DNA from: Phaeocystidibacter marisrubri
GTDB lineage: Bacteria; Bacteroidota; Bacteroidia; Flavobacteriales; Schleiferiaceae
NCBI RefSeq assembly: GCF_008933165.1
Contig: NZ_WBVQ01000001.1
Location: forward strand, 186,001-250,000
Length of the DNA: 64,000 nt
Direction of reading: 5' to 3'
Below are positions 1 to 64,000 of the stretch, one piece after another (the first letter of the stretch is position 1; each line of letters opens with the position of its first letter). Position numbers and translations under genes: made by a program. The notes under the pieces were generated by a model, which was given only the letters and a program-made list of their open reading frames with translations, searched no databases and was not told the DNA's origin.

Positions 1-3000
1 GGTCTCCATCGTGTAAAAGTTTCAGATTTGTCTTCAGGTGGATTGTCAATTGTGGGTGAACCAACCAGCGCATTGCAGCTCTATCACAATCCAGGTGGTA
101 AACTCCCTCAGCGAATTTCTGATTTTCGATACGATGACTTGGCGCAAATAGCGATCCATATCGAAGATGGTGGGGATAATGTACTGGATGCGAATGATAT
201 GGTTTACTTCTACGCAGAAGGCCCACATAGTATTGATTACAACGTTAGCAATGATCGCCTTCAGCACGATTACAATGAATATTCGGAGAGGTCGTATGTG
301 TATGCTACGGTAAACTCACAAGTGACGGGTATTCGCGTTGAAACTCAACCTTGGACAGGTGGAGCGGCAACGACTACTTCTACAGGTTTTGATGAGCTTC
401 AGTTCCACGAATTGGATGAGCGTAACATCACCGGAACGGGGAGAGAGTGGTACGGCGAAGTGTTTGACTTCAATCTTAGCCGAACATTCAACTTTTCGTT
501 TCCCAATCGCGTTCTTACTGAAGATGTCACGCTTTTAGCGCGAGGAGCAGCAAGTTCACCCGTTTCGGGTACACGTTTGGAATATGTGGAGAATGGAACG
601 ACTCAATTAGTGAGTACGTTTTCCCCTATTTTTTCTTCCATCGAATTTACAACGGCGGCTTCCCAAGTGAAGTTTTCAAGTCCGAATACGAACATTGACC
701 TAACCGTAAATTACAATAGAGGGCAGAGTACGTCCTCTTCTGCTTATCTCGATTATATCTCTGTTCAAGCTCGAAGAAGTTGGATATATTCGACGGGAGG
801 ATTCATCGCTCGCGACTTGCAATCCATAGCTACCGCTAGTGTGGTTCAATATACATTGAGCGATAACTCCGCATGGGTTTGGGATGTTACCAATCCAATT
901 CGTCCGTTCATGCCAGCAAGAGGTGTTAATGGAGAATGGCGCTCACATGGTGATTCACTTCGAACCTTTGCCGTATATCGTCCGGGTGATGCTATGTCTC
1001 CAGGCAAAATGGAAAAGGTTGCCAATCAAGACTTACACGGTATAGACGATGTGGATATGGTGATCATTTCACATCCTGAGTTCTACGACGAAGCCGTTCG
1101 CTTAGCTGATTTCCACGTTCAATATGATGGACTTACCACTGTGGTTGTGACTCCTCAGCAAGTGTACAATGAGTTCTCATGTGGCGCTCAAGACATCACT
1201 GCTATCCGCGATTTCATTCGCATGCTTTACAAGAGAAATGCAGATCCTCTGGATTACGTGTTATTGATGGGCGATGCTTCCTACGATTACAAGGATCGCG
1301 TTCCGAATAAGCAAAATTTCGTTCCTATTTATGAGTCTGTCAATTCAAACTCGCTGTATTCATCCTTTATGACCGACGATTATTTTGTTTGTGTGGGAGA
1401 TAATGATGGGGTGAACGTGAGCGTGGAAAATTTGGATGTGATGATTGGAAGAATGCCTGTCAAATCCAAAGCAGAAGCAGAAGTTGCCGTATCGAAGATC
1501 ATCGATTATAAAACCGCTCCAGAATCTTTTGGTGATTGGAGAAATCGTTTGGCATTTGTGTCGGATGATGCGGATGAAGCATGGGAAACGGTACTTACAC
1601 AAGAACCCGAATACGTGGCTTCCATTGTAGATACTACCTATCCAGCTTTCAATATTGAGAAGATTTATTCCGACAGTTATACCCAAACGAGTTCTTCGGG
1701 TAGTCAATCTTATCCTGAAGCACGCGATGCGCTTTACCGTTCCGTACAGCGCGGAAATTTAGTGACTTCCTACACGGGGCACGGAGGAGAAGTGGGGTGG
1801 TCTTCTGAACGATTACTACAGCTAGCAGATATCGATAATTGGTCCAATGGTTTGAAGTTGCCGCTATTCATAACCATCACATGCGAATTCACTCGTTTGG
1901 ACGATCCGTTTAGAACCTCGGCAGGTGAGCAACTTTACTTGAAGAGAGGCGGAGGAGCCATCGCTTTGATTTCAACCACTCGCGTGGTGTTTGTTCCGGG
2001 GGCCATTGCATTGAACAGAGCCGTGTCAGAACAACTGTTTGAGGAGGGGCAAAATGGATACCCAACCTTGGGGGAAGTGGTGCTCAACGCGAAGAATAGT
2101 GTAACTGATGGAGATAGGGTTCGGTTCAGTTTGATCGGCGATCCAGCGATTCGATTGAACATACCTATTCACCAAGTGGTATTGGACAGTTTGAATGGCG
2201 TGGATGTCAACACGGCACTCGACACGATAAAAGCTCGTGAATTGGTAACTCTCAGCGGACGAATCAACCGAAGCTCTGGGGCTTTTTATTCTGATTTCAA
2301 CGGGGAATTGTCACTTACTGTATTTGATAAACCGGTGGAGCGAGAAACAAAGCGCAATGACGGAGTAGGTGTTATTGTTCCTTTTTCTCAGCAAGAGAAT
2401 ATCATTTACAAAGGTCTTGTTACGGTGGAAAATGGACTTTGGTCCACCGAATTTATTGTACCTCGCGATATCAATTTTGCCTATGGAAATGCCAAAATAT
2501 CATTCTATGCAGAGAATGATGTAACGGATGCCATGGGTGCCGACAAGAATATCGTAGTTGGAGGCTTAGGAAATGCTCCATTTGTCGATACAGAGGGGCC
2601 TCGTATCCGACTCTTCATGAACGATACCAACTTCATTTCTGGAGGGACAACAGATGAAAATCCTATCGGACTTGCATTGCTGACGGATTCTTCGGGAATT
2701 AATGTAGTTGGAAATGGACTAGGTCATGATATAGTAGGTGTTCTAGACGGAGATGAAAGCAATACCTTTAAGCTAAATGCTTACTACGAAGCAGATGTAG
2801 ACACCTACATTTCTGGAGTTGTGAATTATCCGTTCTTTAACTTGAGCAATGGCAGACATACCTTGATGGTTCGCGTTTGGGATGTGATGAATAATGTGAG
2901 TGAGGCCACCGTAAACTTTGTGGTTGCGGATCGAGATAACCTCGTTATTGGAGAATTATTCAACTACCCGAATCCTTTTACAGATCAGACTACTTTCAGT

Positions 3001-3252
3001 TTTGAGCACAACCGTCAAGGAGAAGAATTGGATGTAGAGTTGCATATCATGGATATGAGTGGTAGAATTGTTCATTCGCAACAGAAAACTTTAAACCCAG
3101 AGGGAAACAGAACCTTGGATATGACATGGGACGCTACAACGGGATCCGGAGCAAAAGTTTCATCCGGTGTATACGTTTTTAGGTTAGTTGTTCGTTCCAA
3201 GGCAGACGGAAGTGAAGCGCAGCTAAGTGAACGATTGGTGTACCTTCGATAG
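1..3252 (+). CDS. porU: PorU-like type IX secretion sortase (5' end outside window)
   Basis: The reading frame is open from base 1, so the N-terminus lies upstream of the window; the residues before the TTG at 28 continue a typical PorU N-terminal domain (HRVKVSDL). It is a gingipain-type C25 cysteine peptidase: counting from base 1, the GHGG motif puts the catalytic His at about 594 and TCEF puts the Cys at about 628, the 33-34 residue spacing known in the family. The last ~100 residues, from YPNPF on, form a type IX secretion C-terminal domain ending GVYVFRLVV..ERLVYLR. PorU is the surface sortase that removes C-terminal signals from T9SS cargo and attaches them to anionic LPS; PorV follows directly, as in other Bacteroidota. 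About 1083 residues are visible. Confidence 0.93.
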   Translation, partial: GLHRVKVSDLSSGGLSIVGEPTSALQLYHNPGGKLPQRISDFRYDDLAQIAIHIEDGGDNVLDANDMVYFYAEGPHSIDYNVSNDRLQHDYNEYSERSYVYATVNSQVTGIRVETQPWTGGAATTTSTGFDELQFHELDERNITGTGREWYGEVFDFNLSRTFNFSFPNRVLTEDVTLLARGAASSPVSGTRLEYVENGTTQLVSTFSPIFSSIEFTTAASQVKFSSPNTNIDLTVNYNRGQSTSSSAYLDYISVQARRSWIYSTGGFIARDLQSIATASVVQYTLSDNSAWVWDVTNPIRPFMPARGVNGEWRSHGDSLRTFAVYRPGDAMSPGKMEKVANQDLHGIDDVDMVIISHPEFYDEAVRLADFHVQYDGLTTVVVTPQQVYNEFSCGAQDITAIRDFIRMLYKRNADPLDYVLLMGDASYDYKDRVPNKQNFVPIYESVNSNSLYSSFMTDDYFVCVGDNDGVNVSVENLDVMIGRMPVKSKAEAEVAVSKIIDYKTAPESFGDWRNRLAFVSDDADEAWETVLTQEPEYVASIVDTTYPAFNIEKIYSDSYTQTSSSGSQSYPEARDALYRSVQRGNLVTSYTGHGGEVGWSSERLLQLADIDNWSNGLKLPLFITITCEFTRLDDPFRTSAGEQLYLKRGGGAIALISTTRVVFVPGAIALNRAVSEQLFEEGQNGYPTLGEVVLNAKNSVTDGDRVRFSLIGDPAIRLNIPIHQVVLDSLNGVDVNTALDTIKARELVTLSGRINRSSGAFYSDFNGELSLTVFDKPVERETKRNDGVGVIVPFSQQENIIYKGLVTVENGLWSTEFIVPRDINFAYGNAKISFYAENDVTDAMGADKNIVVGGLGNAPFVDTEGPRIRLFMNDTNFISGGTTDENPIGLALLTDSSGINVVGNGLGHDIVGVLDGDESNTFKLNAYYEADVDTYISGVVNYPFFNLSNGRHTLMVRVWDVMNNVSEATVNFVVADRDNLVIGELFNYPNPFTDQTTFSFEHNRQGEELDVELHIMDMSGRIVHSQQKTLNPEGNRTLDMTWDATTGSGAKVSSGVYVFRLVVRSKADGSEAQLSERLVYLR

Positions 3253-3270
3253 TCTTCCAACTTAACCACC

Positions 3271-3278
3271 TATATTTG
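3271..3278 (+). promoter_or_regulatory. Predicted -7 element for porV
   Basis: TATATTTG fits the Bacteroidota -7 consensus TAnnTTTG and lies 22 nt before the porV ATG. No convincing TTTG -33 box is visible, so this is based on the -7 motif alone. It would give porV its own transcript in addition to read-through from porU. Confidence 0.45.
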
Positions 3279-3300
3279 TATCCTCAATCTAGAATTACAC

Positions 3301-4476
3301 ATGAAGATTAGCAGCCTATTATCAGGCATTTTAATACTTGGAGCTGGAGTTAGTGCACACGCTCAGACGTCAGCTTTTGGAGATCCGAATGTCGTTTCAT
3401 CTGCAGTTCCAGTACTTGCAATTGGACCAGATGCTCGTCAGGGTGGTATGGCCAACGTTGGAGCGGCAACAGAAGTGGATGCAAATGCCATGTTCTGGAA
3501 CACCTCCAAACTAGCCTTCATCGGTGATGGAAAAGTAGATTTGTCATTGAGCTATACGCCGTGGCTGAATAAACTGGTTCCAGACATCGACCTGTCTTAT
3601 GTGAGCTTCGCAATGGGACTCGACGACAAGCAGGCCATCGGAGCATCCCTTCGTTATTTCTCGTTGGGAAATATCACGTTTAGAGATGAAAATGGTACCG
3701 AACAGGGAGTGTACAATCCGTACGAGTTCTCGGTTGACTTTGGTTATGCACTGAAATTGTCAGATAACTGGTCTACAGGTATCGCCCTTCGATATATTTT
3801 CTCTGACCTTACGCAAGGACAAGTTGTTCAAGGATTACAAAACAGCCCCGGACAATCTGTAAGTACCGACCTTTCTCTTTACTACAGAGGTCGCCTGATG
3901 AATTTGCCTGATGGTCAGAAGGGGCGATGGTTAGGTGGTCTTGCCATTACCAACGTTGGTGCTAAGATTAGCTACAGCGATGGTGGAGCTGAAGACTTCC
4001 TTCCTACCAACCTTCGTCTAGGTGCGGGTTACGAATACCAGATGGATGAGTACAACTCATTCACAGCGTATGTAGATGTAAACCGTTTATTGATCCCTAC
4101 TCCTCCAGAGTACGATGAGAACACAGGAGAAATTGTAGCAGGTGAAGATGATAATGTGGGCGTTATTGCGGGCATTATGCAATCGTTCAACCCAAATGCA
4201 AAGCCAAATGGTTGGGATGAATTCTGGCAAGAAAACATGTATAACCTAGGTGTTGAATACTGGTACGATCACATCTTTGCGGTGAGAGCGGGTTACCAAT
4301 ACGAGCACGTGAACAAAGGAAACCGTAAGTACTTCACTGCAGGTGTTGGAATTCGATACAATACCCTTGGATTTGACTTCAGTTATTTGTTCCCTGCGAA
4401 CCAAACTGTGCGATCTCCATTGGAAAATACTTTGCGTTTTACATTGACAGTTGACTTGAACTCAGCGACGAATTAA
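3301..4476 (+). CDS. porV: Type IX secretion outer-membrane shuttle protein PorV
   Basis: A 391-residue FadL-like outer-membrane barrel with a Sec signal peptide (residues 1-21, cleavage after AHAQ). The segment following the signal (SSAVPVLAIGPDARQGGMANVGAAT, split here only in description) is the hallmark N-terminus of PorV/LptO, followed by alternating beta-strands and a C-terminal strand ending in TLRFTLTVDL. In P. gingivalis PorV carries T9SS cargo from the SprA translocon to PorU. It sits 48 nt after porU, and its stop overlaps the start of cdd (TAATGA), so the three are probably co-transcribed. ATG start at the signal peptide; no Shine-Dalgarno. Confidence 0.93.
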   Translation: MKISSLLSGILILGAGVSAHAQTSAFGDPNVVSSAVPVLAIGPDARQGGMANVGAATEVDANAMFWNTSKLAFIGDGKVDLSLSYTPWLNKLVPDIDLSYVSFAMGLDDKQAIGASLRYFSLGNITFRDENGTEQGVYNPYEFSVDFGYALKLSDNWSTGIALRYIFSDLTQGQVVQGLQNSPGQSVSTDLSLYYRGRLMNLPDGQKGRWLGGLAITNVGAKISYSDGGAEDFLPTNLRLGAGYEYQMDEYNSFTAYVDVNRLLIPTPPEYDENTGEIVAGEDDNVGVIAGIMQSFNPNAKPNGWDEFWQENMYNLGVEYWYDHIFAVRAGYQYEHVNKGNRKYFTAGVGIRYNTLGFDFSYLFPANQTVRSPLENTLRFTLTVDLNSATN

Positions 4477-4949
4477 TGAAGAATCACGAATGGTCTGCAA
4501 CCTTTCACTCGGGTCACATGAGTGAGTTGAGTAGTGCAGATCGTACCTTGATATTGAAAGCAAAAGAAAGTAGGGAGCGTGCATACGCTCCCTACTCTCG
4601 TTATAAGGTAGGAGCAGCCGTGCAGTTGTCTGACGGTACAATTGTAACCGGGAGCAATCAAGAGAATGCCGCCTATCCGTCTGGCCTTTGTGCCGAACGA
4701 GTGGCCTTGTTTCATGCAGGTGCAGTCTATCCTGAAAGTGAAGTCCAAACCTTGGCTATAATCACCTCTCGTCATGGGGCTATTCCAGCGGCAAGTTGCG
4801 GAGCGTGTAGGCAAGTTATGGTCGAATCTGAGAACCGTCAATTGGGCCCAATTCGCGTGATTATGGCGGATGATGAAGGTAACGTTCTGATATCTAATTC
4901 AGTAAAAGACCTTCTGCCTTTCTCTTTTGAACCTGACAGATTGGGCTGA
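4476..4949 (+). CDS. cdd: Cytidine deaminase
   Basis: A 157-residue homotetrameric-type cytidine deaminase that converts cytidine/deoxycytidine to uridine/deoxyuridine in pyrimidine salvage. The zinc site is clear: CAERV gives C72 and the proton-shuttle E74, and SCGACRQ gives C108 and C111 (PC-x2-C type). A YAPYS-RYKVGAAV block at 37-50 is the family N-terminal signature. The ATG overlaps the porV stop by one base. Its 3' end carries the promoter region of the following pdhA gene. Confidence 0.93.
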   Translation: MKNHEWSATFHSGHMSELSSADRTLILKAKESRERAYAPYSRYKVGAAVQLSDGTIVTGSNQENAAYPSGLCAERVALFHAGAVYPESEVQTLAIITSRHGAIPAASCGACRQVMVESENRQLGPIRVIMADDEGNVLISNSVKDLLPFSFEPDRLG

Positions 4950-4967
4950 GTTCCACTCTATTTGTAT

Positions 4968-4975
4968 TAGATTTG
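4968..4975 (+). promoter_or_regulatory. Predicted -7 element for pdhA
   Basis: TAGATTTG matches TAnnTTTG, with a weak ATTG (4940-4943) about 24 bp upstream. It lies 23 nt before the ATG at 4999 and therefore argues that the E1-alpha protein starts there and not at an upstream alternative codon. Confidence 0.45.
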
Positions 4976-4998
4976 CCATTCGAAAAGTATCCTACAAC

Positions 4999-5994
4999 AT
5001 GGCTAAGAAGAAGCTCACAAAAGAGGTATACCTCAAGTGGTATGAAGACATGCTCTTCTGGAGAAAGTTTGAAGACATGGCGGCTGCCTTGTATATTCAA
5101 CAGAAGATTCGTGGTTTCCTACACCTCTACAATGGACAAGAGGCCGTTTTGGCCGGTGCCCTCCTCGCAATGGAGCAGGGAGATAAGATGATTACGGCAT
5201 ACCGTAACCACGTTCAGCCTATCGGTTTGGGTGTTGACCCACGCAAGATTATGGCTGAATTGATGGGTAAGGTTGACGGAACATCACGTGGTAAGGGTGG
5301 TTCAATGCACATGTTTAGCAAAGAACATCACTTCTACGGTGGTCACGGTATTGTAGGTGGTCAGATTCCACTTGGTGCAGGTTTGGCGTTTGCCGACAAG
5401 TACAAAGGAGACAACAATGTCACGCTGTGTTACATGGGTGACGGTGCTGTTCGTCAGGGTTCTTTCCACGAGACCATGAACTTGGCGATGTTGTGGAACC
5501 TACCTGTTATTTTCATCATTGAGAACAATGGTTATGCAATGGGTACTTCCGTTGCAAGAACAGCAAACCACACGGATATCTACAAGTTGGGCTTAGGCTA
5601 TGAAATGCCATGTAAGCCAGTAGAAGGTATGGATCCAAAAGTGGTATACGAGGAAATGCAAGAGGCTATCGATCGTGCAAAGAGCGGTGGTGGACCAACC
5701 CTCTTGGAGATCCGTACCTACAGATATAAAGGTCACTCTATGAGTGATGCTCAGCACTACCGTACCAAAGACGAGGTGGCTGAGTACCAGAAAATCGACC
5801 CAATCATCACGGTGAAAGATGTCATCGAGAAGAAGAAGTGGGCAACAGAAGATGATTTTGCAGAAATCGAACAACGCGTTAAAGACCTCGTGAAGGAATG
5901 TGTTGATTTCGCGGATGCATCTCCATTCCCAGAAGCACATGAACTTTGGGAGGGAATTTACGTTCAGGAAGATTATCCGTTCATTACCGAATAA
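4999..5994 (+). CDS. pdhA: Pyruvate dehydrogenase E1 component, alpha subunit
   Basis: A 331-residue E1-alpha that, with the beta subunit (not in this window), decarboxylates pyruvate with thiamine diphosphate and reductively acetylates the E2 lipoyl group. Visible signatures are the GQEA block, SRGKGGSMHM, the TPP motif GDGAVRQGSFHE...ENNGYAMGTS and the phosphorylation-loop-like YRYKGHSMSDAQHYR. I start at the ATG at 4999 (MAKKKLTKE) because the frame upstream overlaps cdd, reads as non-family sequence, and a -7 promoter box lies between. E2 follows after 24 nt. E1-beta and E3 must be elsewhere. Confidence 0.95.
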   Translation: MAKKKLTKEVYLKWYEDMLFWRKFEDMAAALYIQQKIRGFLHLYNGQEAVLAGALLAMEQGDKMITAYRNHVQPIGLGVDPRKIMAELMGKVDGTSRGKGGSMHMFSKEHHFYGGHGIVGGQIPLGAGLAFADKYKGDNNVTLCYMGDGAVRQGSFHETMNLAMLWNLPVIFIIENNGYAMGTSVARTANHTDIYKLGLGYEMPCKPVEGMDPKVVYEEMQEAIDRAKSGGGPTLLEIRTYRYKGHSMSDAQHYRTKDEVAEYQKIDPIITVKDVIEKKKWATEDDFAEIEQRVKDLVKECVDFADASPFPEAHELWEGIYVQEDYPFITE

Positions 5995-6018
5995 GCCAAT
6001 CGGCAAAAGAATTATCCT

Positions 6019-7254
6019 ATGGCAGTAGTGATTAATATGCCTCGCTTGAGCGACACCATGGAAGAAGGGGTGGTTGCAAAGTGGCATGTGAAAGTTGGAG
6101 ATCAAGTTAATGAAGGCGACTTGTTGGCGGAAATTGAAACCGACAAGGCAACGATGGATTTTGAAGCATTCCCGGGTCAAGAGGGGAAATTGCTCTACAT
6201 CGGCGTTCAAGAAGGCGAGACAGCTCCGGTTGACAATATTCTTTGTATCCTCGGATCGGATTCAGATGATGTAGACGCCATCCTCAATGAGCAAGGTGGA
6301 TCATCAGCAAAAGAAGAAAAGGCGGAACCCGCTGAAGCTGAAAAGTCAGGTGAAAAAGAGACTCCGAGTCCAGCTCCTGTTGCTACCGATTCATCCGACT
6401 CTCGTGTGAAAGCTTCACCATTGGCAAAGAAAATGGCAGAAGAGAAAGGTATTTCTCTGAGCCAAGTTTCGGGATCGGGTGAAGGCGGTAGAATTGTAAA
6501 GCGCGACATCGACAGCTTTGTTCCAAGTTCGTCTTCTTCTACTTCTACGAGTTCTAACTCTTTCGCAGTTTCTGAAGGATATACAGATATTCCGGTTACC
6601 CAAATGCGCAAGACGATTGCTCGTCGCCTAGCTGAGAGTAAGTTTACTGCTCCACATTTCTACCTCACTATTGAGATTGATATGGACAATGCTGTAGCTA
6701 CTCGCAAGCGCATCAATGACAGAGGAGACGTTAAAGTTTCTTTCAATGACTTGGTGATCAAAGCTGCGGCCGTTGCACTTACAAAACACCCTGCGGTTAA
6801 CTCTAGCTGGATGGGAGATTCCATTCGTCAGTACGACCACGTGAATATCGGAGTCGCAGTAGCTGTAGAAGAAGGTCTATTGGTTCCAGTAGTTCGTCAC
6901 GCCAATGCAAAAGGTCTGGTTCAGATCTCTGCAGAAGTTCGCGAATCTGCTCAAAAGGCAAAAGACAAAAAACTGCAACCTTCAGATTGGGAAGGAAACA
7001 CCTTTACCATTTCCAACTTGGGTATGTTTGGAATTGAAGAATTCACTGCCATTGTGAATCCTCCTGATTCTTGTATCATGGCCGTTGGTGGGATTCGTCA
7101 AGTGCCAGTGGTTAAGGATGGTCAAGTAGTTCCAGGCAATGTGATGAAAGTGACACTATCATGTGATCACCGCGTTGTTGACGGAGCGAAAGGAGCTGCA
7201 TTCTTGCAGACGTTTAAGCAAATGATGGAGGAGCCTGTTTCAATGCTTCTCTAA
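6019..7254 (+). CDS. pdhC: Pyruvate dehydrogenase E2 (dihydrolipoamide acetyltransferase)
   Basis: A 411-residue E2 that transfers acetyl groups from the lipoyl arm to CoA. Domain order: one lipoyl domain (1-80; the lipoylated Lys43 in ETDKATM), a charged Glu/Ala/Pro linker (95-125), the peripheral E1/E3-binding domain (about 130-165, KASPLAKKMA..G.GGRIVKRD), a Ser/Thr linker, and the catalytic domain (185-411) with DHRVVDG (His384, Asp388). Many Flavobacteriia E2 proteins have two lipoyl domains; only one is seen here. It is followed by a strong intrinsic terminator, closing the pdhA-pdhC unit. Confidence 0.95.
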   Translation: MAVVINMPRLSDTMEEGVVAKWHVKVGDQVNEGDLLAEIETDKATMDFEAFPGQEGKLLYIGVQEGETAPVDNILCILGSDSDDVDAILNEQGGSSAKEEKAEPAEAEKSGEKETPSPAPVATDSSDSRVKASPLAKKMAEEKGISLSQVSGSGEGGRIVKRDIDSFVPSSSSSTSTSSNSFAVSEGYTDIPVTQMRKTIARRLAESKFTAPHFYLTIEIDMDNAVATRKRINDRGDVKVSFNDLVIKAAAVALTKHPAVNSSWMGDSIRQYDHVNIGVAVAVEEGLLVPVVRHANAKGLVQISAEVRESAQKAKDKKLQPSDWEGNTFTISNLGMFGIEEFTAIVNPPDSCIMAVGGIRQVPVVKDGQVVPGNVMKVTLSCDHRVVDGAKGAAFLQTFKQMMEEPVSMLL

Positions 7255-7278
7255 CAGAATACACTGTTTTCAGACAAA

Positions 7279-7310
7279 GGCCGCTTCGCAAGGAGCGGCC
7301 TTTTTTATTT
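7279..7310 (+). terminator. Intrinsic terminator after pdhA-pdhC
   Basis: GGCCGCT / AGCGGCC forms a perfect 7-bp stem with an 8-nt loop, followed directly by TTTTTT. It lies 24 nt after the E2 stop. Confidence 0.9.
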
Positions 7311-7379
7311 CTTTCAAAAGGATTCAGAATTTTCCGAGATTCCTGCCAAAAGTCATGGTTTAAATACCCAAATATTGAG

Positions 7380-7387
7380 TATGTTTG
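7380..7387 (+). promoter_or_regulatory. Predicted -7 element for feoAB
   Basis: TATGTTTG matches TAnnTTTG, 31 nt before the feoA ATG. A matching -33 TTTG is not obvious (GTTTA near 7358). Confidence 0.5.
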
Positions 7388-7393
7388 CATTAC

Positions 7394-7410
7394 TTTAAAA
7401 TCAGTCTAAA
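7394..7410. promoter_or_regulatory. Possible metal-regulator operator in the feoA leader
   Basis: TTTAAAATCAGTCTAAA is an imperfect inverted repeat (6 of 8 arm positions pair) at about +1 to +17 relative to the predicted start site. The TTTA...TAAA layout in front of an iron transporter suggests a Fur- or DtxR-family site. This is inference; no regulator is encoded nearby. Confidence 0.3.
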
Positions 7411-7418
7411 TAAACGGG

Positions 7419-7664
7419 ATGAAATTTAAGAGTGCAGCGGACTTAAGAGTTGGGGAGAGTGGAGTGATCCGTGAGTTCAGCCTTGAAGACTTGCCAGTAA
7501 AGCTTTTGGAGATGGGCTGCTTGCCTGGAACTGAGCTTGAGGTGAAACACGTTGCTCCGTTTAATGGACCAATCTACTTCCGCATGGCAGATTATCATAT
7601 TGCAATCCGTAGGGATCTAGCATCATTGATTCTGTTGGAAGATTCTGTAGAGCATGTAGCATGA
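7419..7664 (+). CDS. feoA: FeoA family ferrous iron transport protein
   Basis: An 81-residue cytosolic SH3-like protein matching FeoA in length and pattern (L..G..G.I......PVKLLEMGCLPGTELEV, then a C-terminal IAIRRDLASLILL). FeoA works with FeoB in Fe(II) uptake, probably by modulating the pore or its GTPase domain. Its TGA overlaps the feoB ATG (ATGA), implying translational coupling. Confidence 0.92.
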   Translation: MKFKSAADLRVGESGVIREFSLEDLPVKLLEMGCLPGTELEVKHVAPFNGPIYFRMADYHIAIRRDLASLILLEDSVEHVA

Positions 7665-9769
7665 TCGGAGGTCGCAAGGCCTTGAAAGTAGCGTTGGTCG
7701 GCAACCCCAATACAGGGAAGTCGTCACTTTTTAACGCACTTACAGGCCTAAACCAAAAGGTAAGTAACTACCCTGGTATTACGGTTGAGAAGAAATCGGG
7801 TTTTTCCAAACTCGATCAAACATCAATTGCAGAAATCACCGACCTGCCCGGTACCTATAGTTTGCATCCTTCGTCGGTTGACGAAGAAGTGGTACTCCGT
7901 ACACTGACGGAACCCAATAACCCCGATCGTCCAGATGCGATCGTTGCGGTTGCCGATGCAACCAATCTGAAGAGAAATCTCTACCTCTTTACTCAAATAC
8001 TCGATTTGGGCTTGCCAACTTTGTTGGTGTTGAACATGGTCGATCAAGTTCGCCGTAAGGGAATTGAGATAGATGTTGAAAAGATTGAACGTGACTTTGG
8101 TGTCAAGGTCGTTCTAGTCAATGCTCGAAAAGGAGAGGGAATTGATGTTCTCAAGAAAGAGGTCATCAAATTGGCTCCTGAATTTAGAGCTCCTGTATTT
8201 GATGTTCGAGAGAAAGCGCCCAATTATGCAGAGAGTGCACGTCAAGTATTGGGCTTGGATGGTGATTACGCCGCATGGTTAGTCGCTACTCAAATAGAAG
8301 ATCTGAATTATATCGACAAACTGAAAGTTGAAGAAATTCTTCAGTTGAACTTGAGAACGAAGGTTGACACCAAACGTCTTCGTATTCAAGAGACCATTCA
8401 GCGATATAAGATTGTTAATGATATCCTAAAGGAGGCAGTTACTGTCTCTCCAGAGAAAGATAGAAGTTGGACCGGACGCTTGGATCGAATCATCACCCAC
8501 AAGGTCTATGGGGTGATCATCCTCTTGTTTCTGCTTTTCCTCATTTTTCAGGCCATCTTCTCTTGGGCTGAATTGCCCATGAATTTGATCGATATCATTT
8601 TTAGTGAATTGAGCATTTGGGTAAAAGAGACCATGGAGCCAGGTGCACTCACATCCTTGATATCAGATGGAATTATTCCAGGAGTGGCCGGAGTGGTCAT
8701 TTTCCTTCCTCAGATCTTCATCCTCTTTACTTTTATTACCCTTATGGAAGAGACGGGCTATATGGCTCGTGTGGTATTCCTTATGGATAAATTGATGCGT
8801 CGATTTGGATTAAGTGGCAAGAGTGTGGTTCCTCTGATCAGTGGTACAGCCTGTGCTATTCCCGCCATCATGGCTACGCGAAACATCGAGAGTTGGAAAG
8901 AGCGATTGATCACCATATTCGTTACTCCTTTTACCACCTGTTCAGCTCGACTACCAGTTTACACTGTATTGATTGGCTTAGTCATACCATCTGAGCGGTA
9001 TTTTGGAGTGAACCTACAAGGTTTGGTTCTAATGTTTATGTACTTACTCGGGTTTGGAGTGGCATTGGGTTCAGCTTGGTTGATGAGCAAACTCATACCT
9101 ACGAGAAAGACATCTCAGTTCATTTTGGAAATGCCGGCCTATCGCGTTCCATTGTATAAGAATGTTTTGCTGACCATTTGGGGGAAAGGCAAAGCCTTCG
9201 TCACTAATGCTGGTAAAATCATCATCGCCATCAGTATCGTATTGTGGGTGATGGCCAGTAACGGTCCGAATGATCACTTTACAGATGCCGAACAATACGT
9301 TCGTACTGAATATGCTCAAGTAGATTTATCTCCAGAAGAGTTTGAAAGCAAGGTAGGCAGTTACCGTTTGGAACATTCCTACATCGGTTACCTTGGTCAG
9401 GCTATCGAACCGGGCATTCGCCCTTTGGGTTATGATTGGAAAGTGGGCATTGCGCTGATTAGTTCATTTGCCGCGAGAGAAGTCTTTGTTGGAACCATGG
9501 CTACCATCTATAGTGTAGGTAGTGAAGATGAAAAGACCGTCATGGAGTACATGGCGTCAGAGAAGAACAAAACCACAGGTGGACCGTTTTTCACCTTAGC
9601 GGTGGGAATGTCACTTTTGATGTTCTACGCTTTTGCGATGCAGTGCATGAGTACATTCGCAATTGTGAAGAAGGAAACCAACAGTTGGAGATGGCCAATC
9701 TTCCAAGCCGTATTCATGACAGGCTTTGCATATGTTGTATCTTTAATAACCTATCAAATCTTTAGCTGA
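7661..9769 (+). CDS. feoB: Ferrous iron transporter FeoB
   Basis: A 702-residue inner-membrane Fe(II) transporter. The N-terminal G domain shows G1 GNPNTGKSS (14-22), switch/G3 DLPGTYSL and G4 NMVDQ; a helical guanine-dissociation-like spacer follows, then a membrane domain with about eight or nine helices starting near residue 280. The gating motifs are present (SGTACAIPAIMATR and a second Cys-containing TPFTTCSARLPVY). A pore Cys typical of FeoB is therefore retained. It overlaps feoA by 4 nt, and its stop shares a base with the following small Cys-rich gene. Confidence 0.96.
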   Translation: MIGGRKALKVALVGNPNTGKSSLFNALTGLNQKVSNYPGITVEKKSGFSKLDQTSIAEITDLPGTYSLHPSSVDEEVVLRTLTEPNNPDRPDAIVAVADATNLKRNLYLFTQILDLGLPTLLVLNMVDQVRRKGIEIDVEKIERDFGVKVVLVNARKGEGIDVLKKEVIKLAPEFRAPVFDVREKAPNYAESARQVLGLDGDYAAWLVATQIEDLNYIDKLKVEEILQLNLRTKVDTKRLRIQETIQRYKIVNDILKEAVTVSPEKDRSWTGRLDRIITHKVYGVIILLFLLFLIFQAIFSWAELPMNLIDIIFSELSIWVKETMEPGALTSLISDGIIPGVAGVVIFLPQIFILFTFITLMEETGYMARVVFLMDKLMRRFGLSGKSVVPLISGTACAIPAIMATRNIESWKERLITIFVTPFTTCSARLPVYTVLIGLVIPSERYFGVNLQGLVLMFMYLLGFGVALGSAWLMSKLIPTRKTSQFILEMPAYRVPLYKNVLLTIWGKGKAFVTNAGKIIIAISIVLWVMASNGPNDHFTDAEQYVRTEYAQVDLSPEEFESKVGSYRLEHSYIGYLGQAIEPGIRPLGYDWKVGIALISSFAAREVFVGTMATIYSVGSEDEKTVMEYMASEKNKTTGGPFFTLAVGMSLLMFYAFAMQCMSTFAIVKKETNSWRWPIFQAVFMTGFAYVVSLITYQIFS

Positions 9770-9915
9770 TGGGCGTACAAGAAATCATCGTAGTATTGAT
9801 TGTTGGCTGGGCGGTATGGACCCTCGTCAAAATGGCTATCCCTAAAAAGAACAGCAAAGGTTGTTCAACCGGCAGCTGCGGTTGCGAAGTGGATGCTCTG
9901 AAAGGGGGCAAGTAA
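9769..9915 (+). CDS. FeoB-associated Cys-rich membrane protein (48 aa)
   Basis: A short gene easily missed by annotation: ATG at 9769 overlaps the feoB TGA by one base, TAA at 9913-9915. The product has one membrane helix (residues 5-20, IIVVLIVGWAVW) and a cytosolic tail with a compact Cys cluster (GCSTGSCGCEV: Cys at 32, 37 and 39). Size, topology, cysteines and position right after feoB match the FeoB-associated Cys-rich membrane protein family, comparable in role to FeoC but unrelated in sequence. The function in Fe(II) transport or sensing is inferred from context. Confidence 0.85.
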   Translation: MGVQEIIVVLIVGWAVWTLVKMAIPKKNSKGCSTGSCGCEVDALKGGK

Positions 9916-9940
9916 CAATCCAGAACAAATACCATTATAT

Positions 9941-10636
9941 ATGGGCAAAGTAACACTCATAACCGGTGCCAGTAGAGGTATTGGTTACGCTCTTGCATTG
10001 GAGATGCACATGCGCGGCCATCATGTAATCGCTTTAGCTCGATCAGAAGATAAGTTGCAAGCGTTAAAAGCGGAATGCAATGACAATCGTATGGAATGTG
10101 CCGTTGTAGATTTAGGTCAGCCTGCACAGGTGGATCAATTCATTTCGGCATTGGTAGATAGAGGCTACACTATTTCTCATATGATTAACAATGCAGGAGC
10201 ATTGGTCAATAAACCCTTTGGTGAAATATCGGCTTCTGAGCTTCGACATGTATATGAAGTGAATGTATTCTCCGTATTCGAATTGATTCAAAAGGCCATG
10301 TCGGTATTTGCGGATGACATTCATGTCGTCAACATATCGAGTATGGGGGGATTTCAGGGGGCGCAAAAGTTTCCAGGGTTATCTGCATACAGTTCGAGCA
10401 AGGCTGCGGTGGCTTCTTTAACGGAATGCTTACAGGAAGAATTCGGAGAAAAGGGATGGTCCTTTAATGTATTGTGTCTTGGTGCTGTTCAAACCGAGAT
10501 GCTGGCAGAAGCCTTCCCAGGCTTCAAAGCGCCGGTAAATCCTAGCGAGATGTCCACCTTTATAGCCGACTTTACCGAGGGTGCGCAAAAATTTATCAGA
10601 GGTAAAGTGCTGCCAATCAGTAGCACTACGCCGTGA
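9941..10636 (+). CDS. Short-chain dehydrogenase/reductase (SDR) family oxidoreductase
   Basis: A 231-residue classical SDR with the NAD(P)-binding motif GASRGIG (8-14), an NNAG motif near 83-86, and the catalytic Ser...YSSSK motif (Tyr and Lys of YxxxK). The substrate cannot be told from sequence. It starts 25 nt after the small FeoB-associated gene and could share its transcript. The rRNA promoter region begins immediately after its stop. Confidence 0.88.
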   Translation: MGKVTLITGASRGIGYALALEMHMRGHHVIALARSEDKLQALKAECNDNRMECAVVDLGQPAQVDQFISALVDRGYTISHMINNAGALVNKPFGEISASELRHVYEVNVFSVFELIQKAMSVFADDIHVVNISSMGGFQGAQKFPGLSAYSSSKAAVASLTECLQEEFGEKGWSFNVLCLGAVQTEMLAEAFPGFKAPVNPSEMSTFIADFTEGAQKFIRGKVLPISSTTP

Positions 10637-10671
10637 GGCTAGAATTCCCTCAAAAAAACCTTCCCAAAAGG

Positions 10672-10702
10672 CTTGCGGGGAAGAAAGACTAGCTTACATT
10701 TG
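10672..10702 (+). promoter_or_regulatory. rRNA operon promoter P1 (most upstream)
   Basis: CTTG (10672-10675), a 19-bp spacer and TACATTTG (10695-10702), followed by GC-rich GCAGCCC. It starts only 35 nt after the SDR stop. The fit to the Bacteroidota -33/-7 consensus is good. Confidence 0.6.
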
Positions 10703-10818
10703 CAGCCCTCAACAACGAGGACGTTCATTGAAGGTAGCGCAGATAAAGACTAAAGATCAGCGATGGTTGGAGGTTAAAAAATCGGGAGCTAAGGAGAGAA
10801 AAAAAACTTTGAAAAGAG

Positions 10819-10851
10819 TTTGGATGATAAAGAAAAGTCGTTCTATCTTTG
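10819..10851 (+). promoter_or_regulatory. rRNA operon promoter P2
   Basis: TTTG (10819-10822), a 21-bp spacer and TATCTTTG (10844-10851), followed by GCAGCCC as in P1. An A-tract (10800-10806) just upstream resembles an UP element. Confidence 0.75.
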
Positions 10852-10932
10852 CAGCCCTTTTGCTAGGAAGCGTCAAGCGAAACTAGCGCGTTATTTGAAA
10901 GGAAAAAACGGCGAAAAAAACTTGGATAAAGT

Positions 10933-10964
10933 TTTGGTCAGAATAAAAAGCTGACTTAATTTTG
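10933..10964 (+). promoter_or_regulatory. rRNA operon promoter P3
   Basis: TTTG (10933-10936), a 20-bp spacer and TAATTTTG (10957-10964), followed by CCGCCG. An A-tract lies upstream at 10914-10920. Confidence 0.8.
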
Positions 10965-11046
10965 CCGCCGCTAAAAGCTCAAGCGATCACATCAATGAGC
11001 GCGTTTTTTGACACTAGCGACGGCGAAAAAAAAACTTCAAAAAAGT

Positions 11047-11078
11047 TTTGGTCAGAATAAAAACCTGACATACTTTTG
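11047..11078 (+). promoter_or_regulatory. rRNA operon promoter P4 (closest to 16S)
   Basis: TTTG (11047-11050), a 20-bp spacer and TACTTTTG (11071-11078), followed by CCGCCCC. An A-tract lies upstream at 11026-11034. This is a perfect match to the TTTG/TAnnTTTG consensus, about 195 nt before 16S. Confidence 0.82.
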
Positions 11079-11163
11079 CCGCCCCTTCCGACAGCAACGA
11101 AGCTGTGAGCCGCGAGGTTGACAAGCAGAAACAACGGAAGCGGGGAATAGATTAAGACAAGAA

Positions 11164-11174
11164 GTTCTTTAACA
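11164..11174 (+). promoter_or_regulatory. boxA-like antitermination site in the 16S leader
   Basis: GTTCTTTAACA closely resembles the E. coli rrn boxA (TGCTCTTTAACA), bound by NusB-S10 to prevent early termination. It lies about 100 nt before 16S, and a second copy lies before 23S. A small GAAA-loop hairpin (AGGC/GCCT near 11230) follows it. Confidence 0.6.
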
Positions 11175-11273
11175 TATTGCGTACAAAGAAAACAAGGAAA
11201 GCCAAGCCCTGAGATACTTTGAGACCTAGAGGCGAAAGCCTAGAGGAAACAGCAAAACAGCATCAAACGCTTT

Positions 11274-12792
<1,519 letters not shown>

Positions 12793-12956
12793 CTAGAGAA
12801 AAAAGAGAGCTGAAGAATAGGTTCTTTAGGGATGAAAGGATTGAGGAGTTTGGTTTTTCCTTCTTTGTATGTAATAGATAATGAGAAAGGCTTGGACCTT
12901 TCCTGGTAGGGGCGTCTACCGTAGAGATATGGGAGATGTCATTTAGCAATGAAAAC

Positions 12957-13030
12957 AGTCCCGTAGCTCAGCTGGTTAGAGCGCTACACTGATAATGTAG
13001 AGGTCGGCAGTTCGAGTCTGCCCGGGACTA
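12957..13030 (+). tRNA. tRNA-Ile (anticodon GAT)
   Basis: A 74-nt cloverleaf: acceptor AGTCCCG pairs perfectly with CGGGACT, D arm GCTCAGCTGGTTAGAGC, anticodon arm CTACA-CTGATAA-TGTAG giving GAT, T arm with GTTCGAGTC. CCA is not encoded. It lies in the 16S-23S spacer. Confidence 0.97.
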
Positions 13031-13045
13031 CAAGATACCAGAGAA

Positions 13046-13119
13046 GGGGGATTAGCTCAGTTGGCTAGAGCGCCTGCTTTGCAAGCAGGAGGTCATCGGT
13101 TCGACTCCGATATTCTCCA
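13046..13119 (+). tRNA. tRNA-Ala (anticodon TGC)
   Basis: A 74-nt cloverleaf: acceptor GGGGGAT pairs with ATTCTCC (two G-T wobbles), D arm GCTCAGTTGGCTAGAGC, anticodon arm CCTGC-TTTGCAA-GCAGG giving TGC, T arm ATCGG/CCGAT. CCA is not encoded. It lies 15 nt after tRNA-Ile in the spacer. Confidence 0.97.
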
Positions 13120-13186
13120 CAGTCTGACTTTATGAATACTTTGAACGCGGTAGCAGTATTGGTGTTTAGGGTAGAGAGTTAGAAAA

Positions 13187-13197
13187 GTTCTTTGACA
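13187..13197 (+). promoter_or_regulatory. boxA-like antitermination site before 23S
   Basis: GTTCTTTGACA followed by TATTG repeats the 16S-leader boxA (GTTCTTTAACA then TATTG) with one base change. E. coli likewise carries boxA in both the leader and the spacer. Confidence 0.58.
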
Positions 13198-13264
13198 TAT
13201 TGAATAGAGCAACAAAAAGAATTTCCGGTTGCAAGATGTATATCGTGTTTTGCAACACCGGAAG

Positions 13265-16140
<2,876 letters not shown>

Positions 16141-16206
16141 CCCGAAAGTCTTTTTGTATGGCTCTATCAATATGTTAAAACATACGGTCTTAACCGACCG
16201 ACGATT

Positions 16207-16316
16207 TATGGTGACTATTGCGTTAGGGATCACCTCTTCCCATTCCGAACAGAGTCGTTAAGCCTAACAGCGCCGATGGTACTGGGTTCGCCCCGGGAGA
16301 GTAGGTCGTCGCCATC
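16207..16316 (+). rRNA. rrf: 5S ribosomal RNA
   Basis: Helix I is formed by ATGGTGAC (16208) and GTCGCCAT near the 3' end; internal landmarks are CACCTCTTCCCATTCCGAACAG (loop B/C region) and CGCCGATGGTACTG. About 110 nt, ends approximate. It lies ~65 nt after 23S in the same operon. Confidence 0.93.
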
Positions 16317-16320
16317 CTTC

Positions 16321-16355
16321 AAGCCCTGTCAGTTCTGCTGGCAGGGCTTTTTTTT
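16321..16355 (+). terminator. rRNA operon terminator
   Basis: AAGCCCTGTCAG / CTGGCAGGGCTT forms a 12-bp stem with one T-G wobble and a 5-nt loop, running into eight T residues. It ends the 16S-Ile-Ala-23S-5S transcript. Confidence 0.95.
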
Positions 16356-16520
16356 GCGCTGTACTGTACTCTTGCTTATTTCTCCATATCGATAGGGTAA
16401 TAATTTTCAGGCTCCAGAGCCGATAGCGAACATCCATTTGCTCCTCATCCTCATAGCTAATAGCCAAAAGCCAATTGCCATCAACCAATTGCAACCCGCT
16501 ATTCCCTATCTTCGCTCACT

Positions 16521-18386
16521 GTGAAAAAGAATGTAGCATTATCGCTTATCGCACTGCTCTCGTGCGTCATGTCCTATGGACAAGAGGTGGTTATTCGTGA
16601 TTCCTCTGATGTGATTATGAATGAATCTCATGAAGATTCACTGAAAGAGGCATATTCGGCCTTAACAATTCGCCAATGGGACGAGTTGTCTTTCCGTCCG
16701 GTGGATAGTACCATTACGGTTTTGAATCATACCCGACTGAATGAATGGAATAGAGATCTGTACGGGCAGTTGTCGATGGCTAACCTTGCCACACCACTGG
16801 TATATTTGGTATATGATCCAGACCTTTCCATTGGACCTCGCTCGGGATTTCAATCGTATTTCCACGGTTGGGGCAACGCGCGGGATATTCCTCTCTATGA
16901 CGTTAAGGCTCCTCTATCGGGTATTCGATATTTGAGTGGTTATGAACGGGGTCAACTATTTGGGGGGTACTTGACACTGAACGCACATGAACGCCTCAAT
17001 TTCTTCTTTGATTTTCAACGCGTGTCTGCCAGAGGTGATTATTTTTCTCAGGATAACCTTTCAGACCAGGTCAAAGCAAGTAGTCACTATCGCACTAAGA
17101 ATAATCATTACAGCTATCAAACGGCTTTATTGTGGAATAAAAACCGCGGTAGAGAGAGCGGCGGTATTACCAATACCGATGGTTTTAGCAATCCAGATAG
17201 CCTGATAACAAATCGCGAGCTCATCAATATTCGATGGAATGATAGCTACTTTAAAGCAACTCAGTTCAATTTGACTTTTAGTCAGCAGTATCTTCCGTTT
17301 GCCGATAGTATGGGCGCGAAGGGAATTGGGGTGTATCACGAGGGTGATTTCAGAACGTCAAATCGAACCTTCTTTTCAACAGATAGTATTCTTGGTAACT
17401 GGTACTTAGACTCTGCGGAAACAAGAGATAGCACCCGTGTTCTTTCAACTGATCAGCAAGTAGGGCTCGTTTTCCAAAGCGGTGTGAAGGGATTCTCTTA
17501 TGCGAAAGTGGGGATAGGATATGCCTACGGCGCGCTCTCTACGGATTCCATACGACGCACACAAGATGCCATCTATCTCTCTGGAGAGGTGAGAGGCGAA
17601 ACGAAGTCGTTTGACTGGCGAGCTAAAGGACGGTACCACATTATAGGAACTCAAGTTGGTGGATTTGACATACGTGGAAACCTTCGAGCCGAATTATATG
17701 GTCTTGAAGTTGGAGCTGACGCCATCTTCCAAAATCAAATGCCAACCTTGCAAAGTCAACAGTGGTATGGAAACGACTTTAGATGGAACAACAACTGGGA
17801 GTCCACCTATTATCAAAAGTTAGGAGGATATGCCAGTTACAACGACTACATTCGATTGGGAGTCAATTTGAATAACTGGAGCAGACCGGTATACTATGAT
17901 GAATCTGCACTGCCAATGCAATTGGAAGGTGCTATGCAGCTCATCCAAACCGAATTGAATGTGCGTGTTCCACTCAGCACCTGGTTGATCGTGACGAGTA
18001 AGACTACCTTCCAGGTCACTTCAGGATCTGGAGATATCCTTCGCCTGCCCACCTGGGTGAACCGAAGTGGCATTTTTGGGAAGTGGCAAATTTACGAAGG
18101 AGCGCTTAAGGCTTATACCGGACTAGAATCCATGGTGTATTCTAAGTATAAAGCCAATGCCTACATGCCTGTAACTGGAGTGTTTCATCTTCAAAATGGT
18201 CAAGAGATTGGGAACTTCTTCTATCTAAATGCCGTTGCTGGATTTAGAATTGGCACTGCAGAAATCTACGTGCTCGCAGAGAATGTCGCAGAGGGCTTAT
18301 TTAACAGGTCGTACTACGCAGCACCTTATTATCCATTGGCAGATCGAACGATTCATTTGGGACTCCGATGGAGATTCTTTAATTAA
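16521..18386 (+). CDS. Putative outer-membrane porin (Porin_10-like)
   Basis: A 621-residue outer-membrane protein with a Sec signal (MKKNVALSLIALLSCVMSYGQ, cleavage near 21) and many amphipathic beta-strands to the C-terminal aromatic strand (IHLGLRWRFFN). The block NLATPLVYLVYDP...GWGNARDIPLYDVKAPLSGIRY, followed by ERLNFFFDFQRVSARGDYFSQ, matches the putative-porin family common in Bacteroidota. The start is a GTG. A near-consensus -7 box (TATCTTCG, 16507-16514) lies 6 nt before it. The substrate is unknown. It ends at a bidirectional terminator. Confidence 0.8.
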   Translation: MKKNVALSLIALLSCVMSYGQEVVIRDSSDVIMNESHEDSLKEAYSALTIRQWDELSFRPVDSTITVLNHTRLNEWNRDLYGQLSMANLATPLVYLVYDPDLSIGPRSGFQSYFHGWGNARDIPLYDVKAPLSGIRYLSGYERGQLFGGYLTLNAHERLNFFFDFQRVSARGDYFSQDNLSDQVKASSHYRTKNNHYSYQTALLWNKNRGRESGGITNTDGFSNPDSLITNRELINIRWNDSYFKATQFNLTFSQQYLPFADSMGAKGIGVYHEGDFRTSNRTFFSTDSILGNWYLDSAETRDSTRVLSTDQQVGLVFQSGVKGFSYAKVGIGYAYGALSTDSIRRTQDAIYLSGEVRGETKSFDWRAKGRYHIIGTQVGGFDIRGNLRAELYGLEVGADAIFQNQMPTLQSQQWYGNDFRWNNNWESTYYQKLGGYASYNDYIRLGVNLNNWSRPVYYDESALPMQLEGAMQLIQTELNVRVPLSTWLIVTSKTTFQVTSGSGDILRLPTWVNRSGIFGKWQIYEGALKAYTGLESMVYSKYKANAYMPVTGVFHLQNGQEIGNFFYLNAVAGFRIGTAEIYVLAENVAEGLFNRSYYAAPYYPLADRTIHLGLRWRFFN

Positions 18387-18414
18387 AAAAGGCGGGAGTG
18401 ATTTCCCGCCTTTT
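18385..18414. terminator. Bidirectional terminator between porin and nrdJ
   Basis: GGCGGGA (18391-18397) and TCCCGCC (18404-18410) form a 7-bp stem with a 6-nt loop, flanked by AAAAAA on the left and TTTT on the right. It can therefore serve the plus-strand porin and the minus-strand nrdJ, whose stop is at 18434. Confidence 0.88.
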
Positions 18415-18433
18415 CTATTATTTTGGATCTAAC

Positions 18434-20977
18434 TTATCCACATTTGGAGTGACCACAGCTTTTACACTTCAAACATCCTTCTTCGTAAATTAATCCGTCT
18501 GTGTCTCCGCAATCTGGACAGGTTTTGTCTACTGCAACCGTACCGTCTGGAATGAAGGTTTTCAGCGCTCTCGCTACACCGTTCTTCCATGAATTGATGA
18601 AGTCATTGTCGAGATTCAAATTACTTACCAATTCAACTACATAAGGCAGAGGCATGCGGTGGCGAAGTACCCCTGAAATAAGCTTGGCGTAATTCCAGAA
18701 TTCCTTGTTGAAGGAACGCGACAAGCCTTCAATGGTTACGCGGTAGCCCTGACTATCCGTGTACTGGAAGTCGTATCGTGTTTGTGTTTCCGTGCGTGCA
18801 CGTACAACGGAACCTCGGGTCACATAAGGAGGAAGATTGAATGCATCTTCGGCCTTACCTGTAAAGATTTCATACGGCAAGTCGTCTAGAATCCCCACAA
18901 CGGCAATCCAGTTTTCACTTTCATTTTTAAAGCGAATGATGCGTGCCTCCAATGTGTCTGGACGAGGAATGACGGGAGCGTTCAAATCTACCTTTGCCTT
19001 CTTCTCGTCTTTAGAAACCAGAACTCCACTTCTACTACCATCACGGTATACAGTAATTCCCTTTAGTCCATGTTTCCAAGATTCGAGATAGATCTCGCCA
19101 ACTTTTCCAACGCTTACATCAGAAGGGAGGTTGATGGTTGAACTGATGGAGTGTGTGGTATATTTCTGAACGATAGATTGTACTTCAACGCGCTTTATCC
19201 AATCAATCTCATTTGCGGTGGCTCCCGCATAAGGACTCTCGGATATTTCGCTCTTTCCACTGATTTCCATCCATGTTTTGAGTTTTGCATGGTACACGTC
19301 AAACTCCTCCCAAGCATCTCCCAATTCATCTACAAAGCTCACTTTGGTTTCATCAGATTTGCCACTCAATTTTCTTCTGCGCTTGTAGCTTAGCATGAAT
19401 GGAGGTTCAATTCCCGAAGTGGTTTGTGTGAGCATGCTTAAAGACCCTGTTGGAGCGACGGTACTAATGGAGATATTTCGTCTTCCGTGTTCCATCATTC
19501 TATCGTGAACTTCAGGGAAATCCTCTTTCATCATTTGAATGAATTCAGAGGTAGCCTCTATCACTGGATCGAAACCTACGAAAGAACCGCGTTCAATGCT
19601 CATGTCAATGGAGCTATCGAATTCCCCTTTAAGTTTCGTACGCATTATGGTGTCAATGGTTTCCAAACCACCCTTTTCATCCATTTTTAACCCCAGTGCT
19701 GCGATGGCATCTCCAAGCCCCGTAAAGCCCAAGCCGGTTCGTCTACCGTTCTTACCATTGTCATATAGGAGCTGCCACAAGTCGAGCTCAGGTTGTTTGA
19801 TATAATCGGGCTCAGGATCTTGTTTGATCTTGTCGATGACTTTCTGAACATGCTCCAACTCTAGATCAACCAAGTCGTCCATGAGGCGCTGTGCTTCATA
19901 CGTGGTTTGATAGAAAAGCTCGTAATCAAACGATGCATCGGCAGTGAATGGATCGTTTACGAAAGAGTACAGGTTAATTGCAATGAGACGGCAACTGTCT
20001 CCTCCCTGCATGGCGATCTCTGAACACGGATTGGTACTAAGGTTTTCATACCCAGGGTACACGCTTGAGGTGGAGTAGTGATGTTGTCTATCCCAGAAGA
20101 TGAGCCCCGGCTCAGCTGAGTTATGCGCACATTTGATGATGGTGTTCCAAAGCGAAACCGCGTCAACTTCTTTGGTTACGGAAGGCTTATCACTATCTAT
20201 AGGCCATTGCAGAGTAAACGGCTCTTTCTGCTCTACAGCAGACATAAAGGCATCGCTCAAGCGAATGGATATGTTTGCACCTGTTACCTTCGATAAATCT
20301 TGCTTAATCTTTACAAAATCCTCAATGTCGGGATGGGCTACATCCATAGTTAGCATCAAAGCTCCCCTTCTTCCATTTTGCGCAACTTCACGTGTTGTGT
20401 TGCTGAATCGCTCCATGAAGGAAACGGCTCCGCTTGTGGTTCCAGCTGCGTTGTTTACAGTTTGGTTTGAGGGGCGAAGGGAGGATAGATCAATGCCAAC
20501 TCCACACCTTCTCTTAAACAGTTGAGTAAGCTGCTGATCCGTGTGCATGATACCACCGTAGCTGTCGTACGGGGATGGCATTACAACACAATTGGAAAGA
20601 GAGGCAAGAACATCTGTATTGCCCAAACCAAACATAACTGAACCTTGGGGAACGACATATTTGAAATTGTCGAAGAGATGGAAAATGGACTTCTCATCCA
20701 GATGCGGACGGTTCTTCCCATAAGTGGATAGGCCTTTCGAATTTCGGTCGAATTGATCCTTGTATTTTCCTTCTATTCGGGCAAACTCACGGGCCATCCT
20801 GCGGTGCATGTCTGCAGGTGTAGTTTCTAGAAATTCGCCTTTTGAATTCTTTCGCGCATACTTGTTCATCCAAGTAGTGGCTGCTAGTTCATCGTTTCTA
20901 AAATATTGTAAACTAGCGCTGTAAACTTCTTCGTAGGTGTAGGTCCGCGTGGTGGATACGGTTATATCTGATGGCAT
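18434..20977 (-). CDS. nrdJ: Adenosylcobalamin-dependent (class II) ribonucleotide reductase
   Basis: An 847-residue vitamin B12-dependent RNR that makes deoxyribonucleotides aerobically or anaerobically using an AdoCbl-generated thiyl radical. Active-site residues are visible: NPCSE (Asn316, radical Cys318, Glu320), the redox pair Cys130 and Cys329, and a C-terminal Cys-rich tail (CPDCG...CLKCKSCGHSKCG) that re-reduces the site. ATG at 20977; no iron-dependent NrdAB is in the window. I looked for a cobalamin riboswitch in the 188-bp upstream gap and saw none. Confidence 0.95.
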   Translation of the reverse strand: MPSDITVSTTRTYTYEEVYSASLQYFRNDELAATTWMNKYARKNSKGEFLETTPADMHRRMAREFARIEGKYKDQFDRNSKGLSTYGKNRPHLDEKSIFHLFDNFKYVVPQGSVMFGLGNTDVLASLSNCVVMPSPYDSYGGIMHTDQQLTQLFKRRCGVGIDLSSLRPSNQTVNNAAGTTSGAVSFMERFSNTTREVAQNGRRGALMLTMDVAHPDIEDFVKIKQDLSKVTGANISIRLSDAFMSAVEQKEPFTLQWPIDSDKPSVTKEVDAVSLWNTIIKCAHNSAEPGLIFWDRQHHYSTSSVYPGYENLSTNPCSEIAMQGGDSCRLIAINLYSFVNDPFTADASFDYELFYQTTYEAQRLMDDLVDLELEHVQKVIDKIKQDPEPDYIKQPELDLWQLLYDNGKNGRRTGLGFTGLGDAIAALGLKMDEKGGLETIDTIMRTKLKGEFDSSIDMSIERGSFVGFDPVIEATSEFIQMMKEDFPEVHDRMMEHGRRNISISTVAPTGSLSMLTQTTSGIEPPFMLSYKRRRKLSGKSDETKVSFVDELGDAWEEFDVYHAKLKTWMEISGKSEISESPYAGATANEIDWIKRVEVQSIVQKYTTHSISSTINLPSDVSVGKVGEIYLESWKHGLKGITVYRDGSRSGVLVSKDEKKAKVDLNAPVIPRPDTLEARIIRFKNESENWIAVVGILDDLPYEIFTGKAEDAFNLPPYVTRGSVVRARTETQTRYDFQYTDSQGYRVTIEGLSRSFNKEFWNYAKLISGVLRHRMPLPYVVELVSNLNLDNDFINSWKNGVARALKTFIPDGTVAVDKTCPDCGDTDGLIYEEGCLKCKSCGHSKCG

Positions 20978-21165
20978 AGAGCTGAACTTTGGTTGATACT
21001 TCCCGTAAAGTTTGCGCTATAATTGACTCGTTCGAAGAGGGGGATTTTGGACTTATGAACCGGTGCGGTGAACAACTCCGAAATCGATTTGATAATGCGG
21101 ATTTCCGAAGGATTTGATTTTATCTATCATCCCTAGAGAAGGATTGATGTCGACTAATTCGCGCG

Positions 21166-22479
21166 CTAGGTCTTCTGTTTCTGCTTACGTGCTGCGGGGA
21201 ACAAAATGTTGTTCAAAATGAGTCGATAGCCGGGTGAATTTGGATGAAGTTCCAATTCCGTAGGAGGATCACCCACTCGATGGGTATAATCTTCAGGATC
21301 ATGCCCACCATAGAAGGTCCACTGACCTCTGCCGAGTTCTCCATGAATATATCGAGCTTCTCCATTGGCCTTCGTTTCGCCCATGATAAGTACATCGGGC
21401 TTGATTAATTCTCGGCGATACGCTGTAGTTTGTCCCATAAAGCCAGGAACAATTCTCGTGTGATTCTGACAAAGCATGGAAGGAATGACATCCCACTTAG
21501 CGGAGTAATCAAAGAGGGTGAAGAAGTCATTCTCAGCATCGATTCTTCTCGAATTCGTCATGTCAATATCCGAGAATTCGTATTCGTTGGGATCTTGACT
21601 TAGGGTGAAATCACGAAAAGCAAGTGTACGTGTAAAGTCGATTTGATTCTGATAGCTGGGATCAGATGGATCACCGTCAAACATAGGTTCGCAGATATCC
21701 ACACCTTCGGCAGAAAGTGCAATATCGTAGCTATCGGTGGCAGAACACATGGCGAAGAGAAATCCTCCTCCTGCAACGTACTCTTTGATTCGAAGGGCTA
21801 CCGCTAACTTGAGCTCGGAAACTTTATCAAACCCCAATTCCGCAGCATCTTTTTCGGCCTGAAGTTTTTGTTCTATGTACCAGGCCGACATGCGGAAGCT
21901 GGCGTAAAATTTTCCGTACTGACCCGTGAAGTCTTCATGGTGAAGGTGAAGCCAATCGTATTTGGTTAGCTCGTCGTTAAGAACTTCTCTATCGTAAATG
22001 ATATCGTAGGGAATCTCCGCATATGTGAGCACCAGTGTTACGGCATCATCCCAAGGTTGATTTCCCTCTGGAGAATAGACGGCGATTTTTGGAGCTTTCT
22101 CCAACTTCACCGCTTCCATATTCACAGATGGTGAAGCGATCTGCGCTAGAATTCCATCTGCGTCAACATCCGACAACGTTTCAAAGCTCACTCCGCGAAT
22201 TGTGCACTCACGCTGAATTTCTGCATGATGAGGAATCATGAAGGCGCCTCCTCTATAATTCAATAACCATTGGACTTCTACACTTCTCTCAAGTGACCAA
22301 TAGGCAATTCCATAGGCTTTGAGGTGATCGCGTTGACCCTGTTCATCCATGGGAATGAGCAGCCAATCTGCGTTGGCAAAGAAGCTGAGGAATACAAAGA
22401 GAAAGGTAAGCGTACTAGAACGCAGAACCGTAGTCTTCTGTTGGTCCCGAATCGCCGAAGAAGTCCTGGTTCTCATCAT
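21166..22479 (-). CDS. Conserved secreted protein of unknown function (GATase-like fold suspected)
   Basis: A 437-residue protein with a hydrophobic secretion signal (TFLFVFLSFFANA, around 28-40) and then a mature part that I recognise as a family conserved in Bacteroidota, in which homologues are often labelled asparagine synthetase B. No Ntn-type N-terminal Cys or PP-loop synthetase motif is visible, so that label is not supported. A segment GGGFLFAMCSATDS near 240 resembles a class I glutamine-amidotransferase-like nucleophile elbow (inference). The first ATG (22479) lies inside the 3' end of dnaB, a 65-nt overlap; a non-ATG start nearer the signal peptide is possible. Probably co-transcribed with dnaB. 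Confidence 0.6.
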   Translation of the reverse strand: MMRTRTSSAIRDQQKTTVLRSSTLTFLFVFLSFFANADWLLIPMDEQGQRDHLKAYGIAYWSLERSVEVQWLLNYRGGAFMIPHHAEIQRECTIRGVSFETLSDVDADGILAQIASPSVNMEAVKLEKAPKIAVYSPEGNQPWDDAVTLVLTYAEIPYDIIYDREVLNDELTKYDWLHLHHEDFTGQYGKFYASFRMSAWYIEQKLQAEKDAAELGFDKVSELKLAVALRIKEYVAGGGFLFAMCSATDSYDIALSAEGVDICEPMFDGDPSDPSYQNQIDFTRTLAFRDFTLSQDPNEYEFSDIDMTNSRRIDAENDFFTLFDYSAKWDVIPSMLCQNHTRIVPGFMGQTTAYRRELIKPDVLIMGETKANGEARYIHGELGRGQWTFYGGHDPEDYTHRVGDPPTELELHPNSPGYRLILNNILFPAARKQKQKT

Positions 22480-23932
22480 CAGAATTCATTTTAGATTCAA
22501 ACACTGCAGGTTGATCAAATCCTCCTACCTCGTCAAGATCGGAGAATTTAGCCATATGGCCTTCAAATTTCAAGCGAACGTTTTCCAAACTACCGTTACG
22601 GTGTTTGGCGATCATGAATTCACCTTGGGATTCACTTGGACTTCCATCGTCGTCCCATTCGGTAATTCCATAGTATTCTGGACGGTAGATGAAGGATACG
22701 ATATCGGCATCTTGCTCAATCGCACCAGATTCACGAAGGTCAGATAGAAGCGGTCGCTTGCTACCTCCACGTGTTTCTACGCTTCGACTCAGCTGAGACA
22801 GGGCGATTACTGGAACGTTCAATTCTTTGGCAATACTCTTTAGGGAACGGGAAATCGTGGAGATTTCTTGTTCGCGGTTACCGCCATTCTTGCCACCGCC
22901 AGCGGTCATCAACTGGAGGTAGTCAATGATGATGATACTTACGCCGTGCTGTGCTACCAAACGTCTACACTTTGCACGCATATCAAATACGGAAAGGGCA
23001 GGGGTGTCGTCAATAAAGATAGGTGCATCTTCCAAGTTCTTCACCTTCGCTAGCAATTGCTGCCATTCGTGATCGTCCAAGTTTCCCTTTCTCAACTTCT
23101 CCGAAGAAAGTCCGGTTTCGCTGGAAATCAAACGAGTGATCAACTGAACGGAACTCATCTCCAAAGAGAATACTGCTACAGGTGTTTGATGGTCGATGGC
23201 GATGTTTCTCGCCATGGAGAGTACGAATGCGGTTTTACCCATACCAGGACGAGCCGCAATAATCACCAAGTCAGATCGCTGCCAACCCGATGTAACTCTA
23301 TCCACTTGAGAGAATCCACTTGGAACTCCTGAAAGACCTTCTTTCTTAGAGATTTCTTCAATTCTAGAAATCGCTTGGTGAATGAGGTCTTGTGAACTTT
23401 CGTAGTTCTTTTTCAAGTTCCCTTGAGCCACGTTAAACAAGCTCTGTTCTGCTTTGTCCAAGAGTTCAAGTACGTCTGCACTTTCGTCAAATGCCTCGTT
23501 GATGATCTCAGAGGAAACTCGAATGAGCTCACGTTGAATATGCTTTTGAACGATAATTCTAGCGTGGTATTCAATGTGGGCCGATGAAGATACGCGCTGA
23601 CTCAAGTGTACGAGGTAGTATTCTCCTCCCACTTGATCCAGCTGTCCTTTCTTTCTCAAGTCTTGTGCAACGGTCAAAATATCAATCGCTTCCGAACGAC
23701 CAAATAGATTGTGGATGGCTTGATAAATCTTGGAGTGCGTATCCTTGTAAAAGGCCTCTGGACTCAAGATGTCAATGACTTGGTTAAGTGCAGAGTTGTC
23801 AATCAAAAGAGCACCCAATACGGCCTCCTCAAGCTCTACGGCTTGTGGTGGAATTCGTCCTTGTTCCAGTTGAACTACGGACTTACTTTTTTGATTTCTT
23901 CTCGGAGAAGGATTGTTGTCAGGCTGATTCAT
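22415..23932 (-). CDS. dnaB: Replicative DNA helicase DnaB
   Basis: A 505-residue hexameric 5'-3' helicase that unwinds DNA at the replication fork. The N-terminal DnaG-interaction domain begins at RIPPQAVELEEAVLGALL (26-43); the RecA-like domain has Walker A ARPGMGKT (227-234), Walker B IIIDYLQLM and the Arg finger region SKRPLLSDLRESGAIEQDAD. No intein is present. A -7 box (TACTTTTG, complement of 23940-23947) lies only 7 nt before the ATG. Confidence 0.97.
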   Translation of the reverse strand: MNQPDNNPSPRRNQKSKSVVQLEQGRIPPQAVELEEAVLGALLIDNSALNQVIDILSPEAFYKDTHSKIYQAIHNLFGRSEAIDILTVAQDLRKKGQLDQVGGEYYLVHLSQRVSSSAHIEYHARIIVQKHIQRELIRVSSEIINEAFDESADVLELLDKAEQSLFNVAQGNLKKNYESSQDLIHQAISRIEEISKKEGLSGVPSGFSQVDRVTSGWQRSDLVIIAARPGMGKTAFVLSMARNIAIDHQTPVAVFSLEMSSVQLITRLISSETGLSSEKLRKGNLDDHEWQQLLAKVKNLEDAPIFIDDTPALSVFDMRAKCRRLVAQHGVSIIIIDYLQLMTAGGGKNGGNREQEISTISRSLKSIAKELNVPVIALSQLSRSVETRGGSKRPLLSDLRESGAIEQDADIVSFIYRPEYYGITEWDDDGSPSESQGEFMIAKHRNGSLENVRLKFEGHMAKFSDLDEVGGFDQPAVFESKMNSDDENQDFFGDSGPTEDYGSAF

Positions 23933-23939
23933 CGTCAGT

Positions 23940-23947
23940 CAAAAGTA
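23940..23947 (-). promoter_or_regulatory. -7-like box 7 nt before dnaB
   Basis: TACTTTTG on the minus strand matches TAnnTTTG but is so close to the ATG that transcription would begin at or almost at the start codon. No good -33 box is seen, so it may be chance. Confidence 0.35.
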
Positions 23948-24118
23948 CAAATATCATAAGGTGATGAACAGGATAGCTCACCTAGTTTTTAACGAATTGA
24001 ATGTTGAAGGAATTGCTTGCTAATCAAAAAGATATCTCTGTTTGATTGAAGTGTGCCTACCCGTTTTTCATTCCAAATGCAATCTTCGTCAGGCTGTATG
24101 TCGGAATGACAGAGCATG

Positions 24119-24146
24119 AAAAAACGCCGACCAATGGACGGCGTTT
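24119..24146 (-). terminator. Intrinsic terminator after accA
   Basis: On the minus strand AAACGCCG / CGGCGTTT makes an 8-bp stem with a 9-nt loop running into a T-rich tract. It lies 23 nt after the accA stop and closes the tgt-lptF/G-eamA-accA run. The rest of the gap to dnaB (23948-24118) shows nothing clear. Confidence 0.85.
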
Positions 24147-24168
24147 CCCATTTTATACGACGCGAATA

Positions 24169-25122
24169 CTATTCGCTGTATACTCCCATTTTGCAGAACT
24201 TCTCAACGCGTTTGTCGATGAGCTTATCTACATCAAGAGTTTTCAATTTGTTGTAGTGTTTCGAGATCTCTGAAGCTACAGTCTTGAATATTTCGTCTGG
24301 ATTCACATGTGCTCCACCCAATGGCTCTTTAATGATACCATCGATGAGTTTGTTCTTCAGCATATCTTCAGCAGTGAGCTTAAGAGCAGAAGCAGCTTGC
24401 TCCTTGTAATCCCAAGATCGCCACAAGATAGAAGAACAGCTCTCTGGGGAAATCACAGAGTACCATGTGTTTTCGAGCATAAGCACTTTGTCGCCTACAC
24501 CAATTCCCAAAGCACCACCAGAAGCACCTTCACCAATAATGATACAAATGATAGGAACTCTCAATCGAGCCATCTCAAAGATGTTGCGTGCAATGGCTTC
24601 ACCTTGGCCTCGCTCCTCGGCTTCCAATCCAGGGAAAGCTCCCGGAGTGTCGATAAGGGCAACCACCGGACGGTTGAATTTCTCTGCCATTTTCATCAGG
24701 CGAAGTGCCTTGCGGTACCCTTCAGGATTGGGCATACCAAAGTTGCGGTACTGACGCATCTTGGTGTTTACTCCTTTCTGTTGGCCGATGAACATGTAAG
24801 ATTCGCCATCGATTTCTCCCCAACCGCCAACCATCGCTTTGTCATCTTTCACTCCACGATCCCCGTGAAGTTCTAGAAAGTTGCCATTGGTCATGGCTTC
24901 AATATAAGCGAGTGTATACGGTCTGCTTGGGTGACGCGACAATTGTACGCGTTGCCAAGGTGTGAGATTCTTTGCGATTTCCTTTCTGGTTTGAACAATA
25001 CGCTTTTCAAGTTCCTTGATGGTCTTGTTCATGTCCGTGTTGGTTTCAACTTCCAAGCCACGGGTTTTTTCCAACTGTTCCTCCAACTCCTGGATAGGGG
25101 TCTCGAAGTCTAGATAGTCCAT
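24169..25122 (-). CDS. accA: Acetyl-CoA carboxylase carboxyltransferase, alpha subunit
   Basis: A 317-residue alpha subunit that, with AccD, transfers CO2 from carboxybiotin to acetyl-CoA for fatty acid synthesis. Family blocks present: [45 protein letters not shown] and the oxyanion-hole motif [15 protein letters not shown]. Full length. It lies 45 nt after eamA on the same strand and is the last gene before a terminator. Confidence 0.96.
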
Positions 25123-25167
25123 ATGTAGGAATTATTTAGGGGGTGCAAATTACGAATATCCGCTTTC

Positions 25168-26079
25168 CTACGAAGTTTCTTGTGATCTTCTTCGCTGTTT
25201 GCGCTTTAAGTACCCGTTAATCAGAACGGAAGCTAGGATAATTAATGCTCCAAAGTAGAACTCAGGCGACATTTTTTCATCATCGCCAAGGAGGAAATAG
25301 GCGAGTAAAATGCCATAAACAGGTTCTAAGTTGATGGTGAGAACCACGGTAAATGGACTGAGTTCCTTCATCACTGCTACCGATTCGATGAAGGCATAAG
25401 CGGTGGCAATGGTTCCCAGTACAATTAAGAGCCCAACGTCTTTGGCTGTAAGTGAAATAGATTCTACGCTGCGCTCTCCAAAGGCGAGTTGAGCGATCAT
25501 CAAAAGTGCAATTGCCAACCATCCCCCAAAGAGTTCATGAACGGTGATCACCGCAGAGTTGCTCTTCTTCACAAGCATCCCGTTCATCACGCTGAAAAGG
25601 GCGGAAAGGAATGCGGAAATCAATGCGACTATGACTCCATTGATATAACTGGTTTCTGCATTGGCTATGGTGAAGATCCCGGCCGCAACTGCGATTCCCA
25701 ATAAGACTTCAGATAGGGCAATCTTTCGCCTAAAGAATAAGGGTTCCAGAATGGAAACGAAGAGGGTTCCCGATCCGATGCAGGCTAAAGTGACACTAAC
25801 CGTTGAGATCTTTATGGCATGGAAAAAGGTGATCCAATGAAGGGCTATAATCATCCCCGCACCATAGAGCTTCCATCGCAAAGGACCGCTTACAGCAACA
25901 TTTACTCCTTTAAATTTCAGAAAGGCGTAAATGGAAATGACGGCGATGAGCATGCGATAGGTCACAAGGGGGATGGAATCCACGGAAATTATATCTCCCA
26001 GGATGGCAGTAAAACCCCATAGAAATACAACGAAATGGAGTCTGAGCTGGGCGTTATATGTACGTTTACTTAGGAGCAA
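25168..26079 (-). CDS. EamA/DMT-family membrane transporter
   Basis: An inner-membrane permease of the drug/metabolite transporter superfamily with ten predicted helices arranged as two EamA repeats (the first begins LHFVVFLWGFTAILG, the second INGVIVALISAFLSALFSVMNG) and a basic C-terminus (KRKQRRR). No ATG exists near the N-terminus. I choose the TTG at 26079, giving MLLSKRTYNAQLRLHF (303 aa), which matches the usual family start. A TTG at 26109 would add ten atypical residues. It overlaps the upstream LptF/G-type gene by 14 nt. Substrate unknown. Confidence 0.8.
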   Translation of the reverse strand: MLLSKRTYNAQLRLHFVVFLWGFTAILGDIISVDSIPLVTYRMLIAVISIYAFLKFKGVNVAVSGPLRWKLYGAGMIIALHWITFFHAIKISTVSVTLACIGSGTLFVSILEPLFFRRKIALSEVLLGIAVAAGIFTIANAETSYINGVIVALISAFLSALFSVMNGMLVKKSNSAVITVHELFGGWLAIALLMIAQLAFGERSVESISLTAKDVGLLIVLGTIATAYAFIESVAVMKELSPFTVVLTINLEPVYGILLAYFLLGDDEKMSPEFYFGALIILASVLINGYLKRKQRRRSQETS

Positions 26080-27151
26080 GTCGGAAGCTGATAATACCCA
26101 GAAGGGCAAAGACCATATTCGGTGTCCAAACAGCTAAAGTAGGAGGAAAGTTTCCATGCGTTGATAGGGTGGTAGATATCTGCATGAAGAAGATGTAGAT
26201 CATCACCAAAATGAGACCTATGGCAATATTGACCCCCAATCCCCCTCGTCGTTTTCTACTGCTGATGGAAACAGCAATGAGAACAAGGATGAAGCTGGAG
26301 AAAGGGTAGGCTGTACGGTTGTTGAGCTCGATGATATGAAAGTTCAATCGCTCGGAGCCACGCAGCTCTTCTTTTTCAATAAATTTGATTAAGTCGGGCG
26401 TGGTCATCATCGCGGTAGACGATAGTCTGGGTACGATATCGTTGCCGTCAAAGGAAAAGGTGGTGTCCACACGCCGACCTCTCTGCAGAGATTCCGTGCC
26501 ATCCTCATGGATGTTTCGGATTTCCCAGTTGTCGAGTCGCCAGGTACCTTTAATACTGTCGTAGCGAACGTAGTCGGCCTCCAGTTTTTTCACCATTCGA
26601 TTCTCTTTGATGTCGTACACATCGTAGGTGAATTGATAGCCGGCATTACGCTCTGGACTAAAGGAGTAGAAGTAAACGACATGCCCGGGTTCAACCTGAC
26701 GAAAGATTTGAGTGGTTCGTCGGTCGTCTCTTACTTGAGTGTATTTTGCCTCGAATTCTAGGCGCTTTACATTGGTGACTGGAATGACGAAATGGTTGAT
26801 GGCCGCACTGATTAAGAAGACTACCGTTGCTCCAAAAAAGTAAGGAACCGTAAATCGACTAAAACTTCTTCCTCCGGTCAGAATAGGAACAATTTCGGTA
26901 TTGTTGGCCATCTTGGATGTGAAGAAGATGGTAGACAAGAAGAGGATTAAGGCGCTAAACAGGTTGCCATAGTACGCGATGAAGTTCACGTAATAGTCGA
27001 AAACGATCTCATTTAAAAGCGCACCATTCTTGGTGAAATCCTCCAATTTCTCAGAGATGTCAATCACCACAGCAATGAGCATCAAGAGCACAAAAAACAA
27101 GGTAAATGTGCCAAGGAATTTCTTAAATATGTAGCGATCAACAAGCTTCAC
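26066..27151 (-). CDS. LptF/LptG-family LPS export permease
   Basis: A 361-residue YjgP/YjgQ-type permease: three N-terminal helices, a periplasmic beta-jellyroll-like domain (about 110-270) and three C-terminal helices, the LptF/G layout. These proteins pair with the LptB ATPase to extract LPS from the inner membrane and pass it to LptC/A/D. Which of LptF or LptG it is cannot be decided. The start is a GTG at 27151, directly abutting the tgt stop (TAA-GTG), which indicates translational coupling. Confidence 0.88.
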   Translation of the reverse strand: MKLVDRYIFKKFLGTFTLFFVLLMLIAVVIDISEKLEDFTKNGALLNEIVFDYYVNFIAYYGNLFSALILFLSTIFFTSKMANNTEIVPILTGGRSFSRFTVPYFFGATVVFLISAAINHFVIPVTNVKRLEFEAKYTQVRDDRRTTQIFRQVEPGHVVYFYSFSPERNAGYQFTYDVYDIKENRMVKKLEADYVRYDSIKGTWRLDNWEIRNIHEDGTESLQRGRRVDTTFSFDGNDIVPRLSSTAMMTTPDLIKFIEKEELRGSERLNFHIIELNNRTAYPFSSFILVLIAVSISSRKRRGGLGVNIAIGLILVMIYIFFMQISTTLSTHGNFPPTLAVWTPNMVFALLGIISFRLAPK

Positions 27152-28282
27152 TTACAAGCGATTTTGCAATTTGGGAACCATCAATTCTTTCCACTCTCGG
27201 AAGGTGCCATTAATGATTCGCTCACGGGCTTCCTTCACCAACCACAAATAGAACCTTAAATTGTGTAAAGTCGCAATCTGACGTCCTAAATATTCGTTAG
27301 AGCGGAAGAGGTGACGAAGATAGGCTTTGGTATAAAGCTGATCGACGTAACTGGTGCCATTGGAGTCAATGGGAGAAAAGTCTCTTTCCCATTTGGCATT
27401 TTTAATATTGATGATCCCTTCAGAAGTAAAGAGCTGACCATTTCTACCGTTACGAGCCGGCATCACACAGTCGAACATATCTACTCCCAAAGCAATGTTT
27501 TCCAAAATGTTGGCCGGAGTTCCGACACCCATCAAATAACGCGGTTTGTCCTTGGGCAAAATGTCGCACACCAAATCACTCATGGCGTACATTTCTTCGT
27601 GAGGTTCGCCCACGCTCAAGCCGCCAATGGCATATCCCTCTCTATTGGTCTCTGCAATGAATTCCGCGGAAATCTTGCGAAGTTCTGGATAAACTGAGCC
27701 TTGAACAATAGGGAAAAGGGTTTGCGAATGCCCGTACAGAGGTTCCGTTTCGTCAAAGCGATTAATACAACGCTGCAACCAACGGTGGGTACGATCCATT
27801 GCTTCTTTCGCGTATTCCGGCGGACAAGGATATGGAGTACACTCGTCAAAGGCCATGATGATATCTGCGCCAATTTGACGCTGAATGTCCATAACATTTT
27901 CTGGAGTGAAGAGGTGGTAGGAGCCGTCAATGTGCGACTTGAATTTCACACCTTCTTCCTTAATCTTGTTGATGCCGTCTAGCGAGTACACTTGAAACCC
28001 ACCAGAATCCGTCAGGATAGGACGATCCCAACTCATAAACTTGTGGAGACCTCCAGCTGCGGTAAGCGTTTCTGTGCCCGGTCTCAGGTACAAGTGATAG
28101 GTATTACCAAGAATGATTTCCGCCTTGGTGTCTTCAACTAACTCGGTTTGATGCACCGCCTTTACGGATGCGACGGTGCCAACAGGCATGAAAATGGGGG
28201 TTTCAATCACTCCGTGATCTGTAGTGACTTTCCCAGCTCTCGCCTTACTCTTTGGGTCTGTAGATTGCAGTTCAAATTGCAT
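27152..28282 (-). CDS. tgt: tRNA-guanine transglycosylase (queuosine)
   Basis: A 376-residue enzyme that exchanges guanine-34 for preQ1 in tRNAs with GUN anticodons. Motifs: TPIFMPVGT, GNTYHLYLRPG, LTDSGGFQVYSL (active-site Asp), DECTPYP and YLMGVGTP. The bacterial zinc site is incomplete: the usual C-x-C-x2-C cluster is not seen in the C-terminal part (YVDQLYTKAYLRHL), as in related Bacteroidota enzymes as far as I recall. I start at 28282 (MQFELQSTDPKSKARAG) because this is the conserved family N-terminus; upstream sequence is unrelated. A perfect -7 box lies 4 nt before this ATG. Confidence 0.93.
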   Translation of the reverse strand: MQFELQSTDPKSKARAGKVTTDHGVIETPIFMPVGTVASVKAVHQTELVEDTKAEIILGNTYHLYLRPGTETLTAAGGLHKFMSWDRPILTDSGGFQVYSLDGINKIKEEGVKFKSHIDGSYHLFTPENVMDIQRQIGADIIMAFDECTPYPCPPEYAKEAMDRTHRWLQRCINRFDETEPLYGHSQTLFPIVQGSVYPELRKISAEFIAETNREGYAIGGLSVGEPHEEMYAMSDLVCDILPKDKPRYLMGVGTPANILENIALGVDMFDCVMPARNGRNGQLFTSEGIINIKNAKWERDFSPIDSNGTSYVDQLYTKAYLRHLFRSNEYLGRQIATLHNLRFYLWLVKEARERIINGTFREWKELMVPKLQNRL

Positions 28283-28286
28283 CGGG

Positions 28287-28294
28287 CAAAAATA
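28287..28294 (-). promoter_or_regulatory. -7 box 4 nt before tgt
   Basis: TATTTTTG on the minus strand, then CCCG, then the ATG. A start site at the usual distance from this box would fall on or next to the A of the ATG, i.e. a leaderless mRNA. The -33 region is weak. Confidence 0.5.
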
Positions 28295-28331
28295 GCGGAA
28301 TTTTCTACGGTGAAGGTCGAAATGAGTGTCA

Positions 28332-28339
28332 TACATTTG
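28332..28339 (+). promoter_or_regulatory. Predicted -7 element for the glycosyltransferase gene
   Basis: TACATTTG lies 13 nt before the ATG at 28353, in the 70-bp gap divergent from tgt. It supports 28353 as the start and predicts a very short 5' leader. Confidence 0.45.
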
Positions 28340-28352
28340 CCCTCGATTACCT

Positions 28353-29477
28353 ATGAATACACCAGAGCTTCTATTTTCAGTATTTATCGGCATTGCAGCA
28401 GTTCAGTTGCTGTATTGGTTGCTGATATTTCCTCGGTTCTCCTTTAAAAAACCGCACGAAACGCAGCGGGCAGACTTACTTCCACCCGTGAGTGTTATTG
28501 TTGTGGGAAGGAATGAAGCCGAGAATTTCAAGAAGTATTTGCCAACCATCCTTCATCAAGATTACCCCAACTTTGAGGTGATTGCCGTGAATGATATGAG
28601 TAGCGACGATTCCATCGACGTGTTGGAAGAGATGCAAAAAGAGCACGATCACCTCCGCATTGTTCGTGTTCCCGAAAATGATCATTTCTGGCACGGTAAG
28701 AAGTACGGTTTGGCGCTCGGTATTAAAGCGGCTCAAAACGAACACCTTCTGCTTACCGACGCAGATTGTTACCCGAGTAGTCCAGATTGGATTCGTGAAA
28801 TGATTTCTGGGTTTATGGGGGGGAAGGAGATTGTTCTCGGTTATGGCGATGTCATTAAAACCAAGGGCGTAGTCAATGCCCTTAGTCGATTTGAAACCGT
28901 ACAAACTGCTCTTCAGTATTTCGCTTGGAATTTCTGGGGGATGCCTTACATGGGAGTGGGTCGAAACCTTGCCTACCGCAAGTCACTTTGGTTTGAACAG
29001 AATGGTTTTATTAAGCACATCCATGTTCCAAGTGGGGACGATGATTTATTCGTGAATTCCGCAGCTAAGCGAGGCAAAGTTGGAGTTGTGGCGAAAGACA
29101 CCGCTCATACCTTAACGGAAAGCAAAGAGACCTGGAAGGAATGGATCACACAAAAACGTCGTCATTTTTCTACGTCAACACTGTATAAGCCGCACCACAA
29201 GTTTGTGCTTGCCACTTTTGCCGCATCCATTTTTTGGTTTTGGTTCTTCTTCGCAATGGCTCTTCCTTTCGTTGATGAATTCCACATGTATATTATGTTG
29301 GGAGTGGTAGGGCTTCGGACCATTGCCCAGTGGGTAGTTGGATTTACTACCTCAAGATTTTTGGGCAATGCCGATTTGGTACTTTTGTGGCCTGTGTACG
29401 AAATGATTTGGGTGCTAACCGGTGGATATCTCCTCATTCTTAACAAGGTTCTTGGCACCTCAAAAAAGTGGAAGTGA
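28353..29477 (+). CDS. Family 2 glycosyltransferase, membrane anchored
   Basis: A 374-residue GT2 enzyme with an N-terminal helix (about 5-22), a GT-A domain (PPVSVIVVGRNEAENF start; NDMSSDD and TDADCYPS hold the nucleotide and metal-binding Asp residues), an acceptor/processive-type motif QKRRHFST, and two C-terminal helices. Substrate unknown; likely an envelope polysaccharide or glycolipid enzyme. Start at ATG 28353 rather than the upstream GTG at 28326, because the -7 box lies between them. Its TGA overlaps the rsmG ATG (TGATG). Confidence 0.85.
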   Translation: MNTPELLFSVFIGIAAVQLLYWLLIFPRFSFKKPHETQRADLLPPVSVIVVGRNEAENFKKYLPTILHQDYPNFEVIAVNDMSSDDSIDVLEEMQKEHDHLRIVRVPENDHFWHGKKYGLALGIKAAQNEHLLLTDADCYPSSPDWIREMISGFMGGKEIVLGYGDVIKTKGVVNALSRFETVQTALQYFAWNFWGMPYMGVGRNLAYRKSLWFEQNGFIKHIHVPSGDDDLFVNSAAKRGKVGVVAKDTAHTLTESKETWKEWITQKRRHFSTSTLYKPHHKFVLATFAASIFWFWFFFAMALPFVDEFHMYIMLGVVGLRTIAQWVVGFTTSRFLGNADLVLLWPVYEMIWVLTGGYLLILNKVLGTSKKWK

Positions 29478-30109
29478 TGGAAATCAACAAAGTGCTAGCC
29501 TACTTTCCAGATTTAACAACGGATCAGGTTGATCAGCTCTCTCGTTTGAAAGATCTGTATGAAGATTGGAATGCGAAGATCAACGTGATCAGTCGGAAGG
29601 ATATGGAATCCTTCAACGAACGTCACCTTCTTCACAGCATGGCCATTGCACGCATCATTGCTTTTGCCCCTGGTGCACAGGTTCTCGACGTTGGCACAGG
29701 CGGTGGTTTTCCGGGGATTCCCTTGGCGATACTCTTTCCTGAAACGGACTTTGTTTTGGTGGATAGTATCGGCAAGAAGATTAAGGTGGTGAATGGAGTT
29801 GCCGAGGAGCTAGGACTTACAAATGTGAAGGCCATTCACGGAAGAGCTGAAGATGTAAAGATGTCCTTCGACTTTGTTGTTTCTCGTGCGGTTACCCAAA
29901 TGCCCAAGTTTGTGAACTGGGTAAAACGCAAGTTCAAATCGCATTCGCAGCACACCTTACCCAATGGCATTCTTTACCTCAAAGGTGGCGACCTGACCGA
30001 AGAACTCGCCGATTTCCCTAAGGCGGAGCTGTTCCCTATTTCAGACTTCTTTGAAGAAGACTTCTTTGAGACGAAGTACGTGGTGTACTTGCCAGCGAAG
30101 AAGGGCTAG
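29477..30109 (+). CDS. rsmG: 16S rRNA (guanine527-N7)-methyltransferase RsmG
   Basis: A 210-residue SAM-dependent methyltransferase for G527 of 16S rRNA; loss gives low-level streptomycin resistance in many bacteria. SAM motif DVGTGGGFPGIPLA (71-84), then LVDSIGKKIKVV and SRAVTQMPKFVNW, all RsmG signatures. The ATG overlaps the glycosyltransferase stop by one base, so it is translationally coupled. Confidence 0.94.
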   Translation: MEINKVLAYFPDLTTDQVDQLSRLKDLYEDWNAKINVISRKDMESFNERHLLHSMAIARIIAFAPGAQVLDVGTGGGFPGIPLAILFPETDFVLVDSIGKKIKVVNGVAEELGLTNVKAIHGRAEDVKMSFDFVVSRAVTQMPKFVNWVKRKFKSHSQHTLPNGILYLKGGDLTEELADFPKAELFPISDFFEEDFFETKYVVYLPAKKG

Positions 30110-30135
30110 GTGGATTCTGGTTTCTTGCTACAGAC

Positions 30136-30696
30136 TCATCCGTTCAATTCATCCAATACTTGGAATTTTTTGTCTGGGAAGATCTGACTCATGAAGTAGT
30201 TGGACTTTTTGGCAATTCGTCTAATGTTGTGGACAACAACGAGAACACCTGAGAGGGATCCGATGATGAGTACTCTCCAGACTAATCCTTGTAACAATGT
30301 GATAGGGTCTATCATCATTTCGATTAGTGCGTAGGTGATGTAGACTCCCAAACTGAGCCATGCCATTGCCAGTGGTGCTTTTTTCATGAAAATGGCAGAG
30401 ATGAGGAAGGTTACCGGAATTATTCCCATAATTATCGCTACACCAAATGCATCAGTGGCAGGTAGTTTAGAAGTGATGTATGCGATACTGACAAAGTAGA
30501 GGATGCTTAGCACGGCTAAGATGCGACGGGCAATGACTATGCGCTTTTGTGCTTTTTCTATGTCGTATTTAAAATTAACCGACTCTGCAATAAAGGTGGC
30601 CTTATCTTGCTCCGATCCCATAAATGGATAATTGCAATGATGACAAGTGGCTTGGTTATTATGACATATAGTTTTGCAAACAGGACATTCAGTCAT
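30136..30696 (-). CDS. Zinc-ribbon membrane protein of unknown function
   Basis: A 186-residue protein with an N-terminal double-CxxC zinc ribbon (Cys4, Cys7, Cys18, Cys21; MTECPVCKTIC) followed by four predicted membrane helices (about 55-75, 80-102, 108-130, 135-157). Topology suggests a cytosolic ribbon. I do not recognise a specific family or function. Start at ATG 30696, directly before the ribbon. Upstream, an isolated 13-bp inverted repeat sits in its leader or promoter region. Confidence 0.65.
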   Translation of the reverse strand: MTECPVCKTICHNNQATCHHCNYPFMGSEQDKATFIAESVNFKYDIEKAQKRIVIARRILAVLSILYFVSIAYITSKLPATDAFGVAIIMGIIPVTFLISAIFMKKAPLAMAWLSLGVYITYALIEMMIDPITLLQGLVWRVLIIGSLSGVLVVVHNIRRIAKKSNYFMSQIFPDKKFQVLDELNG

Positions 30697-30767
30697 CAGA
30701 GAGATTTTTTGTGGAGTTGTTATAAGAGGAGCAAAATAGATAAAATGATTCAACCACTCTGTAGTAA

Positions 30768-30816
30768 CTATAAGTGGCCATTTTGCTTCAAAACAACAAT
30801 TTTTGGCCACTTATAG
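30768..30816. repeat. Long inverted repeat upstream of the zinc-ribbon gene
   Basis: CTATAAGTGGCCA (30768-30780) and TGGCCACTTATAG (30804-30816) are perfect 13-bp inverted arms around a 23-nt A/T-rich centre. A third partial copy, CTTATAG, follows at 30822. No T-run follows in either direction at terminator spacing. It is separate from the pruA terminator at 30841. Confidence 0.8.
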
Positions 30817-30840
30817 AAATGCTTATAGATGGTGTGAAAT

Positions 30841-30870
30841 AAAAAAGTCCCTACCAATTGGCAGGGACTT
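30841..30870 (-). terminator. Intrinsic terminator after pruA
   Basis: On the minus strand AGTCCCTGCC / GGTAGGGACT forms a 10-bp stem (one G-U) around AATT, followed by TTTTT. It lies 22 nt after the pruA stop. Confidence 0.9.
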
Positions 30871-30892
30871 TCTCGTTTGTTTCCATATCGGA

Positions 30893-32518
30893 TTACCCCA
30901 AGAATGGGTACTTGTAATCGGTTGGTGGAACGAAGGTTTCCTTGATAGTACGAGGAGATACCCAACGAAGAAGATTCAAATAAGAACCTGCCTTGTCGTT
31001 TGTACCTGATCCACGTGCGCCACCAAATGGCTGCTGACCAACAACGGCTCCAGTTGGCTTGTCGTTGATGTAGAAGTTACCAGCCGCATTTTCCAATGCT
31101 TTAGTTGCCTCTTCAATCGCGTAACGATCTTGTGAGAAGATGGCTCCTGTCAATGCGTATTCGCCAGTAGCGTTAACCAATTTCAAGGTTTCTGACCACT
31201 CGTTTTCTGGGTATTCGTAAATCGTAATTACTGGACCAAAGATTTCCTCACACATGGTGCGGAACATTGGGTTGGAAGTCTTCACGATGGTAGGCTCGAT
31301 GAAATAACCTTCAGACTTATCGTAGTTACCACCTACTAGAATCTCAGCGTCATCTTGCTCCTTGATGAAGTCGATGTAGCCCGCAATCTTGTCGAATGCA
31401 CGCTCATCGATGACCGCTGTGATGAAGTTTTCAAAGTTCTCAGGAGAACCCATCTTGAAATCTTTCACTATTGCAACGGCGCGATCGAGAATGTCGCTAG
31501 CAATGTTAGAAGGAAGGTAAGCACGAGATGCTGCAGAACACTTCTGACCTTGGAATTCAAAAGCACCGCGAGCAATGGCTACGGCTACTTCTTGAACGTT
31601 AGAAGAAGGGTGAGCTACAATGAAGTCTTTTCCTCCCGTTTCTCCTACAATGCGTGGGTAGCTCTTGTACTTAGAGATGTTCTCACCGATGGTTTGCCAT
31701 AGATGACGGAATACGTTGGTAGATCCCGTAAAGTGAAGACCTGCAAATTCAGGGTGGTTGAATACAACATCACCTGCATCTGGGCCATCAGCAAATACCA
31801 AGTTGATTACTCCTGCAGGAACACCGGCTTCGCGGAATACTTCCATGACAACATTCGCAGAGTAAATCTGAGAATCTGCGGGCTTCCAAACTGCTACACA
31901 CCCCATAAGAGCTGGTGCTGCTGGAAGATTACCTGCAATAGCGGTAAAGTTGAATGGAGTGATGGCGAATACGAATCCTTCGAGTGGACGGTATTCCAAA
32001 CGGTTCCAAACCCCATCAGAGGATTCAGGTTGGTTGTCGTAAATCTCGGTCATGTACTGAACGTTGAAACGAAGGAAGTCGGCCAACTCACATGCTGAGT
32101 CGATTTCAGCTTGCATGGCGTTCTTACTTTGAGCCAACATGGTGGCAGCATTGATGCGTGCGCGGAATGGTCCGGCAATCAAATCAGCCGCTTTCAAGAA
32201 GATGCTAGCACGGTGCTCCCAACTCAAGTTTGCCCACTTTTCACGCGCTTCCAAGGCTGCGTCAACCGCATCTTGAACGTGCTGCTTGGTTCCTCTATGG
32301 TAAGTACCAATTTGAGTCTTCAGCTCGTGCGGTGGATAAAGTGCGTGGGTATCGTTAGTGCGAACCTCCTTACCGTTAATGAACATAGGAATGTCCATTA
32401 CCTGCGATTTCATCTTGCGGTAAGTGCTCAACAACTCGTCTCTTTCTGGAGTACCGGGAGCATAGCTCAAAACCGGTTCGTTCACGGCAATAGGTACGTG
32501 ATAAATTCCCTTTGGCAT
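30893..32518 (-). CDS. pruA: L-glutamate gamma-semialdehyde (P5C) dehydrogenase
   Basis: A 541-residue aldehyde dehydrogenase oxidising glutamate-5-semialdehyde to glutamate with NAD+, the second step of proline catabolism. Catalytic Cys327 in GQKCSAASRAY and general-base Glu293 in VGETGGKD; the N-terminal segment MPKGIYHVPIAVNEPVLSYAPG and the C-terminal ...YPFLG are typical of the Bacteroidota/animal-type enzyme. Start at ATG 32518; the upstream extension is non-conserved and a -7 box lies 24 nt upstream. No proline dehydrogenase is adjacent. Confidence 0.94.
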   Translation of the reverse strand: MPKGIYHVPIAVNEPVLSYAPGTPERDELLSTYRKMKSQVMDIPMFINGKEVRTNDTHALYPPHELKTQIGTYHRGTKQHVQDAVDAALEAREKWANLSWEHRASIFLKAADLIAGPFRARINAATMLAQSKNAMQAEIDSACELADFLRFNVQYMTEIYDNQPESSDGVWNRLEYRPLEGFVFAITPFNFTAIAGNLPAAPALMGCVAVWKPADSQIYSANVVMEVFREAGVPAGVINLVFADGPDAGDVVFNHPEFAGLHFTGSTNVFRHLWQTIGENISKYKSYPRIVGETGGKDFIVAHPSSNVQEVAVAIARGAFEFQGQKCSAASRAYLPSNIASDILDRAVAIVKDFKMGSPENFENFITAVIDERAFDKIAGYIDFIKEQDDAEILVGGNYDKSEGYFIEPTIVKTSNPMFRTMCEEIFGPVITIYEYPENEWSETLKLVNATGEYALTGAIFSQDRYAIEEATKALENAAGNFYINDKPTGAVVGQQPFGGARGSGTNDKAGSYLNLLRWVSPRTIKETFVPPTDYKYPFLG

Positions 32519-32542
32519 GACGGAATATTTTTGGGTTCGAGG

Positions 32543-32550
32543 CAAAAGTA
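32543..32550 (-). promoter_or_regulatory. Predicted -7 element for pruA
   Basis: TACTTTTG on the minus strand, 24 nt before the pruA ATG; -33 weak. It supports the 32518 start. The rest of the gap to nadA contains only the -7-like TAAATTTG at 32731-32738 (plus strand, 35 nt before nadA). Confidence 0.45.
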
Positions 32551-32773
32551 GCCAATCACATTGGAATAGCATATGACCTAGGTTACTGAAGTTCCGCGAA
32601 TGAAAAAAGTGTTGATTACAAACCGGTTAAGCACAATTTTCACGTTGTACTTATGGGGTGGAAACATGAGAGCCTGACAATTCTCATAGACTACCTTTCG
32701 AAATAGAGCCAACTTGCGCCCGATTAGAACTAAATTTGACCTTTCGGGTTTTATATACCATAACTGAACCGGT

Positions 32774-33727
32774 ATGAACGAGGAAAGAAAGCAGGAGCTT
32801 TTTAAGCAAATCAACGAGCTTAAAGAAGAGAAGAATGCGGTGGTACTAGCGCATTATTACCAAGAGTCAGATATTCAAGACATTGCCGACTTTGTAGGGG
32901 ATAGCCTCGCATTGGCACAGCGCGCTGCTGAAACAGAGGCCGATTTGATTGTCTTTGCAGGTGTTCATTTTATGGCTGAAACCGCCAAGATTATCAATCC
33001 ATCTAAAAAGGTGGTTTTACCGGATATGGCTGCAGGTTGTTCGCTGGCAGATTCTTGTCCGCCTGATCAATTCCGCGAGTTCCTCAAGAATTACCCAAAT
33101 CACACAGTGGTGACTTACATCAATGCTTCTGCGGAGATCAAAACCATGAGTGATTGGGTATGTACCAGCAGTAATGCAGTGGAGTTGATTAATAGCATCC
33201 CAGAAGATCAGCCTATTGTGTTTGCTCCAGATGTGAATCTAGGTAAATACTTGATAGAGAAAACCGGAAGAGATATGGTGCTCTGGGAAGGTGCATGCAT
33301 GGTACACGAGGCATTCGATTTGGAACGCATCATTGAATTGAAGCAGAAATACCCAGATGCAGCTATGATTGCCCATCCAGAGTCGGAAACACCTATTCTA
33401 AAGATTGCAGAATTCATCGGTTCTACCGCTGCATTATTGAATTATCCAGAAGGAAAGAATCACAAGCGTTACATCGTTGCTACCGAGCACGGTATCCTAC
33501 ATAAGATGCGCCTGAGATATCCAGATATTGAATTTATTCCAGCCCCAGGCGTAGAAGACAATACATGTGCGTGTAGCGAGTGTGCTTTCATGAAGATGAA
33601 CACCTTGGAGAAGCTCTACCGATGCATGCGCGACGAAGCTCCGTTTATAGAATTAGACGAAGCGACCATTGCCAATGCCCGCCGACCTATTGATAGAATG
33701 CTTAACTGGAACTTGCGTCCGGCCTAA
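32774..33727 (+). CDS. nadA: Quinolinate synthase
   Basis: A 317-residue [4Fe-4S] enzyme that condenses iminoaspartate with dihydroxyacetone phosphate to quinolinate in NAD biosynthesis. Cluster cysteines are expected among Cys89 ([10 protein letters not shown]), Cys175 (WEGACMVHE) and the CACSEC group (265-270). N-terminal [11 protein letters not shown] and [10 protein letters not shown] are family signatures. nadB follows after 7 nt, so the two form an operon making quinolinate from aspartate. Confidence 0.96.
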
Positions 33728-33734
33728 TTGCACT

Positions 33735-35195
33735 ATGAAGAACCGAGTACTGGTTGTAGGAGGTGGACTAGCAGGAACAGCAGTCGCCATACATTTGGCC
33801 CACAGTGGAAATCAGGTGGTTTTGGCGATGCCGAAGCACGTTCAGGACACCAATTCCTATCACGCCCAAGGTGGAATCGCAGCGGTATTGTCCAATACCG
33901 AAGATTCGCTCGATCAACATTTGGAAGATACTCTAGAGGCAGGTGCTGGAATGACGGATGAAACTGTAGCTCGATACGTGATCGAACATGCTGCAGAAGA
34001 AATTTCACAACTGGAATCATGGGGTGTCCACTTTGATGAGGTAGAAGATCACTCTTATTCTCTACACAGAGAAGGAGGTCATTCGGCCTCTCGAATTCTT
34101 CATATAAAAGACTATACAGGGAAGGGAATTATGACGGCTCTTTATGAGCAGTTGGAATCTCATCCGAATATTGAAGTTCACAAAGGATGGCGAGCTGACA
34201 AGCTGCTCCGTCGATCCGATGGTTCTTGTGGAGGAGCTCTACTTCACGATGGTGAGGAATATTACACCGTTGAAGCCGATCATACCGTTTTGGCAACGGG
34301 AGGTTTGGGCGCGCTTTTCAACACAACATCAAATCCTGATTTGGCGTGGGGAAGTGGAGTGGCCTTAGCCATGGAATTAGGAGCAAAGGTTCGCGACATG
34401 GCTTTTGTACAATTTCACCCTACCGTGCTGTATTCCGATCAACCCGGAAAGTCACTGCTTATTTCTGAAGCCGTTCGAGGAGCAGGCGGAATTTTGAGAA
34501 ATCATGACGGAGTGGCCTTCATGACACAATACGACAAGCGTGGCGATTTGGCTACACGGGACGTTGTGTCAAAATCCATTTACAACGAAATGCTCAAGGC
34601 AGATGTAAAGTGGATGTATCTGGATGTGACGCATTTTGAGACCGGTAAGTTTGAAGAAGTTTTCCCTATCATATCAGAGGGCTTGCGCCAAAGGGGGCTT
34701 GATCCAGCGGTGGACTTGATCCCTGTTACTCCTGCATCACACTACCATTGTGGTGGAATCGATACTGCGATTTCAGGGGCCACCAATGTGTCGGGGTTAT
34801 GGGCCTTGGGTGAATGTGCTCGAACGGGTTTGCACGGTGCCAATCGCTTGGCCTCGAATTCACTTCTAGAGGCTATCGTTTTTGCACGAACCGTAGCAGA
34901 TTCCATTTCCAAATCAGTGGAGAGAGCCGTTTCTGATGTGCCGCTCGCGGCAGAGTTTTCAGAAAGTGAGGCATCCGATCGCAGCGAAATCGAAAACCTG
35001 CAACGAGAGGTGAGTCGCTATTTGGGAGTGATGCGCAACCGAGCAGAACTCGATGAAATGATCGCATCCTGGGAATCGAGAAAAGAATCAACGTCCAATA
35101 GAGAACTCGCACTTCGATTGGCACTTTGTATTGAAATCGCCAAAGATTCCCTGCGCTATTCGCAAGATGTAGGAGCATTAACTTGGATGGCCTAA
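33735..35195 (+). CDS. nadB: L-aspartate oxidase
   Basis: A 486-residue FAD enzyme producing iminoaspartate for NadA. N-terminal dinucleotide fold VVGGGLAGTAVAIHLA; substrate-site motifs SYHAQGGIAAV, HREGGHSASRIL, QFHPTV, SEAVRGAGGIL and HCGGI; C-terminal FAD segment GANRLASNSLLEA. Start at ATG 33735 (MKNRVLVVGGG); the upstream open frame overlaps nadA and is not NadB-like. nadC is not in the window. Confidence 0.96.
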   Translation: MKNRVLVVGGGLAGTAVAIHLAHSGNQVVLAMPKHVQDTNSYHAQGGIAAVLSNTEDSLDQHLEDTLEAGAGMTDETVARYVIEHAAEEISQLESWGVHFDEVEDHSYSLHREGGHSASRILHIKDYTGKGIMTALYEQLESHPNIEVHKGWRADKLLRRSDGSCGGALLHDGEEYYTVEADHTVLATGGLGALFNTTSNPDLAWGSGVALAMELGAKVRDMAFVQFHPTVLYSDQPGKSLLISEAVRGAGGILRNHDGVAFMTQYDKRGDLATRDVVSKSIYNEMLKADVKWMYLDVTHFETGKFEEVFPIISEGLRQRGLDPAVDLIPVTPASHYHCGGIDTAISGATNVSGLWALGECARTGLHGANRLASNSLLEAIVFARTVADSISKSVERAVSDVPLAAEFSESEASDRSEIENLQREVSRYLGVMRNRAELDEMIASWESRKESTSNRELALRLALCIEIAKDSLRYSQDVGALTWMA

Positions 35196-35199
35196 TCCC

Positions 35200-35844
35200 T
35201 TAACGTATGTCTTTGGGGTGGGTGTTCACTTGAATTTTTTCAAGGATTTGCCCATCATAGTTAAGTCTTAGTGCAGTCAGCTTTTTTCCAGTCCATGCGG
35301 CTGTATCAATACACCATGAGTTCGATTCACTGCTGTAAGCAGGTTCGCCTTTGTCGAGCAATAAGTGACCGTGAACCTGAACTTTCCCAATATTCTTTAG
35401 CGAACTTCGGTTGTGAAGAACGCCTCTTCGGGCGTTAGGGCCGTACGGATCTTTGGAAAAAGGACTGATGCCAGCGTGCGTGATTAGAATGGATGGATTC
35501 TCCCACTTCAGTGGTAGAGCTTTCATCCACTCTAGTGCACGTTTGATATTGATGTCACGCTTCACAAAGTCCTTTTTGCACTTGTCAATCAGTTTATCCA
35601 CACCGGGCCGATTGTGCAACTTGATAAAGCGTTCTTCGTGATTGCCTTTTAAGAAGAATACCTGGTAAGGGTATTCATCCTGCAAACGGCGGGCATAGGC
35701 GTACACTTTTCCGGAATTGCGACCTTTGTTGATGAGGTCGCCAACCTGAATCAGAAATTCATTCTCCGGATTCCAATGTTCTTCTACCAGTTGTTTAAAC
35801 GTGTGGTAGCAGCCATGGACATCGCCTACGGCCAGAATATTCAT
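35200..35844 (-). CDS. PPP-family metallophosphoesterase
   Basis: A 214-residue calcineurin-like phosphoesterase with the metal-binding motifs GDVHG (7-11), GDLINKGRNS (GDxxDRG-like, with Asn-Lys in place of Asp-Arg), GNHEE and the later TH and HG His residues. Related proteins include bacterial PrpA-type protein phosphatases and diadenosine tetraphosphatases; the substrate is not determinable. It starts 6 nt after the dnaN stop and ends 4 nt from the convergent nadB stop. Confidence 0.82.
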   Translation of the reverse strand: MNILAVGDVHGCYHTFKQLVEEHWNPENEFLIQVGDLINKGRNSGKVYAYARRLQDEYPYQVFFLKGNHEERFIKLHNRPGVDKLIDKCKKDFVKRDINIKRALEWMKALPLKWENPSILITHAGISPFSKDPYGPNARRGVLHNRSSLKNIGKVQVHGHLLLDKGEPAYSSESNSWCIDTAAWTGKKLTALRLNYDGQILEKIQVNTHPKDIR

Positions 35845-35850
35845 AATTGC

Positions 35851-36972
35851 TTATGCGTTGAGCATCACTGGCATTACAAGCATGAGAAGGTCCTCACCTT
35901 CGTCAGTGCCATCTGCTGGAATCAATAATCCTGCTCGGTTTGGAGCACTGAGCTCTACGCGAACAGCATCAGATTCCAAGTTGTTGAGCATTTCTGTGAG
36001 GAAGCGACTGTTGAAGCCAATTTCCATATCCGACCCGTCGTAATCACAGGTTAGGCGTTCAACCGCTTTATTGCTGAAATCGAGGTCTTCTGCAGAAATA
36101 GTCAATTCGGCACCTGCAATTTTTAGACGAATCTGGTGAGTCGTTTTGTTCGAGAAAATCGATACACGCTTAACCGAACCGAGGAAACCAGAGCGGTCAA
36201 TTAGCATGCGATTTGGATTGTCCTTTGGAATTACCGCTTCGTAGTTCGGGTATTTGCCATCAATCAAACGACACGTCATAATGATGTTGTCGTATTCAAA
36301 GCGTGCGTTCGTTTCGTTGTAGTGGATCTTCACATCTCCATCTGTGCTAGAAAGGGAAGAGCGTAACAAGTTCAACGGTTTGCGTGGCATGATGAACTCA
36401 GCCGTGTTCGGTGTGTTCAAGTCAGTTCTGCGATAACGTACCAATTTGTGAGCATCGGTAGCCACAAAAGTGAGACTGTCTGATGCGAACTGGAAGAAAA
36501 CGCCCGACATCACTGGACGAAGGTCGTCGTTACCTGCAGCGAAGATGGTTTTAGAAATAGCTGTAGCTAGAACTTCACCTGGAATACTCGCTTCCGAAGC
36601 ATCTTCCAATTCTGGAAGCTGTGGAAACTCATCTCCATCAACAAAGGCGAGTGAGTACTTACCAAAATCTGAACTCACTTCAACAGAGTGCGACTTTTCA
36701 TCCAATACGAATGTAAGCGGCTGCTCTGGAAATGTCTTTAGGGTATCCAAAAGAATCTTGGCCGGAACGGCGGCAAGACCTTCAGATTCAGTTTCCACTG
36801 CAAGCTTAGTGCTCATAGTGGTTTCCAAATCCGAAGCGGAAACTTTGAGGCTGTTTTCGCTTAGTTCGAATAGGAAGTTATCGAGAATAGGAAGCGTGTT
36901 GTTGTTATTGATTACACCGCCAATGGCTTGTAATTCACGCAATAGGGTTCCGCTGGATACTATGAATTTCAT
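35851..36972 (-). CDS. dnaN: DNA polymerase III beta subunit (sliding clamp)
   Basis: A 373-residue processivity clamp with three clamp folds; N-terminal MKFIVSSGTLLRELQAIGGVI and C-terminal ...EDLLMLVMPVMLNA match Bacteroidota DnaN (the usual MPM(R/L) end replaced by MPVMLNA). A -7 box (TATATTTG, complement of 37011-37018) lies 38 nt upstream. dnaA is not adjacent, as usual in this phylum. Confidence 0.95.
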   Translation of the reverse strand: MKFIVSSGTLLRELQAIGGVINNNNTLPILDNFLFELSENSLKVSASDLETTMSTKLAVETESEGLAAVPAKILLDTLKTFPEQPLTFVLDEKSHSVEVSSDFGKYSLAFVDGDEFPQLPELEDASEASIPGEVLATAISKTIFAAGNDDLRPVMSGVFFQFASDSLTFVATDAHKLVRYRRTDLNTPNTAEFIMPRKPLNLLRSSLSSTDGDVKIHYNETNARFEYDNIIMTCRLIDGKYPNYEAVIPKDNPNRMLIDRSGFLGSVKRVSIFSNKTTHQIRLKIAGAELTISAEDLDFSNKAVERLTCDYDGSDMEIGFNSRFLTEMLNNLESDAVRVELSAPNRAGLLIPADGTDEGEDLLMLVMPVMLNA

Positions 36973-37010
36973 GAGGTAATCTGTTTGCTGCGAATAGATT
37001 CGGCAAAGAG

Positions 37011-37018
37011 CAAATATA
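37011..37018 (-). promoter_or_regulatory. Predicted -7 element for dnaN
   Basis: TATATTTG on the minus strand, 38 nt before the dnaN ATG, inside the 105-bp gap after the DUF4340 gene. -33 not clear. Confidence 0.42.
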
Positions 37019-37077
37019 ATTGTTCAAGGTAGCTTATCCGATTCGCAATTCGAATTTTGCTAACACGAGATTCACAA

Positions 37078-38094
37078 TTATCGGTTGAAGTACTCTTTGG
37101 TCTGGAGGATGTTACCAAAAGCATAGGTTTGGATTAACACATATTGCTCTCCATTGATAATCGCATAGAAGCTGTCTGGATCGTATTTCATCGGTTGACC
37201 TGCATCGTCATAGGTGTCTGGTTCTGCTGGTGCATAGAACGCTTCGATGTCTTTGGTTTCACCTGTCTTATCGGTTACCGACAATTTGAACACTGGTATG
37301 GTGTTGCGAAGCGAATCGATCTTGGCGTAGGCCCCTTCATCTTCTAGAATGGCTCCTTCGTACTGTAAGGTGCGTATCGATCCCAGATAGAAACGAGCAT
37401 GCTGTGAATTAAATGGCTCAATGGGAAGTCCGTTGTTGTCGAGGACTTTTAAATCGCCATTTTCATTCTGCTCAATAGAGAAACTCTCTTCTGGAACAAT
37501 TCCATATTCCATAGTGAGCTTTCGGATGTCTAAATTGTCCGTTCCGAAAATTACGCGGTATTTCCACAGGTCTTCTCGCGTAAAGAAGCGTGAACTCAAG
37601 TATCCGTTAAAACCGGGAATATGCATGGCGTAAGGTCGAGATGCACCTTTCTTCATCATGTAAGTCCCCAACTGATCGAGGTTGTCGGTTCCTACTATGA
37701 AGTTCATTACCAGATCATCGCCTTGGTAGATTTTTACATCTTTTCCATGAGAAGCCATTCTTCTCAAAATGTTCTCTTCTGCATTTTCGGTGGGGAAGTG
37801 ACGCAGAGTGACTTTGTGGAAAGTGAGAAGCAGTTCTTGAATGGCACCGGGACGAGCGATGTATTTACCATTCACCATCCATTTGTTGCCCTCGCGAGTC
37901 AGTTCAACCTTACCGGGTTCCTTGCTTTCAATGACAATTTTTGTGATCGCCGCGGTGTCTTTAACGGCCATGTCATATTCCTCTCTATTGTCGTTCAGCG
38001 TTGAATTTCCTCCAAAATCTCGGGTGGAGATAAAGATGGTAATGGCAACGACAATTCCGAATAGTCCTATGTTAACTTTCGACTTCTTTTTCAT
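37078..38094 (-). CDS. DUF4340 domain protein, downstream of GldF-GldG
   Basis: A 338-residue protein with one N-terminal membrane anchor (IGLFGIVVAITIFIST) and a large periplasmic part built of repeated beta-rich segments (ITKIVIES..GKVELTREGNKWMVNG), typical of DUF4340. Such proteins often accompany ABC-2/GldG-type systems. The ATG overlaps the gldFG stop by 4 nt (ATGA), so it is very likely part of the same complex. Function unknown. Confidence 0.75.
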   Translation of the reverse strand: MKKKSKVNIGLFGIVVAITIFISTRDFGGNSTLNDNREEYDMAVKDTAAITKIVIESKEPGKVELTREGNKWMVNGKYIARPGAIQELLLTFHKVTLRHFPTENAEENILRRMASHGKDVKIYQGDDLVMNFIVGTDNLDQLGTYMMKKGASRPYAMHIPGFNGYLSSRFFTREDLWKYRVIFGTDNLDIRKLTMEYGIVPEESFSIEQNENGDLKVLDNNGLPIEPFNSQHARFYLGSIRTLQYEGAILEDEGAYAKIDSLRNTIPVFKLSVTDKTGETKDIEAFYAPAEPDTYDDAGQPMKYDPDSFYAIINGEQYVLIQTYAFGNILQTKEYFNR

Positions 38095-40547
38095 GCTTTG
38101 ATGGCGTATTTGCGCTTTCTATTCCAGGTGTAGAGTACACCAAATAGGATGATAAACAGGATAGGTGCAACCGTGTTCAAAACGGCCCAATAAGTCCTTG
38201 AATTTTTTATTTCAACAGAATTCAATAGGCGAATTTTCAATTCTCGAGAACGAACCGAAATCAGCCCAGATTCGTCCAACAAGTAGTCTACTACATTCAG
38301 CATGAAATCATCATTTCCATACTGAACGGGAATGTATTGATCGTAGCCCAATTTAAGTGGCGTACCACGTGGGATGTTCGGATCAATGACATTGAGTTGG
38401 TTCTTGATGATATCACCATCAGCAATAACGACTTGCTGTGTCCAAGAGCTAGTATTCTTCAATTTGAGTTGTGCGAGCTCTGCAGTTCTCGGTAATAGTC
38501 GGTGGCGATAAACCGATTCAAACTCACCTTCTAGCAAGTAGGCTACTGGGAGGTATTGCTGTCTAAACTCGGCTGGATTCGCATCGGTGTAGAGTGATTT
38601 CAGTCCAACGAGTCCAGGCATAGCCTGAGCCTTGCTGTTTTCAGAACTCACTAATAGTGGGGTCTTCTTTACTCTAGGCGAGAAAATGGTATCAATGGTA
38701 CCTGCAAACTCAAGCTTCACCGCGTTGAGGTCTTTGGTGATAGGGTGCTTTACCCTCGGCATGATGATAGGGAAGTACGGCCATGGACGAAGTTGACGAC
38801 GATCGTTCACCATTGCACACATGATGTCTTGAAGCAAAACGGTATTTAAACGCACTCCATACGTGAAAAGCATGTCGTCTATGTTCAACTTGTCGAGTGT
38901 TGGAATGCCTAAAAACTCACTGGCATAGCTCAAACTATCCATTTCAGCCTTAACGGCATCCACCATCCAAATCACTTTCCCGCCATTCATGATGTATTGG
39001 TCAATCAAGAATCGATCAACATCTACAAAAGGGGTTTGCGGCTTGGCAATGATAAGTAGATCAAAGCGGTTGATACGACGCATTTGATCGACAATACTGA
39101 TCTTTCCACTGATGGAATCCACTTGGAATTCGCGAATGTTGAAGCGACTTAAGCTGTATGTACCCGATAGGTCTGCGGCAATACTCGCAACGTGTTTGGC
39201 TTCGAGTTCGCCGTGTCCTTCCATAAAACCGATGGTCGGTTTTTCTTTCAAAATCAAGCGTCGAAGCGCAGAAGCTAAGTTGTATTCCAGATTTTGAACA
39301 CTGTTGTTCACTTGTGTGGAATTCGACTGCATGATTTGGGTTTGCAGAAGGTTGATAGCTGTTTCTGCATTTTGGTACGACACAATAGCTCCAGGGAAAA
39401 TCTGTTGAGTAGATTGTCCGTCTTGATTTGCTTCTTGTATGGTGAAAGGAGTTAGCCCGCGCTGTTGTAGTTGTTGCGCAAAGGTCACTCGGTCATCATC
39501 GCTTTCACTCTCATTTGGGTTGATGAATTCGTATTCAATCATTCCATTATGAGCGCGAAATTCGTCCAACATTTGCTTGGTTTCCAATTCCAATCGCTGG
39601 ATATCCGCTGGAAAATCACCTTCTAAGTAAACGCGGAAGAGGAGTGGGTCTTCCACTTGGTCGAGTAAGTCGATGGTTGCTTCATTCAAGCTGTATCTCT
39701 TCTCTGCGGTGAGATCCAAACGCATGTATTCGAAAGATCCAGCAATGTTCAAAAGCAATACCATGGCTGTGAGAAGTCCGAATTGAATCAAGTCGTTTCT
39801 TCTCGTACTCTTATCCCACTTTCTACTTTGAACAACCAATCGGGCAAGTGCTCCAAAAAACACGATAAGCCCCGCGAAGTAGAGCACGTCTCTTGAATCC
39901 ACCACACCTCTACTGATGCTGAGGTAGTGTTCATTAATCCCCAAGTTGTAGATAAAGAGATCCAAATCCCCAAAAATGTCCAATTCGGCCACTTGATCAA
40001 ATCCAGTATAGAAGAGGAAAGAGATGACTGCAGCGACGATAAAGCTGATGATCTGATTGTCGGTATTTGAGGAAGCAAAGAGTCCAATGGCAGTATAGGC
40101 ACCTGCAATGAGTATCAAGCCAATGTAGCTCCCCATGGTTGCTCCAGAGTCGATGTTCCCAACGGGATCGCCTAACTCGTAGATACTGTAATAATAGAGG
40201 AGAGTAGGAAGTAAACTGAAAAGTACAAGGGCAAGTGCGGCTGCGAATTTGGCAACTAAGACTTGAATTTCAGTGAGGGGTTTTGTCAACAGGAACTCCA
40301 TGGTGCCCGCCTTCTTTTCATCGGCGAACATGCGCATGGTGATAGCGGGAATCAGGAACATGAAAACCCATGGGGCAATCATAAACAGTCCATCAATACT
40401 GGCGTATCCAGAATCCATCAAATTGAATCCATTGTTGGGAATGATCCACAAAAACAAGCTGTTCAAGATGAGGAATACAGAGATAACAAGGTATCCCATC
40501 AACGAATTGAAGAATGAGCGGATTTCCTTTTTGAATAAGCTAATCAT
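38091..40547 (-). CDS. GldF-GldG fusion, gliding-type ABC transporter component
   Basis: An 818-residue protein joining two gliding-motility ABC proteins. Residues 1 to ~240 are GldF: an ABC-2 permease with six helices (MISLFKKEIRSFFNSLMGYL; MRMFADEKKAGTMEFLLTKP). Residues ~250-818 are GldG: an anchor helix (LLTAMVLLLNIAGSF), LDLTAEKRYSLNEAT, the ABC-transporter-associated periplasmic domain with GFMEGHGELEA, and a C-terminal helix (PILFIILFGVLYTW). In Flavobacterium these are separate adjacent genes; here the frame is continuous across SRKWDKSTRRNDLIQ. The partner ATPase GldA is not in the window. It overlaps both neighbours by 4 nt. Confidence 0.88.
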   Translation of the reverse strand: MISLFKKEIRSFFNSLMGYLVISVFLILNSLFLWIIPNNGFNLMDSGYASIDGLFMIAPWVFMFLIPAITMRMFADEKKAGTMEFLLTKPLTEIQVLVAKFAAALALVLFSLLPTLLYYYSIYELGDPVGNIDSGATMGSYIGLILIAGAYTAIGLFASSNTDNQIISFIVAAVISFLFYTGFDQVAELDIFGDLDLFIYNLGINEHYLSISRGVVDSRDVLYFAGLIVFFGALARLVVQSRKWDKSTRRNDLIQFGLLTAMVLLLNIAGSFEYMRLDLTAEKRYSLNEATIDLLDQVEDPLLFRVYLEGDFPADIQRLELETKQMLDEFRAHNGMIEYEFINPNESESDDDRVTFAQQLQQRGLTPFTIQEANQDGQSTQQIFPGAIVSYQNAETAINLLQTQIMQSNSTQVNNSVQNLEYNLASALRRLILKEKPTIGFMEGHGELEAKHVASIAADLSGTYSLSRFNIREFQVDSISGKISIVDQMRRINRFDLLIIAKPQTPFVDVDRFLIDQYIMNGGKVIWMVDAVKAEMDSLSYASEFLGIPTLDKLNIDDMLFTYGVRLNTVLLQDIMCAMVNDRRQLRPWPYFPIIMPRVKHPITKDLNAVKLEFAGTIDTIFSPRVKKTPLLVSSENSKAQAMPGLVGLKSLYTDANPAEFRQQYLPVAYLLEGEFESVYRHRLLPRTAELAQLKLKNTSSWTQQVVIADGDIIKNQLNVIDPNIPRGTPLKLGYDQYIPVQYGNDDFMLNVVDYLLDESGLISVRSRELKIRLLNSVEIKNSRTYWAVLNTVAPILFIILFGVLYTWNRKRKYAIKA

Positions 40548-40840
40548 GGCATCTTCACTTGAGGTTCAACACTCCATGCTTGGGGTTTTTCGGCAAATAG
40601 AGCTTTGGTCTTGCTCCAAACATCCTTAAAGAGCTCACTTTTGCGGTAATTTTCCAAGCGATCTTCATGTGTCCAGTGCGAATACGTGAAGAAAATTTCC
40701 GGCGTGTTTACATCCTGCCAAAGTTCGAGGTATTCACATCCTTCAAATCCGCGGATGAACTCTTTACGGCTCTCGAAGAGGGCGCGGAAATTGTCAATCT
40801 CCTCAGCTCTAAAGTGCATTTTTACAACTCGTACAATCAT
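40544..40840 (-). CDS. Small ABM-domain protein (putative quinol monooxygenase fold)
   Basis: A 98-residue dimeric alpha/beta-barrel type protein of the antibiotic-biosynthesis-monooxygenase superfamily (VVKMHFRAEEIDNFRALFESRKEFIRGFEGC...LELWQD...FFTYSHW). The real reaction, if any, is unknown. It overlaps the following gldFG gene and the preceding SAM-hydrolase-like gene by 4 nt each, so the four genes appear translationally coupled. Confidence 0.8.
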   Translation of the reverse strand: MIVRVVKMHFRAEEIDNFRALFESRKEFIRGFEGCEYLELWQDVNTPEIFFTYSHWTHEDRLENYRKSELFKDVWSKTKALFAEKPQAWSVEPQVKMP

Positions 40841-41634
40841 TCAAATTCGATGAAGATGTTGTTATTCACGTGCAATCCCAACAGGCTGCATGCGCTATTT
40901 TTAAATTTTCCGGCAGGTTTTTGAACAGCGATTTCCAAATGGCCATCTCTGTTGAAAACGCCAAAGAGTTCCCCTTCGGTTGGGCCTTCAAAATAGGAAT
41001 CCACCAAACGGGTTATCCTCTTGTTTCTTGCCACTACGATTAGCTTCCGGTCTCCCACATGGTCTTTTAACCACTTTCGGGTTACGTTGGTCACTAAGTT
41101 GCCAAAGGTATCGATATGAATCACATTGGCGATAATCCCATTGCCATCGGTTTTAAGCGTGGGACGAGAGGCGGACTTAACGGTGTATTCTCTAGCAGGT
41201 TGACCCAGTACATCTGGTTTGCCTCCCTTCAAGAGATGCGCGCTGATTTGAGCTAACGCATCCTCCGGGTATAAGTTCTGATTGGTGTTTCTCAAGTCAA
41301 CGGCAACCAGTTTTTCAAAACCGATGTCAGGTGCAATCAAGGTGAGTACCCCATTGTCGGCCGCCACAAAATACTGTCCCTCAATTTGAGCAACCAGATA
41401 GTTCTTGGTACTTCCTTGGTATGCGTCTACGAGAATGATGTGAACCGTCCCCGCCGGAAAGCGCTTGTACGTTCTACCTAAAAGGTAGGCTGCCTGCATC
41501 ACATTGTAGGGCGAAACCGCATGACTCACATCAATAATCTGAGAGTTTGGGGCGTCGCTCAACAACTGCCCTTTAAAGGCAGCAATGTCATGATCGGCAT
41601 TTCCGTAGTCGGATGTCAGCGTAACTAGGTTCAT
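40837..41634 (-). CDS. SAM hydroxide adenosyltransferase (DUF62) family protein
   Basis: A 265-residue relative of fluorinase/chlorinase that in most bacteria hydrolyses S-adenosylmethionine to adenosine and methionine. The N-terminal VTLTSDYGNADHDIAAFKG supplies the catalytic Asp; the DVSHAVSPYNVMQAAYLL and VHIILVDAYQG blocks and the C-terminal NxFGNLVTN motif are present. First gene of the gldFG operon. A -7 box (TACTTTTG, complement of 41689-41696) lies 54 nt upstream. Confidence 0.88.
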   Translation of the reverse strand: MNLVTLTSDYGNADHDIAAFKGQLLSDAPNSQIIDVSHAVSPYNVMQAAYLLGRTYKRFPAGTVHIILVDAYQGSTKNYLVAQIEGQYFVAADNGVLTLIAPDIGFEKLVAVDLRNTNQNLYPEDALAQISAHLLKGGKPDVLGQPAREYTVKSASRPTLKTDGNGIIANVIHIDTFGNLVTNVTRKWLKDHVGDRKLIVVARNKRITRLVDSYFEGPTEGELFGVFNRDGHLEIAVQKPAGKFKNSACSLLGLHVNNNIFIEFE

Positions 41635-41688
41635 AAATCACTCGGGAACAGCACGTAAATTCAGGGATATTCTGTTATTTTGTGGACT

Positions 41689-41696
41689 CAAAAGTA
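41689..41696 (-). promoter_or_regulatory. Predicted -7 element for the DUF62-gldFG operon
   Basis: TACTTTTG on the minus strand, 54 nt before the ATG at 41634, in the 104-bp gap divergent from phoH. -33 weak (TTAT at 20 bp). Confidence 0.45.
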
Positions 41697-41738
41697 CGAA
41701 TTGAAGCGGTTCGTACATAACGTTAATTGACCTCTCAT

Positions 41739-42692
41739 TTGATAGAGAAAACAGTCCTTCTAGAAGATACTAATCCTCAGGATTTGTACGGTTCAAATAA
41801 CCGATATTTAAACTTGCTCAAGAGTTTTTTTCCAAAATTGAAGATTACCGCTCGTGGTGATAAGATCAAGATTAATGGAGATGACCAGATTGTTGAGCAG
41901 TTCGAAGAGAAACTGAATTTGATTATACGTCACCTTCAGCTTTACAATTCAATTTCGGAGAATCAAATTGAACGCATTGTGATGGAAGACGGTAGAGAGG
42001 TGGCGAAAACCTACGCGGAGATTGATGATGTTCTAGTGCATGGTTCAGGTGGAAACTTGATTAAAGCGCGAACACTCAACCAAAAGCGCATGGTGAAAGC
42101 CGTGAATGAAAACGATATGTTGTTTGCCATAGGGCCGGCAGGTACGGGTAAGACCTACACCGGTGTTGCATTGGCTGTTCGCGCTTTGAAGAATAAAGAA
42201 GTGAAGCGAATCATCCTCACTCGTCCAGCGGTGGAAGCCGGAGAGAATTTGGGTTTTTTGCCAGGCGATATGAAGGAGAAGCTCGATCCGTACATGCAAC
42301 CGTTGTACGATGCGCTTCGCGATATGATTCACCATGAGAAGTTGCAGTACTATCTCGAAACGAAGGTGATTGAAATTGCACCGCTTGCCTTTATGCGCGG
42401 TAGAACCTTGGATCACGCTTTTGTGATTTTGGATGAAGCCCAGAACACCACCCATTCTCAAATGAAGATGTTCCTCACCCGTATGGGGAAACACGCAAAA
42501 TTCATTGTGACGGGCGATGCTACTCAGGTTGATTTGCCGCGAAACCAAGGCTCGGGACTGAAAGAAGCACTTCGCATTCTTCGAAATGTGAAAGGCATTT
42601 CCATTGTTGAATTAGATGATAAAGACGTGATTCGTCACCCATTGGTGAAGGATATCATTCACGCATACGATAAAGAAGAGAAGAAATCATGA
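41739..42692 (+). CDS. phoH: PhoH family ATPase
   Basis: A P-loop ATPase of the PhoH/PhoL group: an N-terminal KH-like segment ([19 protein letters not shown]), Walker [10 protein letters not shown], Walker [10 protein letters not shown] and motif [11 protein letters not shown]; linked to RNA metabolism. There is no ATG near the N-terminus. I choose the TTG at 41739 ([18 protein letters not shown], 317 aa), which best fits family starts; a TTG at 41727 is the alternative. The stop overlaps the purC ATG (ATGA). Confidence 0.93.
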
Positions 42693-43639
42693 ACGCACTC
42701 GATAAGTCAGACTTCAATTTTACGGGCCAAACACACGTGTACCACGGAAAAGTACGCGACGTCTATTCCATAGGAGATGATATTCTCGTGATGGTAGCCA
42801 GCGACCGTATTTCTGCATTTGATGTAGTGCTTCCTGCGGGGATTCCTTACAAAGGACAAGTGCTCAATCAAATTGCTGAGCATTTTCTCGATGCGACTTC
42901 GGATATCGTTCCGAATTGGAAACTGGTTTCACCAGACCCTGTAGTGACCATTGGAAAGAAGGCAACTCCTTTTAAAGTGGAGATGGTGATTCGCGGCTAC
43001 TTGAGTGGTCACGCAGCACGTACATATAAGTCGGGAGAACGCATGCTTTGTGGTGTGCAAATGCCAGAAGGGCTTCGCGAGAATGATGCTTTCCCAGAAC
43101 CGATTATCACCCCAACTACCAAGGCGGATATGGGCTTGCACGATGAGGACATCTCTCGGGAAGATATTTTAGCCAAAGGAATTGTAGATGAAGGCGATTA
43201 TCTCCAATTGGAGAAATACACGCGTGCACTCTTCCAACGCGGTCAAGAAATGGCCAATGAGCGCGGCTTGATCTTGGTGGATACAAAGTATGAATTCGGA
43301 AAGTTGCAGGATGGAACGATCGTATTGATTGATGAAATTCACACACCAGATTCTTCGCGCTATTTTTATCTAGAGGGGTATGCGGAGCGTCAAGATGCCG
43401 GCGAAGCTCAACGTCAGTTGTCAAAAGAGTTTGTTCGTCAGTGGTTGATTGAAAACGGCTTTCAAGGAAAAGAGGGGCAATCTGTACCGGAAATGACCTC
43501 GGAATTTGTGACTATGGTGAGCGAACGTTATCGAGAATTATACGAAAAGGTAACGGGTAAAACGTTTGAACCTGGTGACCTCACGAATATTCCAGAACGA
43601 ATTCAGCACAATGTTGAAGAAGCCCTAGCAAAGCTTTAG
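42689..43639 (+). CDS. purC: SAICAR synthetase (phosphoribosylaminoimidazole-succinocarboxamide synthase)
   Basis: A 316-residue purine enzyme that joins aspartate to CAIR with ATP. Blocks: [36 protein letters not shown] (described piecewise: [14 protein letters not shown]), [15 protein letters not shown], and DTKYEFGK...[13 protein letters not shown]. It belongs to the longer (about 310-residue) form. ATGA overlap with phoH. Confidence 0.96.
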
Positions 43640-43656
43640 ATCTAAAATCACTTCTC

Positions 43657-44253
43657 ATGAAACCCCTATTTGTCGCATTTCTGTCTCTTTTGTCCACAGG
43701 AGTTTACGCTCAATTGGACTTCGGTTTGAAAGGAGGAATGAGTTCTTCGAACGTTGTGTTTAGCGACTTAGAGTCGAATGCGAATATTGAAAATCTCTCG
43801 GCTAACAATGCTTTGGGGTGGCATGCCGGAGTGTATACCCGAGTAAAGATTTTGGGTCTGTATATTCAGCCCGAAGTCATTTATTCATCGCTAAACAGCA
43901 AGGTGCAAATTGAAGAGAGTAATGGAACGAGTTCCACCAAGAGCTTTCAGCTTACTCGACTGGATGTACCTGTGTTGTTAGGGATTAAATTCGGTCCAGC
44001 AAGTATCATTGGCGGACCTGTGATGAGTTACAATTTGTCTCATCCTTCAGATATCATTGAAGTGGATTATCGAAGTGGTTCGCTGGGCTATCAAGCTGGA
44101 TTCGGGCTAACCTTAGGGAACTTCATTATTGATTTGAAGTACGAGGGATCCCTTCAGAATTTGGCTGAAAAAGTGGTGATTGATGGTCAGGAGTACGACG
44201 TAGATGCCCGAACGGGTCAGTTGATCTTGAGTCTCGGTTACGCCCTGTTTTAA
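43657..44253 (+). CDS. Small outer-membrane beta-barrel protein
   Basis: A 198-residue protein with a signal peptide (cleavage after VYAQ, residue 19) and about eight beta-strands, of the OMP_b-brl type common in Bacteroidota (LDFGLKGGMSSSNV; a GWHAGVYTRVKILGLYIQPEVIYSS block; final strand LILSLGYALF). Function unknown. Its TAA overlaps the convergent stop of the exonuclease fusion by 4 nt. Confidence 0.78.
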   Translation: MKPLFVAFLSLLSTGVYAQLDFGLKGGMSSSNVVFSDLESNANIENLSANNALGWHAGVYTRVKILGLYIQPEVIYSSLNSKVQIEESNGTSSTKSFQLTRLDVPVLLGIKFGPASIIGGPVMSYNLSHPSDIIEVDYRSGSLGYQAGFGLTLGNFIIDLKYEGSLQNLAEKVVIDGQEYDVDARTGQLILSLGYALF

Positions 44254-45587
44254 TAGGTGCGGACTTCGTCAAACTTTCCTTTGTGGTAATGATCGTAAAC
44301 CAAGCTCGCCAAGTAGCTCGATGAAGCTATGGACGTAATTGATCGCTTAACGGTTTCCAAATCGGCCACTTGCATTTCGAGTTCAAAGTAGCCGTAGCCG
44401 CGCAGTTTTCCGTCTTCAATAAGAACCATCGACTTTTCTCCGGTCTTTCTTCCCTTGTCAATTAACATGGCATTGATGAATGGGAAAGCCGTTCTCCAAA
44501 CGCGCTTAATGGGCGATGTAACTCTGATTTTCTGAACTTCTAAATGCTCGTTGTAGAACGCTTGCATGGCATCCAATTGAAAAGACATGGCTACATCTTT
44601 GGGTTGAATTCCGAAGTTTCTACAGTATTGAGCGGCCAGTTCTAATCCAGTGGCTTCGTCGGAGAAATGGATGATGGGACGTTCCTTCTTAACTTTCTGA
44701 ACGCGAATGGATCGAACGGACTTGTCGTCGTTGACATCGATAAAAAGCCCTTGGCTCAAAGTGTATTTATCCGTGCGCTTATTGAGTGCAGGCTTCAATT
44801 TTTTCAGTTCCAGATGCTCTACAATTCGAGCGATCAATTCACTTCCCGTTGGTTCAATCTGAATACTATCGGCTTCTGCTTGAAGTTGAAGTGCACGTTC
44901 GTTGGTCGCTAGAAAGTGTCGATCAATTTGATTTCTCAAATTCCGACTTTGTCCGAGGTAAATGACCTCTCCTTTCGAATTGTGGATGTAATAGAGACCC
45001 GTAGTGTTGTACAACTCGGCCGTTAACTTCGAGAAGCTGTGGTCTGGCGTAGTGTCCTGACGATTGCGAGCAATTCCCTCAATCTTTTTCTCCGTGTCTT
45101 TGGCGAGTAGTAATGCGAGCAATTTTACCGTGGCTCTAGCATCGCCATCGGCACGATGACGGTTGGAGTTCAAGATGCCGAGCGATTCGCACAAGGTTTC
45201 AAGTCCATATGCTTTCAATCCGGGGATAAGGCGCTGGGCATGGGTAATGGTATCGAGGGTCTTTCGCTGGAAGTCATATCCTAATCGAGAGAACTCTTCT
45301 TGAACCACGCGGTAGTCGAAATTGACATTGTGGGCTACGAAAACCGCATCCTCCGTTACTTCTACCAATCGTTTCGCTATTTCGTGAAACTTTGGCGCTC
45401 TTCGGACCATTTTTGGAGTGATCCCAGTGAGCTTTTGAACATAAGGTTGAATGTGTGCGTCTGGGTTGACTAAAGAGATGAATTGATCAACGATTTCATT
45501 GCCGTCGAATCTGAATACGGCTACTTCGATAATCCTCTCTTCGCCAAACTTTCCGCCTGAGGTTTCTATGTCAATTACTGCATACAT
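44250..45587 (-). CDS. DnaQ-like exonuclease fused to a UvrC-type GIY-YIG nuclease
   Basis: A 445-residue two-nuclease protein. Residues 1 to ~165 are a DEDDh 3'-5' exonuclease: DIET (Asp6, Glu8), HNVNFD and HRADGDA. Residues ~195-280 are a GIY-YIG domain as in UvrC/Cho: GLYYIHNSKGEVIYLGQSRNLRNQI with the metal-binding Glu in GSELIARIVEH. The remaining ~160 residues are UvrC-like but lack a helix-hairpin-helix pair that I can recognise. This architecture is known in Bacteroidota and actinobacteria and is thought to act in DNA repair. A near-consensus -7 box (TACCTTTA) lies 5 nt before the ATG. Confidence 0.88.
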   Translation of the reverse strand: MYAVIDIETSGGKFGEERIIEVAVFRFDGNEIVDQFISLVNPDAHIQPYVQKLTGITPKMVRRAPKFHEIAKRLVEVTEDAVFVAHNVNFDYRVVQEEFSRLGYDFQRKTLDTITHAQRLIPGLKAYGLETLCESLGILNSNRHRADGDARATVKLLALLLAKDTEKKIEGIARNRQDTTPDHSFSKLTAELYNTTGLYYIHNSKGEVIYLGQSRNLRNQIDRHFLATNERALQLQAEADSIQIEPTGSELIARIVEHLELKKLKPALNKRTDKYTLSQGLFIDVNDDKSVRSIRVQKVKKERPIIHFSDEATGLELAAQYCRNFGIQPKDVAMSFQLDAMQAFYNEHLEVQKIRVTSPIKRVWRTAFPFINAMLIDKGRKTGEKSMVLIEDGKLRGYGYFELEMQVADLETVKRSITSIASSSYLASLVYDHYHKGKFDEVRTY

Positions 45588-45592
45588 CGGGC

Positions 45593-45600
45593 TAAAGGTA
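45593..45600 (-). promoter_or_regulatory. -7-like box 5 nt before the exonuclease fusion
   Basis: TACCTTTA (one mismatch to TAnnTTTG) then GCCCG then ATG, similar to the arrangement at tgt. -33 not clear. Confidence 0.35.
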
Positions 45601-45726
45601 AGTTATCTTGAGCATCTTGTATTCACTTGTATACTACCTGTCGTTTAAATTATTGACTGTACATTTACTAAATGCCTGTACGCAATATAGGTAGACTGAA
45701 AACTTCAACTCTCTCACGGAATATTC

Positions 45727-46377
45727 ATGCATTTCTCTCGTTCACTTCTACTTTTATTGATGGCCCTTCTAGGTGTTGGAGAAAACCAGAGTTTAGGGCA
45801 GGAAACCGCTCAACCCGATACGCGCGCGGTGAGTTTGGGATATGTCTTTACAGATCTCTTCTTGTATAACTTCAACTTTCAATTGGAATGGAAACCTACG
45901 GAGGAACCGTATTCTGCATTGTTGTTTTACGGCAGTGGAATTCGGCCAAATCTGTTTTCACCTAGAGTAGTCGATATCAATAAACAGCGATTGGAATTGG
46001 GCGTTCGTCGGTATTTTTCATCCGCGAATTTGTCTGAACGATACTTTCTTCAGGCTTCTGCTCAATGGGTAGATGGGACAGCGTATTACGACGATGTTCG
46101 ACAAGTGTTGGTAGAAAATCAGAATGGTCAACGCTATTACGCCGATTATGATTTTCGAAACCGATATGACTTCAATCAGTATGGACTTAACCTCGGAGTG
46201 GGGCGGAGAGATGAATCGAAGTATTACTTCTTGGATCTTGCTATGTCCGTTGGTTATCGCTTCAAATCAGAATATGTTGAAGACATAGAAGAAGAGGTGA
46301 ATTACTTCGGTTCTTCAGGGTATGAAGGGGTGACCTTTCGCTTTGCGGCGACACTTGGGTTGAAATACGACTATTGA
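45727..46377 (+). CDS. Outer-membrane beta-barrel protein of unknown function
   Basis: A 216-residue secreted protein: signal peptide 1-24 (SLLLLLMALLGVGENQSLG), then alternating aromatic strands (LFLYNFNFQLEW, KQRLELGVRRYF, YGLNLGVGRRDE) ending FRFAATLGLKYDY, as expected for a small outer-membrane barrel. No family recognised. The competing frame starting at 45672 has no such features. The 3' end overlaps the convergent YggS gene by 7 nt. Confidence 0.7.
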   Translation: MHFSRSLLLLLMALLGVGENQSLGQETAQPDTRAVSLGYVFTDLFLYNFNFQLEWKPTEEPYSALLFYGSGIRPNLFSPRVVDINKQRLELGVRRYFSSANLSERYFLQASAQWVDGTAYYDDVRQVLVENQNGQRYYADYDFRNRYDFNQYGLNLGVGRRDESKYYFLDLAMSVGYRFKSEYVEDIEEEVNYFGSSGYEGVTFRFAATLGLKYDY

Positions 46378-47042
46378 TAATTGCGGGCTCCAAAGATGGA
46401 GCTTCCCACTCGAACCATGGTGCTTCCACATTCAACGGCGAGTTGGTAATCGCCACTCATTCCCATGGATAGGGTGTTGAATTCAGGCCCAAAATCAGGA
46501 GCGTATTTGTCGAACAGCGCCTTTAAGGCTTTGAACTCTCTTGCAATTTGGTCTTTGTTGTCGGTGAAAGTGGCCATGCCCATCAATCCGCGAACGCGAA
46601 CATTGGGATAGTCGCACAATCGGCTAGAGGAGATCAATTCATCGAGTTCAGCTTCGTCAAATCCGAATTTGGAATCCTCTTCGGCAATGTGAACCTGAAG
46701 CAAAACGTCGATAACTCGATTCACTTTTGCGGCTTCCTTATTCACGACTTTCACCACCTTCTCACGGTCGCATCCGTGAATGAGGTAGACAAAAGGAGCC
46801 ATGTACTTGATTTTGTTCGTTTGAACATGACCGATCATGTGCCAGTGAATGTCCTTGGGAAGTTGCTCCCATTTTTCGGTCATTTCCTGGATTTTATTCT
46901 CGCCAAATTCACGTTGCCCAGCATCATAGGCCTCTTGCAAATCGGAAATGGGTTTCGTTTTGGAAACGGCAACAAGACATACCTCACTGGGAAGTGTAGA
47001 TTGAATACTGCTCAAGTTCTCACGAATGGATCCCATGTTCAA
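46371..47042 (-). CDS. YggS family pyridoxal-phosphate homeostasis protein
   Basis: A 223-residue fold-III PLP-binding protein (PLPBP/YggS), thought to buffer free PLP and maintain amino-acid homeostasis. The PLP lysine lies in VAVSKTKP; REFGENKIQEM, WHMIGHVQTNK and the C-terminal LSMGMSGDYQLAVECGSTMVRVGSSIFG are signatures. It starts 1 nt after the DUF1015 stop on the same strand, so the two are coupled. Confidence 0.93.
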   Translation of the reverse strand: MNMGSIRENLSSIQSTLPSEVCLVAVSKTKPISDLQEAYDAGQREFGENKIQEMTEKWEQLPKDIHWHMIGHVQTNKIKYMAPFVYLIHGCDREKVVKVVNKEAAKVNRVIDVLLQVHIAEEDSKFGFDEAELDELISSSRLCDYPNVRVRGLMGMATFTDNKDQIAREFKALKALFDKYAPDFGPEFNTLSMGMSGDYQLAVECGSTMVRVGSSIFGARNYQ

Positions 47043-47043
47043 C

Positions 47044-48270
47044 TTAATCTAAGAGTTCATAAATGGTAAGACCACTTCTCAATTTCGGCTCAATGTATGT
47101 GCTCTTGGGAGGCATAATACATTTGGCATCTGCTACGCTTTTGAGTTGATCGGTAGTTACGGCGTAGAGTGCAAATCCCACTTCAAATTTGCCGGAGTTT
47201 ACCGCTGTTTCAATGGCGTCACATCCCTTGTCTCCGGGCATAAAGTCTACGCGAGGATCATTTCGCAGATCGGAAATTCCGAGAATGGGTTGAAGTACAT
47301 TTCGACTGAGGATTTCCGCGTCCAAGGAAGCGATGGGGTCGTTTGGATTAAACGAACCAGGTTTAGAGGTAAGCGTGTACCACATTCCATCGATGTACAT
47401 GCCCATTTCATGCAGGCGATCTGGATGGTATTTACTGTGGCCCCATTCACTCACAATGAAGGATTGCTCCAGTTCTTTCATGAAACTGTCCTTCGACAAG
47501 TTGGTGTTCTTAATCAAACGGTGGAAACCGTGAATGTGAATGGCACTTTCTGGAATGAGGTAGGCCATGAAGTGATCAAACGGGCCAGTCTTTCCTTCGT
47601 TTGTCAATTCTTCGCTCAACAAGGCAGAGGAGGCGCTTCTGTGGTGACCATCGGCAATGTATATTTTGTCCATGGTTGAAAACGCAGTAGTGAGGGTCTG
47701 AAGATCGTTCGTGTCTTCAATCTTCCACAAGAAATGCGTCACCTTATCCGTAGTGGTAAATTCAAATTCTGGGCGTTCATCCATCACCTTTCCCATCACT
47801 TGATTCACTTCATGATTTTCAGGGTACATGAGGAGTACAGGTTCTGCGTTGAAGCCAGTAACTTTGAGGTATTCCTTGAACATTTCTTCCCTCTGGGTAA
47901 GCGTCTGTTCGTGAATCATCACTCGACCTTCCAAATAATCGTGAACAGAAACAGCCGCGATTAATCCGGTGAAAACGTGCGAGTGGGTATGCTGTTGATA
48001 GAGATAAATGCTCTCCGTTTCATCTTTTTGGAAAACGCCTTCCATGGTGAAGTCGCGGTACTTGTCGCGCACCATCTCATACTTCTCGGTTCCCTGCTTT
48101 CGCTCTACCGCGTATTGATCGGGATGGATGATATGAAGAAAGGTAAAGGGGTTGTTTTCCAACTTGTCCATCAGCTGATCATCGGTGTAACTCACGTAAG
48201 AACGCGATGCTACGAGACTAGCTACGTGACGTTTCGGACGAACTGCACGGAAAGGTGAGATTTTTATCAT
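47044..48270 (-). CDS. DUF1015 family protein
   Basis: A 408-residue member of the DUF1015 family (N-terminal ISPFRAVRPKR; YVSYTDDQLMDKLENNPFTFLHI; IADGHHRSASS near 205-215). Homologues often lie beside serA/serC or PLP genes and are suspected, not proven, SerB-like or kinase-related enzymes. ATG at 48270; a CATCTTTG box (one mismatch to TAnnTTTG) lies 20 nt upstream. Followed by yggS. Confidence 0.88.
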   Translation of the reverse strand: MIKISPFRAVRPKRHVASLVASRSYVSYTDDQLMDKLENNPFTFLHIIHPDQYAVERKQGTEKYEMVRDKYRDFTMEGVFQKDETESIYLYQQHTHSHVFTGLIAAVSVHDYLEGRVMIHEQTLTQREEMFKEYLKVTGFNAEPVLLMYPENHEVNQVMGKVMDERPEFEFTTTDKVTHFLWKIEDTNDLQTLTTAFSTMDKIYIADGHHRSASSALLSEELTNEGKTGPFDHFMAYLIPESAIHIHGFHRLIKNTNLSKDSFMKELEQSFIVSEWGHSKYHPDRLHEMGMYIDGMWYTLTSKPGSFNPNDPIASLDAEILSRNVLQPILGISDLRNDPRVDFMPGDKGCDAIETAVNSGKFEVGFALYAVTTDQLKSVADAKCIMPPKSTYIEPKLRSGLTIYELLD

Positions 48271-48345
48271 TGCCTTGATTTGAGCCTAGGCAAAGATGCA
48301 AATAAGCCCTCGGATAATAAAAGGGAACGAATAGGGCTTGAAAAT

Positions 48346-48388
48346 AAAAATGGCTCGCTGCACCACTACCTGACGAATGCAACGAGCC
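48346..48388 (-). terminator. Probable terminator after the PepSY gene
   Basis: On the minus strand GGCTCGTTGCA / TGCAGCGAGCC pairs over 11 bp (one G-U) with a 15-nt loop, then ATTTTT. It lies 30 nt after the PepSY stop. Confidence 0.75.
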
Positions 48389-48417
48389 TACTCACTCCTG
48401 TGAATAACCCTTAATTA

Positions 48418-48921
48418 TTAGATGAAGATGAGCAGCAGAGCGAAAACGAGCCCTGCAATCGTGAAATACATTCCCTTTTTAAAGATGTCGGTTCCAGGGA
48501 AATACATCCAGAAACTTGAGATGACAAAGAAGAGCAGGGAAAGGCCGAAGAATACATTTAGAAAGGACAGAGGACGACTGCTCGTCGCTTTGTGAAGATG
48601 TAGGAGTTGATCCAAAACAAAGGGTGTTTCCTTTACTGTATAATGAGCCATTCCGGTAGTGCGGTTGTATACGCCATCGCGGAAGAATACTTCGGCTCCA
48701 CTTGTGCTATCAACGCGAAATCTGCGCATCTCAAGGGCTTTTCCGAGGGCTTCTTCCCCCAAATTTTCTCCGATGTTTTTCGAAATATTTTCTACTCGCT
48801 TAAATGTGTCCGTGTCTCGGTATACGAGAACAACACCGCTCAATGCATAAACTGACATGATGCCTGTGAGAAAGAAGCCCAGGTATCGGTGAATAACGCG
48901 CATGCGTTGGTGTGCTTTCAT
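48418..48921 (-). CDS. PepSY-type membrane protein
   Basis: A 167-residue protein with an N-terminal helix (YLGFFLTGIMSVYALSGVVLVYRD), a periplasmic PepSY-like segment, and two C-terminal helices (FLNVFFGLSLLFFVISSFWMY; MYFTIAGLVFALLLIFI). Conserved His residues near the helices (HRYLGF, LLHLHKA) are typical of PepSY-associated iron-reductase-like proteins and could bind haem (inference). It begins 19 nt after the TonB-dependent receptor and shares its terminator, so it likely works with it in uptake, perhaps of iron. Confidence 0.8.
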   Translation of the reverse strand: MKAHQRMRVIHRYLGFFLTGIMSVYALSGVVLVYRDTDTFKRVENISKNIGENLGEEALGKALEMRRFRVDSTSGAEVFFRDGVYNRTTGMAHYTVKETPFVLDQLLHLHKATSSRPLSFLNVFFGLSLLFFVISSFWMYFPGTDIFKKGMYFTIAGLVFALLLIFI

Positions 48922-48940
48922 TTTCTAAGGATGGGTGTGA

Positions 48941-51325
48941 TTAATGTCTTCCGCCTCCCGAGTAAGACATCGCCTCTCCCTTGCCAAAACCGTAGCTGAT
49001 GCCAAAGGTGAGGAAGGTACCGCGTTGGGAGAAGTTGTACATATAGTAGTTCGGCTGATTGATGGTGGTTTCGCGGACACGTGTAGCGAAAATGTCTTGC
49101 ACGCCGAGATTCATGACCAGTTTGCCGTTCCAAAGTTTTTTGCGAACGCCAGCATTGAAGAAAGCAAAGCCTGAAACTCGTCCTTGAATGGTTTCATAGC
49201 TCGAGTTGTAACGGGTGGTGATTTCTAAGTCAAATTCGGCTGGAAGTGCAAACTTGGTGGTGAGCTTTCCATCCCATTGATCGCTGGAATAATCAAAGTT
49301 TTGAGATTGATAGTCCGCATCACGGGTGAAGTAGCCATAGTTGAAATCACCGGTCAAGTCGAACCAGTCCGTTACAGTCCACTTCCCGTTTACTTCAACT
49401 CCCACTTTCTGACGGGTCCCAATATTGATCGGCATGGTGAGGTTTACCCCGTTCTCATAGCGGGTTACATACTCCACTACATCGGTAGTGTACAAGTAAT
49501 ACAAACTCGCATTGATGCTGTAGTCATTGCGAACAAGGATTCCCGTCAATTCATAGGAATCGGCAAATTCAGGTTGAAGTTCTGGATTCCCTGTTCTCAC
49601 ATTATAGTTGTTTCGAATATTGAAGAACGGATTGAGGTTCCACAATCTCGGACGATAGATTCTCTTGGAATATCCAGCTTGAAGTGAGAAGCCGTTGCCC
49701 CATTTGTAATGGGTGTGTAGGCTTGGAAACAAGTTCGAATAGTTCTGATAGTTGTTATCTCCCGTGTTTTCCAGAACCGTGGTCAGTTCAGTGTTTTCAA
49801 CGCGAACGCCGACTTTTACTCCCCAACTTTCGGTTTCATACGCCCCGGTTACATAGCCTGCCAAAACTTTTTGGATATAGGTGAAATCGTTGGTTAGACT
49901 GGAATCGATCTCCCATACAGAGCCTTTCAAGTTGCGAACAGAGTAGTCATTTCCCACATCGTTTATTTCATACATCGCCCCTGTTTCAAGCGTGAAAAGC
50001 TCGCTTAGTGGGTCGGTGTAATCCAACTTGAATGTGTAATCGGTTTGATAGAAATTCGTTGCTGTTCTTTGATCCGAGAAATTGGCAGTTCCTACTTCGT
50101 AACTGTTGAAGAATTCAGAAGATTGGTCTTTTCCGAAGAAATGCCCAAGAGTGCTAAAGATTAACTGATGGTCTTCGTGATCCTCAAATTGCTTGGAATA
50201 CTGGAGATCGTAGCGGTACTTCGGATTCAGTGCAGAGGTCTCTTCAATTCTTGAATAGGCAGAATTGAGGTTGCCTTTAGGGTCGTAGATTTCGAAGTTG
50301 GTTTCGGAAGGTTGACTTTCAATTTCATACGCGAAATTTCCAGAGAGTGTAATCACGTTGAGGTCATTGATGTAATAGTCGGTTCCCAAAGTGATGTTGT
50401 AGAACTCTTCATTTCTGTAGTCCTCTCCGGAGCTTTGAATCGTGAGACTGTCGCTAGAATTCTGACTAATACTCTCATTGTAATTTGGGCGAGTTCGATA
50501 TCCAGCTCCCAACTGGGTGAAGAAGTTGAAATTCTCCGTGCGGTAATTCAGACTTGCACCCACGCTGTGATTGTTTGGGTATCCCGTGTTTAAACTCACA
50601 GAGCCATTCATGCCTTTCTTCTCTTCCTTCTTCAATACAATATTGAGGATACCTGAAGTTCCTTCGGCTTGGTACTTGGCTGATGGATTCGTAATCACTT
50701 CAATGCGCTCAATCATATCCGCGGTGATGGTACCTAAAGCATTGCTCGGGTCATCCGATAGAACAGATGGCTTTCCGTTAATCATGATTTGAACTCCGCT
50801 GTTTCCTCTCAAGCTGACTTGTCCTTCAATATCCACATTCACAGAAGGGACGTTGTTTAAGACATCCATGGCTCCCATGCCAGAAGTGGAAAGGTCAGAG
50901 CCAACATTAAATACTCGTTTGTCCATCTGGAATTCCACCGAAGATCTTTCAGCTACAATCTCCACTTCATTTAAATTCTGAGAGGAGGCTGTCATTTGAA
51001 TGGTGCCTAAATTCTGTGTTCCAGATTGAACTGAAGGAAGGATTTGTACGTCTTCATATCCCATCAAGACGATTTCCACATACACTTTAGAAATAGGAGA
51101 ACTTACGGTAAAGGCACCTTCTATATCTGTGGTTACACTTGTGGTCAGTTCATCCGTTTCAGAATTTCTGATGGCCACAACGGTGTAGGGCAGGGGTTCA
51201 GAATTTGAGGCATCTACAACGGTTCCTGTAAAGGTGATTCCTTTCTGTTGAGCCATTCCCAAGGAAGAAACGGCGAGAAGCACGGTGAGAATTACAAATT
51301 TGCTGATGCGTTGCATGAAGAACAT
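48941..51325 (-). CDS. TonB-dependent outer-membrane receptor
   Basis: About 794 residues: signal peptide (FVILTVLLAVSSLGMAQQ), a carboxypeptidase-regulatory-like beta-sandwich (GTVVDASNSEPLPYTVV), a plug domain (VLNNVPSVNVDIEGQVSLRGNSGVQIMINGKPS) and a 22-strand-type barrel ending FLTFGISYGFGKGEAM with a short GGGRH tail. This is the outer-membrane beta-barrel receptor subfamily found widely in Bacteroidota; the ligand is not evident. Start taken at ATG 51325 (ATG 51316 equally possible); the upstream extension is non-signal sequence. Divergent from the LytS/LytTR pair, with repeats suggestive of control by it. Confidence 0.88.
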   Translation of the reverse strand: MFFMQRISKFVILTVLLAVSSLGMAQQKGITFTGTVVDASNSEPLPYTVVAIRNSETDELTTSVTTDIEGAFTVSSPISKVYVEIVLMGYEDVQILPSVQSGTQNLGTIQMTASSQNLNEVEIVAERSSVEFQMDKRVFNVGSDLSTSGMGAMDVLNNVPSVNVDIEGQVSLRGNSGVQIMINGKPSVLSDDPSNALGTITADMIERIEVITNPSAKYQAEGTSGILNIVLKKEEKKGMNGSVSLNTGYPNNHSVGASLNYRTENFNFFTQLGAGYRTRPNYNESISQNSSDSLTIQSSGEDYRNEEFYNITLGTDYYINDLNVITLSGNFAYEIESQPSETNFEIYDPKGNLNSAYSRIEETSALNPKYRYDLQYSKQFEDHEDHQLIFSTLGHFFGKDQSSEFFNSYEVGTANFSDQRTATNFYQTDYTFKLDYTDPLSELFTLETGAMYEINDVGNDYSVRNLKGSVWEIDSSLTNDFTYIQKVLAGYVTGAYETESWGVKVGVRVENTELTTVLENTGDNNYQNYSNLFPSLHTHYKWGNGFSLQAGYSKRIYRPRLWNLNPFFNIRNNYNVRTGNPELQPEFADSYELTGILVRNDYSINASLYYLYTTDVVEYVTRYENGVNLTMPINIGTRQKVGVEVNGKWTVTDWFDLTGDFNYGYFTRDADYQSQNFDYSSDQWDGKLTTKFALPAEFDLEITTRYNSSYETIQGRVSGFAFFNAGVRKKLWNGKLVMNLGVQDIFATRVRETTINQPNYYMYNFSQRGTFLTFGISYGFGKGEAMSYSGGGRH

Positions 51326-51336
51326 TTTATCGAGTA

Positions 51337-51368
51337 CAAAGGTGTAAAGCAATTGCGTATCATTTAAA
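51337..51368 (-). promoter_or_regulatory. Predicted promoter of the TonB-dependent receptor
   Basis: On the minus strand TTTA (51365-51368), a 20-bp spacer and CACCTTTG (51337-51344), one mismatch from TAnnTTTG, lying 11 nt before ATG 51325. A GTCGT repeat pair starts 6 bp upstream of the -33 element. Confidence 0.45.
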
Positions 51369-51374
51369 TTCAAT

Positions 51375-51410
51375 CGCCAAACGACACTTTGAGTACGCTT
51401 AACGACACAT
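51375..51410 (-). promoter_or_regulatory. LytTR-type direct repeat pair facing the receptor gene
   Basis: Read on the minus strand, GTGTCGTTAAGCG (51396-51408) and GTGTCGTTTGGCG (51375-51387) are direct repeats offset by exactly 21 bp, two helical turns. The CGTTnRG core fits the general LytTR half-site pattern. They sit just upstream of the receptor's predicted -33 element. Confidence 0.55.
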
Positions 51411-51444
51411 TTATAATGTTTAGACATTGAATAGTGTTCATGGG

Positions 51445-51477
51445 ATGTCGTCTAGGGGCTTAAAATGGTCGTTTACC
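51445..51477 (+). promoter_or_regulatory. LytTR-type direct repeat pair facing the histidine kinase gene
   Basis: On the plus strand ATGTCGTCTAGG (51445-51456) and TGGTCGTTTACC (51466-51477) share GTCGT and TA at the same positions, offset again by 21 bp. The second copy ends 6 bp before the predicted -33 element (51484) of the kinase promoter. Confidence 0.45.
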
Positions 51478-51483
51478 GAATAT

Positions 51484-51516
51484 GTTGAGGCGCTTGTTTG
51501 GATGTGCCTACCTTTG
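51484..51516 (+). promoter_or_regulatory. Predicted promoter of the histidine kinase gene
   Basis: GTTG (51484-51487), a 21-bp spacer and TACCTTTG (51509-51516), a perfect -7 match only 4 nt before the ATG at 51521. It overlaps codons that would be used from the ATG at 51482 and so argues for the later start and a leaderless or near-leaderless mRNA. Confidence 0.5.
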
Positions 51517-51520
51517 TTTC

Positions 51521-52555
51521 ATGTTGAACAAAAGAGTTGTGGATAGAGCGGTTTGGAGTGAAATTGCATTTCAAGTGATACTGTTGTTCACGGTCTTCAT
51601 TTTCTATGCTTTTGATGTTCGTCACAATTCAACGGGCACCTATGTGGAAGAATATGAGGTGGCGTTCTTTATGAATTATGCGATTGCAGCCATGTTGATT
51701 AATTACTGGTTGCTCCCAAAGTTCTTGTATAAGAAGCGATACGTGCCATTTGTTGTTTTTCTTCTACTCATTATTGCCGCCGTGATTTACGTGGAAGAGG
51801 AAGTGTTAGAAGCCATCTACTTTCCCACCACTCGTGCGGGTAAATTTCCCGGTGTGTTCTTCAACTTGGTAGCGGCTATGCCCACCATCACCATTCTCAC
51901 CGGGTTCAAGTTCGGCTGGGATGCTTTCCATCAGCAAAGGAAGCTGGAACAGTTGGCCTTAACGGCAAAGGAGAGTGAGTTGCAGTATTTGAAGTCCCAG
52001 ATTAATCCCCATTTTCTCTTCAATAATCTGAATAATCTCTATGCCCATGCTTTGGAGCATTCAGAGAAGACCCCTGATATCATTCTAGAGCTCTCTGGAG
52101 TTTTGCGGTACATGCTGTACGAATGCAAAGAGGAGTATGTTTCAATTCAAAAGGAGGTAGAACAACTTCAGAATTTCATTCAGCTCAGTGCATTGCAAAT
52201 TGAAGATCGCGGAGAGATTCATGTTGATGTAGGAAGGATGGATGCCAATTTTCAGATTGCTCCGCTCATCCTCATTGTATTTATTGAGAATGCTGTGAAG
52301 CACAGTTCATCTAGCATGCACGATAACATTCACATCTCCATCCATCTTCACATGGAAGAGGAGGAGTTGGTGTTCCAATGCGAGAACACCTATTCCGACG
52401 AATCGAACGCAGATGACCTGGCACATGGAATTGGCCTGTTGAATGTGAAGAAGCGCTTGAAGCTTCTCTATCCGGATAAGCACGAATTGAAAGTGAAGGC
52501 TGAAGGAGATCGCTACACGGTGAATCTTCGTTTAAAATTGAAACCTAGGGTATGA
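51521..52555 (+). CDS. LytS/YpdA-type sensor histidine kinase
   Basis: A ~344-residue kinase with four N-terminal membrane helices (to about residue 120), a short coiled coil (KLEQLALTAKESELQYLKSQ) and a His_kinase domain: phospho-acceptor His in QINPHFLFNNLN and N-box IVFIENAVKHS. No periplasmic sensor domain is seen, so the signal is probably sensed in the membrane. I prefer ATG 51521 (MLNKRVVDRAVWSE) to ATG 51482 because a promoter overlaps the first 13 codons of the longer form. It overlaps its LytTR partner by 4 nt. Confidence 0.9.
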   Translation: MLNKRVVDRAVWSEIAFQVILLFTVFIFYAFDVRHNSTGTYVEEYEVAFFMNYAIAAMLINYWLLPKFLYKKRYVPFVVFLLLIIAAVIYVEEEVLEAIYFPTTRAGKFPGVFFNLVAAMPTITILTGFKFGWDAFHQQRKLEQLALTAKESELQYLKSQINPHFLFNNLNNLYAHALEHSEKTPDIILELSGVLRYMLYECKEEYVSIQKEVEQLQNFIQLSALQIEDRGEIHVDVGRMDANFQIAPLILIVFIENAVKHSSSSMHDNIHISIHLHMEEEELVFQCENTYSDESNADDLAHGIGLLNVKKRLKLLYPDKHELKVKAEGDRYTVNLRLKLKPRV

Positions 52556-53238
52556 TTCGCTGTATTGTCATCGAAGATCAGGCTCCAGCTCAACGGGTGC
52601 TAAAGAAGTTTATCGCTGATGTTGACTATTTGGATCTCCGCGAGGTTTTCAATAATGCGATTCAAGCGATGGAGTACTTGAAGTCGGAACCTGTGGATTT
52701 GATGTTCTTGGACGTCAACTTACCGAAGATAAACGGGATGGATTTTTTGGCTTCTTTACAAAACCCTCCACGAGTTATTCTGACCACGGCATTTACGGAG
52801 TATGCCCTGCAAGGGTATGAATACAACGTGGTAGATTATTTGGTCAAGCCCTTCTCTTTTGAGCGATTTGTGAAGGCGGTTTCCAAAGTTCCACAAGAAC
52901 TCCCGCAGAAAAGCGAGGCCGCTGCTTCTCAGCCTATGTTTATCAAGGTGGGTTTCGATTGGGTAAAAGTGAATAGCGCAGACATCACACACATTCACTC
53001 CGATATGGATTATACCGAAGTAAATGTGGGAGATAAAGTGTATTTGTCACAGGATTCATTGACTTCCTGGGAGCAGAAATTGGACAATCTTGGATTTACA
53101 CGAATTCATAAATCGTATTTGCTGAATACAGAGCAAATTGAAAAGATTTCAGGCAATCGTGTTTACACCAAATCAGGAGTAGAATTACCTATTGGTAGAG
53201 CGTATAAGGACGATTTCTTGTCTAGGATACTCAGCTGA
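52552..53238 (+). CDS. LytTR-family response regulator
   Basis: A 228-residue regulator: receiver domain (1-120; phospho-acceptor Asp in FLDVNLP, switch Thr in ILTTAFTEYA, Lys in YLVKPFSF) and a C-terminal LytTR DNA-binding domain (about 130-228; FIKVGFDWVKVNSADITHIHSD, FTRIHKSYLLN, LPIGRAYKD). LytTR proteins bind pairs of direct repeats about two turns apart; such pairs occur in the divergent promoter region at 51375-51477. The stop region overlaps the convergent flavoprotein gene by 8 nt. Confidence 0.94.
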   Translation: MIRCIVIEDQAPAQRVLKKFIADVDYLDLREVFNNAIQAMEYLKSEPVDLMFLDVNLPKINGMDFLASLQNPPRVILTTAFTEYALQGYEYNVVDYLVKPFSFERFVKAVSKVPQELPQKSEAAASQPMFIKVGFDWVKVNSADITHIHSDMDYTEVNVGDKVYLSQDSLTSWEQKLDNLGFTRIHKSYLLNTEQIEKISGNRVYTKSGVELPIGRAYKDDFLSRILS

Positions 53239-54157
53239 TTTTCCGCTCAATGTCTTCTTGAATCATCTCACGATTGAGTGCAGCGCCGCAAATGGAACCC
53301 GAAGCCACAGCAATGGACACTTTGCGGAAAGGCGATGTGCAATCGCCAACGGCATACACACCTTCAACCGTAGTTTTTTGGAAGGGGTCTACCTCGATGT
53401 AGCCTGCCTCGGTAATTAGACAACCCAACTCCGATGCCATTGTGCTGTGTTGCTCTGTCGGAACAGCGGCATACAATGCATGTAGAGCGAAAGTGGATTG
53501 ATCTTCAAATTCAATTTTTTCGATTTGTCCATTTACATGGTGAAGAATCTGTATCGGGCGTTCATCTATGGCGACATTTAGTTGTGATAAGTTGGATCGC
53601 TCTTCGTTGGTGAGGTCGGCAACACCGTTGGTGAAAAGGGTCAAGTCATCGGTCCAATGTTGAATCATAGACGCGAATTCGTAGCTCCTTTCGCCATTGG
53701 CTAAAACGCCTGTTTTGGTGTGGTGAACTTCGTACCCGTGGCAATACGGACAGTGGATGACAGATTTTCCCCAGCATTCTTGGAATCCCGGAATTTGAGG
53801 TAGAATGTCTTTCATCCCAGTGGCTATCACCAATTTCTGAGCAGAGATCATTTGACCGTTGTCTAATGTCACGTCAAAAGATCCATCCTCTTTCTTTTCT
53901 GCTGATTGTGCCAATCCCTCTTGGAAGTGTACGCTCGGGTAGGAAAGCACTTGTTCTTTTGCAATGGTGGAGATTTCTTCGGGTGTGGCTCCATCTCTCG
54001 TGAGAAAGTTGTGTGAATAAGGCGTGGGGGCATTGCAGGGTTTACCACTATCAATCACTAGAACCTTTCGCAAAGATCTTCCCAAAGACATGGCTGCGGA
54101 TAGACCCGCATTACTGCCTCCAATGATGATTACCTCATAGGTGTTCTCTCCTTTCAT
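53231..54157 (-). CDS. Thioredoxin-reductase-like NAD(P)/FAD oxidoreductase
   Basis: A 308-residue flavoprotein of the TrxR-like group: FAD motif IIGGSNAGLSAAMSLGRS, a CPYCHGYE redox CxxC in the position of the TrxR CATC motif, and a C-terminal FAD segment GVYAVGDCTSPFRKVSIAVASGS. The NADPH-binding GxGxxA motif is degenerate (VLANGERSYEFA). The His-containing CPYCHGYE group is distinct from true TrxB, so the partner is unknown. A 37-bp palindrome overlaps its predicted promoter. Confidence 0.88.
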   Translation of the reverse strand: MKGENTYEVIIIGGSNAGLSAAMSLGRSLRKVLVIDSGKPCNAPTPYSHNFLTRDGATPEEISTIAKEQVLSYPSVHFQEGLAQSAEKKEDGSFDVTLDNGQMISAQKLVIATGMKDILPQIPGFQECWGKSVIHCPYCHGYEVHHTKTGVLANGERSYEFASMIQHWTDDLTLFTNGVADLTNEERSNLSQLNVAIDERPIQILHHVNGQIEKIEFEDQSTFALHALYAAVPTEQHSTMASELGCLITEAGYIEVDPFQKTTVEGVYAVGDCTSPFRKVSIAVASGSICGAALNREMIQEDIERKIS

Positions 54158-54177
54158 GGTGTGTAGTTGTTAGACAG

Positions 54178-54208
54178 CTAAGGTAGAAAAGAATTCCATT
54201 AATGCAAC
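54178..54208 (-). promoter_or_regulatory. Predicted promoter of the flavoprotein gene, inside an operator
   Basis: On the minus strand GTTG (54205-54208), a 19-bp spacer and TACCTTAG (54178-54185, one mismatch to TAnnTTTG), 20 nt before the ATG. The -33 element lies inside the palindrome at 54192-54228. Confidence 0.4.
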
Positions 54209-54228
54209 ATTGTTGCATTAATGGAATT
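54192..54228. repeat. 37-bp perfect palindrome, likely operator
   Basis: AATTCCATTAATGCAACA and TGTTGCATTAATGGAATT are perfect 18-bp inverted arms around a single T. It lies 5 nt after the stop of the upstream gene (54234) and 34 bp before the flavoprotein ATG. It is A/T rich and has no proper T-run, so an operator is more likely than a terminator. The TGCAACA-TGTTGCA core resembles dimeric repressor sites such as those of the Fur/Zur group (inference). Confidence 0.75.
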
Positions 54229-54233
54229 TGTAA

Positions 54234-55070
54234 TCAAGGTTCCCAAATGAGTCGCAAGAAGGTGCTAAAGCGTTCCTCTTTTCGGTTTACAGGGATGCCC
54301 GCAATGATACCTACTTTAAAACCATGCGCTATTTCAAGCCGCATTTGAGGTCGAAGGGTAATGTGATTTTCATCGGCGAAGTACATGTTGGATTCAAGAC
54401 CAAGAAAGTTGCTAGTTCCCGGAATCATATAGTGGAAACTGGGATGGAATTCATAGGAGAAGTGGAGATCACTTTGACCAAAATGTTGACTGAACCTTGG
54501 TCCGGTGTAAATCATGGTATGGAAAGAGGTGCCCCAACGCTTGGCAATAACGAGGAAGGGATTGTACAGGTTTCCCGTATAGAACTGTTCGGAATAAGAA
54601 CGGAAATCGGACAACTCAAATTCGTGGATGTATCCCAGTGCCATGGAAGTGGAGATGCGCTCATTGACGTAAAAGGACCATTGTGTGGCCACTTTTAAAC
54701 TTTCCATCTTGTTCCCCGGTATGGAGTCTATAGAAGATTCCGAAAGCGGAGAGTGAAAGCTGAATGGAATTTCAACTTCTAGTCCCAGCCGGTCGATGGG
54801 CGCCCATTCATATTCAACAAGCGCTTCGTACTTATCGTGAGAAGTGTTGTCGGCCAATCCAAAGCCAAGGTTCCATTCGCGTTCTCCTTTTCTCGCGCCG
54901 AGGTCGCGTATCAGATCAATGTAGAGCGGTTCGGCATGTAGGACTTTATCTGGCGATTGTCCGTCTTCAACTTCAAGAATGTAAAGGCTATCCGCTCGTG
55001 CGGGGTCTACTTGCGCAAGTGCATACGTAGAAGACAGCAACAGGAGAGTTGCTGCAATTTGATTTTTCAT
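54234..55070 (-). CDS. Conserved envelope protein, probable outer-membrane barrel
   Basis: A 278-residue protein with a signal peptide (LLLLSSTYALAQ, cleavage near 20), a conserved-looking N-terminal block (HAEPLYIDLIRDLGARKGEREWNLG, given in part: HAEPLYIDLIRDLG) and a beta-strand-rich remainder ending FSTFLRLIWEP. I recall this block from a conserved Bacteroidota family of unknown function, often near metal-related genes, but cannot confirm it here. Upstream is a small secreted protein, downstream the flavoprotein gene. Confidence 0.68.
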   Translation of the reverse strand: MKNQIAATLLLLSSTYALAQVDPARADSLYILEVEDGQSPDKVLHAEPLYIDLIRDLGARKGEREWNLGFGLADNTSHDKYEALVEYEWAPIDRLGLEVEIPFSFHSPLSESSIDSIPGNKMESLKVATQWSFYVNERISTSMALGYIHEFELSDFRSYSEQFYTGNLYNPFLVIAKRWGTSFHTMIYTGPRFSQHFGQSDLHFSYEFHPSFHYMIPGTSNFLGLESNMYFADENHITLRPQMRLEIAHGFKVGIIAGIPVNRKEERFSTFLRLIWEP

Positions 55071-55123
55071 ACTACAGGTTTTAATTCGAAATGTGATGCC
55101 TACAGGAGGCGCAGATTTTCGTA

Positions 55124-55501
55124 TTAAACCTGAGGTGGGGGAGTTACAGTTCTTCCAAAACCTTCTTCTAGATCCGGACTGCGGTAACCAGAATTTGGTG
55201 AAGGCCTCTTGGAGAAGGTTAGTATAGAGTGAGTTTCGGTGCTGTGAGGAAGGAATTGTTGAAGCTTGAAAGTTGTAGGGTTTGGATCCTCGTCGGAGGA
55301 TGATTCTTCAAACGCGTTTTCAACCCCAATGGCACCTTCAAGAACGAGTTCCATCAAACTGTCCCACTCATTAAATTGCACAGCTTCAGCGGTAGAAATA
55401 CACTTATCATCAGCCACATCTACACTCATGTTGAGGAGATGCACAGCCATAAAGATCCAAGTGATCTTCATCATAGCATTTGTTCGAATGAACTGAAGCA
55501 T
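55124..55501 (-). CDS. Small secreted or membrane protein of unknown function
   Basis: A 125-residue protein from ATG 55501; ATGs at 55474 and 55471 (MMKITWIFMAVHLLNMSVDVAD) are equally good starts and place the hydrophobic segment at the very N-terminus. The mature part is acidic (ENAFEESSSDEDPN) with a proline-rich tail (TVTPPPQV). No homologue recognised with confidence. It lies 53 nt before the 278-residue envelope protein on the same strand, probably co-transcribed. Confidence 0.55.
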   Translation of the reverse strand: MLQFIRTNAMMKITWIFMAVHLLNMSVDVADDKCISTAEAVQFNEWDSLMELVLEGAIGVENAFEESSSDEDPNPTTFKLQQFLPHSTETHSILTFSKRPSPNSGYRSPDLEEGFGRTVTPPPQV

Positions 55502-55557
55502 GTGCAAGATTAAGGAATGTTCACCGCTCTTCTTTTATCCAATTTGTTAATACAATC

Positions 55558-56232
55558 TTATAATTTCTTCTCGGCTCTAAGATGGGTGAAGGTCCAATAC
55601 ACGATGTTTAGAAAAATTCCCAATGTGATGGTCATCCCCCAAGTCCTTGGATGCTCAGTAGGGTGGGCTACTCGTTGAAGGAGGTCGGCAAAGAGAGCAC
55701 TGGGGTGGTGTAAAATGTCCCAACTGTTCCACCTTAAATACCGACCTATATAAATTCCGAATGCGCTGGTGAAGAGGAAGAAGACTGTAAGCGCCTTAAT
55801 CACAAGCGGTGAAATTCGCACAGCTAGAATTTTTTGAATGTCCCTAAGACTCATCATTCCAAAGAGTAATCCGGTCCATGCAAAAGTGAGAATGAGCACT
55901 AAGTCGTACCAGATGGGCATGGCTGAATGAAGCGATAGATGGAAGAGATCGGTTAAGATATATGGTGCGTTGGGAAAGAAGAGAACCCATGTTGCCGCCA
56001 TGAATCCAACTTTCCACTTTGATTTTTGTGTGCGTGGGTAAAGGATAAATAGTGTTGAAATTGCCCAAGGGACAAAGGCCAAGAACAGATTCCAATTCAG
56101 GAATAGGTAACCAAAGCTTTGGGTGTAATACACTCGGAATAGACTCAGTGCTGTGCAGAGAAGAGAAAAGGTTCCAAGTAAAGTCAATTCAGAAATTCTA
56201 CCTGAAGATTTTAGCGTTGTAAGCAGGGTCAT
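55558..56232 (-). CDS. DUF1361 integral membrane protein
   Basis: A 224-residue protein with about six membrane helices and the family motif FLNWNLFLAFVPWAIS, plus WVLFFPNAPYILTDLFHL. Function unknown. Start at ATG 56232 rather than the GTG at 56259, which adds only polar residues. Confidence 0.82.
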   Translation of the reverse strand: MTLLTTLKSSGRISELTLLGTFSLLCTALSLFRVYYTQSFGYLFLNWNLFLAFVPWAISTLFILYPRTQKSKWKVGFMAATWVLFFPNAPYILTDLFHLSLHSAMPIWYDLVLILTFAWTGLLFGMMSLRDIQKILAVRISPLVIKALTVFFLFTSAFGIYIGRYLRWNSWDILHHPSALFADLLQRVAHPTEHPRTWGMTITLGIFLNIVYWTFTHLRAEKKL

Positions 56233-56329
56233 TTTATGTAGAGGTTGAGGAGAATACACTCGTTCAACGACAGAGAAGGGAATTGCTTATCTCTACCTAT
56301 CAACCTTAACAATTGTTTAGAAAGTGGAT

Positions 56330-57256
56330 TTACGGCAATTGGAATTTGATGGGTAGCACGAAATAACTCGGAACATTTTTTCCTTGATGAACAGCGGGTA
56401 TCCAACGGGGCATTTCAGAGATGATACGCAGAGCCTCTTTCTTGAAGTTTAAAGCATCCGTCACATCGCGGAGAACTTCTGGGTGACTCACAACTCCAGT
56501 AGAAGAGACGATGAACTGAACATAGATGGTTCCTTCAATCTCACCCTCTTTCTCATAGGCGGGATATGTCATTTTACTTCTGAGATCGCTGATCAACTTT
56601 TCTGCACCCCCAGGGTATTCGGCCATCTTTTCTGGAAATCGAACAATGGTGTCTCTTTGGGACTGATCCCAGGCAAAACCTGGATACAAGGAATCTGGCG
56701 GTGGGGCTTCGACGGGGTGGTCTATGGCTACTTCTCCTGTCAGTACTTGGATATCTCCAACGGTGGGGATATCTATGGGATTAGGGTGAGTCTTAGTATC
56801 GTTGGTGGTGCTGGTAGAAGGTGTAATCGAATCTGTTTGTGTGCTGTCGGTGTGTGAGATATCCGTTATAGGAGTCATCACCTTAGTTGTGTAGTCGGTT
56901 GGATAGGAAGATGTAACAGGAGCATCTGATTGAGGATTGGTGCAACTCACGAGTAACCATGAACTGAGTGAAAGCATGAAGAACGCATTGTTTCGACTGA
57001 TTTTCCTCTTAGAAAGTGCGTGAATTGTTACGAGAATGTCAGGGGCATGGAAGTCCATTTGTCCTTGGTGCATTCGGCCACAAACGGATTGATTTCGATG
57101 GGTAAGGAGGAACTCAATGATTTCATCTCTGCTCATTTGGGTGAAATCCATCACGCTTTTGGCGCAGGAGTCGCAATGCCTAGAATGCATACCCACTTTC
57201 ATTTTGTTCCAGTCTTCGTGGCAGGGAGTATTGATTTTCGCAGAAAGGGCTTTCAT
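56330..57256 (-). CDS. TonB-type energy transducer with an N-terminal Cys-rich module
   Basis: A 308-residue protein. Residues 1-62 are a cytosolic Cys module (Cys12, Cys28-x2-Cys31, Cys59; PCHEDW, HCDSCAKSVMDFTQMS, VCGRM), a motif I recognise from several Bacteroidota membrane proteins. A single helix follows (about 82-98, FFMLSLSSWLLVS), then a Thr/Ser/Pro-rich periplasmic linker (~100-190) and a C-terminal TonB domain (~225-308; EIEGTIYVQFIVSSTGVV, MPRWIPAVHQGKNVPS, FVLPIKFQL). It should energise outer-membrane receptors; the Cys module may bind zinc or sense redox state (inference). No ExbB/ExbD nearby. Start at ATG 57256. Confidence 0.85.
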   Translation of the reverse strand: MKALSAKINTPCHEDWNKMKVGMHSRHCDSCAKSVMDFTQMSRDEIIEFLLTHRNQSVCGRMHQGQMDFHAPDILVTIHALSKRKISRNNAFFMLSLSSWLLVSCTNPQSDAPVTSSYPTDYTTKVMTPITDISHTDSTQTDSITPSTSTTNDTKTHPNPIDIPTVGDIQVLTGEVAIDHPVEAPPPDSLYPGFAWDQSQRDTIVRFPEKMAEYPGGAEKLISDLRSKMTYPAYEKEGEIEGTIYVQFIVSSTGVVSHPEVLRDVTDALNFKKEALRIISEMPRWIPAVHQGKNVPSYFVLPIKFQLP

Positions 57257-57309
57257 GGAGTGTAGTTTATAGTGTCGCATAGAACACAAACATCGCGCCG
57301 AAATGGCAT

Positions 57310-57339
57310 AAAAAAAGCCCCCTAGTGACTAGGAGGCTT
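57310..57339 (-). terminator. Intrinsic terminator after serC-serA
   Basis: On the minus strand AGCCTCCTAG / CTAGGGGGCT makes a 10-bp stem (one G-U) with a 3-nt loop, followed by TTTTTT. 24 nt after the serA stop. Confidence 0.9.
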
Positions 57340-57362
57340 CTGATCTATAGCGAATTGGCTAA

Positions 57363-58316
57363 TTACGCCAATACGGCTTCATTAATGGTATCGGCAATTT
57401 CCATTGCGATACGCGATTGAGCTTCCACGGTAGCCGCACCAATGTGAGGCGTAAGTGAAATTTTGCTGTTCATCAATACTTGCATAGCCGGAGTTGGCTC
57501 GTCTACAAATACGTCGAGTGCAGCACCTGCAATGTGACCCGATTCCAAAGCGTCAATAAGCGCAACTTCGTCAATGGTGCCACCGCGAGCGGTATTCACG
57601 ATGTAAGATCCCTTCTTCATTTGGTTGAGTTGGTCTGCACCAATGATGGTTTCTCCTGCGCCACTTACGTGAAGTGAAATGAAGTCAGACTTAGCGAGAA
57701 GGTCGTTCATCGAACAATTTTCTACGTCCATATCCAATGTAGCTCCATTGGCAAAGGAGAGTGTAACCGTTGCATTTCCGCTGTTGCGGTCGTGCATAAT
57801 TACGTTCATACCGATGCCCAAGGCCATTTTAGCAAGCGCCTGTCCAATGCGGCCAAATCCGATAATGCCCAAAGTTTTTCCTTGAAGCTCGATTCCCTTG
57901 CCGTATGCTTTCTTCAATTCCTTGAAGCGGGTTTCGCCTTCCAATGGCATCTGACGGTTGCTATCGTGAAGGAAACGAACCATGCCCCACAAGTGAGCCA
58001 TCACCATTTCAGCTACACTTTGAGAAGAAGAAGCTGGGGTGTTGAATACGGTGATTCCCTTTTCGCGAGCATATTCTACATCGATGTTGTCCATGCCAAC
58101 ACCACCGCGACCAATCATTTTAAGATTCGGGCAAGCGTCGATAAGATCTTTGCGAACCTTGGTGGCACTGCGTACGAGAAGTACATCTACGTTGTTCTCT
58201 TTGATGTAGGTGGCAAGTTGGTCTTGCGCTACGGTTACTTCAAGAACTTCGTGACCTGCGGTAACAAGTGCGTCTCTCCCGTTTGCGGCTAGTCCGTCGT
58301 TTGCTAAAATTTTCAT
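57363..58316 (-). CDS. serA: D-3-phosphoglycerate dehydrogenase (D-2-hydroxyacid dehydrogenase)
   Basis: A 317-residue NAD-dependent dehydrogenase making 3-phosphohydroxypyruvate, the first step of serine synthesis. NAD-binding GFGRIGQALA, and the catalytic Arg (NTARGGTIDE), Glu (DVFVDEPTP) and His (TPHIGAAT). It is the short form without an ACT domain, so feedback by serine through ACT is not expected. It follows serC by 18 nt, giving a serC-serA operon. Confidence 0.92.
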   Translation of the reverse strand: MKILANDGLAANGRDALVTAGHEVLEVTVAQDQLATYIKENNVDVLLVRSATKVRKDLIDACPNLKMIGRGGVGMDNIDVEYAREKGITVFNTPASSSQSVAEMVMAHLWGMVRFLHDSNRQMPLEGETRFKELKKAYGKGIELQGKTLGIIGFGRIGQALAKMALGIGMNVIMHDRNSGNATVTLSFANGATLDMDVENCSMNDLLAKSDFISLHVSGAGETIIGADQLNQMKKGSYIVNTARGGTIDEVALIDALESGHIAGAALDVFVDEPTPAMQVLMNSKISLTPHIGAATVEAQSRIAMEIADTINEAVLA

Positions 58317-58334
58317 TGCTCTGATTTTAGTCTT

Positions 58335-59402
58335 TTATGATTGACGCTCAAATTCGCGCATGATATCTACTAGGGCTTGAACGCTTTCAAGTGGAAGTGC
58401 ATTGTACATAGAAGCGCGGTAACCTCCAACCGAACGGTGACCATTCAATCCGTTGATTCCACCTTCTTTTAGCATGGCTTCGAATTTGTCTTTGCCCGCT
58501 TCATCGTTCAACAAGAAACAAGCGTTCATGTTGGAACGGTCTTCTACTTCAGCAGTTCCAGTGAACAATGGATTGCGATCAATTTCACTGTAAAGCAATT
58601 GAGCTTTTTGGTTATTGATGTTTTCAATCCAAGAAATACCGCCGTTCTCTTTCAACCAACGAAGGGTTAACATGCTCACATACACGGCGAATACCGGTGG
58701 TGTGTTGAACATGGACTCCTTGCTGATATGAGTGGTGTAGTCTAACATGGTAGGGATTTGACGTCCGGTTTTACCCAAGATTTCATCCTTAACGACTACG
58801 AGGGTTGTCCCGGCAGGACCCATGTTCTTTTGAGCACCTGCATAGATAAGGTCAAATTGAGTGAAGTCGATCTGACGGCTGAAGATGTCAGAAGACATAT
58901 CGCATACATTCAATGTGTCAACCTTAGGGAACGCTTTTATTTGGGTTCCATAGATGGTGTTGTTCGAAGTGCAGTGGAAGTAGTCCACATCCGATGGAAT
59001 GGTATATCCTTTAGGAATGTAGCTGTAGTTTTTGTCGGCTGAATTTCCAACCACTACAACCTCTCCCATAGCTTCCGCTTCTTGACGTGCTTTTTTAGCC
59101 CATACACCGGTTTCCAAATAGGCTGCTTTACCACCTTGCTTCATCAAGTTGTATGGAACCATTAGGAATTCGAGACTAGCACCGCCTTGGAGGAACATTG
59201 GAGAATATCCCTCTGGAAGTTGAAGAAGCTCTTTCACCAAAGAGATCGCTTCGTCCATTACGCTTACGAAGTTCTTTGAGCGGTGAGAGATTTCAATCAA
59301 CGAAAGATCGAGATTATCGAAATTAAGTACGGCTTCAGACGCTTGCTTCAACACCTCTTGTGGGAGAATACAAGGACCAGCTGAGAAATTGTGCTTCTTC
59401 AT
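58335..59402 (-). CDS. serC: Phosphoserine aminotransferase
   Basis: A 355-residue class V PLP aminotransferase that converts 3-phosphohydroxypyruvate and glutamate to phosphoserine. N-terminal KKHNFSAGPCILPQ, FLQGGASLEF and the PLP lysine in YAGAQKNMGPAG; C-terminal GHRSVGGYRASMYNALP. First gene of the serC-serA operon; a -7 box TACTTTTG lies 40 nt upstream. Confidence 0.96.
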   Translation of the reverse strand: MKKHNFSAGPCILPQEVLKQASEAVLNFDNLDLSLIEISHRSKNFVSVMDEAISLVKELLQLPEGYSPMFLQGGASLEFLMVPYNLMKQGGKAAYLETGVWAKKARQEAEAMGEVVVVGNSADKNYSYIPKGYTIPSDVDYFHCTSNNTIYGTQIKAFPKVDTLNVCDMSSDIFSRQIDFTQFDLIYAGAQKNMGPAGTTLVVVKDEILGKTGRQIPTMLDYTTHISKESMFNTPPVFAVYVSMLTLRWLKENGGISWIENINNQKAQLLYSEIDRNPLFTGTAEVEDRSNMNACFLLNDEAGKDKFEAMLKEGGINGLNGHRSVGGYRASMYNALPLESVQALVDIMREFERQS

Positions 59403-59442
59403 AATAAATTCAATTGCCTTTGTCTATTGCGAATTGTTGCCG

Positions 59443-59450
59443 CAAAAGTA
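59443..59450 (-). promoter_or_regulatory. Predicted -7 element for serC-serA
   Basis: TACTTTTG on the minus strand followed by GCGGC, 40 nt before the serC ATG. -33 weak. Confidence 0.5.
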
Positions 59451-59489
59451 GCAAATTGAATGTGCACAGAAGGTTAACTAGGGGTGAAA

Positions 59490-60401
59490 TCAGCGACCGC
59501 CATTTGTTCTTGGGCGGGCTGGAGAAAGTCCCGTTGGAACATTTTGTCCAGCTGGTGGAGTCTGGGTGTCGTTTTGGAAGTTGATCTCAGATTCCAAATG
59601 CCACATTTCATCTTTCCACTTCAATCCATCATAGGAGAAGTCGGGGCCGTAGTTAAGGTATAGGCCTTTCTGACTGGCGTCGGGAGGACTCACATGATCC
59701 ATCACAATGCCGTCATAGTCGTCGCTCCATCGCAGAACCGCAGTGATTCTTCCCGAATACTGCATTCTCAGTCGATAGGGTGCCTGACGGAATACGCGAT
59801 CGTTGAATTCTTCGATGTAAAAAACCGGGAGTCCAAACTGTACTCTATCATTCGACAAGTCGAGCACATCCACGAATTTTTCATGAACGTTTGGATTCAC
59901 CGCTCTATATCCCAACAGAAAATAAACAGCTCGACCTTCTACCTTTTTTTGAATGAGGTCGTAGTACAAGCCACCATGCCAACTAGACGGCTTTAGTGGA
60001 CGGTATTCTGCATTCATTGAATTGTCCGTGAGCTGAACAGAGTGGTACTCGTCTTCTTCATCTTCGTACATCAAGATGCCTACATGGGTATATCGGCCTC
60101 CAGCTCTAGGGATGAGGTAGGTGAGGATGCAGACTTTTTCATCGTCCGATCGCTGCACGGATAAATTTCGAATGGGGGCGTAGTTGAACTCCATGGCCTC
60201 TTCCACTTTCACAAGCGTCAAGAGATCTTCCAAAAACAAAGCAGCGGCAGAATCGCGCTGGTGTTCTACGGGTAATGCGAGGAGAAGCTGCCCATTTTTA
60301 ATCAGCTTTGGCTTTATAACCTGGTAGAGGCTATCTGCGTTGGTCTGACTAAAACTCAACGTGCTGATAAGCGAAAGGAGAATTGTAAATCGTAAACCCA
60401 T
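59490..60401 (-). CDS. Secreted protein of unknown function
   Basis: A 303-residue protein with a clear signal peptide (MGLRFTILLSLISTLSFSQ, cleavage near 19) and a soluble mature part. It has an acidic EDEEDEYH stretch, repeated aromatic strands (YFLLGYRAVNPN, YRLRMQYSGRITAVLRWSDDYDG, IVMDHVSPP) and a low-complexity Pro/Gln/Thr C-terminus. Homologues of this kind are common beside serC in Flavobacteriia as I recall. Function not known. Start at ATG 60401, excluding an atypical 21-residue extension. Confidence 0.62.
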   Translation of the reverse strand: MGLRFTILLSLISTLSFSQTNADSLYQVIKPKLIKNGQLLLALPVEHQRDSAAALFLEDLLTLVKVEEAMEFNYAPIRNLSVQRSDDEKVCILTYLIPRAGGRYTHVGILMYEDEEDEYHSVQLTDNSMNAEYRPLKPSSWHGGLYYDLIQKKVEGRAVYFLLGYRAVNPNVHEKFVDVLDLSNDRVQFGLPVFYIEEFNDRVFRQAPYRLRMQYSGRITAVLRWSDDYDGIVMDHVSPPDASQKGLYLNYGPDFSYDGLKWKDEMWHLESEINFQNDTQTPPAGQNVPTGLSPARPRTNGGR

Positions 60402-60435
60402 GTTAGCGTAACGTTGAGAACGGGGGGCGTGGTAT

Positions 60436-60494
60436 AAAAAATCGAGGCGCCGCATTTTTTGCAAGCTGAGAGTTTCGTCTCCGCGACGCCCCGA
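60436..60494 (-). terminator. Probable terminator after the ferredoxin gene
   Basis: On the minus strand TCGGGGCGTCGC (60483-60494) pairs with GCGGCGCCTCGA (60442-60453) over 12 bp with two G-U pairs, around a 29-nt loop, followed by TTTTTT. It lies 6 nt after the ferredoxin stop. Confidence 0.7.
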
Positions 60495-60500
60495 AAATTT

Positions 60501-60878
<378 letters not shown>

Positions 60879-60893
60879 ACAAAGAGACATCGG

Positions 60894-61937
60894 ATGTTGA
60901 AGTTTGAAGACCGCTTTGCTGCATGGAATAATTTAGGGACGCATTTAACTCGATTTTTATCGAACCTCGATGAGCCTCAAACGGGCTGGAACGAAGAGTT
61001 GATGAGGGTTGTGAATACTGACGTACATCACAATGGATGGTTCGATAAGTCGGAGGTGTTACACGCTTTGGGGGAGTGGGCGAAGGCTTTGTCTGAAGAA
61101 TCTTTGTCAACTTGGGTAGAAAAGTACCCGCGTTCGAGCTTCGAACCCACCACATCGAAAGTGGTTGGAATTGTAATGGCGGGTAATATTCCGCTAGTAG
61201 GATTGCACGATTTGCTAACCATCACCTTAACGGGGCACGTGGCCAAGGTGAAAATGAGCAGTGACGACGCGCGTTTGCTTCCTATTCTTCTCAAGCAGCT
61301 TGGCCCATTGAACGAGCAAATTGAGATTGTAGAGCGACTCAAGGATATAGATGCAGTTATCGCAACCGGTTCAGATAATACCGCTAGATACTTTGAGCAC
61401 TACTTTGGCAAATACCCCAATATCATTCGTAAGAACAGAAAGAGTGTTGCTGTCTTAAAAGGGGATGAAGATCCATCTACCATTGAAGAATTGGGGAAGG
61501 ATATCTTTCGCTATTTCGGACTCGGGTGTAGAAATGTCAGCAAACTTTACCTTCCTGCCGACTTTGACTTAAACCGAATTTTTGAGGCTTGGTTGCCGTA
61601 TCAAGAGGTGGTTCAAAATAATAAGTACGCTAACAATTACGATTACCACCGTGCGCTTTTTTTGTTAGATCGAGAGACGTTCTTAGAAAATGGGTTTGTC
61701 GTTTTGAAAGAGGGCGAGCGCATGTCAACTCCAGTTTCAGTGATCCACTATGAGCGCTACTCGGATATAGACACGGTGGTACGTCAACTCGAAGAGAAAG
61801 CTGATTCCATTCAATGTGTTGTGGGGAACGTGTCTTCTGAAAAACTCGCCGTTGTTCCATTCGGCGAATCACAAAGTCCTAAGCTTTGGGATTATGCAGA
61901 TGGGGTGGATACCGTAACGTTCTTGAGCACGATCTAA
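60894..61937 (+). CDS. LuxC-type acyl-CoA reductase
   Basis: A 347-residue member of the LuxC acyl-CoA/acyl-protein reductase family of the aldehyde dehydrogenase superfamily (VVGIVMAGNIPLVGLHDLL; VIATGSDNTARYFEHYFG; catalytic Cys in FRYFGLGCRNVSKLY; IRKNRKSVAVL). It reduces activated fatty acyl groups to aldehydes in characterised members; no luxAB or luxDE genes are here, so bioluminescence is not implied. Start at ATG 60894. The stop overlaps the convergent lipoprotein gene by 4 nt. Confidence 0.9.
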   Translation: MLKFEDRFAAWNNLGTHLTRFLSNLDEPQTGWNEELMRVVNTDVHHNGWFDKSEVLHALGEWAKALSEESLSTWVEKYPRSSFEPTTSKVVGIVMAGNIPLVGLHDLLTITLTGHVAKVKMSSDDARLLPILLKQLGPLNEQIEIVERLKDIDAVIATGSDNTARYFEHYFGKYPNIIRKNRKSVAVLKGDEDPSTIEELGKDIFRYFGLGCRNVSKLYLPADFDLNRIFEAWLPYQEVVQNNKYANNYDYHRALFLLDRETFLENGFVVLKEGERMSTPVSVIHYERYSDIDTVVRQLEEKADSIQCVVGNVSSEKLAVVPFGESQSPKLWDYADGVDTVTFLSTI

Positions 61938-63397
61938 CGTTCGTAAGCTCCTACATCTGGGGTTGATGTACGGTCTACTTTCAAGATGTCCGTTGGAACC
62001 TGTTGAGCAAAAGTAGGATTCGCCACATTCAACGCGGGAGAAATGCTGTCCAATTTGTAGTTGAAGTTTTGATAGTTCACGAACCGCGGATTCTCATCGA
62101 GCTCGCAGTTGGTGAATCGAGTAGGGTCTTCCCTGTCGAAAGAACCATCGAAAGGATTTTCAGCCAATCGGAGAAAACACGTGTTGAAATTGAACTCTAA
62201 GTTTCCAGAAGGTTCATAGCCCAATCCGAACTCCACTCTTCGAGAACCGTATACAATGGTATTGCGGAAATTCGCAGCTAACACGTCTCTGGTGAAACGC
62301 TGACCTATGTTGTTTTCGTAGTAGTTAAAGAGTCCGATGGTTGGTGTGCTTCTACCGCCAATCGAATAGTTGGCAAAGGTGCAATGGGTAAAGGAATATC
62401 GACCTCCCAATGCGTAGAGTCCGTATACACCGCTGTTGCCCACCACTACGTTTTCGGCTTGAATGTTTGCAAAACCTCCATAAATACCCACTCTGCTGCT
62501 ATTCAAAACTTGGGTATTTCGAACCACGAGATTTGGTGTGGTAGAAGCGGTGCTATCCACCAAAAGCGCAATTGTACTATTCTTGATGATGGCGTTTTGA
62601 ATCAAGTTATTGGTACTTCCATTTTGAATGAAGATACCTCCGAGGGCTCCGCCCCATTGCCCGGCTACATTTTCATAGAAAGGTTCTAGACGATCCCCTT
62701 GAATAATTACCGGGTTCGTTTCGATCTGTCCAGTGTTGTTAGGGTCAATTTGAAGAGAGCCTCCTTTGTAAACCCACAATCCACTTCCCGAATGAAAGTG
62801 AATTTCAGTACCCGGAAGAATGGTGAGTGTACACAGGCTGTCTACAACGGCATATCCGTAAATCACATGGGGTTTGTCTGGACCCCATGTAGCGTTGCAG
62901 TCTATGACGGAATAAGGGATGGCACCATTGTTAAACGATCCGGTAGGATAATAGAAGTGAGCATCTTTGGTGAGTGTGACCAAATCGACGTCCTGTGTTC
63001 TACCCATCGTTTGAAGAACAATGGAGTCGGTATAGAGCAATTCGTTCGCCATTCCAACATCGGCTGTCACTTCAATGAGAATCGTGATGCTGTCGTTGGC
63101 TAGAAGTTCCACATCAGAAATATCCTTGGTTGGGGTTCCGTTTACATTGAGGCGATAGTAGCTATTGGGGCCCTTAGCTAGGAAGATGCGATCGATGTAA
63201 ATATCTTCGTCGGTAGGATTGTTCACGCGAAGCGTACGAGTGGAGGATCCCACTTGAGTAAAAACCGTATCGAGAAAGATCGTATCGGCAGATAAACCCA
63301 AGGTCACGCCTTTCCTCGCAAAAGTTTGATCCTTTCGGCAAGAGGAAAATGCTACTAGGGTGACTATCAATATAAAGAGTGGAAGGAGTCGCTTCAT
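61934..63397 (-). CDS. Right-handed beta-helix lipoprotein
   Basis: A 487-residue lipoprotein: signal with lipobox (VAFSSC, lipidated Cys20), an Ig-like segment (~25-130, LSADTIFLDTVFTQVGSSTRTLRVNN), then a parallel beta-helix (~170-400; repeated strands such as GIFIQNGSTNNLIQNAIIKNS and NVVVGNSGVYGLYALGG) and a C-terminal DVGAYER motif of the choice-of-anchor Q type. Such proteins are surface-exposed and may bind or cleave polysaccharide; no catalytic residues can be assigned. A perfect -7 box lies 4 nt before the ATG. It overlaps the acyl-CoA reductase stop by 4 nt. Confidence 0.82.
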   Translation of the reverse strand: MKRLLPLFILIVTLVAFSSCRKDQTFARKGVTLGLSADTIFLDTVFTQVGSSTRTLRVNNPTDEDIYIDRIFLAKGPNSYYRLNVNGTPTKDISDVELLANDSITILIEVTADVGMANELLYTDSIVLQTMGRTQDVDLVTLTKDAHFYYPTGSFNNGAIPYSVIDCNATWGPDKPHVIYGYAVVDSLCTLTILPGTEIHFHSGSGLWVYKGGSLQIDPNNTGQIETNPVIIQGDRLEPFYENVAGQWGGALGGIFIQNGSTNNLIQNAIIKNSTIALLVDSTASTTPNLVVRNTQVLNSSRVGIYGGFANIQAENVVVGNSGVYGLYALGGRYSFTHCTFANYSIGGRSTPTIGLFNYYENNIGQRFTRDVLAANFRNTIVYGSRRVEFGLGYEPSGNLEFNFNTCFLRLAENPFDGSFDREDPTRFTNCELDENPRFVNYQNFNYKLDSISPALNVANPTFAQQVPTDILKVDRTSTPDVGAYER

Positions 63398-63401
63398 GTG
63401 T

Positions 63402-63409
63402 CAAAGATA
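63402..63409 (-). promoter_or_regulatory. -7 box 4 nt before the beta-helix lipoprotein
   Basis: TATCTTTG on the minus strand, then ACAC, then ATG, the same spacing as at tgt and the histidine kinase. -33 weak. Confidence 0.48.
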
Positions 63410-63449
63410 TTCAACGCAACAATTTATCTGACATTGTATCCCGTCAATT

Positions 63450-63480
63450 GTTGTAGATATGAAATTTTACTCTAATTTTG
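63450..63480 (+). promoter_or_regulatory. Predicted promoter of rpmE2
   Basis: GTTG (63450-63453), a 19-bp spacer and TAATTTTG (63473-63480) followed by CCG, as in the rRNA promoters. It leaves a ~60-nt leader before the rpmE2 ATG. Confidence 0.6.
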
Positions 63481-63544
63481 CCGTCTGCTAAAGGAAACAA
63501 TAAAGGGAGTGGGGCCAAATCCTCACTTAATAAAGAAGCGCACT

Positions 63545-63796
63545 ATGAAACAAGGAATTCACCCAGAGAACTATCGTCTCGTTTGTTTTAAAGACATGGG
63601 AACTGAGGATACTTTCATCACTCGTTCTTGTGCTAACACAAAAGATACTATCGAGATCGACGGTGTTGAGTACCCATTGGTAAAAATGGAAATCTCTTCA
63701 TACTCTCACCCTTTCTACACTGGTAAGGTGAAGATGATCGATACAGCAGGTCGTGTGGACAAGTTCCGCAACCGTTACGCGAAATTCAAGAAGTAA
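63545..63796 (+). CDS. rpmE2: 50S ribosomal protein L31, type B
   Basis: An 83-residue bL31 of the zinc-independent B type: [52 protein letters not shown], without the CxxC zinc pair. Start at ATG 63545; the in-frame codons upstream belong to the leader after the promoter. B-type L31 is often zinc-regulated in other phyla, but I see no zinc operator here. Ends at a strong terminator. Confidence 0.95.
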
Positions 63797-63820
63797 GAGA
63801 ATATCTCTTCTACGAAATAG

Positions 63821-63849
63821 AAAGGCTACCCATTCGGGTGGCCTTTTTT
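63821..63849 (+). terminator. Intrinsic terminator after rpmE2
   Basis: AAAGGCTACCC / GGGTGGCCTTT forms an 11-bp stem (one T-G) around ATTC and runs into TTTTTT. 24 nt after the rpmE2 stop. Confidence 0.92.
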
Positions 63850-63900
63850 CGTTTATACTTTCCCGTGAAATGCTAACTTCGTGATCCAAAATCTATCTCC

Positions 63901-64000
63901 ATGAATCTCATATTATTCGACGGTCCGGTAAGAAACCACTTGTTGCCACTTACGTTTACTCGTCCAGTTGCAAAACTGAGAGTTGGTATCTTAACCATTG
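63901..64000 (+). CDS. GlmU-like sugar nucleotidyltransferase (3' end outside window)
   Basis: An ATG at 63901 opens a frame that runs off the window end: MNLILFDGPVRNHLLPLTFTRPVAKLRVGILTI (given in part: ILFDGPVRNHLLPLTFTRP). This N-terminus matches the Bacteroidota GlmU-family/putative sugar nucleotidyltransferase group, in which rpmE2 is, as I recall, a frequent upstream neighbour. Only 33 codons are visible, so the call rests on the start motif and context. Confidence 0.72.
   Translation, partial: MNLILFDGPVRNHLLPLTFTRPVAKLRVGILTI

Follow-up and report, generated by a model that had tools for sequence, protein, structure and literature searches.

Conserved LytTR-type repeat pairs between a TonB-dependent receptor operon and a kinase-regulator operon in Phaeocystidibacter marisrubri

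Introduction

LytTR regulators bind two repeats of 9–11 nt with spacers of 11–13 nt (PMC4847170). In hdrRM-type operons, which are positively autoregulated, the repeats are located about 10 bp upstream of the −35 element (PMC6193735), and the AgrA repeats are centred near −60 (PMC4227749). The LRS-like operons of Bacteroides carry 11-bp repeats with an 11-bp spacer, corresponding to a 22-bp period, upstream of a TATCTTTG promoter (PMC6193735). Operons that combine a TonB-dependent receptor (TBDR) with a PepSY_TM protein are known elsewhere to import copper or ferric siderophores (PMC12914433).

The Bacteroidota possess very many TonB receptors, the regulation of which is mostly unmapped. Here, we analysed a 64,000-nt stretch of the P. 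marisrubri genome (the window, at its full length), where direct repeats lie in a 204-bp gap between a receptor gene and the genes of a LytTR two-component system.

Results

Genes of the Locus

On the minus strand, the locus contains a gene for a TonB-dependent receptor of 791 aa (48941–51316), with matches to PF14905, a plug domain and a CarboxypepD_reg-like domain. A gene for a short PepSY_TM-like membrane protein of 167 aa (48418–48921, minus strand) starts 19 bp behind it, and the two genes probably form one operon. The PF03929 match of this protein reaches 25.8 bits, which is under the curated cut-off of 28.8 bits, and that of an ortholog reaches 28.5 bits. On the plus strand, a membrane histidine kinase of 344 aa (51521–52555; PF06580), for which the hydropathy predicts about four membrane helices, adjoins a response regulator of 228 aa (52552–53238) with a receiver (PF00072) and a LytTR domain (PF04397). 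This is the composition of a LytS/LytTR-type two-component system. It is not that of a LytTR Regulatory System (LRS), in which the regulator has no receiver and a membrane inhibitor replaces the kinase, since both the receiver and the kinase are present here.

The receptor likely starts at ATG 51316 and not at 51427 of the mechanical ORF, on the basis of the ortholog alignment and a signal-peptide-like N-terminus, and the kinase likely starts at ATG 51521 and not at 51482 of the longer mechanical ORF. The homology search for a receptor ligand gave only generic receptor matches in Pfam and NCBIfam, and the comparison with solved structures gave only weak plug-region matches to ferric enterobactin receptors, so that no ligand is named. 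At some ortholog loci, a gene for a YceI-like protein (PF04264) follows the receptor, at 657–1217 in L064 and at 816–1376 in L076, with PepSY-type genes behind it.

Repeats and Promoters in the Gap

The motif GTCGT occurs at 51447–51451 and 51468–51472 on the plus strand and at 51402–51406 and 51381–51385 on the minus strand, which confirms the four copies, two per strand with an offset of 21 bp, that an earlier note on this DNA had reported. The offset is exactly 21 bp on both strands, and no further such pair is present in the window. The pattern GTCGT-N16-GTCGT has 10 copies in the 3.35 Mb genome, two of which lie within one 92-bp stretch of the gap, where about 0.0005 copies would be expected in 204 bp at the rate given by the other eight. 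The reversed control pattern has 23 copies genome-wide, which indicates that the clustering is unusual and the pattern itself is not.

The half-site is 10 bp long, with the consensus GTCGTTTACC and the core GTTNR, and is repeated directly with a 21-bp period. Before the regulator's own promoter, the distal half-site GTCGTCTAGG lies at 51447–51456 and the proximal half-site GTCGTTTACC at 51468–51477, both on the plus strand. Before the receptor promoter, the distal half-site GTCGTTAAGC lies at 51397–51406 and the proximal half-site GTCGTTTGGC at 51376–51385, both on the minus strand. All four half-sites were read from the sequence and are kept in orthologs.

A good Bacteroidota promoter for the kinase, TTG-N21-TACCTTTG, is predicted at 51485–51516 on the plus strand (TTG at 51485–51487, −7 box at 51509–51516), and the predicted receptor promoter, TTT-N21-CACCTTTG, is at 51337–51368 on the minus strand (TTT at 51368–51366, −7 box at 51344–51337). 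A minus-strand TTG at 51373–51371 is unlikely as the −33 element, as its spacer would be 26 bp, and the TTT with the 21-bp spacer was preferred. With the TTT at the matching spacing, the repeat ends 7 bp upstream of the −33 element on both strands, and the distance from the proximal half-site to the start of the −7 box is 41 bp on both strands. The two strands superimpose base for base in the order of half-site, 11 bp, half-site, 7 bp, −33 triplet, 21 bp and −7 box. The earlier note had placed the end of each pair about 6 bp before a −33 element; the position just upstream of this element stands for both strands, at a distance of 7 bp, with the minus-strand element reassigned.

These dimensions agree with those of LytTR-type sites, where the 10-bp half-sites correspond to direct repeats of 9–11 nt, and the 21-bp period, the only offset enriched in the ortholog gaps, corresponds to a spacer of 11–13 bp (a period of about 21–22 bp). 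The short fixed distance upstream of the promoter is represented by the 7 bp to the −33 element and by the 41–42 bp to the −7 box, which was found in 36 of 43 sites of the ortholog loci.

In the window, the −7 box of the kinase promoter ends 4 nt before the ATG. This distance is exactly 4 nt in 10 of the 14 orthologs checked and 5 nt in one more. Given this spacing in most of these orthologs, a leaderless kinase mRNA is probable, and it is probably a conserved feature; in Flavobacterium psychrophilum, only 5.5% of mRNAs are leaderless (PMC9723704). The loci listed with this spacing are the window (51509–51523), L054, L064, L065, L068–L070, L075, L076, L078 and L113.

Conservation across Ortholog Loci

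Orthologs of the regulator were sought in 99 relatives and in a collection of 84,980 species genomes. The divergent arrangement of TBDR and kinase-regulator (HK-LytTR) genes was found at 22 loci including the window, that is, in 21 further Bacteroidota genomes, where the proteins are about 45–60% identical; the loci span Flavobacteriales, Cytophagales (Marinoscillum, Roseivirga) and a Saprospiraceae MAG. Same-strand GTYGTT pairs at an offset of 21 occur 19 times in 28 ortholog gaps and never in 100 dinucleotide shuffles, with at most one pair at any other offset. Related loci are not fully independent draws, but apart from the pairs their gaps have diverged at this level of protein identity. 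The conservation of the pairs and of their 21-bp offset in orthologous loci, on which the earlier proposal had been made to depend beforehand, is thus seen widely.

The weight matrix detected the pair on both strands in 21 of the 22 divergent loci, and the minus site of the Saprospiraceae locus (L111) was weak. Because the initial matrix had been derived from these loci, leave-clade-out training was used to limit the circularity; 43 of the 44 strand-sites then scored above every one of 200 shuffles of the respective gap, and one site gave p = 0.005. The distance of 41–42 bp was counted from the first G of the proximal half-site to the TTTG of the −7 box (TAnnTTTG), and each other distance is represented by at most two sites. 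The information per column is 1.0–1.2 bits in the half-site cores and 0.3–0.4 bits in the spacers. By this comparison, the repeat pairs have persisted over a very long evolutionary time among marine bacteria that are only distantly related. In Aquimarina L072 and L076, the plus strand at 3869–3924 carries three in-phase half-sites in 21-bp steps before the kinase, forming two overlapping pairs, which is possibly a longer array of the regulator.

Rearranged Loci and Loci without the Regulator

In Aureivirga, the module is scattered, where the receptor ortholog is about 5 kb from the kinase-regulator (HK-RR) operon and the PepSY ortholog is on another contig. The pair is present before the HK-RR operon, before the receptor and before the PepSY gene, the latter two having turned up in a genome-wide pattern search. 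In the Flavobacteriaceae genome G100, a second receptor-kinase-regulator operon also carries the pair. In Winogradskyella L066 and L084, the receptor is downstream of the regulator in an HK-RR-TBDR operon, and only the plus pair was seen, which is weak in L084. When the composite pattern (the pair together with a correctly spaced TTTG) was counted in the 27 genomes holding the system, 22 of the 41 matches were at module promoters, and the remaining 19 were within the control level of 25.

No pair was found upstream of the receptor orthologs of G001, which is of the same genus, and G031 (59% and 63% identical), where no close regulator was found, nor upstream of the 52%-identical receptor orthologs of G112 and G116, where the regulator adjoins another receptor. 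In Flexithrix L079, Mesonia L080 and Tamlana L083, the pair is carried by an adjacent receptor of another type, which has no PF14905 match. The regulators of these three loci form a sub-clade, and the different-type TonB receptor is followed by an unnamed protein of about 405 aa with no Pfam match, for which an assignment as DUF4374 was dropped for that reason. The pair was found only on the receptor side in L080 and L083, and none was found before the kinase in L079, which indicates that autoregulation is not universal. Regulators whose loci carry sites group almost entirely in one clade, with 2 label changes on the tree against 22.9 in shuffles. In L073, the regulator ortholog at 2612–3319 is possibly a decaying copy, as neither a kinase nor a receptor nor a repeat pair was found in the retrieved stretch.

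Search for Further Targets

When the P. marisrubri genome was searched for degenerate pairs, these were no more frequent than matches to the reversed control (99 against 113), so that no wider regulon is visible; this result fits a local regulator and adds no independent targets. The genome contains 13 LytTR-domain matches. At these paralogs and at distant LytTR loci (L059–L063, L085–L118), no overall enrichment was found (41 against 54 in the reversed control), which indicates that the motif is largely confined to this regulator clade. Possible exceptions are the LytTR systems of Chitinophagaceae L088, L089 and L092 (39–40% identical), where a weaker pair lies near 3860, at the same place before the kinase.

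Discussion

It is highly probable that the four repeats represent two sites of the LytTR regulator encoded at 52552–53238, which would activate the receptor-PepSY operon and its own kinase-regulator operon. The regulator encoded at the locus is taken as the binder because the pair co-migrates with the receptor and PepSY genes and is absent from receptor orthologs lacking the regulator. The same observations, together with the conservation in orthologs, support the earlier claim that this regulator controls both the receptor-PepSY operon and itself. As the sites match the geometry of those described previously (PMC4847170, PMC6193735, PMC4227749), we infer that the local regulator activates the two operons, with positive feedback. 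In the proposed mechanism, the membrane kinase (51521–52555) would sense a signal and phosphorylate the regulator, a dimer of which would occupy one face of the DNA across two turns, as the 21-bp period suggests, with the centre of the pair about 60 bp before the predicted transcription start. The phosphorylated regulator would then activate the receptor-PepSY operon leftwards and its own operon rightwards, forming a positive feedback loop.

The same regulator could instead repress one or both promoters through the same sites, or activate the receptor and repress itself. The sign of control is unreadable from the sequence, and opposite control of divergent promoters is common. However, on both strands the pair directly precedes the −33 element and leaves the promoter itself uncovered, in the same 41–42 bp register, and characterised LytTR activators occupy such an upstream position (PMC6193735, PMC4227749), which makes repression unlikely.

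Binding by another protein, namely, one of the LytTR paralogs or a metal-responsive regulator (Fur, for example), is less probable still: the genome offers the LytTR-domain matches counted above, but their loci show no comparable cluster, and the sites track this regulator clade and are missing at receptor orthologs in genomes lacking it. The direct repeats at 21 bp also differ from the palindrome of Fur-type sites. Chance, or conservation for a reason other than binding of the regulator, is hardly credible; the GTCGT pair is rare and not unique in the single genome (10 copies), but this explanation is contradicted by the enrichment across orthologs (19 against 0 in shuffles), the fixed promoter spacing and the co-migration with the target genes.

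As a reasonable guess to begin with, and no more, the ligand may be a metal or a complex of one, because the TBDR-PepSY_TM operons known elsewhere import copper or ferric siderophores. The search of open-licence literature found no paper on LytTR, TonB-dependent and PepSY proteins relevant to this module. The binding-site type is already known, and it appears that the family member is new and the module is undescribed in the literature searched. More tentatively, at slightly less than an even chance, the loci may represent a widespread undescribed Bacteroidota module, where a single clade of LytTR two-component systems retains the repeat pair and swaps the receptor, either of the OMP_b-brl_3 type or of a different TonB-receptor type with the unnamed partner of about 405 aa. 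Kinase, regulator and receptor would then make up a single uptake switch, usually autoregulated, in which the kinase mRNA is leaderless. The analysis provides an operator sequence, concrete and open to testing, for LytTR two-component systems of one clade that would control TonB-dependent uptake in Bacteroidota. With this operator, any genome can be searched for genes under such regulators, and these genes can lead to the ligand.

Comparison with Known Systems

The sites resemble those of YpdB at PyhjX, AgrA at agr P2-P3 and HdrR at hdrRM in that direct repeats, each about 10 bp long and spaced by about two turns, lie just upstream of the promoter, and agr and hdrRM also share the divergent or self-activating arrangement of operons. 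They differ from the YpdB, AgrA and HdrR sites in the half-site GTCGTTTACC, the Bacteroidota −33/−7 promoters and the target, which is a TonB-dependent receptor-PepSY operon. The LRS-like operons of Bacteroides likewise combine a LytTR regulator with repeats upstream of a Bacteroidota promoter (PMC6193735), whereas their regulators are membrane-spanning one-component proteins paired with an NfeD/DUF2154 protein, and the present system consists of a classical kinase and a receiver-LytTR regulator. The association between a TonB-dependent transporter and a membrane protein of the PepSY_TM type is shared with the CrtA/bp2921 operon of Bordetella (copper) and the FoxB operon of Pseudomonas (siderophore reductase) (PMC12914433), from which the present module is distinguished by another receptor family, a different mode of regulation, the short PepSY protein of 167 aa and the attached LytTR two-component system.
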